A stretch of DNA of 27,248 nt from a virus, in the IMG/VR virus record IMGVR_UViG_3300047440_000191, positions 1 through 27,248 of that record; one strand, written 5' to 3'. Both the position numbers and the translations under genes were made by a program. This document shows positions 1 through 27,248 of this stretch, piece after piece. The notes under the pieces were generated by a model. That model searched no databases and was not told the DNA's origin. It was given only the letters and a program-made list of their open reading frames with translations. Every line of letters starts with the position of its first letter. Within the stretch, counting starts at the first letter, position 1.

Positions 1-29
1 CCTCACAGTGTGAATGGGCCGAAAATCAC

Positions 30-42
30 GTTTTCAGAAAAC
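30..42. promoter_or_regulatory. 13-bp AT-rich perfect palindrome in leader of first gene
   Basis: GTTTTC-A-GAAAAC is a perfect inverted repeat with one central base, AT-rich within GC-rich surroundings. It lies 22 nt before the preferred start of the first gene. A one-base loop cannot form a hairpin, so if functional it is more likely a protein-binding operator. No clear -35/-10 pair could be placed because the window begins just upstream. Confidence 0.3.
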
Positions 43-63
43 AGTAGACAGGTGGAAACCACT

Positions 64-438
64 ATGACCGCGGAAGAGATGCAGCAGTCGTCCATGGAGT
101 TCGCAGAGCTGACTGTTAGGCTCTTCACGCATGAGCATGCAGCGCTCGAGCTGCTTCCAACACCAGCGCGCCGCGCAGAGCTGTCGACCATGGTCGACGG
201 CACGTTAGTCGCCACGCTGCGCTACCATCTAGTGCCCAGCGCAGAAGCAGCCCAGATGCTGCGAACTTTGTTCCTAGCAGTGCTGACGTTCTGCCATTGC
301 ATCCTAGACCACCAGCCGATCGACACGCCGGCCGGGGTCGGGCTGCAGCAGTCACTGGCGCTGCTGATGTCCACAGTCATCGATGATGAGCGTGAAACGG
401 TGGCCGGCATGCGCCAGTCATTCAAGGATGCACTATGA
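64..438 (+). CDS. Hypothetical phage protein, 124 aa
   Basis: First gene of the small-gene run. I prefer the ATG at 64 because AGGTGG sits at a proper distance upstream and the preceding sequence holds an AT-rich palindrome that looks like leader rather than coding DNA. A GTG at 10 would add 18 residues. The protein is mainly helical in appearance, with a hydrophobic stretch around LRTLFLAVLTFCHCIL that is short and interrupted by His and Cys, so it is not a convincing membrane segment. The gene ends in an ATGA overlap with the next one. No family is recognised. Confidence 0.65.
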   Translation: MTAEEMQQSSMEFAELTVRLFTHEHAALELLPTPARRAELSTMVDGTLVATLRYHLVPSAEAAQMLRTLFLAVLTFCHCILDHQPIDTPAGVGLQQSLALLMSTVIDDERETVAGMRQSFKDAL

Positions 439-1163
439 GGAACCGATCACCAGATAGCATCATGCACACCCTGAGCATGCTGGGCACGACCGTAGCTCAG
501 GGCTCGCGCTTCGTGTCATGGAGCGCCGAAGAGGGCCTCAAGATGCGCATGCGCACTGGCCTGAAAGAAGACACGTCAGACACGCCTGGGCTCGACGTGA
601 TGCTGGCGCTGTCCGGCCAGTGGGTGGATAGCGGGCTGCCAGTTGTGAGCCTGTCACCGAAGCGCATGCAGAACATGCTGGAGCACACCCCGCATGAGCG
701 GCCGCGCTCCCCGTGGCCCGCATGGGCGCTGCGCTTGCCACGCAGCCAAGCAGTCAGCCTGATCGACTCCGAGAACGAGATCGACTGCGTCGAGCTGGTG
801 TTCGCTGTCTGCGTCAGCGAGCGCTGGAGCTACATGGTGTTCGGTCAGCACGTCGAATACATCGAACTGTCAGTGTCGCCCGAAGACATGCGTGACGGCG
901 TGATCGCGCCGAGCATGAAGAGCGCCCCCGATGCTGGGATGGAAGTCATCCCGCTCACCCCGCACGACATCACGTCTTGCAAGCGCATCCAACACCTCAT
1001 CCTGATGGCATCACTGGGTGTGCTCGGCATCAGCGGCATCACCCGACTTGGCACCGAGCGCGCAGCCGAGCTCAAGGGCCTAATCCCCGCTGGTGACTAT
1101 CTCCTCACGCATGCCGGGTACGACCGCATCGAGTGGGAGGACCATGGCGTCCGCAATGTATGA
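435..1163 (+). CDS. Hypothetical phage protein, 242 aa
   Basis: The ATG at 435 overlaps the previous stop as ATGA, implying translational coupling. The protein has 242 residues, alternating predicted strands and helices, and no signal peptide. Near the C-terminus a hydrophobic patch (ILMASLGVLGISGI) could be a buried helix. I recognise no motif. Its position in a run of small coupled genes suggests an accessory phage role, but nothing in the sequence says which. Confidence 0.7.
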   Translation: MRNRSPDSIMHTLSMLGTTVAQGSRFVSWSAEEGLKMRMRTGLKEDTSDTPGLDVMLALSGQWVDSGLPVVSLSPKRMQNMLEHTPHERPRSPWPAWALRLPRSQAVSLIDSENEIDCVELVFAVCVSERWSYMVFGQHVEYIELSVSPEDMRDGVIAPSMKSAPDAGMEVIPLTPHDITSCKRIQHLILMASLGVLGISGITRLGTERAAELKGLIPAGDYLLTHAGYDRIEWEDHGVRNV

Positions 1164-1290
1164 CCCAGAAGAGTGGGAGCGCCTGCTCAAGGAGCAGGAC
1201 GACAAGCATGTGCTCCGCATCGTGTTAGCAACATTCCTCATCGTGGCAGGTACAGCAGCAATCGTTCTAGTGATCGCGATATTCCTATGA
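1144..1290 (+). CDS. Small single-pass membrane protein, 48 aa
   Basis: The start is placed at ATG 1144 because GGGAGG lies just upstream; the gene begins inside the last codons of the previous gene in another frame. Residues 1-22 are charged and hydrophilic (DPEEWERLLKEQDDKH). Residues ~23-48 form one long hydrophobic helix that reaches the C-terminus. This tail-anchored topology occurs in several phage small membrane proteins, including some holins and superinfection-exclusion proteins, but no lysis enzyme is nearby, so no function is assigned. It is followed by an ATGA overlap. Confidence 0.6.
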   Translation: MASAMYDPEEWERLLKEQDDKHVLRIVLATFLIVAGTAAIVLVIAIFL

Positions 1291-1580
1291 CCGAACAAGA
1301 GCAAGAATCCAAAGCAGCCTACGCCAGCGAGCTCGTCGAAGAGTTCGTTGCACTCCTCGACATCTCACACGCGACGATCGCCAAGCTCGGCGCGCGCCAT
1401 GGCAACATGGTGTCGAACACCGAAGTCTTGACAGTGGTGAGCCTGCTGCTCATTCAAGCGTCGATCGCCAGTCAGACGCCCATGGACATGATGCTGGTGC
1501 TACTCGGCGCCCGCATCCCAGGCGTCGAAAAAGTGGTCAAGCTGGCGCGCTTGCAGTCCGCGACTGGAGTCACACCATGA
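1287..1580 (+). CDS. Hypothetical phage protein, 97 aa
   Basis: The ATG at 1287 forms an ATGA overlap with the preceding membrane protein. The N-terminus is acidic and Glu-rich (TEQEQESKAA), followed by amphipathic helices and a hydrophobic stretch (LTVVSLLLIQASIA) that looks more like a packed core helix than a membrane segment. No family is recognised. Coupling on both sides supports that it is translated. Confidence 0.65.
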   Translation: MTEQEQESKAAYASELVEEFVALLDISHATIAKLGARHGNMVSNTEVLTVVSLLLIQASIASQTPMDMMLVLLGARIPGVEKVVKLARLQSATGVTP

Positions 1581-1771
1581 CCCGCCGCAAGGCAGCACGC
1601 TGGCAGCGCTGGAGCAATCGCTGCCGCCGCGCAGTGAAGCGCAGCACATGGCAAGTCGTGCAGCTCTACGGGCTCGAACATGAGGTCTGCTACACGGCGC
1701 GGAAGTTCCACCATCACAACAGGAGCATCACACAGTCAGTGTGCGACGCCCTGTGGGACTGGGACCTGTGA
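1577..1771 (+). CDS. Small basic protein, 64 aa
   Basis: The ATG at 1577 overlaps the previous stop. The first 25 residues are very rich in Arg and Lys (TRRKAARWQRWSNRCRRA), giving a strongly basic N-terminus that could bind nucleic acid. The rest is mixed, with a short His run (HHH). No known family is recognised, and the nucleic-acid link is inference from charge alone. Confidence 0.6.
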   Translation: MTRRKAARWQRWSNRCRRAVKRSTWQVVQLYGLEHEVCYTARKFHHHNRSITQSVCDALWDWDL

Positions 1772-1947
1772 CACGTGGATTCAAGCGCCCGCCGAGCGCG
1801 CTCATGAACCATCCAACAGTGGACGAAGCCATCGAAGCAGCAGCCCGGTGTGAGGGCACGCCGATGCGGTGGGCTCGATGCATGGTGGTGCTCGCGCGAG
1901 AGATCATCCGACTGCGCGGGCAACTGAACCGAAGTGTCAGCGTGTGA
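1768..1947 (+). CDS. Hypothetical small protein, 59 aa
   Basis: The GTG at 1768 makes a GTGA overlap with the previous stop, preferred over an upstream in-frame GTG at 1741. The protein begins TRGFKRPPSA and contains one predicted amphipathic helix (DEAIEAAARCEG) followed by a basic helix (AREIIRLRGQL). No family is recognised. It is short, and the main evidence is its place in the coupled gene run. Confidence 0.55.
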   Translation: MTRGFKRPPSALMNHPTVDEAIEAAARCEGTPMRWARCMVVLAREIIRLRGQLNRSVSV

Positions 1948-1953
1948 GGACAT

Positions 1954-2280
1954 ATGAAGCAACCGAAAGTGCAGATTCATTTCACTCACCAGTCACGGCG
2001 CGCGCATCCGTGCCCGACGTGCAAGGCGCGGCTCAGCATGGCGACGAACGCGGACCCGGAAGACTCCACCGGGCCAGTGCCAGGCGCCGCAGTGCTGTGC
2101 ATCTGGTGCGGCCACGCAGCTGTCTTCACGCCTGACATGATGCTGCGTCTCATGAGACTCGAAGAGCTGCGCGTCGCATGCAATGAGGCAACGTTCAGGC
2201 AAGCGTATCTCATCATGCTGCGGAAGCGCCGGGCATGGCGCAGCGCGCACGGCGGCCCGTCCGACGGGGGCGAAGCATGA
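1954..2280 (+). CDS. Zinc-ribbon-like small protein, 108 aa
   Basis: ATG at 1954, 6 nt after the previous stop. Two CxxC knuckles, HPCPTC (residues ~18-23) and LCIWCG (~48-53), are spaced as in a compact zinc ribbon, so one structural zinc is likely. The C-terminal half is helical and basic (LRKRRAWRS). Small zinc-ribbon proteins in phages often bind nucleic acid or inhibit host factors, but no specific relative is recognised. It ends in an ATGA overlap with the next cysteine-containing gene. Confidence 0.7.
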   Translation: MKQPKVQIHFTHQSRRAHPCPTCKARLSMATNADPEDSTGPVPGAAVLCIWCGHAAVFTPDMMLRLMRLEELRVACNEATFRQAYLIMLRKRRAWRSAHGGPSDGGEA

Positions 2281-2534
2281 CTGCGCCACGCTGGAAGCAT
2301 GACTGCACTGACTGCACGTATCTCGGCGAGTACGAGAACGCTGACTTGTACCGCTGCATGGAGTGCTCTCTGGCAGCGCTGATACCCGTACTGATCGCAC
2401 GCATCGGAGACGCATGCCTCGACTACATGACGATCAGTGCGATCGTGTTCCCAGCGCATGCGGAGCTGGTGCGCGCCAGCTCCCCGGCGCTCTTCAAGGC
2501 GTACGAACTGGCGCAAGCACGGAGGCTCATATGA
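2277..2534 (+). CDS. Cys-pair small protein, paralog A, 85 aa
   Basis: ATG 2277 in ATGA overlap. It begins MTAPRWKHDCTDCTYLGEY, then DLYRCMEC, giving two CxxC pairs (residues ~10-13 and ~27-30) that could hold one zinc ion. The rest is a helical segment ending FPAHAELV. It is clearly paralogous to the gene at 2779-3039: the N-terminus, the LYxC segment, IPxLIAR and VFPxHAELV are shared. Function unknown. In this copy both CxxC pairs are intact. Confidence 0.75.
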   Translation: MTAPRWKHDCTDCTYLGEYENADLYRCMECSLAALIPVLIARIGDACLDYMTISAIVFPAHAELVRASSPALFKAYELAQARRLI

Positions 2535-2782
2535 CAACTGACAGTGATGACGAAACGCCCGCAGAGCTGCAGCATGTGCTCGACATGGTGCGACGACTCT
2601 TCCGCGCACGACCGAATGAGGGGCTCACCGGCGCAGCAGTCATCGAAGCGTTGCCGCTGCTGAGTGAGACATGGGTCTGGGTCGCGCTCGGCTGGCTGAC
2701 TGCAGAGCAGTGCCTCAGCATCGAAGGCGGCTACCGCGCAGACGTGCTGGCGCGCAAGCAGGTGTGGAGGTTGGTCAAGTGA
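2531..2782 (+). CDS. Hypothetical protein between the paralog pair, 83 aa
   Basis: ATG 2531 in ATGA overlap. Acidic N-terminus (TTDSDDETPAE), then a helix, a GLTGAAVIEALPLLSE segment and WVWVALGWLTAEQCLSIEGG. The second half resembles a winged-helix layout, with two short helices followed by a beta-turn carrying basic residues (LARKQVWRLVK). That resemblance is only structural guesswork. It is bracketed by two paralogous cysteine genes. Confidence 0.6.
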   Translation: MTTDSDDETPAELQHVLDMVRRLFRARPNEGLTGAAVIEALPLLSETWVWVALGWLTAEQCLSIEGGYRADVLARKQVWRLVK

Positions 2783-3039
2783 CTGCGCCGCGCTACGTGC
2801 ACGACTGCACCGATTGCGTGTATCTCGGCGAGCACGAACACTATGACCTGTACGTCTGTAAGGTCCGCACGCTGATGGCGCCGATCCCGACGCTGATCGC
2901 CCGCTTCAGCAGTGACGGGCCTGACTACACAAGCATGAGCATGCTCGTGTTTCCCGAACACGCTGAGCTGGTGGCGAGCAGCATGCCGCAGATGTCGGAA
3001 GCGTATCGGCGGGCGCTGGTCGCACTGGCGAAGCGGTGA
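2779..3039 (+). CDS. Cys-pair small protein, paralog B, 86 aa
   Basis: GTG 2779 forms a GTGA overlap with the previous stop. It begins MTAPRYVHDCTDCVYLGEH, nearly the same as paralog A, and continues DLYVCKVRTL, IPTLIARF and VFPEHAELV. The second CxxC of paralog A (CMEC) is reduced here to a single Cys (VCKV), so the four-cysteine site is incomplete. This suggests divergence after duplication, with loss of metal binding or a different ligand. Function unknown. Confidence 0.75.
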   Translation: MTAPRYVHDCTDCVYLGEHEHYDLYVCKVRTLMAPIPTLIARFSSDGPDYTSMSMLVFPEHAELVASSMPQMSEAYRRALVALAKR

Positions 3040-3236
3040 TGCTCCGTAAGCCGCCGCTCGGCAGGCCGCCGATATGCTTCGAGTGCGGGCTCGTGCTTGG
3101 CTTGACGCCTGGTCACTGCAGGAGTGAGGGCGCTTGCGCTAACGCGCCGCTTCGCAGCTGGTGCGCTGGCCTCAACCGCTGGGAAACTAAGCAGGAGGCG
3201 CAGCGTCGTCGAAGTGTGGAGCGCCGGGGTCAGTAG
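3036..3236 (+). CDS. Small cysteine-rich protein, 66 aa
   Basis: GTG 3036 (GTGA overlap), with ATG 3039 immediately following as an alternative start. The stretch CFECG...GHCRSEGAC (residues ~14-34) supplies four cysteines and a histidine, enough for a treble-clef or zinc-knuckle-like site. The C-terminal tail is basic (KQEAQRRRSVERRGQ), consistent with nucleic-acid contact by inference. It is the last gene of the plus-strand small-gene run and ends 40 nt before the stop of a convergent gene. Confidence 0.6.
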   Translation: MMLRKPPLGRPPICFECGLVLGLTPGHCRSEGACANAPLRSWCAGLNRWETKQEAQRRRSVERRGQ

Positions 3237-3249
3237 CGAACTGCCGTCT

Positions 3250-3267
3250 CAGAGCTGGAAGGCTCTG
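3250..3267. terminator. Hairpin between convergent genes
   Basis: CAGAGC-TGGAAG-GCTCTG forms a perfect 6-bp stem in the 40-nt gap between the plus-strand small-gene run and the minus-strand mom-like genes. The position fits a shared terminator, but neither side has a T-run, so it is only a candidate. Confidence 0.3.
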
Positions 3268-3276
3268 CGCACTGCT

Positions 3277-3906
3277 CTATGCTACCGGCGCATCGGGCGG
3301 TGTAGCACGTTTCGGATAAGGGCGGCTCGGCAGTGAGGCCCGGAGCTCTGGCGCGAGCGGATACAAGTACCGGTGCTTCTGCGCTGCGGGGCGCTTCGGC
3401 AAGTTCGAGTAGTCACGGATCGCGCCGCCCTTGCCGAACGCCCCCGAAGTAATCTCTCGCTGATGACACCAGCGCCCGCGAAAGTAGTATTCGTTCGCCG
3501 CAGCAGTGGTGCCCGAATACACCCAGTTCGTGGCCTGGTAGAGCGTCCCGACGTGGCCCTGGGAGATGTCTGCGAACGAGACCACCAGCCGCAGCCCAGG
3601 GTTCGTGCGCGCGAGCAGCCTCAGTGACACGCTGAGGGCTCGGCTGGTCGGGTGCACCCGTCCCGGCGCCAGCGCCACGCGAACCAGCTCACAGACCTGC
3701 AGGGAGCTGCAGCCGTACGGCGCGCCGAGGTGTGGAGTGGCGCCGCGCCCGTAGATGATCGCACCCACGAACCGGGGGGCTTCCCAGACGCCGTGACATA
3801 TGAGGCGGCCGACTGGCATGCGGGGCGCGTAGTGCCAGCGCTCCGCAGCTCCACGGGCGTCTGCAACCGTGCAGGGCGTCACTTCAAGGTGTGAGGTGTG
3901 GCGCAT
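3277..3906 (-). CDS. Mom-family DNA adenine modification protein, copy 1, 209 aa
   Basis: Resembles the Mom family (phage Mu Mom converts adenine in DNA to a carbamoylmethylated form that blocks restriction; the fold is GNAT-like). Landmarks in order: RWHY near residue 23, GVW followed by VGAIIYGRGA, the CELVRVALAP segment, TSRALSVSLRLLARTNPG, then SFADISQGHVGTLYQATNW around residues 109-127. The SFAD...YQA..W block is what I recall as the family signature, with Asp and Tyr as likely active-site residues. The C-terminus is basic. It overlaps its paralog by 23 nt and has only a weak GAAG as ribosome site, so translation is probably coupled. Minus strand, unlike its surroundings. Confidence 0.8.
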   Translation of the reverse strand: MRHTSHLEVTPCTVADARGAAERWHYAPRMPVGRLICHGVWEAPRFVGAIIYGRGATPHLGAPYGCSSLQVCELVRVALAPGRVHPTSRALSVSLRLLARTNPGLRLVVSFADISQGHVGTLYQATNWVYSGTTAAANEYYFRGRWCHQREITSGAFGKGGAIRDYSNLPKRPAAQKHRYLYPLAPELRASLPSRPYPKRATPPDAPVA

Positions 3907-4507
3907 GCTTCGGGTACGGCTGCGCGGCTATCACGCGGCGCAGGCGCTCATCGAGAGGGTAAACGTACCGATGCTTCGGGGGCGTGCGGCGCCGGGGCAA
4001 GAGGTTCCACCCGACCACTGCGGGTGAGCCGTCGAGCTGCGGGCCCGACACCACCCGCAGATGCTTCCAGACGCCCTGGTACATGAACTGGTAACTCTTC
4101 GCCGTCTCGCCCGTGTATATCCAGTTCGTGGCCTGATAGAGCGTGCCGACATGCTTCTGGGCTGTGTCGGCGTATGAGACCACACAGCGCAGCCCAGGGT
4201 TCGTGCGCGCCAGCATCCGCAGTGACACTCCCAGCGCGCGACTCGTCGGGACCTTCCGCCCGGGCGCGAGTGCGATCCGCACCAGCTCGCAAACCTGAAT
4301 GTTCGAGCACCCGAACGGGCGGCCGAGCTCCCGCGCCGCGCCGCGCCCGTAGATGATGACCCCGACCCATGCGCCTGACTCCCAGACGCCGTGACAGATG
4401 AGCCGCCCGACTGGGATGATGCGCGAGTAGTGCCAGCGCCTCACTGCGTCGGTGGCTTCTTTGACGCGACACGGACGGACCTCAAGTCGTAGCCGCAGCT
4501 CGGACAT
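3884..4507 (-). CDS. Mom-family DNA adenine modification protein, copy 2, 207 aa
   Basis: Paralog of the 3277-3906 gene, well over half identical by eye across the first ~140 residues. Shared blocks: RWHY, PVGRLICHGVWE, IIYGRGA, QVCELVR, APGR..PTSRAL, LLARTNPGLR-like, and SYADTAQKHVGTLYQATNW. The C-terminal thirds differ more (VWKHLRVVSG against WCHQREITSG) but both end KHRYxYPL...PYPK. The start is firm: AAGGAG lies 7 nt before the ATG. The first 67 nt lie inside the 3' end of the ParB-like gene, in another frame. It likely works in the same modification pathway; whether both copies are active or have different specificity cannot be told. Confidence 0.82.
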   Translation of the reverse strand: MSELRLRLEVRPCRVKEATDAVRRWHYSRIIPVGRLICHGVWESGAWVGVIIYGRGAARELGRPFGCSNIQVCELVRIALAPGRKVPTSRALGVSLRMLARTNPGLRCVVSYADTAQKHVGTLYQATNWIYTGETAKSYQFMYQGVWKHLRVVSGPQLDGSPAVVGWNLLPRRRTPPKHRYVYPLDERLRRVIAAQPYPKHAPHLTP

Positions 4508-5001
4508 GAACTGACTCCTTCGACCTCACCGGGTCGGTCTAGACGTGGCGCTGCGTCCTCATCGAGCTTGGTCGCGTCGGGCACAGTCATCAGCCGATCC
4601 AAGTCAGCGCGCGACCAGCCGGCGATGTGGATGTCAGCCTGATCGAAGCCAGTCAGCAGCGCAGCCAGCTCACCCGTCCACTCTGACAGCTCACCCAGCC
4701 GATTGTCTGACAGCGCCATCAAGTGAGCAGTCTGCTCGTCGACATCCATGAGACGAACAGGCACACGCGCCAGCCCGATGAGCAGAGCTGCCTTCCATCG
4801 CGTGTGCCCAGCGATAATCTCCAGGTTGGCTGCGCGGGCCACGATCGGCGCGCTGAACCCGAACTTGCGTATAGCTGCAGCCACCCGCCGCACAGGCTCA
4901 CCATCGTTCGCGCGGGGATTGTCAGCCCACGGCGTGAGCTTGCTCGGGTCGAGCCACACCGCTGCAGTTGTGTCACTGGTAGTCGTCATGATGCTTCGCA
5001 T
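4441..5001 (-). CDS. ParB-like (ParB/sulfiredoxin fold) domain protein with C-terminal CxxC, 186 aa
   Basis: Residues ~16-110 form a ParB/Srx-like N-terminal domain: LTPWADNPR, AAAIRKFGFSAPIV, EIIAGHTRWKAAL (the GHxR box), VPVRLMDVDEQTAHLMALSDNRL. In phages such domains are usually fused or adjacent to DNA methyltransferases; chromosomal ParB uses this fold to bind CTP. Residues 166-169 are CPSC, in a context (CPSCGYDLR) like half a zinc knuckle. I place the start at 5001 because AGGT lies about 6-8 nt upstream; ATG 4989 is an alternative. Longer versions reach into terS on the opposite strand and are rejected. It is first in a minus-strand operon with the two mom-like genes. Confidence 0.8.
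   Translation of the reverse strand: MRSIMTTTSDTTAAVWLDPSKLTPWADNPRANDGEPVRRVAAAIRKFGFSAPIVARAANLEIIAGHTRWKAALLIGLARVPVRLMDVDEQTAHLMALSDNRLGELSEWTGELAALLTGFDQADIHIAGWSRADLDRLMTVPDATKLDEDAAPRLDRPGEVEGVSSCPSCGYDLRSVRVASKKPPTQ
4521..4536 (-). promoter_or_regulatory. Hairpin abutting the Shine-Dalgarno of mom copy 2
   Basis: On the minus strand CGACC-CGGTGA-GGTCG can form a 5-bp stem directly followed by the AAGGAG ribosome site (4515-4520) and, after 7 nt, the ATG at 4507. The structure lies in coding sequence of the upstream gene. In phage Mu the mom start is controlled by RNA structure opened by the zinc protein Com; this hairpin is a candidate for similar control, but a 5-bp stem is common by chance. 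Confidence 0.3.
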
Positions 5002-5016
5002 GCTAGACCTAACGTC

Positions 5017-5439
5017 GTGCCTAAGCCACGGCTGCCAGACTACACGCGTGCGATCCACGACCGGCTGATCGAATACTTCAAGGCCGGCGCGTTCAAGCGC
5101 CACTGCGCGCAAGCGTGTCGGCTCTCCGAAGCGGACCTGGATGCATGGCTCGAGCTCGGGCGCGCTGGGAAAGAGCCGTATGCCACGCTGCTGCGTGACG
5201 TCGAACAAGCGATCGGTGATGACGCTATTCGTAACCAGCTCACTGTCTCTCGCGCTGCAGCTGGGCAAGGCAACCCGCGCGCAGACGTCCGCGCAGCGCA
5301 GTGGAACCTGGAGCGCAAGCACCCAGACCTGTACGGGCGGCAAGCTACTGAGGTCACGCCGTCAGGCCCGACGCGTCAGCCAGCTCCACCCGATGACGGC
5401 GTGCATGTTCCCAAGTTCAAGCCGTACATCGTGACCTGA
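5017..5439 (+). CDS. terS: Terminase small subunit, 140 aa
   Basis: Recognises phage DNA and hands it to the large subunit for packaging. The N-terminal ~50 residues form a homeodomain-like HTH (IHDRLIEYFKAGAFKRHCAQ, then LSEADLDAWLELG). A helical oligomerisation part follows (YATLLRDVEQAIGDDAIRNQ), then the common small-terminase pattern RAAQWNLERKHPDLYGRQ. The C-terminal ~30 residues are Pro-rich and disordered-looking. The start is the GTG at 5017, just 15 nt from the divergent ParB-like start; no good ribosome site is visible. Longer upstream readings overlap the ParB-like gene and are rejected. It sits two genes before the large subunit. Confidence 0.8.
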   Translation: MPKPRLPDYTRAIHDRLIEYFKAGAFKRHCAQACRLSEADLDAWLELGRAGKEPYATLLRDVEQAIGDDAIRNQLTVSRAAAGQGNPRADVRAAQWNLERKHPDLYGRQATEVTPSGPTRQPAPPDDGVHVPKFKPYIVT

Positions 5440-6002
5440 TGGCGTCAGCCCTGAATCAAGTAGTCATTCGCTCGGAAGGGCAAGCGCGGTTTCTGCAAGT
5501 GACAGGCTCACTGGCAGCGATCGCAGCGCGCCTCACTATGCGCTCCCCGCAGAGCATCGCGGACTGGCGCTCAGGCCGTAAGGTCCCGAGCCCCGAAGCG
5601 CGCGCGCGCATTGAAGGCGAGTTCGGGATCGACGCTGCGCTGTGGGACGTGCGGGCCGGCGCAGACCCAGCAGACCCCGAAGAGCATGAGGTCGGCGCCA
5701 CCTCACTGGATGACTGCATCAACGTACTCAAGACGATCCAGCGTGAGAGCAAGCGTGACGGGCTGCTGGCCGCTGAGCGGGTGAAGCTGGCCGACGCTGA
5801 GGCCCGCATACTCACGCTGCGCGCGCGCCTGGAAGCTGCAGCCGAACTATCAGAAGACCGCTATGTCAGAGACCATCCAGCATTCCGACGATTCTGCGAT
5901 CTTGTGATAGAAGCACTGAGGCCACACCCAGCTGCTGCGAAAGCAGTGCACGAAGCCATTCAACGCGCGATGAGGCAACGTGACGAGGTCGATAGCTCGT
6001 GA
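5439..6002 (+). CDS. HTH-domain protein with C-terminal coiled coil, 187 aa
   Basis: ATG 5439 overlaps the small-terminase stop (TGATG). Residues ~24-65 look like an XRE-type HTH: SLAAIAARLTMRSPQSIADW, then RSGRKVPSPEARARIEGEFG. Residues ~88-140 are a long charged helix likely to form a coiled coil (TIQRESKRDGLLAAE, KLADAEARILTLRARLE). The C-terminus is helical. Its place between the terminase genes suggests a packaging or assembly cofactor, or an accessory DNA-recognition subunit. It overlaps the next gene by 23 nt. The HTH segment resembles the small protein after the large terminase. Confidence 0.7.
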   Translation: MASALNQVVIRSEGQARFLQVTGSLAAIAARLTMRSPQSIADWRSGRKVPSPEARARIEGEFGIDAALWDVRAGADPADPEEHEVGATSLDDCINVLKTIQRESKRDGLLAAERVKLADAEARILTLRARLEAAAELSEDRYVRDHPAFRRFCDLVIEALRPHPAAAKAVHEAIQRAMRQRDEVDSS

Positions 6003-7650
6003 GCTTGCACTGCGGAAGTCAGCCCCGGCACCGTCCGTGTGGACGTTCCCGGAGGCGTTCGACTTGCGGCTCATCAAGCTGCTCGAAGAGACCTTACACA
6101 TTCAGTTCCCGAGCCCGGTCTTCCAGCAAGACCCGGTCAAGTTCTTTCGTGACATTCTCGGCGTCGCGCCCTGGTCGCGGCAGATCGAGATCATCGAAGC
6201 GGTGCGCGATCACAAGCGTGTCGCAGTGTGCTCAGGCCACAAGGTCTCGAAGTCGCACACTGCTGCAGGCATAGCACTGTGGTTCTACTGTTCGTTCGAT
6301 GACGCCCGCGTCGTGCTCACGAGCACCACCTCACGCCAGGTCGACCAGATACTCTGGCGTGAGCTGCGCATGCTGCGCGCGCGCGCTGGGCGGTGTGTGG
6401 AGTGCAAGCTCGAAGACCCGAGCGGGCTCATCATCCCGCGCCCGTGCGAACACTCCACACTGATCGAAGGCGAACAGGGTGAGCTGGCGCGGACGGGGCT
6501 CAAGTCATCTGACTTCCGTGAGGTGGTCGGCTTCACTGCGCGTGAGGCGGAAGCTGTGGCCGGCATCAGCGGGCGCAATCTGCTCTACATCGCAGACGAA
6601 GCTTCGGGCATCGGGGATGAGATATTCGACGCCATCGAGGGCAACCGCGCCGGCGGCGCGCGCCTGGTGATGCTCTCCAACGGCACGCGCAATGAGGGCG
6701 CGTTCTTCGAGGCATTCACTACGAAGTCAGCGTTCTACTTCACGATGCGTGTGTCGTCAGAAGAGACGCCGAACGTGATCGAAGGGCGTGAGGTCATCCC
6801 CGGTCTGGCAACGCGTGAGTGGGTGGAAGAGAAGAAACAAGAGTGGGGCGAAAACAGTCCGCTCTACCTCATACGTGTCAAGGGTCAGCACGCACTGTCA
6901 GAAGAAGCGAAAATCTTCTCGGTGCACATGATCGGCCAAGCCGAAGCACGCTGGGCTGTGACGCCCGACGCTGGCCGCCTGTACATCGGCATCGATCCAG
7001 CTGGTGAGACTGGGCTCGGTGATGACACTGCGTTCGCTGTGCGGCGCGGCATGAAGCTGCTGGCTGTGCGGCGACAGCGCGGGCTGAACGATGAGCAGCA
7101 CTTCGTCCAGCTGATGCTGCTGATACAAGAGTTCGCGCTGCCACGTGAGCTGCCGGTCGTCGTGCTCGACCGTGACGGCCCGATCGGCATGAAGCTCTCT
7201 GCTCATCTGCGCGCGCACGAAGAAGGCGACGCCCGCCGCTTCGAGCTGGTGACAGTCCGCGCAGCTGACAAAGCGATCAGGCAGCCATACATCTACGACC
7301 GCATGCGTGATGAGCTATGCGCGAACTTGTACGCATGGTTCCGCGACGGCGGCGCCATCGTCGAAGACGTCAAGCTCGAAGCAGAGCTGCACGCCATGGA
7401 GTGGAAGCAAGCTATCACTGGCCGACTCAAGCTCACGCCGAAGGACACGTTGCGGAAGCTGCTAGGCAGGTCACCTGACACTTATGATGCAGTCGCACTC
7501 TGTGCATGGGAACCACTAAGCATGATGCAAGCCCTCACGACTGATGAACGCGCGAAGCTCGATGCAGCCACAGCTCCAGCTGCGCCGATGCAGCCGTATG
7601 CAGAGCAGACGTTCGACCCATTCAGCGGAGGTGAATGGTGGAGGCGCTAA
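5980..7650 (+). CDS. terL: Terminase large subunit, 556 aa
   Basis: Packaging motor ATPase and nuclease. The P-loop lies at residues 85-92, SGHKVSKS, with Ser at 90 where Gly is usual. Walker B is LLYIADEA (201-208). The RNase H-like nuclease has acidic residues at GIDPAGE (D339), VVLDRDG (D397/D399) and PDTYDAVAL (D500/D503). An insertion in the ATPase domain carries C139, C142, C156 and H158, a possible zinc knuckle. The start is GTG 5980 after GAGG, overlapping the upstream gene by 23 nt. Length and layout fit large terminases of Mu-like phages. Confidence 0.93.
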   Translation: MTRSIARELALRKSAPAPSVWTFPEAFDLRLIKLLEETLHIQFPSPVFQQDPVKFFRDILGVAPWSRQIEIIEAVRDHKRVAVCSGHKVSKSHTAAGIALWFYCSFDDARVVLTSTTSRQVDQILWRELRMLRARAGRCVECKLEDPSGLIIPRPCEHSTLIEGEQGELARTGLKSSDFREVVGFTAREAEAVAGISGRNLLYIADEASGIGDEIFDAIEGNRAGGARLVMLSNGTRNEGAFFEAFTTKSAFYFTMRVSSEETPNVIEGREVIPGLATREWVEEKKQEWGENSPLYLIRVKGQHALSEEAKIFSVHMIGQAEARWAVTPDAGRLYIGIDPAGETGLGDDTAFAVRRGMKLLAVRRQRGLNDEQHFVQLMLLIQEFALPRELPVVVLDRDGPIGMKLSAHLRAHEEGDARRFELVTVRAADKAIRQPYIYDRMRDELCANLYAWFRDGGAIVEDVKLEAELHAMEWKQAITGRLKLTPKDTLRKLLGRSPDTYDAVALCAWEPLSMMQALTTDERAKLDAATAPAAPMQPYAEQTFDPFSGGEWWRR

Positions 7651-7871
7651 CGTACGGACGCCGCGTGCTCTGGAAGCTCTGCCAGCGGACCACCCAGCGT
7701 GAGGTTGCGCTGCGCTGTGGAGTGGTCAAGTCATGCGTGTCGGAGTGGCTGTCAGGCGCAGCGCGGCCGTCCCGGACGTCAGCAGCGCGCATGCAGGCGC
7801 TCTACGGGATCGCGCCTAACGCCTGGGGGCCACCGCCGAGCTCCGGGTGGCAGCGTCACCGTGTTCGCTGA
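7635..7871 (+). CDS. XRE-type HTH protein, 78 aa
   Basis: ATG 7635 lies inside the last codons of the large terminase (16-nt overlap), with GGAGGTG just upstream. Residues ~18-60 fit a Cro/C1-type HTH: TTQREVALRCGVVKSCVSEW, then LSGAARPSRTSAARMQALYG. The protein consists of little else. Such a small HTH between large terminase and portal is unusual as a regulator; it could be a DNA-binding accessory to packaging or a transcription switch. It resembles the HTH of the 5439 gene in the pattern SGxxxPSxxSxARMxxxYGI / SGRKVPSPEARxRIxxxFGI. Confidence 0.75.
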   Translation: MVEALTYGRRVLWKLCQRTTQREVALRCGVVKSCVSEWLSGAARPSRTSAARMQALYGIAPNAWGPPPSSGWQRHRVR

Positions 7872-7902
7872 GTAGTTCGCGCGCCCGCGGCACGTTCGCC
7901 GT

Positions 7903-9510
7903 GTGGAGCTTCTAGACGGCATCGCGCTAGCGACTTCCCGACTACTCGGGCGCTCGACCTACACGCCCGCAGCGTACGCGGCCGGACAGATCGACATCGA
8001 CGAAGCCCGGCGCAGCGTCAACGGCGGCCAGCTCCAGATGCCGACCCAGACGCAGGCGCGCTGGTATCTGGCTGACCTGGAGCACGCCGAACACTGCGCG
8101 GACATGGGTGACTTGCGCCTGGCTGGTAGGCTGATGGCAGCAGCCCGCAGAGACGGCGTCATCACTGGCGTGCTGTCGACCCTCACGTCAGGGCTGGTGC
8201 AACTGCCGCGGCGCTTCCGTGGCAACCCGGATGTCGTCGCAGCCCTCAGCGTCGGCCGTGACTCTGTGCGCTCACTCTATGATGAGATGTTCCCGCCCGC
8301 CGAAGTCTCAGCGCTGGTCGCTGATGGTGAGGTGTTAGGCGTCGGCGTTGCAGAGCTTATCCCAGTGGTCGGCCGTGACTTCCCCGTTATGTGCCGGCTC
8401 GATCCACAGTTCTTGCAGTACGTGTGGAGTGAGAACCGCTGGTACTATATGAGTGTCATTGGTCGGCTGCCTATCACTCCGGGTGATGGCCGCTGGATGC
8501 TCCACATGCCAGGCGGCCGTGTGGCTCCGTGGAACCAGGGAAGCTGGCGCGCAGTCGGGCGCTGCTACATCCGCAAGGACCACGCGAACTGGCATAAGGA
8601 CAACTGGGAGGCCAAGCTCGCGCACCCCGCACGCGTCGCTGTGGCACCACAGGGCGCGACCGAAGCCATGCGTGAGTCATGGTTCAAGCGTGCAGCTGCC
8701 TGGGGCATAAACACTGTATTCCAAGTGACGCCGGGCTATGACGTCCGCTTGGTCGAGTCGAACGGCCGTGGAGCTGACAGCTTCACCCGAACCATCGACG
8801 AGCAGAACCGGGAGATCGTCATCACGATCGCCGGCCAGACAGTCAGCACTGAGGGCGGCAAGGGCTTCAGCTCCACCGACCTGCACCGCACGATCCGCGC
8901 GGACCGCATTCAAGCTGCAGCTGAGGCGCTGGCCTACACGCTGAACACTCAGGGCATCCCGGTGTTCGTGGCCGCGCGGTGGGGCACAGCTGCGATCGAT
9001 GAGATGCCATGTGTAGTCGAATACGACGTCACTCCGCCCAAGGACAAGAACGCTGAGGCGCAGGCCATGGTGACGCTCGCGAGCGCGATCCAACAGATGC
9101 AGACCGCACTGACGGGCTCGACCGAAGTGTTAGACGTCACGACGCTGTGTGAGGATTACAACGTCCCGACCATGCCGCCTGAGCTGAAGGCTGTGGAGCC
9201 GACGAAGCTGCGCCTGGTGGGCGGGACCGACGTCGACGGGACCACCGAAGAGAACCCGGTCGCCGGCACTGGCAAGCCCGCACAGGACAGCGCCATGAAC
9301 GGCGCGCAGATCGCTTCGATCGTACAGGTCGTGCAAGCCGTCGTGGAGGGCACGCTCCCACGCGACGCTGCGCACGGCATCATCAAGCGGGCGTTCCTCG
9401 TGGACGATGCAGCCGCTGATGAGATGCTCGGCTCGGCAGCGCCGAAGCCAGCTCCGACCGTCGAGCCGGGCACGCCCCCAGCACCTAACAGTCAGGAGGC
9501 AGCCGCATGA
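7903..9510 (+). CDS. Portal protein, Mu gp29-like (DUF935 family), 535 aa
   Basis: Dodecameric DNA gate at one capsid vertex; binds the large terminase. Recognised by position directly after terminase and before the protease, and by DUF935-like features: early RWYLADLEHAE...GDLRLAGRLM followed by VITGVLSTLTSGLVQLPRRF, and a central block with TPGYDVRLVES, IVITIAGQTVST and HRTIRADRIQAAAEALAYTL. The C-terminal ~100 residues are low-complexity Ala/Pro/Thr. The start is a GTG at 7903 (GTG 7901 is in another frame) without a strong ribosome site. It ends in an ATGA overlap with the protease. Confidence 0.85.
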   Translation: MELLDGIALATSRLLGRSTYTPAAYAAGQIDIDEARRSVNGGQLQMPTQTQARWYLADLEHAEHCADMGDLRLAGRLMAAARRDGVITGVLSTLTSGLVQLPRRFRGNPDVVAALSVGRDSVRSLYDEMFPPAEVSALVADGEVLGVGVAELIPVVGRDFPVMCRLDPQFLQYVWSENRWYYMSVIGRLPITPGDGRWMLHMPGGRVAPWNQGSWRAVGRCYIRKDHANWHKDNWEAKLAHPARVAVAPQGATEAMRESWFKRAAAWGINTVFQVTPGYDVRLVESNGRGADSFTRTIDEQNREIVITIAGQTVSTEGGKGFSSTDLHRTIRADRIQAAAEALAYTLNTQGIPVFVAARWGTAAIDEMPCVVEYDVTPPKDKNAEAQAMVTLASAIQQMQTALTGSTEVLDVTTLCEDYNVPTMPPELKAVEPTKLRLVGGTDVDGTTEENPVAGTGKPAQDSAMNGAQIASIVQVVQAVVEGTLPRDAAHGIIKRAFLVDDAAADEMLGSAAPKPAPTVEPGTPPAPNSQEAAA

Positions 9511-10952
9511 AAGCTGCGAAGTACGATCGGCGCGGGCTTCTGGCTGTGCTCCCTGAGTCACTCGACAAAGTGTTCGTCGAGCCGCAGCGGCACGCGGGCG
9601 CGGACGCTGAGGCAGACGCCAGCGGCGTCGTGATCGTCGACGTGTGCGGGCCGCTGGAGTCAGAGCCGCATCCGTTCTGGGATTCGTACCCGGCAGTGCT
9701 CGCGCGGGTGCAGTTCGCCATGGAGATGTCTGGCTGCCGAGCTGTGGTGCTGCGCATCAGCAGCCCCGGCGGCGAGGCGCATGGATGCTTCGACGCAGCT
9801 CGAGCTCTGCGCGCGCTGTCAGAGCAGAAGGGCATCCCGCTCTGTGCGTACGTCGAAGACCGCGCATGCAGCGCTGCGTATGCGCTCGCGTGTGCCGCGC
9901 AGAACATCTACCTCAGCGCCTCATCACTGGTGGGCTCGATCGGCGTCTTGTACGTCCGCGAGGACATCAGCGCCCGCAACGTGGCCATGGGTCTGCGGGT
10001 GGAGTTCGTTGCGTCTGGCGCGCGCAAGGCAGACGGCAACCCTCACAACCCTGTCACCAGTGAGGAGCTGTCATCACAGCAAGTCATCGTCGATGAGATG
10101 GCCGACTTGTTCTTCGATCTCGTGCGTGAGCTGCGGCACGGGCTGGATGCTCGCGCGCTGCAGGCTGGTGTGTTCCTGGGCTCCAGCGCTGTGCGCATGA
10201 AGCTCGCTGATGATGTTGTGTCATTCGACGGGCTGCGTGCCCTCATAACAAGTGGTGAACTAACAATGAACGCATACGAGAAGGCGCGTAAAGCGCTCGC
10301 TGAAGCCGCTGAGGGTGACGACGCCAATGCAGCAGCTGCGAAGCGTGCGCTTGCTGCCATGGACGACAAGCCTGCTGAAGATGCCGAAGGCGACGAAGAG
10401 AAGCCCGACGCTGAGGGTGACGAAGAGAAGCCCGACGCTGAGGGTGACGACGCGGAGCCAGCTGCTGCAAGCGCAGAGGGCAGTGATGGTGAGGTCGATG
10501 AGAAGAAGGACAAGGACCCGCCACCAGCTGCGCGCAAAGCGAAGGCTGGTGACGCTGGTGCAACTGCGCTCGCCGAAGTGCGGAAGCTCACCGCACAGGT
10601 CGCGAAGGAGCGTGACGCCCGCCTACGCGCAGAAGTGTATGCGACGCGGCCTGACTGGTCGCCAGCGTTCATCAAGACGCTGGCCGGCATGCCGATCGCA
10701 GCGCTCAAGGATGGCGCGAAGAACTGGCCGAAGCAGCAGAGCGGCGTGACTGCCAGCTCGGCGCTCGCAGCCACCCGCGTGAAGCCCACAGTCGGCGGCG
10801 CTCCCACGCTCGCTGACGGGACGCCTCTCAACTCGCTGTCGGCGCGCATGGGCCTCGGCGGAGAGACGCGGGGTGTTGTGTCATCCGAGTTCAAACTGCA
10901 GTTAGGCGCACCGGTGCAGACGCTGCCGGTGCCAGGAGGCAGCAATGGCTGA
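9507..10952 (+). CDS. Head maturation protease (S49/SppA-like) fused to scaffold, 481 aa
   Basis: Residues ~40-250 are an S49-type serine protease: VVIVDVCGPLES, LRISSPGGEAHG, the nucleophile in ACSAAYALA (S122), LVGSIGVL, and the dyad lysine in GARKADGNP (K174). The protein then changes character: residues ~265-350 are acidic, Ala/Glu/Lys-rich, with a perfect DEEKPDAEG duplication. A helical part follows and a Pro/Gly-rich tail. This matches protease plus scaffold, as in lambda C/Nu3 and Mu I/Z. An in-frame ATG at 10266 could start a separate 228-aa scaffold. ATGA overlap with portal. Confidence 0.88.
   Translation: MKAAKYDRRGLLAVLPESLDKVFVEPQRHAGADAEADASGVVIVDVCGPLESEPHPFWDSYPAVLARVQFAMEMSGCRAVVLRISSPGGEAHGCFDAARALRALSEQKGIPLCAYVEDRACSAAYALACAAQNIYLSASSLVGSIGVLYVREDISARNVAMGLRVEFVASGARKADGNPHNPVTSEELSSQQVIVDEMADLFFDLVRELRHGLDARALQAGVFLGSSAVRMKLADDVVSFDGLRALITSGELTMNAYEKARKALAEAAEGDDANAAAAKRALAAMDDKPAEDAEGDEEKPDAEGDEEKPDAEGDDAEPAAASAEGSDGEVDEKKDKDPPPAARKAKAGDAGATALAEVRKLTAQVAKERDARLRAEVYATRPDWSPAFIKTLAGMPIAALKDGAKNWPKQQSGVTASSALAATRVKPTVGGAPTLADGTPLNSLSARMGLGGETRGVVSSEFKLQLGAPVQTLPVPGGSNG
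10266..10952 (+). CDS. Possible nested scaffold protein, internal start, 228 aa
   Basis: In-frame ATG at codon 254 of the protease gene, right where the protease domain ends. GGTGA lies about 9 nt upstream and the sequence just before it (ACTAACA) is AT-richer than its surroundings. The product would begin MNAYEKARKALAEAAEG and hold only the acidic and helical scaffold part. Nested scaffold genes sharing the protease C-terminus are known for lambda Nu3 and Mu Z. Here it is inference from layout. Confidence 0.45.
   Translation: MNAYEKARKALAEAAEGDDANAAAAKRALAAMDDKPAEDAEGDEEKPDAEGDEEKPDAEGDDAEPAAASAEGSDGEVDEKKDKDPPPAARKAKAGDAGATALAEVRKLTAQVAKERDARLRAEVYATRPDWSPAFIKTLAGMPIAALKDGAKNWPKQQSGVTASSALAATRVKPTVGGAPTLADGTPLNSLSARMGLGGETRGVVSSEFKLQLGAPVQTLPVPGGSNG
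10392..10445 (+). repeat. Perfect 27-bp tandem duplication in scaffold region
   Basis: Two exact 27-bp copies (10392-10418 and 10419-10445), each encoding DEEKPDAEG, followed by a degenerate third start (DDAEP). The repeat lengthens the acidic linker between protease and scaffold without changing frame and points to recent slippage or unequal recombination. Confidence 0.9.
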
Positions 10953-11394
10953 CCGCATGGTTACCGAAGCGGTGTGGGGCTACCACGACTTCGTCTTGAA
11001 GTCGGCGACCGTGGCCGAGCGGGGCAAGCTCGCAGTGATCGACACTGCGGACGGCTCGATCACTAAGGGCGGCGCAGCTGCAACGCTGCTGCCGCTCGGC
11101 ATCTTCATGCAGAGCCTGACAGGTGATGGCGTGAAGAAGGTGCAGGTGCAGATGTTCCACCCGATCAACGCCCGGTGGTGGGAGAATGATGCAGCCGGCA
11201 CGCCAGCTGTAGCAGCCGACGTCGGCAAGGCCGCATACATCAAGGACGACCAGACTGTTACGCGTGCGACCACGGGTAGCGTGCTGGGCCTCATCCTCGA
11301 AGTGAGCACGCAGAAGGGCGTGCTCGTCTACTCGTCATATCCGTTCGCGAAGGCGCCAGCCGGCGCGCCGCTCGAAGAAGGCGGAGAGGTCTGA
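10945..11394 (+). CDS. Head decoration-like protein, 149 aa
   Basis: ATG 10945 overlaps the protease stop by 8 nt and has AGGAGG upstream, the strongest ribosome site in the head region, as expected for a protein needed in many copies. It is a beta-rich protein (KLAVIDTADGSITKGG, LLPLGIFMQ, VQVQMFHP, SVLGLILEVS). Position between protease/scaffold and major capsid is that of capsid-stabilising decoration proteins. I rely on position and composition, not on a clear motif. Confidence 0.65.
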   Translation: MADRMVTEAVWGYHDFVLKSATVAERGKLAVIDTADGSITKGGAAATLLPLGIFMQSLTGDGVKKVQVQMFHPINARWWENDAAGTPAVAADVGKAAYIKDDQTVTRATTGSVLGLILEVSTQKGVLVYSSYPFAKAPAGAPLEEGGEV

Positions 11395-11397
11395 GCC

Positions 11398-12420
11398 ATG
11401 CCAACTATCACACCACAGTTCTTGTACGACCTCGAGTCGAACATGCGGACGATTACCTCACAGGAGTATAATCGTCTCAACAGTCAGGTCTGGTGGAACA
11501 AGATCGCCAAGACCACTCCGTCGATGGCGCTCAAGGAGCGCATCACGTGGCTGCTCGACACAGCGCGCATCCAGCGCACTGGGCACGGCGGCAACCTGGA
11601 GTTCGAGGACATCGTTGCTCAGACCACTGAGGTCGAGAACTTGAACGCCGCTGCGGGGCTCAAGGTCAAGAAAGAGAAGTTCGAGGACGTCGACGGCAAC
11701 GGCATCGACTACGCCTCACACTGGTCGCGTGGCATCGGGGCCTATGCGGCGTACTGGCCGCAGAAGATGGTGGCGCAAGCCATCCTCACGAACCCGGTCA
11801 CGTACGACAATAAACAGTTCTTCGCGACGGATCACCCGGTGAATCCATTCCGCGCATCGGCTGGCACGTTTACGAACGTGTTCACTGCTGGTGCTGGGCC
11901 TGGGCCGCTGCCGATCGATGACTCTGTGACTGTCGACGTGGCAGTCAAGAACGTCGCGAAGGCGATCGCGTACATCGCCAGCATCAAGATGCCGAACGGT
12001 GAGGACCCACGGTTCCTGCGGGTGGCTTCGCTGTTCGTTCCACCGGCCATGACTGCGCGCGCGCAGCAAATCACTAACGCCAAGTTCATCGCTCAGGCTG
12101 CAGCGACAGCTGGTGGCTCGGGTGATGTCGAAGCGATGATTCGGAACTTCGGTCTAGGCCAGCCGGTCGAAGTGCCTGAGTTCGGCTCGGGCTTCGTCGG
12201 GGGCTCTGACACGACGTGGTTCCTCGGCATGGAGGACATCCTCACGAACGAGCTCGGCGCGTTCTCATATGTGAACCGCGAGCCGTTCAGCGTGCTGTTT
12301 TACGGACCTACTACGGACGCCGCGCTCGCGCGCATCCGAGAGTTCCAGTGGACCACTGAGGGTCGTAACTCGATCCTGCCGGGCCACCCGTACCTGCTCT
12401 ACAAGTGCTTGGCTGCGTGA
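11398..12420 (+). CDS. Major capsid protein, Mu gpT-like, 340 aa
   Basis: Builds the icosahedral head (HK97 fold). The N-terminus ITPQFLYDLESNMRTITSQE and the segment YDNKQFFATDHPVNP (around residue 138) fit the Mu-like head subunit gpT family, as do the positions after protease/scaffold and before a gp36-like protein. Towards the C-terminus, EVPEFGSGF and SILPGHPYLLYKC. No delta domain or prohead protease site is obvious, consistent with a separate scaffold. Ribosome site GGAGAGG, 3-nt gap from the upstream gene. Confidence 0.88.
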   Translation: MPTITPQFLYDLESNMRTITSQEYNRLNSQVWWNKIAKTTPSMALKERITWLLDTARIQRTGHGGNLEFEDIVAQTTEVENLNAAAGLKVKKEKFEDVDGNGIDYASHWSRGIGAYAAYWPQKMVAQAILTNPVTYDNKQFFATDHPVNPFRASAGTFTNVFTAGAGPGPLPIDDSVTVDVAVKNVAKAIAYIASIKMPNGEDPRFLRVASLFVPPAMTARAQQITNAKFIAQAAATAGGSGDVEAMIRNFGLGQPVEVPEFGSGFVGGSDTTWFLGMEDILTNELGAFSYVNREPFSVLFYGPTTDAALARIREFQWTTEGRNSILPGHPYLLYKCLAA

Positions 12421-12438
12421 GCTGCGCGGGGTGATGAG

Positions 12439-12924
12439 ATGCCGGGCACAGAACCGTATCTAACGTTCGACGAGTTCAAAGCGATATCGGTCGTGCCCGC
12501 GTCTTACATCGATGAGATCGAGACTGTGACTGCTGGCTGGGTGGCGAAGCGTATTCTGATGTTGTCTGCATACATCGATTCTAGATTGTCGAAACGCTAT
12601 GACGCCCCGTTCAAGGCGCCGTATCCGTTCGCCGTACAAGACTGGGTGGCGAAGATCGTTTCGCTCGACGTCTGGATGCGTCGGGGTGTGCAGCCCAATG
12701 ACGAAGAGTTCGCCGAGTACAAAGCACAGGCAGCACAGTCATACGATGAGCTGAAAGAAGCTGCGAACTCTGAGATCGGCTTGTTCGATCTCCCACTGCG
12801 CGCAGACACCAGCAGCACAGGCATCGTGAAGGGCGCGCCACTGGTCAGCTCTGAGATGTCGCCCTACGCATGGGCGGATGAACAAGCACGCATCGGGCGT
12901 CAAGAGGACCAGGGCATCCGATGA
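12439..12924 (+). CDS. Head-tail connector, Mu gp36-like (DUF1320-type), 161 aa
   Basis: Fits the small helical adaptor that binds under the portal: it begins YLTFDEFKAISVVP, then WVAKRILMLSAYIDSRLSKRYDAPF, then AVQDWVAKIVSLDVWMRRG. That pattern (order of secondary structure, short sites such as ID.RL..RY..P) is typical of DUF1320/gp36-like proteins placed directly after the major capsid gene. The C-terminal third is more variable. GGTGATGAG precedes the ATG. Confidence 0.78.
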   Translation: MPGTEPYLTFDEFKAISVVPASYIDEIETVTAGWVAKRILMLSAYIDSRLSKRYDAPFKAPYPFAVQDWVAKIVSLDVWMRRGVQPNDEEFAEYKAQAAQSYDELKEAANSEIGLFDLPLRADTSSTGIVKGAPLVSSEMSPYAWADEQARIGRQEDQGIR

Positions 12925-13307
12925 TTACTGTGGAAGAGATGCAGCGCCGCATCCAGGAGCTGCCTGAAGCTCTCACACGGGGCTCCTGGCAGAAGCTCAC
13001 AGCAGCCGCACGTGAGGAGCTGGAGCGCACGATCAATGCGGGCAAGACGCCAGACGGCGTGCCCTGGGCGAAGCGGAAGCGCGGCACCGGCGCAGTGCTG
13101 GTGAATGCAGCTGCGGCGCTCAAGGTCGCGACCATCCAGAACGTCATCTGGATGCGCCTCACTGGGCCTGAAGCCCGGCACCACCGCGGCGCAGTCAAGG
13201 GCGGCGTCACGCGCGAGATAATCCTCACGCACCTCACAGACACCATGGCGACAGTTATCCATGACGTCTTGACTAAGGCGTTCAGCGAAACAGTGAGCGG
13301 TGCCTAG
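12921..13307 (+). CDS. Virion morphogenesis / tail completion protein, Mu gpG-like, 128 aa
   Basis: ATGA overlap with the gp36-like gene. It contains the pattern GKTPDGVPWAKRKRGTGAVLVNAAAALK, where G-x-PW-x-K and a later L-x-x-x-AAL resemble phage virion morphogenesis (gpG) and HK97 gp10-like neck/tail completion proteins. A GxxARHHRGAVKGG segment stands where such proteins carry a Y-x-x-H-Q-x-G element. Position between gp36-like and tail terminator agrees. It probably acts in joining head and tail. Confidence 0.7.
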   Translation: MITVEEMQRRIQELPEALTRGSWQKLTAAAREELERTINAGKTPDGVPWAKRKRGTGAVLVNAAAALKVATIQNVIWMRLTGPEARHHRGAVKGGVTREIILTHLTDTMATVIHDVLTKAFSETVSGA

Positions 13308-13887
13308 TGAACTTGCACTCCCATGGCTGTATCGGACTGTCAGTGCTGCGCTCGCCGCAGACGGCACGCCAGTACAGAACCTATTCGGCTGGCGCATCCC
13401 AGCGCAGCACCCGACAGGCAACCGCATTGCGTGGGTGCCTGGCGATCCTACCGGCACGCTCGGGCTGGTCACAGCGCCGCGCAACCCCGGTGGCAATCCC
13501 CGCACGCTCGGGACACTCACCGAACTGTTTACGTGCATCATCTTCGGGCAGGACCCCGCAGACCCAGAGAACGAACTCTTACAGTATTCGATTGTCAGGT
13601 ACCTGCGTGATGCTTGGTATCGGGCTGTCTACAACGCAGCGCACGGCTCGTTTCAAGTGCGGGCGGAGAAGTGGGAGATCGCCAAGCTAGAGCGCCGCTA
13701 CGGCGCTGCGCTCTCTGTGCTGTGTGAGATTCAAGCGACGATCCCCGATGAGCCGTTCCCGGCGACCGACCCGCCCGCTGTGATCGAGATACCGAACCCG
13801 GACCTGCATCCGGTCGAAGCAGAACTAACAGTCAGCGAACTGGATGTTGACGAAGTCATTCACGTGTCAGGAGACGACCCAATATGA
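13300..13887 (+). CDS. Probable tail terminator protein, 195 aa
   Basis: GTG 13300 overlaps the previous gene by 8 nt. The first ~160 residues are a compact alpha/beta protein: VSAALAADGTPVQNLFGWRI, TLTELFTCIIFGQ, YGAALSVLCEIQATIP. The order helix, strand, helix and long strands fits phage tail terminators (gpU-like), and the gene sits just before the sheath, where they are usual. The last ~35 residues are acidic (ELTVSELDVDEVIHVSGDDP). It would cap the tail tube at its final length. No specific family motif is recognised. Confidence 0.6.
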   Translation: MPSELALPWLYRTVSAALAADGTPVQNLFGWRIPAQHPTGNRIAWVPGDPTGTLGLVTAPRNPGGNPRTLGTLTELFTCIIFGQDPADPENELLQYSIVRYLRDAWYRAVYNAAHGSFQVRAEKWEIAKLERRYGAALSVLCEIQATIPDEPFPATDPPAVIEIPNPDLHPVEAELTVSELDVDEVIHVSGDDPI

Positions 13888-15332
13888 CATTGCCTCAAGT
13901 AATCATCACAGAGCGTGATGGAGCGCTGGGAGTGCTGCCGCCGTCAGCGGGTCGCCTCACAGTCTTCGTCGGGTGCGCGAACGCAGGCCCGTTGAACCAG
14001 CCTGCAACGTTTGCCCGCGTGCCCGACTTGGTCGCGATGTTCAAGGACGGCCCGAATGTGGAGGCTGCTGCTTACTACATTGCGACCACTGGCCGCCCGG
14101 TCGTGTTCGTTCGAGCTGAGACCACAGTCGAAGCGGAGGTCGGTGACATCACCCACACAGGCACTGGCACATCGGTCTTGACGATCGATCCGTTGGCCAC
14201 TGCCAAGCCGCTCGATTACTTCCAGTACATCTTGCGCATCGATGTCGGCGGCGTGATCGGCACCGAAGGCATCATGTATTCGTTCTCATACGACGGGGGC
14301 TATAACTTCACGGCTAGCACCCCGCTCGGCACTGAGGCGCAAATCATCCTACCGAGCGGTGTCACACTGATGCTTGGCGTCGGCACCATGATGAAGGGCG
14401 ACACTTATACAGCGAGCAGTGAAGGCCCGACCTATGACGGCCCGAGCCTGACTGCAGCGCTGTCAGCGCTGGGCCTGTCGGCGACCGTCTACGATCAGGT
14501 CGTGCTGACTGGCCCGCTCATCGGAAGCATGGTCGGCATCGCCGACCAGTTCGTTGCCACCATGCGCGCGCGCGGGCGCATGCGTTCATGGCTGGGCGGC
14601 GCGCGCATGAATGAGATCGGAGAGTCGCTCGCCGAATACAGTGACGAGATCGGCGGGTCATTCGGCGGCGTGCAGACCATCCACGGCGCTGTCACCGCTG
14701 GAGCTACGCGCCTCACGTCAGCACTGAGCGGGCGATACTACCGCCGGCCACTGCTGTTCGGATTCACCGCGCTGCAGTGCAACGTGAGTGAAGAGGTCAA
14801 CACGGCTGACGTCAACCTCGGGCCTGTCCCAGGCGCGGCCATCATGGATAGGAACGGGAACCCGATCGAGCACGATGAGGCCCTGAACCCAGGTCTAGAT
14901 GACTTGCGCTTCGTGACCGCGCGTTCATGGGACGGCTATCCGGGTGTGTACATCACACGGCCGCGTCTGCTGTCGAACGAGACTAGTGACTTTCAAATCA
15001 TCCCGTACCGCCGGGTGCTGAACCTCGCAGAAGAAGCACTGCGCTCATACTTCATTCGGCGCTTGAACAAGCCGATCAGAGTGGACACTGCGACAGGCTT
15101 CATACTGGAAGCTGACGCAGTGGAGATCGAAGGCGGGGCGCTTGCCGTCATGCGCTCCGTACTACTCGCCAAGCCGAAAGCATCAGACGTGCAGTTCAGT
15201 CTGTCACGTATAGACAACGTGCTGTCGACCAAGACACTCACCGGCGTCGCGCGTGTTCTGCCCCTCGCATACCCCGAGTTCATCGAACTTGAGGTTGGCT
15301 TCTATAACCCGGCGATCGCCACAGCAGCGTGA
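13884..15332 (+). CDS. Tail sheath protein (DUF2586-like), 482 aa
   Basis: Forms the contractile outer tube. ATGA overlap with the tail terminator. The middle part has WLGGARMNEIGESLAEYSDE. The C-terminal half carries the features I associate with sheaths of the DUF2586/HP1-like kind: ARSWDGYPGVYITRPRLLS, DFQIIPYRRVLNLAEEALRS, YFIRRLNKPIR, and a final strand-rich domain ending EFIELEVGFYNP. The next gene is a tube-like protein, the normal order. It establishes that the phage is a myovirus. Confidence 0.87.
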   Translation: MTLPQVIITERDGALGVLPPSAGRLTVFVGCANAGPLNQPATFARVPDLVAMFKDGPNVEAAAYYIATTGRPVVFVRAETTVEAEVGDITHTGTGTSVLTIDPLATAKPLDYFQYILRIDVGGVIGTEGIMYSFSYDGGYNFTASTPLGTEAQIILPSGVTLMLGVGTMMKGDTYTASSEGPTYDGPSLTAALSALGLSATVYDQVVLTGPLIGSMVGIADQFVATMRARGRMRSWLGGARMNEIGESLAEYSDEIGGSFGGVQTIHGAVTAGATRLTSALSGRYYRRPLLFGFTALQCNVSEEVNTADVNLGPVPGAAIMDRNGNPIEHDEALNPGLDDLRFVTARSWDGYPGVYITRPRLLSNETSDFQIIPYRRVLNLAEEALRSYFIRRLNKPIRVDTATGFILEADAVEIEGGALAVMRSVLLAKPKASDVQFSLSRIDNVLSTKTLTGVARVLPLAYPEFIELEVGFYNPAIATAA

Positions 15333-15345
15333 GGGAGGTTGAGTC

Positions 15346-15828
15346 ATGGCTGACCAGATTCGCGTGAATGATAGTCAACTGTCATGGGGCTCTATTCGCC
15401 TCATGATCAACGGAGAAACGTACTCAGGCTTCACCTCAATTTCGTACGCGGACAAGCGCGAACGGGTGAAGGCATACGGCATGGGCCGTCACCACGCCCC
15501 GCGCGGCCGATCGTCGGGCAAGTACTCCACCGAACCGGTCAAGCTGGTCGGGTGGAAGTCGAGCGTCGCAGCTGCGCGGGATGCGCTGGTGCGGCTGGCG
15601 CCTGACGGCCGCAGCTATGGCAGCGTCCTGTTCTACATCGTGGTGTTCTATTCCGAACTGTCTGAGCCCAACCAGGACATACAGATTAGTGACTGCGTGT
15701 GGGTGGGCTCAGCGAGCAGTGAAGAAGAGTCACCCGACCCACTCAAAGAAGAAGTCGAGATCGACTGCATGTCGATCCGGCGCAACGGCTCGACCCTGTT
15801 CGATTCAAGTGGTGAGGTTCCTGTATGA
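15346..15828 (+). CDS. Tail tube protein, 160 aa
   Basis: Inner tube subunit. Follows the sheath at 13 nt with GGGAGG upstream. It is beta-rich: QLSWGSIRLMINGETYSGFT, SISYADKRERVKAYGMG, then LVRLAPDGRSYGSVLFYIVV and VWVGSASSEEESPDPLKEEV. The KRER-x-K-x-YG segment after two strands is frequent in phage tube proteins. Size, position and fold fit. It ends in an ATGA overlap with the tail chaperone. Confidence 0.82.
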   Translation: MADQIRVNDSQLSWGSIRLMINGETYSGFTSISYADKRERVKAYGMGRHHAPRGRSSGKYSTEPVKLVGWKSSVAAARDALVRLAPDGRSYGSVLFYIVVFYSELSEPNQDIQISDCVWVGSASSEEESPDPLKEEVEIDCMSIRRNGSTLFDSSGEVPV

Positions 15829-16253
15829 GTGATGAGCTTGAAGAGCGCCTGGCAGCAGTGCGGGCGCAGCGTGCGGCACTGGCAGAAGCTGCAGCTGGTC
15901 GGCTGCTGCCGAGCACTGAGGAGCAGCTCGCGAACGAAGAGCGCTGCCTGAAAGAAGATGAAGCTTTCGACGCGTTCTCCAAGGAGCACGGCGCGCGCGC
16001 AGTGGCGCTCATCCGCACGGAGGTCGGCGCTGTGATTCTGCGCCGGCCTCACATCGCTGCGTTCCGCAAGTTCCAAGACGCCGGCGGGCTGACGTCTGAC
16101 ACAGCTGAAGAGCTGGTGAAGGCGTCGCTGCTCTACCCGAGCAAGCCGGAGCTCGACAAGATGCTGCGGCAGCTGCCGGGCATCCTCACCGGGCTCGCGA
16201 GTCAGTGCGTCGAACTGTCAGGCTTCCGCAATCAGGAGCTAAAGGCAAAATAG
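15825..16253 (+). CDS. Tail assembly chaperone, first frame (gpG-type role), 142 aa
   Basis: Acidic, helical protein in the position of the chaperone that coats the tape measure. N-terminal coiled-coil-like helix (ELEERLAAVRAQRAALAEAA), then a globular part with VALIRTEVGAVILRRPH and LLYPSKPELDKMLRQLPGIL. The stop TAG follows AAA directly, and the -1 frame is open across this point and on to 16456. That is the arrangement of lambda G/GT-type chaperones, where a fraction of ribosomes shift and make a longer product. Confidence 0.78.
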   Translation: MSDELEERLAAVRAQRAALAEAAAGRLLPSTEEQLANEERCLKEDEAFDAFSKEHGARAVALIRTEVGAVILRRPHIAAFRKFQDAGGLTSDTAEELVKASLLYPSKPELDKMLRQLPGILTGLASQCVELSGFRNQELKAK

Positions 16254-16456
16254 AGGACCTGCGGAGCGCTGCCCGCCGGCACGACGCAGTAGCAGCGCAG
16301 GCCGTGCTCGAAGTGCTCGGCTACGAAGAGGACGATCAGTCAGTTGGAAGCACGGCGCGCGCCTGGGTGGGAGCGCTCATCATCGTGGAGGTGTGGCGCG
16401 AACTAACACTCATCAGACGCATCATCACAGCAGCGCTCAAGCAGCGGGAGGACTAA
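16205..16456 (+). CDS. Tail assembly chaperone, -1 frame extension (T-type part)
   Basis: Open in the -1 frame relative to 15825-16253. There is no ATG and only a GTG at 16205 without a ribosome site, so independent translation is unlikely. Shifting at 16248-16250 would append 68 residues (beginning IEDLRSAARRHDAVAAQAVL and ending LKQRED), giving a fusion of 210 aa spanning 15825-16456. The gene lies 4 nt before the tape measure, the usual location. The extension is helical. Confidence 0.72.
   Translation: MRRTVRLPQSGAKGKIEDLRSAARRHDAVAAQAVLEVLGYEEDDQSVGSTARAWVGALIIVEVWRELTLIRRIITAALKQRED
16241..16253 (+). other. Candidate -1 frameshift site in tail chaperone
   Basis: AAAGGCAAAATAG: in the zero frame the last codons are AAG GCA AAA TAG. 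Slipping back one base on the A-run at AAA moves the ribosome into the frame that is open to 16456. It is not a canonical X-XXY-YYZ heptamer, but an A-run directly before a stop codon is a reasonable slip site. A weak GC stem (GCGG/CCGC, 16261-16276) follows. Confidence 0.5.
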
Positions 16457-16460
16457 CAGC

Positions 16461-18566
16461 ATGGCGAATCAGGACTACGCAACCTTCCGCATCGGCTTGA
16501 TCGACGACGTGTCACCGCAAGCCAAGACTGCAGCCGAAACGCTGCAGGGCTTGCAGACGCAGATGTCGAAGGACACGAAGGCGCTGAGTGAGCTGCAGCG
16601 CGCGCTCAAGAACTTGAAGGGTGCTGCGCAGCCGAACACTGCGGAGATCGCCAAGCTTGAAGCAGCGCTCACAGCCACCCGGCAGCGCCTGTCAGAGACG
16701 CAGCAGCAGTTCTTAGACTTGGGCGGCACGTTCGGGCGCGCTGGGAAAGGGGCTGGCTCTTTCAAGGACCGCCTAGCCGAGCTGGCGAAGACCGCACAGG
16801 CAGCGCCCGGCCCGATCGGGATGCTGATGCAGAAGCTGTCAGCGTTCATCGGCAACGCCAGCACCAGCCGTCTTGCGCTGCTGGCGCTTGCTGGTGCGAC
16901 GCTCGCGATCGGCGCAGCTGCAGTCAAGGCCGCAGCCGGCATGACTCAGTTCGCCATCTCCACAGCGAACGCGCGGCGCGCAGAGCTGCTCCAGTTCGAA
17001 GCAGTGGGCAAGCTCCGAACCATCTACTCAGCGACGTTCGGACGCGCAGCAGACAAGGCGACCGACATGCAGGCTGCTGTCGACCAAGTCAGCGCGAGCG
17101 TATCCATCGCGCGCGACAAGGTCGCCGAGTACGCCATGCAGCTCGAGCGCTCGCACGTGCGGGGCAAGAACTTCAAGTCAGCACTCGAAGCAGTGGCGAC
17201 CGCCGCATCGGGGTGGGGCGAAGAGCAAGCGAACCAGACGCTGGCCTGGGCTGCCTCACTGGCACACACAGGACAGTCAGTCGACAAGCTCACCCAGCGT
17301 GTGAAGAATCAGATCGGCGGCGTCGTGCGCGGCAAGATGCTCGACCTGAACGTGCAGCAGCAGAAGCTGGCAGAGTCACAGGCCGCACTGTTCGCTGACA
17401 TAGATATCGGTGGCTTCGCGAAAGCGAAGAAGGCGCTCAACGATCTATTCAGCCAAGGGACTAACAGCGGCAAAGTCATGAAGCAGTTCCTGAGCACGCT
17501 GATTCAGCCGCTCATCGACGCTGCGTCTGCGGGGCTGCGTGGCCTCAAGATATTCTTTCAGGAGGTCATCATCTTCACGCTGAAGACCCAGATCGCTTGG
17601 TACCGCATGCGCATCACACTGCAGCAAGCCGGCGCCACGATCATGAAGGACTTCGGCAAGTTCAAGGACGGCATCATCCAGACGTGGAACGATCTGACTG
17701 CTGGCGTCGGCAAAGCGTTCGACACGCTCATGGAGTATCAGGACTCTCTAGCTGCTGTGGCGCTGGTGACTGCCGGCAAGCTGGGCATGACTATCATCCC
17801 AGCACTGTGGGCGATGGTGCCGCCGCTGGTGGCCTCAGCGAAAGAAGCTGTGGCGACTGGCGTCGCGTTCTCAGTGAACTTAGCTAAGAGCATCTGGAAG
17901 GCTATTCCAGCGCTGGCAGCTGCAGCCTGGCAGGCTGGTGTTACTGCAACCGCATACCTGGTCGGACTGCTCCCAGCTATCTGGGCGAGCATCGTTGGAT
18001 TCGGCGCGATGGCAGTGGCAGTCATCGCAGCAACGTGGCCGTTCGCAGCTGCAGTGGTCGGCGTCTGGCTGCTCATCAAGGCGTTCAAGTTCTTATGGTC
18101 ATGGGCCTCACAGCAAGACTGGGGGCAGATAGGCATCAACATCATTGACGGCTTCATGAAGTTCATCACCAGCGGGAAGGACCTGATCGTCAACGGGTTC
18201 AAGTCACTCGCCGAAGCAGGTGCGAACGCGTTCAAGTCTGTGTTCAAGATCGGCTCGCCGTCCAAGCTGATGCAGCAGTATGGTGATGACATCACTGCTG
18301 GCCTGACGGTCGGGCTCGATGAGGGTGAGCAGCAAGCGCAGGGCGCGATGTCCTCACTGGTGGCTCCGCCCGCTGGAGCTCCGGGCGTCGGGGGCGGAGC
18401 TGCGCGGGGCGGCTCTGTCGGCCAAGTGAACATCACCGAGCTGCACGTGCATGTCGGCGCGGACGCAAAACAGTCAGACGCTGCGGGGATCGCACAAGCT
18501 CTGAAGCGTGAGCTGGAGAGCATTCTCGAAGGCGTTGCCATCCAGCTGGGGGCGCCGGTCACATGA
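16461..18566 (+). CDS. Tape measure protein, 701 aa
   Basis: Sets tail length. N-terminal ~100 residues are coiled-coil helix (TAAETLQGLQTQMSKDTKAL). A first hydrophobic stretch is at ~135-155 (LALLALAGATLAIGAAAVKAA). The middle is Ala/Gln-rich helical. A second hydrophobic region at ~430-545 includes MAVAVIAATWPFAAAVVGVW. Near the C-terminus, SPSKLMQQYGDDITAGLTVG is a common tape-measure element. At the rule of thumb of ~0.15 nm per residue the tail would be about 105 nm. Preceded by GGGAGG. Confidence 0.9.
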   Translation: MANQDYATFRIGLIDDVSPQAKTAAETLQGLQTQMSKDTKALSELQRALKNLKGAAQPNTAEIAKLEAALTATRQRLSETQQQFLDLGGTFGRAGKGAGSFKDRLAELAKTAQAAPGPIGMLMQKLSAFIGNASTSRLALLALAGATLAIGAAAVKAAAGMTQFAISTANARRAELLQFEAVGKLRTIYSATFGRAADKATDMQAAVDQVSASVSIARDKVAEYAMQLERSHVRGKNFKSALEAVATAASGWGEEQANQTLAWAASLAHTGQSVDKLTQRVKNQIGGVVRGKMLDLNVQQQKLAESQAALFADIDIGGFAKAKKALNDLFSQGTNSGKVMKQFLSTLIQPLIDAASAGLRGLKIFFQEVIIFTLKTQIAWYRMRITLQQAGATIMKDFGKFKDGIIQTWNDLTAGVGKAFDTLMEYQDSLAAVALVTAGKLGMTIIPALWAMVPPLVASAKEAVATGVAFSVNLAKSIWKAIPALAAAAWQAGVTATAYLVGLLPAIWASIVGFGAMAVAVIAATWPFAAAVVGVWLLIKAFKFLWSWASQQDWGQIGINIIDGFMKFITSGKDLIVNGFKSLAEAGANAFKSVFKIGSPSKLMQQYGDDITAGLTVGLDEGEQQAQGAMSSLVAPPAGAPGVGGGAARGGSVGQVNITELHVHVGADAKQSDAAGIAQALKRELESILEGVAIQLGAPVT

Positions 18567-19093
18567 CTTGGAACCCGATCGAACAACCGGTCGATGAGTG
18601 CTGGCTCGGCGGGTACGCGACGCCGGGGATCTGTGAGGTCGTCGGCGCGAGCTCGCCGCGCAAGTGGGATGAGCAAGCGGGCTACGCCATGTCAGGCGCG
18701 ATCCTCATCTACCGGGGAACAGGGCTCGCTCACTTCTCGCTGAACCTGAAGCTCTACACACTGGAGCACTGGAATACCTGGGACCTCATCAAGCCGATCC
18801 TCATGCGCCCGCCGGTGGGCAAGCGCGCGAACGCGCTAGACGTCGTGCATCCAGTCCTGAACGAAGTCGGCATCTCACAGCTGGTGATCGAAGACGTCGG
18901 CGCGCCCGAACAAGTCGAAGACGGCGTGTGGAGCATCAGCATCAAGTGCATCGAGTGGCGCCGCTATGGGCTCGGCGTGTCGAAGCCTGATGGCAGTGAG
19001 GCCACGCCCGCTGACCCGCGCGACGTCGAAATAGGGGAACTGACTGACGAGCGAAACATGTCGCAGCTAGCTGCGGACGGGGGCAATCCATGA
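18563..19093 (+). CDS. Baseplate-region protein of unknown family, 176 aa
   Basis: ATGA overlap with the tape measure and with the hub gene after it. Beta-rich protein: GGYATPGICEVVGASSPR, SGAILIYRGTGLAHFSLNLK, LYTLEHWNTWDLIKPILM, then a domain DVVHPVLNEVGISQLVIEDV and WSISIKCIEWRRYG. Proteins in this slot often connect tube and hub or cap the tape measure end. No family could be named. The last ~30 residues are acidic and probably flexible. Confidence 0.6.
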   Translation: MTWNPIEQPVDECWLGGYATPGICEVVGASSPRKWDEQAGYAMSGAILIYRGTGLAHFSLNLKLYTLEHWNTWDLIKPILMRPPVGKRANALDVVHPVLNEVGISQLVIEDVGAPEQVEDGVWSISIKCIEWRRYGLGVSKPDGSEATPADPRDVEIGELTDERNMSQLAADGGNP

Positions 19094-20352
19094 GCGAGCA
19101 GGACTACGTCTCCGTGAGCGGCATGCCGTGCACTTCGGCGAAGGTGACTGTCGGCTATGCCGGGCCATGGACTGCTGAGGTTCGGCTCGGCGTGGATGGC
19201 GCCATCCCTGACCGGTGCGAACTGAAGATCGGCAACCTCACGCTGGTCGGCGCGCCGCTGCGTGAGATGGATGGCACCCATGCGTTACAGCGCCACGCGC
19301 GCATCGTGGGCGGCGCTGCGGGCTGGGGGCGTGATGTCGCGAAGAAGGGCTACCACAACGACGCGGGCGTCAAGGCGCGCCTCGTGGTGGAGGACGCCGC
19401 ACGTGAGGTGGGTGAGCAGCTCGGGACGTTCATCCCGACCCGTGAGCGCATCGGCATCGACTACGCCCGCCAGGCCGGCCCGGCGTCCCGTGCGCTCATA
19501 GACGCCATCGGCGGAGCTGCCTGGTGGGTCGACTATGCCGGGCTCACCCAGGTCGGCCCGCGCACGCTCACGACGCCAGATGAGGCGACCTACACGGTGC
19601 TCGCGTTCAATCCAGCAGAGCGCACTGGGACCCTGACTGCAGACGACCCGAGCACCATCCAAGTCGGCGCGCAGATATCCAACGGGATCGACGTGCCCGG
19701 CATCGTGCGTGAGCTGGAGATCGTTGCGGGCGGCGAAGACAAACTGCGCATCAACATCTGGCTCGGCGGCACTGCTCAAGACCCTGGGCGGCTCGCTGGG
19801 CTGATGACCACCATCACGACCGCGCTCGCGACGCAGCGCCTGTTCGGCGTGTACAGGTACCGCGTCGTGCAGCAGTCCGGTGATGACCGGGTCGACTTGC
19901 AAGCGATCGAGACCGGGCTGCCTGACTTGCGTGCGATCTCCGCGTGGCCCGGCATCCCCGGAGCTCGGGCCACCATCACGCCTGGTGGTGAGGCGCTGGT
20001 GATGTTCATCGGCGGTGACCGCGCGCAGCCCATAGTCATGGGCTATGCGCACTACGGCGCAGCTGGCTTCGCGCCTGTCAGCCTCACGTTAGGTGGGAAC
20101 TCGGGCGAGCCTGCAGCGCGGAAGGGTGACGCAGTGGCAGCTGGTGGGCCGCTCACGCTCGCCACGTTCTGGCCGCCGCTCTTGCCACCGAACACAGTCC
20201 CGCCCCCGGCGATGATATGCGGCACCCCGTACTGGGTGAGCTTCGACGGGAACAAGCCGACTGCTGCGAGCGCTGCTGGCCTCAGCGGCAAAGTCACAAC
20301 TGGAAGCTCGATCGTCAAGATCGCTCCAGTCATCCCGGTGCCGACGCCATGA
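19090..20352 (+). CDS. Baseplate hub and spike fusion protein, 420 aa
   Basis: ATGA overlap on both sides. The N-terminal ~270 residues look like a hub of the gpP/gp43-44 kind (beta-rich; TAEVRLGVDGAIPDRCELKI, then ALIDAIGGAAWWVDYAGLTQ). Residues ~255-340 look like an OB-fold spike start (RLFGVYRYRVVQQSGDDRVD, LPDLRAISAWPGIPGARATI, EALVMFIGGDRAQPIVMGYA), as in gpV, Mu gp45 and VgrG. The rest is Pro/Gly/Ala-rich. Hub and spike in one chain resemble VgrG. Confidence 0.78.
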   Translation: MSEQDYVSVSGMPCTSAKVTVGYAGPWTAEVRLGVDGAIPDRCELKIGNLTLVGAPLREMDGTHALQRHARIVGGAAGWGRDVAKKGYHNDAGVKARLVVEDAAREVGEQLGTFIPTRERIGIDYARQAGPASRALIDAIGGAAWWVDYAGLTQVGPRTLTTPDEATYTVLAFNPAERTGTLTADDPSTIQVGAQISNGIDVPGIVRELEIVAGGEDKLRINIWLGGTAQDPGRLAGLMTTITTALATQRLFGVYRYRVVQQSGDDRVDLQAIETGLPDLRAISAWPGIPGARATITPGGEALVMFIGGDRAQPIVMGYAHYGAAGFAPVSLTLGGNSGEPAARKGDAVAAGGPLTLATFWPPLLPPNTVPPPAMICGTPYWVSFDGNKPTAASAAGLSGKVTTGSSIVKIAPVIPVPTP

Positions 20353-20837
20353 CTTACCTGCAAGACCTCATCGACGCAGAGATCGAACTGCTCGGGCCAC
20401 CCGTGGACCGCGTTGCGCCCGACGCGTTCGGCTATGGCTTGGACCTGTCATGCGTGACTGATGTGACTGCAGCGCTCGATGAGGTGGACCCGATGTCATC
20501 TGCTGCAGTGACACAAGCCATCATCCGCAGACTCATCACCCCGCGCGGGGGCGTGATCGACGACGGCGCGTATGGCTTCGACCTGCGCGGCTACTGCAAC
20601 CGCGGCGTGACGCAGCAAGACCTCAACCGGGTGCAGGCATCAGTCCAGTCCGAAGCGCGCAAAGATGACCGCGTGGCCACTGCGAATGCAGTCGTGCAGT
20701 TCACCTCACTGCTGCGCAACCGCATACGGGTCAACGTCACCGGCACGCTCAAGGACTCAGGCGAAGCGTTCAAGCTGGTGTTCTTCGTGACGACCGACGG
20801 CGCCGAGCTGGAAGAGAGCATCGACAAACATGGCTAG
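20349..20837 (+). CDS. Baseplate wedge protein, gp25/W-like, 162 aa
   Basis: ATG 20349 in ATGA overlap; the longer upstream reading is rejected. Features: GLDLSCVTDVTAALDEVDPM, AVTQAIIRRLITPRGGVIDD with GAYGFDLRGY, fitting the gp25-like wedge family (IxxRLxTPxG...YGFDLR). The C-terminal half is beta-rich (FTSLLRNRIRVNVTGTLKDS). The product would form the baseplate wedge together with the gpJ-like protein that follows. Confidence 0.82.
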   Translation: MTYLQDLIDAEIELLGPPVDRVAPDAFGYGLDLSCVTDVTAALDEVDPMSSAAVTQAIIRRLITPRGGVIDDGAYGFDLRGYCNRGVTQQDLNRVQASVQSEARKDDRVATANAVVQFTSLLRNRIRVNVTGTLKDSGEAFKLVFFVTTDGAELEESIDKHG

Positions 20838-22005
20838 GCTAACAGTCGACGAACTGACCACGCCGCTGACGCGTGCCGAAGTGCAGGCATCCATCTATGA
20901 GGTGCTGACTGCGCTCGGCGTCAATACCACTGCATGGAAAGCGGGCGGCGTTGTCAGGACCATGATCGTCGCGACGAGCGCGATCTTCGCAGCTTACTCA
21001 CAGCTGATGGCGAACATCGCCCGCTCAGGGTTCCTGGCCACAGCGTCACTCGAATGGCTGACGCTGGTAGCTTGGTATGTGTACGGGATCGAGCGGCGCG
21101 CCGCTACGTACGCGAGCGGCGTCGTCGTGCTGGAGAACGGCGGGGGCGGCATCTACTCCGTGGACCCGTCTGACCTCATCGTGAGGAACGCCGACACCGG
21201 GCACACGTATCGAAACATCGAGGCGTTCACGATCAACCCTGGCGACACCATCGAAGTCGGGATCGTAGCGACAGAGCCCGGCACGGCATCGAACGCTGAT
21301 GCGCTCGACATCACTGACATGGTCTCGACGCTGCTGGGAGTGACGTGCTCGAACCCGGTCGGGCTGTTCGCCACTGACACCGAGTCCGACACTGAGCTTC
21401 GGCAACGCTGCACGGAGATGTTAGGGGCCTTATCGCCGATGGGTCCGTGGGATGCATATTTCGTGGCGCTTCGGAATGCGACGCGCGAAGCGGACGGATC
21501 GAACCTCGGCGTCACTCGCGTCAACATTGAGGTGGACGGGTATGGACACGTTGACTGTTATGCAGCCACGAAGACTGGAGCGCTGCCCGCTGAGGACTTG
21601 CCCACCGCGCAGCTTGCTGTGGAGCAATACGCGGAGCCGCTCGCTGTGACCGCGCGCGTATACAGCGCTGTGCCGCTGGTGGTGAACATCACCTACAGCG
21701 TCTGGATGTACAACACTACCGGCGCCACCGAACAGGAGATCAAGGACGCTATCACTGCGTCTCTGACTACGTTCATTCAAGCGCAGCCCGTGGGCGGTAA
21801 CGTGATCGATGACGCGACCACCGGGTACATCTATCTAGACCGCGTGCGCGGCGCGATCGCTGCTACCTACCCCGAGATATTCCATGTGGTCATCACGTCG
21901 CCCCTGACTGACATAGTGATGTCAGTGCAGCAGGTGGCGACAGTCGGCGTAATGACTGCTGCGCTTATCAAACAGGTGCCGCCCCCGGAGGCGTTCCATT
22001 CATGA
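20830..22005 (+). CDS. Baseplate J-like protein (Mu gp47/P2 gpJ type), 391 aa
   Basis: Overlaps the wedge gene by 8 nt. Typical layout: an N-terminal helix region (VLTALGVNTTAWKAGGVVRT), then SLEWLTLVAWYVYGIERRAA, a beta domain (LENGGGGIYSVDPSDLIVRN, EPGTASNADALD), the signature DTESDTELRQRCTEMLGALS with GPWDAYFVALRNAT, and a C-terminal domain (PLVVNITYSVWMYN, DRVRGAIAATYPEIFHVVIT). It shapes the baseplate wedge and links to the fibre-bearing gpI-like protein. Confidence 0.9.
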   Translation: MARLTVDELTTPLTRAEVQASIYEVLTALGVNTTAWKAGGVVRTMIVATSAIFAAYSQLMANIARSGFLATASLEWLTLVAWYVYGIERRAATYASGVVVLENGGGGIYSVDPSDLIVRNADTGHTYRNIEAFTINPGDTIEVGIVATEPGTASNADALDITDMVSTLLGVTCSNPVGLFATDTESDTELRQRCTEMLGALSPMGPWDAYFVALRNATREADGSNLGVTRVNIEVDGYGHVDCYAATKTGALPAEDLPTAQLAVEQYAEPLAVTARVYSAVPLVVNITYSVWMYNTTGATEQEIKDAITASLTTFIQAQPVGGNVIDDATTGYIYLDRVRGAIAATYPEIFHVVITSPLTDIVMSVQQVATVGVMTAALIKQVPPPEAFHS

Positions 22006-22670
22006 CGCTGCCGAGCGCCATCATACGGACGTTCCGTGACGTCGTCTGGGCACTGTCACCACCGTGGCTGCAGCGCGGGCTCGCACAGAAGATTCTGTAC
22101 TCGGTAGCCGTGCAGCTCGATGCGGGTGGTGACGCTCTGAATGCTGGCATCAAGATTCGGTTTCCGGGTGTGTACTCAAACGAATCACTGTCGATGATCG
22201 GTCAAGAGCGGCGCATCCGGCGCGGGCTCCATGAGCTGCCACCGAACTATTCGGCGCGGCTGACGCAGTGGCTGGTCGACCATCGCGTGCGCGGTGGCGC
22301 ATACGCCATGCTCAAGCAACTGTGGGTGCACTACTATCCCGAGAACTTCCCGATCGTGCTCTGGTACCCGTCAGGCGCGCGCTACTCACTGGCAGAAGAC
22401 GGGACGATCACACGCTTCGTTCCACCGGTGCCGCTGCTCACGCCGAAGTGGGCAAGCTGGTCGCTGCTCTACTTCTCCGACTCGTTCACTGCAGCCGATG
22501 AGACTGACCTAGTCCTCATCCCGCGCGACTGGAATGCAGCTCACTGTCTCGGGCAAATCATCGTGATGCCGACTGACTCTGAGCTGTGGGACTACCCGCC
22601 CGACTGGCTGTGGAATGACGCTCTGCCGTGGAACTCGGCTGACAGTTCGATACGCATGCAAGTGAGGTGA
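22002..22670 (+). CDS. Tail protein I-like (Mu gp48/P2 gpI type), 222 aa
   Basis: ATGA overlap with gpJ-like gene, the standard order. Begins PSAIIRTFRDVVWALSPPWL, followed by an AQKILYSVAVQLDAGGDALN helix; then ERRIRRGLHELPPNYSARLT, a region common in gpI-like and related proteins, and WLVDHRVRGGAYAMLKQLWV. The remaining part is Trp/Pro-rich (WDYPPDWLWNDALPWNS). It would join the wedge to the fibres. Assignment from position plus general pattern. Confidence 0.75.
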   Translation: MTLPSAIIRTFRDVVWALSPPWLQRGLAQKILYSVAVQLDAGGDALNAGIKIRFPGVYSNESLSMIGQERRIRRGLHELPPNYSARLTQWLVDHRVRGGAYAMLKQLWVHYYPENFPIVLWYPSGARYSLAEDGTITRFVPPVPLLTPKWASWSLLYFSDSFTAADETDLVLIPRDWNAAHCLGQIIVMPTDSELWDYPPDWLWNDALPWNSADSSIRMQVR

Positions 22671-22673
22671 CAC

Positions 22674-23660
22674 GTGGCTTACGTTCTCGCAGAGACGCCA
22701 ACATTCGACCCTGACATCGTCGTGCCCGAAGGCACTGACTCACGTGTGGACGCAGCCGAGAAAGTGGCAGCGCTCGCGCAGAAGCTGGCGAACCGCACGC
22801 GCAACCTGCAAGGCATCACGAACAACGCTGCGCTGAAGAACGCAGCGAACGTGTTCACTGCAGCGAACGTGTTCAATGCGGGGCTGACAGCGAACGCTGC
22901 AGTCGTCACCGGACAGCTCACTGTGAACGGTGGCATCAAGGCCACTGACGGCACGCTCGAGCTCACGTCGACAGTCAACGCTTCGGGCGCAGTCAACGTC
23001 AGCGGCGCTCTGACTGTGACGGGCGTGACGAACCACACCGGGCAGGTCCGTGTGAACGGCGGGCTCGCTGCAGCTGATGGTGAGATCGAAGTGGTGAGTG
23101 AGCTGCACGCGAACGGCTCTGTATACGTCAACGTGCCGCACCTGTTTCTGGATGAGGGCGTCGACATCGTGCACCCGACGTTCGACGGCGCAGTGCAGCC
23201 GCAGCGTCTGGTGCAGCTCGACATCTCACGCGCAACTATCGTGTCGGGCGCAGCCGCGTGGGATGACCTCGGCGGCTTCTGGTATACGAGCGGCAGCGCT
23301 GCCAAGCTCGAAGTGCCGATCATACTGCCGCGCGTAACAGAGCAATGGTCCTTCCAGGTGCTGTGGTCCTGTGACGGCGTGTCTGGCTCTGCGACTGCAG
23401 AAGTCTGGCGCTGGAGCCATGACTATTCACTCATCGGGTATCAGGCTCTGTCTGACGGTGAGTCACTCGGACTCGCGACGCTGTTGACCTACAGCAGCAC
23501 GCCCGGCGAAGGCATCGTCAACGCTGGGCCTGTCATCACAGATGCAGTCGACCCGGCGAACTCAAGGCTCGCTGTGATCGTCCGTTTGCCAGCTGGCGCG
23601 AACAACAGACTATTCGGTCTGCGTCTGCAGTTCTGGGACCCAGGCCCGAGGAACGGGTGA
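22674..23660 (+). CDS. Tail fibre-like or baseplate-associated beta-repeat protein, 328 aa
   Basis: GTG 22674 preceded by GAGGTGA, 3 nt after gpI-like gene. Short N-terminal region (ETPTFDPDIVVPEGTDSRVD), one helix, and then residues ~45-165 of repeated short beta units: NAANVFTAANVFNAGLTANA, VNGGIKATDGTLELTS, VNASGAVNVSGALTVTG, VNGGLAAADGEIEVVS. This is the kind of repetitive beta-solenoid that makes trimeric fibres. The C-terminal ~150 residues form a globular beta domain, possibly receptor- or fibre-binding. Confidence 0.7.
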   Translation: MAYVLAETPTFDPDIVVPEGTDSRVDAAEKVAALAQKLANRTRNLQGITNNAALKNAANVFTAANVFNAGLTANAAVVTGQLTVNGGIKATDGTLELTSTVNASGAVNVSGALTVTGVTNHTGQVRVNGGLAAADGEIEVVSELHANGSVYVNVPHLFLDEGVDIVHPTFDGAVQPQRLVQLDISRATIVSGAAAWDDLGGFWYTSGSAAKLEVPIILPRVTEQWSFQVLWSCDGVSGSATAEVWRWSHDYSLIGYQALSDGESLGLATLLTYSSTPGEGIVNAGPVITDAVDPANSRLAVIVRLPAGANNRLFGLRLQFWDPGPRNG

Positions 23661-23667
23661 GAGTGTT

Positions 23668-26223
23668 ATGTCATTCCTAGATACGATCCTGAGCAGCGGT
23701 CCGGCCGACTCGCTGCTCACCACTGCAGCGCCGGTCAACGTGTCACACGCTACGCCGCCCGCGCCCGGCATGGTGCTGACTGCGATCGACGCTCTGAATG
23801 CAAAGTGGCAAGTGCCGGCGAGCGCCACCGCTGCAGGCTCACTTCTGACTGCGACCGGTGAGGTGGATGTCAGCGGGTCTGGAGCTCCAGCGCCTGGCGA
23901 CGTGCTGACTGCAGTCAGCGCGACCGAAGCGATCTGGGCTCCGAGCGGGACTGCTTCGGACTTCATGCCGAGTGAGGTCACGCCGAACGAACCAGGCGCG
24001 CCCGGCGTTGACACTGCGCTGTCGCGTGCTGACCACGTGCATCCAGTGGCGATCGCTGAGCCGGCCGCGCTGGTGCCAGGCGCTGTGGCTGAGATCGGCA
24101 CCAGCACTGCGCTTGCAGTGTCAGACCATGTGCATGAGCTTCCGCCGTTCGGCACTACGCCGGGCACGTTCGCAGAGGGCTCAGACCCGCGCATCGCGCT
24201 GTTGTTCAATGACCTGTCAGTGACATCACTGCAGCTCGGCGAGTGGGTGATCTTGCCGGACACCAGTCCTGATGAGGGCTCGACCTATGTCATCACGTTC
24301 CCAGAAGACCCGCCGGTCGTTGACGGCAGTCGCTTCGGCATCATGCGCCAGCACGACACTCCGTATGAGGAGGTGCATGTCCAGGGCTACAGCATTCAAG
24401 GACTCGACGGCCACTTCGGAACAGACTCACAGATACACGAAGGGCAGTATGCAGAGTGGACGTATAGCGATTACTTGGGCGGCTGGCGCCTCACGCTGAC
24501 GACCACGGGGATCGGTGAGTCACACGTCCCGCCAGACGTGGCTGCGATCGGCTTCGGGCAAGCTGGCAGCTCACACGCTCCTGCGCGCGCAGACCACCAG
24601 CATGCAGTGGCGACCAGCGGCTCAGTCGCGTCCCTGACAGTCGGCGGAGCAGGCACAGCTGGCGCGTCCGCACTGATCGCTCGAGCTGACCACGCGCACG
24701 GGATGCCAGGTCTAGCGACTGGCGTAGCGAGCGGCTTCATGTCCAGTGCGGACTTCACGAAGCTCGGCACCGTACAGTCGAACGCTGCGCCAGTGTCTAG
24801 CACTGCTCCCACTCAGATAACTGTCACCACCGCTGCGGCTGGTGCTGCCACTGATGCAGCCCGACGCGACCACGTACACAGCGTGTCGACAGCTGCGCCG
24901 ACTGCGCTCGCGATCGGGTCGGCGCAGAACGCTGGCAGCGCGACCTCACTGTCACGCTCTGACCACGTGCATGCGATGCCGGGCGCAGCAGCGCCGTCAT
25001 CACTCGCGATCGGTGGGTCGAACAACGCTGGAGCTTCAGCGTCATTCGCGCGCGCTGACCACGTGCATGCGCTTCCGACTGCCGGGACTCCAAGCTCTCT
25101 AACACTCGCCGGCTCGAACAACGCGGGCGTGTCCGCAAGTCTGGCAGCAGCTGACCACGTGCACGCACTGCCGGCGAGCAATGTGACTCCAGCCACGCTG
25201 TCAGTCGGCGGCGCTGCTTCGGTGGGCGTGTCGACTGCGATCCCGAAAGCTGACCACGTGCACGCGATGCCGAACATCGCGACCACCAGTACGGATGGTT
25301 TCTTGTCGGCGAATGACAAGCTCATCCTGAGTCGCATGCCGCGCGTGAATCAGTGCCGCATCAGTGGTGACCCGAACAGTTCGGTCATGGTGGCTGACAA
25401 CGCGGCGATCAGCACGATCTACCTGCTGCCGCACACCGGCGCGACGATCAGCCTGTACGTGTCGGCGCTCGGGATATGGGTGCCGTTCGACATCGCAGCA
25501 GCTGGCATCTCGCTCACGCTGTCAGGCGCCATGACGCCGGGTCGACCGTTCGACATCTGGTGCGTGGCGCCGGCATCAATCGGGGGCACGCCGACGCTTG
25601 AGCAGTACCCGTGGAGCACTGCGAACGTGCGTGTGACAGCGCTCGCGCTGCAGGACGGCGTGCTCATCAAGAGTGGTGACCCGACGCGGCGCTATGTCGG
25701 AACCATCATGGCCCGCACTGCGTCGACGATCGCGTACCTGACAGCGGGCTACACCACGACGACGGCAAAGTGTGACATCTGGAATGCAGACAACCGGGTC
25801 GAAGGCGCGTTCGTCTGGGAGCCCGCCTGGACAGGTTCATTCCCAGTCAGCAGTGCGGGCGTCTGGTTTCTCCCGACTGTCGGCGCGAAGTTCGAGTTCG
25901 TGGCTGGCCGCGTGCTTGACCCGCTCGACTCACAGTTCTCAGCTGGTGTGAACTCGGCAGGCACTGCGAACTCTGGCTTCGTTGGCATCTCACTGAATGG
26001 CGCGGAGCAAGATCGCGCAGCGCGCATCATCACTGCTGCTGGAGAAGTCTCACAGGGCACTGCGTATCAGCAGTCGCTGCCAGCACTCGGCTCGAACAAC
26101 CTGCAGTTCATGCTGTTCGGCAGCACGACTTCGGTCGTGTTCTATCTGACTGATGACTCGGGCGGCGCGGGTGGCAATCCGCCGCTCTACAAGTACGGAT
26201 GCGTCACGCGATACATGTACTAG
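23668..26223 (+). CDS. Long tail fibre protein with histidine repeats, 851 aa
   Basis: Largest gene in the window. N-terminal ~110 residues with two GxVLTA-type repeats. From residue 122 to 532 there are nine D-[HQA]-x-H units (D122, 153, 309, 341, 401, 432, 464, 496, 529), most in the context aRaDHVHam. The last five are spaced 31-33 residues. HxH motifs in T4 gp37 and P2-type spikes bind iron along the trimer axis. The C-terminal domain (~560-851) includes SANDKLILSRMP and SGDPTRRYVGTIMA, the latter typical of fibre tips. No tail fibre chaperone gene follows. Confidence 0.85.
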   Translation: MSFLDTILSSGPADSLLTTAAPVNVSHATPPAPGMVLTAIDALNAKWQVPASATAAGSLLTATGEVDVSGSGAPAPGDVLTAVSATEAIWAPSGTASDFMPSEVTPNEPGAPGVDTALSRADHVHPVAIAEPAALVPGAVAEIGTSTALAVSDHVHELPPFGTTPGTFAEGSDPRIALLFNDLSVTSLQLGEWVILPDTSPDEGSTYVITFPEDPPVVDGSRFGIMRQHDTPYEEVHVQGYSIQGLDGHFGTDSQIHEGQYAEWTYSDYLGGWRLTLTTTGIGESHVPPDVAAIGFGQAGSSHAPARADHQHAVATSGSVASLTVGGAGTAGASALIARADHAHGMPGLATGVASGFMSSADFTKLGTVQSNAAPVSSTAPTQITVTTAAAGAATDAARRDHVHSVSTAAPTALAIGSAQNAGSATSLSRSDHVHAMPGAAAPSSLAIGGSNNAGASASFARADHVHALPTAGTPSSLTLAGSNNAGVSASLAAADHVHALPASNVTPATLSVGGAASVGVSTAIPKADHVHAMPNIATTSTDGFLSANDKLILSRMPRVNQCRISGDPNSSVMVADNAAISTIYLLPHTGATISLYVSALGIWVPFDIAAAGISLTLSGAMTPGRPFDIWCVAPASIGGTPTLEQYPWSTANVRVTALALQDGVLIKSGDPTRRYVGTIMARTASTIAYLTAGYTTTTAKCDIWNADNRVEGAFVWEPAWTGSFPVSSAGVWFLPTVGAKFEFVAGRVLDPLDSQFSAGVNSAGTANSGFVGISLNGAEQDRAARIITAAGEVSQGTAYQQSLPALGSNNLQFMLFGSTTSVVFYLTDDSGGAGGNPPLYKYGCVTRYMY
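24020..25272 (+). repeat. Degenerate coding repeats with DHVH motif
   Basis: The nine units share DNA close to GCTGACCACGTGCA; in the last five copies the spacing is about 93-99 nt. Flanking residues are also alike (SxxNAGxSxxxxRADHVHAxP). This shows internal duplication of one unit of ~32 residues in the fibre, four or five times in tandem, with older, more diverged copies upstream. Confidence 0.88.
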
Positions 26224-26228
26224 TGCCC

Positions 26229-26267
26229 CGGCCGGGCAGCCCTCACCGGGGTGGTGAGGCCCGGCCG
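26229..26267. terminator. Long GC-rich hairpin after the tail fibre gene
   Basis: Outer stem CGGCCGGG/CCCGGCCG and inner stem CCTCACC/GGTGAGG with a GGGGT loop, broken by a 4-base bulge on one side. It begins 5 nt after the fibre stop. Very stable, but no T-run follows, so it may act as mRNA-protecting structure or an incomplete terminator. Confidence 0.5.
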
Positions 26268-26299
26268 CACTACGCATGCGCGAGCTCGACCAGCAGCAC

Positions 26300-26334
26300 C
26301 CCGCCGTGACACTCAGGGTCACGGCGGGTTCTAT
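26300..26334. terminator. Rho-independent terminator, probably shared by convergent genes
   Basis: Perfect 11-bp stem CCCGCCGTGAC/GTCACGGCGGG with loop ACTCAGG, followed by TTCTAT on the plus strand. It lies between the end of the late genes and the end of the minus-strand gene at 26361. The T-run is short, but stem and location are convincing. This marks the end of the late operon. Confidence 0.75.
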
Positions 26335-26360
26335 ATGCTCGGCGCGAAGAAGCCCCCGCG

Positions 26361-26702
26361 CTAGGCGCTGTATCGTTGCTGCAGTTCACCCAGCAGCGCG
26401 AGCGCCCGCTCTACACCCACGCGGAGCGCTGCTGCCTTGAACGCATCCTCAGCTGATGCTGCAGCTGCAGTGTCCTCACTGCGCGGCGTGTAGATATGTT
26501 CGACGCGCGCGCCTGCCTGCGCTGCGGGTGGTGCTGCTCCAAGCGGCTTGCCCTGCGATCGCGCCCGCTCCCGCGCAGCCCATACTTGCTTCGCAGTTAT
26601 GATAAGCCCGGCGCGGGCTGCTGCTCTCACTACGTCGGTCGCTGGCATGTCTGCGCTCTGCTGCTGGATGAACGCTGCTGCTGTGCTCTGTAGTCGTGCC
26701 AT
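26361..26702 (-). CDS. Small probable DNA-binding protein, 113 aa
   Basis: I take ATG 26702 as the start, because GGGGAGGG lies ~10 nt upstream and the longer reading to 26846 covers inverted repeats that look regulatory. Residues ~10-45 (FIQQQSADMPATDVVRAAAR, then AGLIITAKQVWAARERARSQ) look like an HTH-type domain that I recall from small myxobacterial proteins (pattern MxAxDVVxxAxxAGIxIxxxxVxxxR). An Ala-rich linker and a C-terminal helix follow (VERALALLGELQQRY). Divergent to the integrase, so a role in lysogeny or integration control is possible but unproven. Confidence 0.6.
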   Translation of the reverse strand: MARLQSTAAAFIQQQSADMPATDVVRAAARAGLIITAKQVWAARERARSQGKPLGAAPPAAQAGARVEHIYTPRSEDTAAAASAEDAFKAAALRVGVERALALLGELQQRYSA

Positions 26703-26726
26703 GGGCCTAGGCCCTCCCCTTGGGTT

Positions 26727-26744
26727 GTAGTGGTGAAGCACTAC
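26727..26744. promoter_or_regulatory. 6-bp inverted repeat in leader of minus-strand gene
   Basis: GTAGTG-GTGAAG-CACTAC lies 25-42 nt upstream of the minus-strand start at 26702. It could be an operator or a leader hairpin for that gene. Short, so chance is possible. Confidence 0.35.
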
Positions 26745-26812
26745 CACACAACTGCGAGCACACGCGACAACAGACATTGCAGCATCATGCGCCGCCGTGT
26801 TACGGGCATGCT

Positions 26813-26842
26813 TGTGTGACTCTGCTGGAGCAAAGTCACACA
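26813..26842. promoter_or_regulatory. 9-bp perfect inverted repeat between divergent genes
   Basis: TGTGTGACT and AGTCACACA flank a 12-nt spacer; the half-site centres are 21 bp apart, two helical turns, as expected for a dimeric DNA-binding protein. It lies 31 nt before the integrase start and 110 nt before the minus-strand gene. It may be an operator, or a pair of integrase-binding core or arm sites. I saw no clear -35/-10 in the same gap. Confidence 0.5.
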
Positions 26843-26872
26843 GCACTCAGTCACCCAGTGGAGCAGCAAGAC

Positions 26873-27248
26873 ATGTCCAAGAATCGTGGTAAGCAAGTCA
26901 CCGGCACTTTGTACCGAACTCGGGACGGCAACTGCAGCGCCCGACTATCCCTATCTGCGGGACGCAAGATCGCTGTTCCGCTGGCGCGCAAGCATGGTGA
27001 TGCAGCGCTCGTGACAGCGCTCCCAGTGATAGCAGCGTACGCCCGCGAGCTGTCGACACGCGGGGTGCTGACGCCCCGGCAGATAGCAGAGCTGCTCACT
27101 GTGGCAGCGTCCCGAATGCGGGATATCGACGCGAGCATCTACGCACAGAAGTGGGCACAGGTAGCGTCTCAAGACACGCTCTCCAAGCTCATCCCGACAG
27201 CCCATGCTGGCGCCACTTTCAAAGAAGTAGCGCAGCTCTGGACGAGTG
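26873..27248 (+). CDS. int: Probable tyrosine recombinase (integrase), N-terminal part, cut by window end
   Basis: Open from ATG 26873 to the end (125 codons visible, no stop). GGAG about 10 nt upstream supports this start. The start KNRGKQVTGTLYRTRDGNCS with ARLSLSAGRKIAVPLA looks like the short beta N-terminal arm of integrases. A helical part follows, and the last visible residues AGATFKEVAQLWTS match the beginning of the core-binding (SAM-like) domain, usually TFxExAxxWxSG. The catalytic domain (R-HxxR-Y) would lie beyond the window, so the call is provisional. This gene fits a temperate phage integrating at an att site. Confidence 0.6.
   Translation, partial: MSKNRGKQVTGTLYRTRDGNCSARLSLSAGRKIAVPLARKHGDAALVTALPVIAAYARELSTRGVLTPRQIAELLTVAASRMRDIDASIYAQKWAQVASQDTLSKLIPTAHAGATFKEVAQLWTS

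Follow-up and report, generated by a model that had tools for sequence, protein, structure and literature searches.

A ParB-linked operon with a private tandem duplication of Mom in a temperate tailed phage: a candidate DNA adenine hypermodification system

Introduction

The closest described relative of the genes reported here is Mom of phage Mu, which is named as an adenine-modifying methylcarbamoylase in the structural entry 8bv8. The title of that entry calls the S124A mutant inactive, and a review describes the reaction of Mom as acyl transfer to the N6 of adenine (PMC7824862). In Mu, the only mom copy lies at the right end, in a short overlapping operon in which it is preceded by com, and it has no ParB partner.

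ParB-fold proteins have been found in recent surveys next to phage DNA-modifying enzymes or fused with them (PMC12783734, PMC12704722). In the phage ParB-N6/N4 methyltransferase fusions, the ParB module is N-terminal to a SAM methyltransferase in cis, with no knuckle tail (PMC12704722). NTP binding via the GxxR motif has been shown for several ParB fusions, among them an acetyltransferase fusion that binds GTP, although the sequence does not predict which nucleotide is preferred (PMC12704722). At the CmoX carboxymethylcytosine loci, a ParB_N protein lies near a phage base-modifying enzyme of cytosine C5 chemistry rather than Mom, and the role of this ParB was stated as unknown (PMC12783734).

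ParB and Mom also occur side by side. In phiEf11, Appa, Sicarius2, and Salinibacter phage B2_17, a ParB gene with the same kind of tail as described below lies directly upstream of a single Mom gene, overlapping or abutting it, and these pairs are covered gene by gene in public annotation. A literature search, with key subscription papers outside its reach, found no paper describing ParB–Mom as a system. Here, we analyzed a 27,248-nt stretch of viral DNA (positions 1 to 27,248 of IMG/VR record IMGVR_UViG_3300047440_000191, referred to as the window) in which ParB is followed by two Moms. The parts of this cassette belong to known families, and its particular feature is the private tandem Mom.

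Results and discussion

Gene organization of the operon and its phage

The initial annotation described three overlapping minus-strand genes at positions 3277 to 5001, lying among plus-strand genes and before the terminase. Coordinates and strands were both correct. The features of the region are as follows.

4441..5001, minus strand: gene for a ParB_N / ParB-CTPase-fold protein, 186 aa from the ATG at 5001 or 182 aa from the ATG at 4989
3884..4507, minus strand: MomA, first Mom copy, predicted Mom-family GNAT-fold enzyme, 207 aa (Pfam Mom, 8bv8)
3277..3906, minus strand: MomB, second Mom copy, paralog of MomA, 209 aa (Pfam Mom)
4441..4507, minus strand: ParB/MomA overlap of 67 nt (from the ORF coordinates), encoding the ParB knuckle tail and the start of MomA
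5017..5439, plus strand: small terminase subunit, divergent neighbor (phrog_4102, E 1.1e-12)
5980..7650, plus strand: large terminase subunit (phrog_2, E 8.8e-23)

The 67-nt overlap suggests that ParB and MomA are translationally coupled. By ORF coordinates, the MomA and MomB genes overlap by 23 nt. The cassette is flanked by small plus-strand genes of unknown function on one side and by the terminase genes on the other, where the parB ATG (5001) and the GTG of the small terminase gene, which is on the opposite strand, lie 15 nt apart. A promoter and terminator scan of the minus-strand operon gave nothing usable. The GC content of the cassette was 65 to 68%, compared with 59 to 67% nearby, and this rise is so slight that a strong sign of recent import is absent.

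Tail sheath and Mu-type portal genes were detected in the phage. Over its left 12.5 kb, the window was 98% identical to another IMG/VR contig (44,220 nt). The two ends of this contig overlap each other when placed on the window, so that it probably represents a complete genome with circular permutation. The contig encodes a tyrosine integrase, pieces of a RecD-like helicase, and a primase/helicase. Judged by gene content, the host of the cassette is a temperate tailed phage. A Mu-like transposable phage was unsupported, given the tyrosine integrase of the related contig; no match to Mu-transpos_C was found on that contig, and control sequences gave none either. A stretch within the last large gene of the window (approximately positions 24,437 to 24,981) was 75% alike to the contig, much lower than elsewhere.

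Two Mom copies with conserved key residues

MomA and MomB matched the Pfam Mom profile (PF25680) at 137.9 and 133.9 bits, respectively, over positions 2 to 202 of 202, which is about five-fold above the gathering cut-off of 27.1 bits. The ParB protein scored 39.8 bits against ParB_N (gathering cut-off, 26.3 bits) and matched the PHROG ParB-like partition protein with an E value of 7e-30. At these scores, the Mom and ParB_N assignments of the cassette are far beyond chance. The block SxADxxQxHVGTLYQATNW, which had drawn attention to the Mom family, was found in both proteins (SYADTAQKHVGTLYQATNW and SFADISQGHVGTLYQATNW).

The sole sequence match of MomA in the PDB was 8bv8. The predicted structure of MomA (pLDDT 94) also had 8bv8 as its top fold match (E 1.6e-12, TM 0.70), followed by general GNAT enzymes, so that structure prediction returned the GNAT/Mom fold that had been proposed. 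The alignments behind the structure models left out rows from the phages collection. A GNAT-like Mom fold is likewise expected of MomB from its identity to MomA. Mom and ParB identities were thus borne out by sequence and by the predicted folds of MomA and ParB.

The equivalents of Mu Mom S124 are S89 in MomA and S88 in MomB, those of D149 are D114 and D113, and H58 corresponds to H26 in MomA. In Mu numbering, H58, Y59, R111, D149, Y159, Q160, N163, and H183 are identical in all three proteins. The near-invariant residues of 216 diverse Moms were all kept in both copies. In the comparison with the 98%-identical phage, silent and replacing codon differences stood at 9:1 in MomA, 5:0 in MomB, and 7:4 in ParB; on this two-phage comparison, MomA and MomB evolve under purifying selection. 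Both copies look catalytically competent from their sequences. A reading of one copy as a decaying pseudogene was ruled out by the kept invariant residues together with the purifying selection.

Against these likenesses to Mu stand clear differences. The roughly 30-residue N-terminal extension of Mu Mom is absent from the window Moms, and the two types belong to separate clades. A Mu-like com–mom arrangement was rejected on gene position and phylogeny, because ParB occupies the com position and the window Moms fall in another clade.

MomA and MomB shared 58% identity over 195 aa, and the best relatives of either, other than each other, were below 50%. When 112 Moms were placed on a tree with IQ-TREE, the two grouped as sisters (SH-aLRT 99) and shared a long stem. 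In sequence terms, the pair is a private, lineage-specific tandem duplication. It is possible, though not the reading that we favor, that the second Mom simply adds dosage or a redundant copy and brings no new specificity, which would compete only with the division-of-labor part of the interpretation given below. Both copies retain all invariant residues, as dosage would allow, and sporadic tandem Mom duplications of the ParB–Mom–Mom form occur elsewhere (loci L334, L354, and L376). However, a divergence to 58% identity with both copies under purifying selection suggests more than dosage.

The other tandems were varied. L354 (2016-4570) carries two ParBs followed by two Moms of different subclades, an arrangement in which two ParB-Mom pairs have possibly merged. 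Both Mom frames of the L376 tandem are broken. Tandem Moms without ParB were found at L236, L252, and L388. At L060 (5744-6307) and L321 (429-992), a Mom from a different clade, itself without ParB, was found upstream of a ParB-Mom pair; since both are on one contig, some phages carry two Mom types.

Linkage of ParB to one Mom clade

To place the operon in the wider family, approximately 420 Mom ORFs in 393 loci were collected; the sources were a first scan, scans with the Mu, Proteus-phage, and Lupine-phage Moms and with MomB, bacterial genomes, and named phages. The initial annotation had expected ParB-like and Mom genes to occur together in other genomes, and they did so at many loci. In the first scan, 79 of the 80 closest viral loci had ParB as the next gene upstream, in the same orientation as Mom, and the 80th ends at a contig edge. 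Counted over Moms with sufficient upstream DNA, ParB was present upstream in 79/82 of the first scan, 72/85 of the MomB scan, and 19/29 of the genome contigs. By the same count, it was absent throughout the Mu (0/32), Proteus (0/73), and Lupine (0/84) scans, a total of 0/189. Since Mu-type and most other Moms are without ParB, ParB is not needed for Mom chemistry generally.

On a dereplicated tree of 219 rows, the ParB label required 3 changes, compared with a mean of 71 after shuffling. One Mom clade (105 rows, local support 99) contained all 101 linked rows, 2 unlinked rows, and 2 undetermined rows; tandem second copies were hand-counted as linked, and the window pair was added just in the 112-Mom tree. 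The unlinked members were L083 (Crossiella) and L099 (Bacteroidales MAG), in which no ParB was detected, relaxed thresholds included. As far as these sequences go, ParB upstream of Mom is the mark of essentially one Mom clade.

The ParB stop overlapped the inferred Mom start, with start codons chosen by rule, at 122 of 148 junctions (median, 11 nt). No single-chain ParB–Mom fusion was found among the approximately 420 Moms. The three-gene module that had been proposed thus holds in part: the ParB-Mom operon recurs in many phages, but the second Mom is a local duplication and not part of the unit.

A conserved tail on the Mom-associated ParB

The ParB/Srx-like assignment with NPR and GHTR boxes was also upheld. 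Both boxes are present, and GHTR (residues 65 to 68) is the GxxR P-motif. The ParB model (pLDDT 85) had 7bm8 ParB as its best fold match (E 3e-8); the matches were CTP- and CDP-bound ParBs (including 7bm8 and 6sdk), followed by sulfiredoxin. ParB_N was the sole domain found in the protein, with neither the HTH nor the C-terminal dimerization domain of canonical ParB. A canonical role in plasmid partition was rejected, as the protein has no HTH and the scanned genes include no parA.

Beyond the ParB fold, the model contains a few short helices and then a low-confidence tail. In sequence, this C-terminal part is a short helical stretch followed by a tail with FxPxxxxDQGxLD and CPxCG, the latter reading CPSCG in the window. 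With two cysteines alone, the CPxCG tail may not bind zinc. A CxxC knuckle was present in 90 of 101 nonredundant Mom-partner ParBs. Ten of the 11 knuckle-free partners belong to one Mom subclade and have a different tail, often ending SVSxGE[IL]; the eleventh, L068, falls outside the CxxC pattern with CPCGC. When the consensus tail was searched by tblastn, 34 of 50,697 phage records matched, and these were Arthrobacter, Microbacterium, Enterococcus, and Salinibacter phages that carry the ParB-linked Mom type.

The tail also varied together with Mom. Over 88 knuckle-tailed pairs, Mom distance correlated more closely with tail distance (r 0.51) than with ParB-body distance (r 0.38). The bootstrap interval of the difference was 0.01 to 0.24, and none of 2000 permutations reached either value. 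Because just the last tail codons overlap mom at most loci, shared DNA explains little of this covariation; the window is an exception, in that its ParB/MomA overlap spans the knuckle itself.

Proposed function and alternatives

On balance, we think it fairly probable that the operon is a ParB-Mom type system for hypermodification of adenines in phage DNA against restriction, in which ParB loads, positions, or activates Mom via its tail. In this scheme we infer the chemistry, the NTP binding, the ParB–Mom contact, the function of ParB, and the division of labor between MomA and MomB. The ParB-fold protein would bind nucleotide through its GxxR pocket and associate with DNA, and its C-terminal DQGxLD/CPxCG tail would hold Mom. 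ParB would then load or position Mom on phage DNA or turn it on. Like Mu Mom, the Mom subunits would attach a methylcarbamoyl-type group to adenine, so that MomA and MomB probably add a bulky group to DNA adenines. By their family membership, the window Moms should modify adenines of the phage DNA and protect it against restriction. Both duplicates would be kept active, most likely for a wider target set or as a heterodimer.

A less likely reading makes ParB a brake or guard that limits or times Mom, or a regulator of the operon, comparable to DndB and Com. DndB, a member of the ParB superfamily, has been described as an ATP-dependent negative regulator in phosphorothioation (PMC10853773), and the small zinc-finger protein Com controls mom translation in Mu (PMC6483171). 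The position of parB, first in the operon and overlapping mom, would suit such a role. However, this ParB is without an HTH, and covalent ParB-methyltransferase fusions are better explained by an enzyme component than by a repressor. Improbable is a ParB nuclease that nicks unmarked host or rival DNA while Mom marks phage DNA, as a compact restriction-modification pair: nonspecific nickase activity was reported for ParB-superfamily proteins, a ParB-methylase fusion included (PMC5512222), and jumbo-phage Moms have nuclease-domain fusions (PMC7824862), but no such active site was found in the ParB sequence or model, whose best fold matches are CTP-binding ParBs.

A loader or activator is preferred over a brake or nuclease because methyltransferases carry the same ParB module as a cis fusion. 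A recruiter is not the sole option, given that nickase activity has also been reported for ParB-modification fusions (PMC5512222). In the ParB–Mom operon, ParB and enzyme are kept as separate proteins, one Mom clade with ParB and others without it form a clean contrast, and the conserved tail is a candidate docking element. The role of ParB is therefore directly testable in two- or three-gene constructs. The doubled Mom offers a natural test of how Mom target sites are chosen, and the pairing provides a handle on phage ParB function beside DNA-modifying enzymes.

Related ParB proteins beside other DNA-modifying enzymes

Two ParB queries yielded 89 ParB loci. In 31 of these, ParB was short, bore CxxC, and lay before a Mom. 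Long ParBs made up 45 of the 89, at least 36 of them with a DPPY-type methyltransferase motif, and Pfam N6_N4_Mtase was confirmed in three long proteins. The nearest relatives of the window ParB outside its own phage were found at L479 to L482 (47 to 48%), which are methyltransferase fusions or glycosyltransferase-linked ParBs.

Other partners were also observed. At L408 and L416, a ParB whose knuckle reads CPKCGFEFDD is followed by a C5 DNA methylase that bears an SPPC motif, an arrangement that resembles the CmoX context. At L479 (4001-5621), a ParB with a longer, different tail precedes a TET-associated glycosyltransferase (PF20691), and at L433 and L435 ParB is found before a sequence similar to this glycosyltransferase. 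A ParB tail ending CRVLTM or similar was found before an ABC-ATPase/GNAT-type protein at L438, L442, L451, and L468; these loci may correspond to a predicted system for acyl modification of bases to which PMC7824862 refers. More distant ParBs at L483 to L486 precede an SGGKDS-motif (PP-loop-like) protein, possibly a PAPS-reductase/DndC-like PP-loop enzyme in an IbrAB-like arrangement. The ParBs before the C5 methylase, glycosyltransferase, ABC-GNAT, and SGGKDS proteins each have their own tail.

Across these loci, the phage ParB seems to be a single DNA-facing or switch module whose partners can be exchanged. More tentatively, and with some doubt on our part, these ParBs may act as a common DNA-loading subunit, switched by NTP, for base-modifying enzymes that are unrelated to one another, with swappable C-terminal tails that match ParB to each enzyme; in the window, one ParB would serve a MomA/MomB heterodimer with divided targets. 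At five further loci (L424, L431, L443, L454, and L455), a ParB with LVIIDFDKAI in its tail precedes a phosphoglycerate-mutase-like protein.
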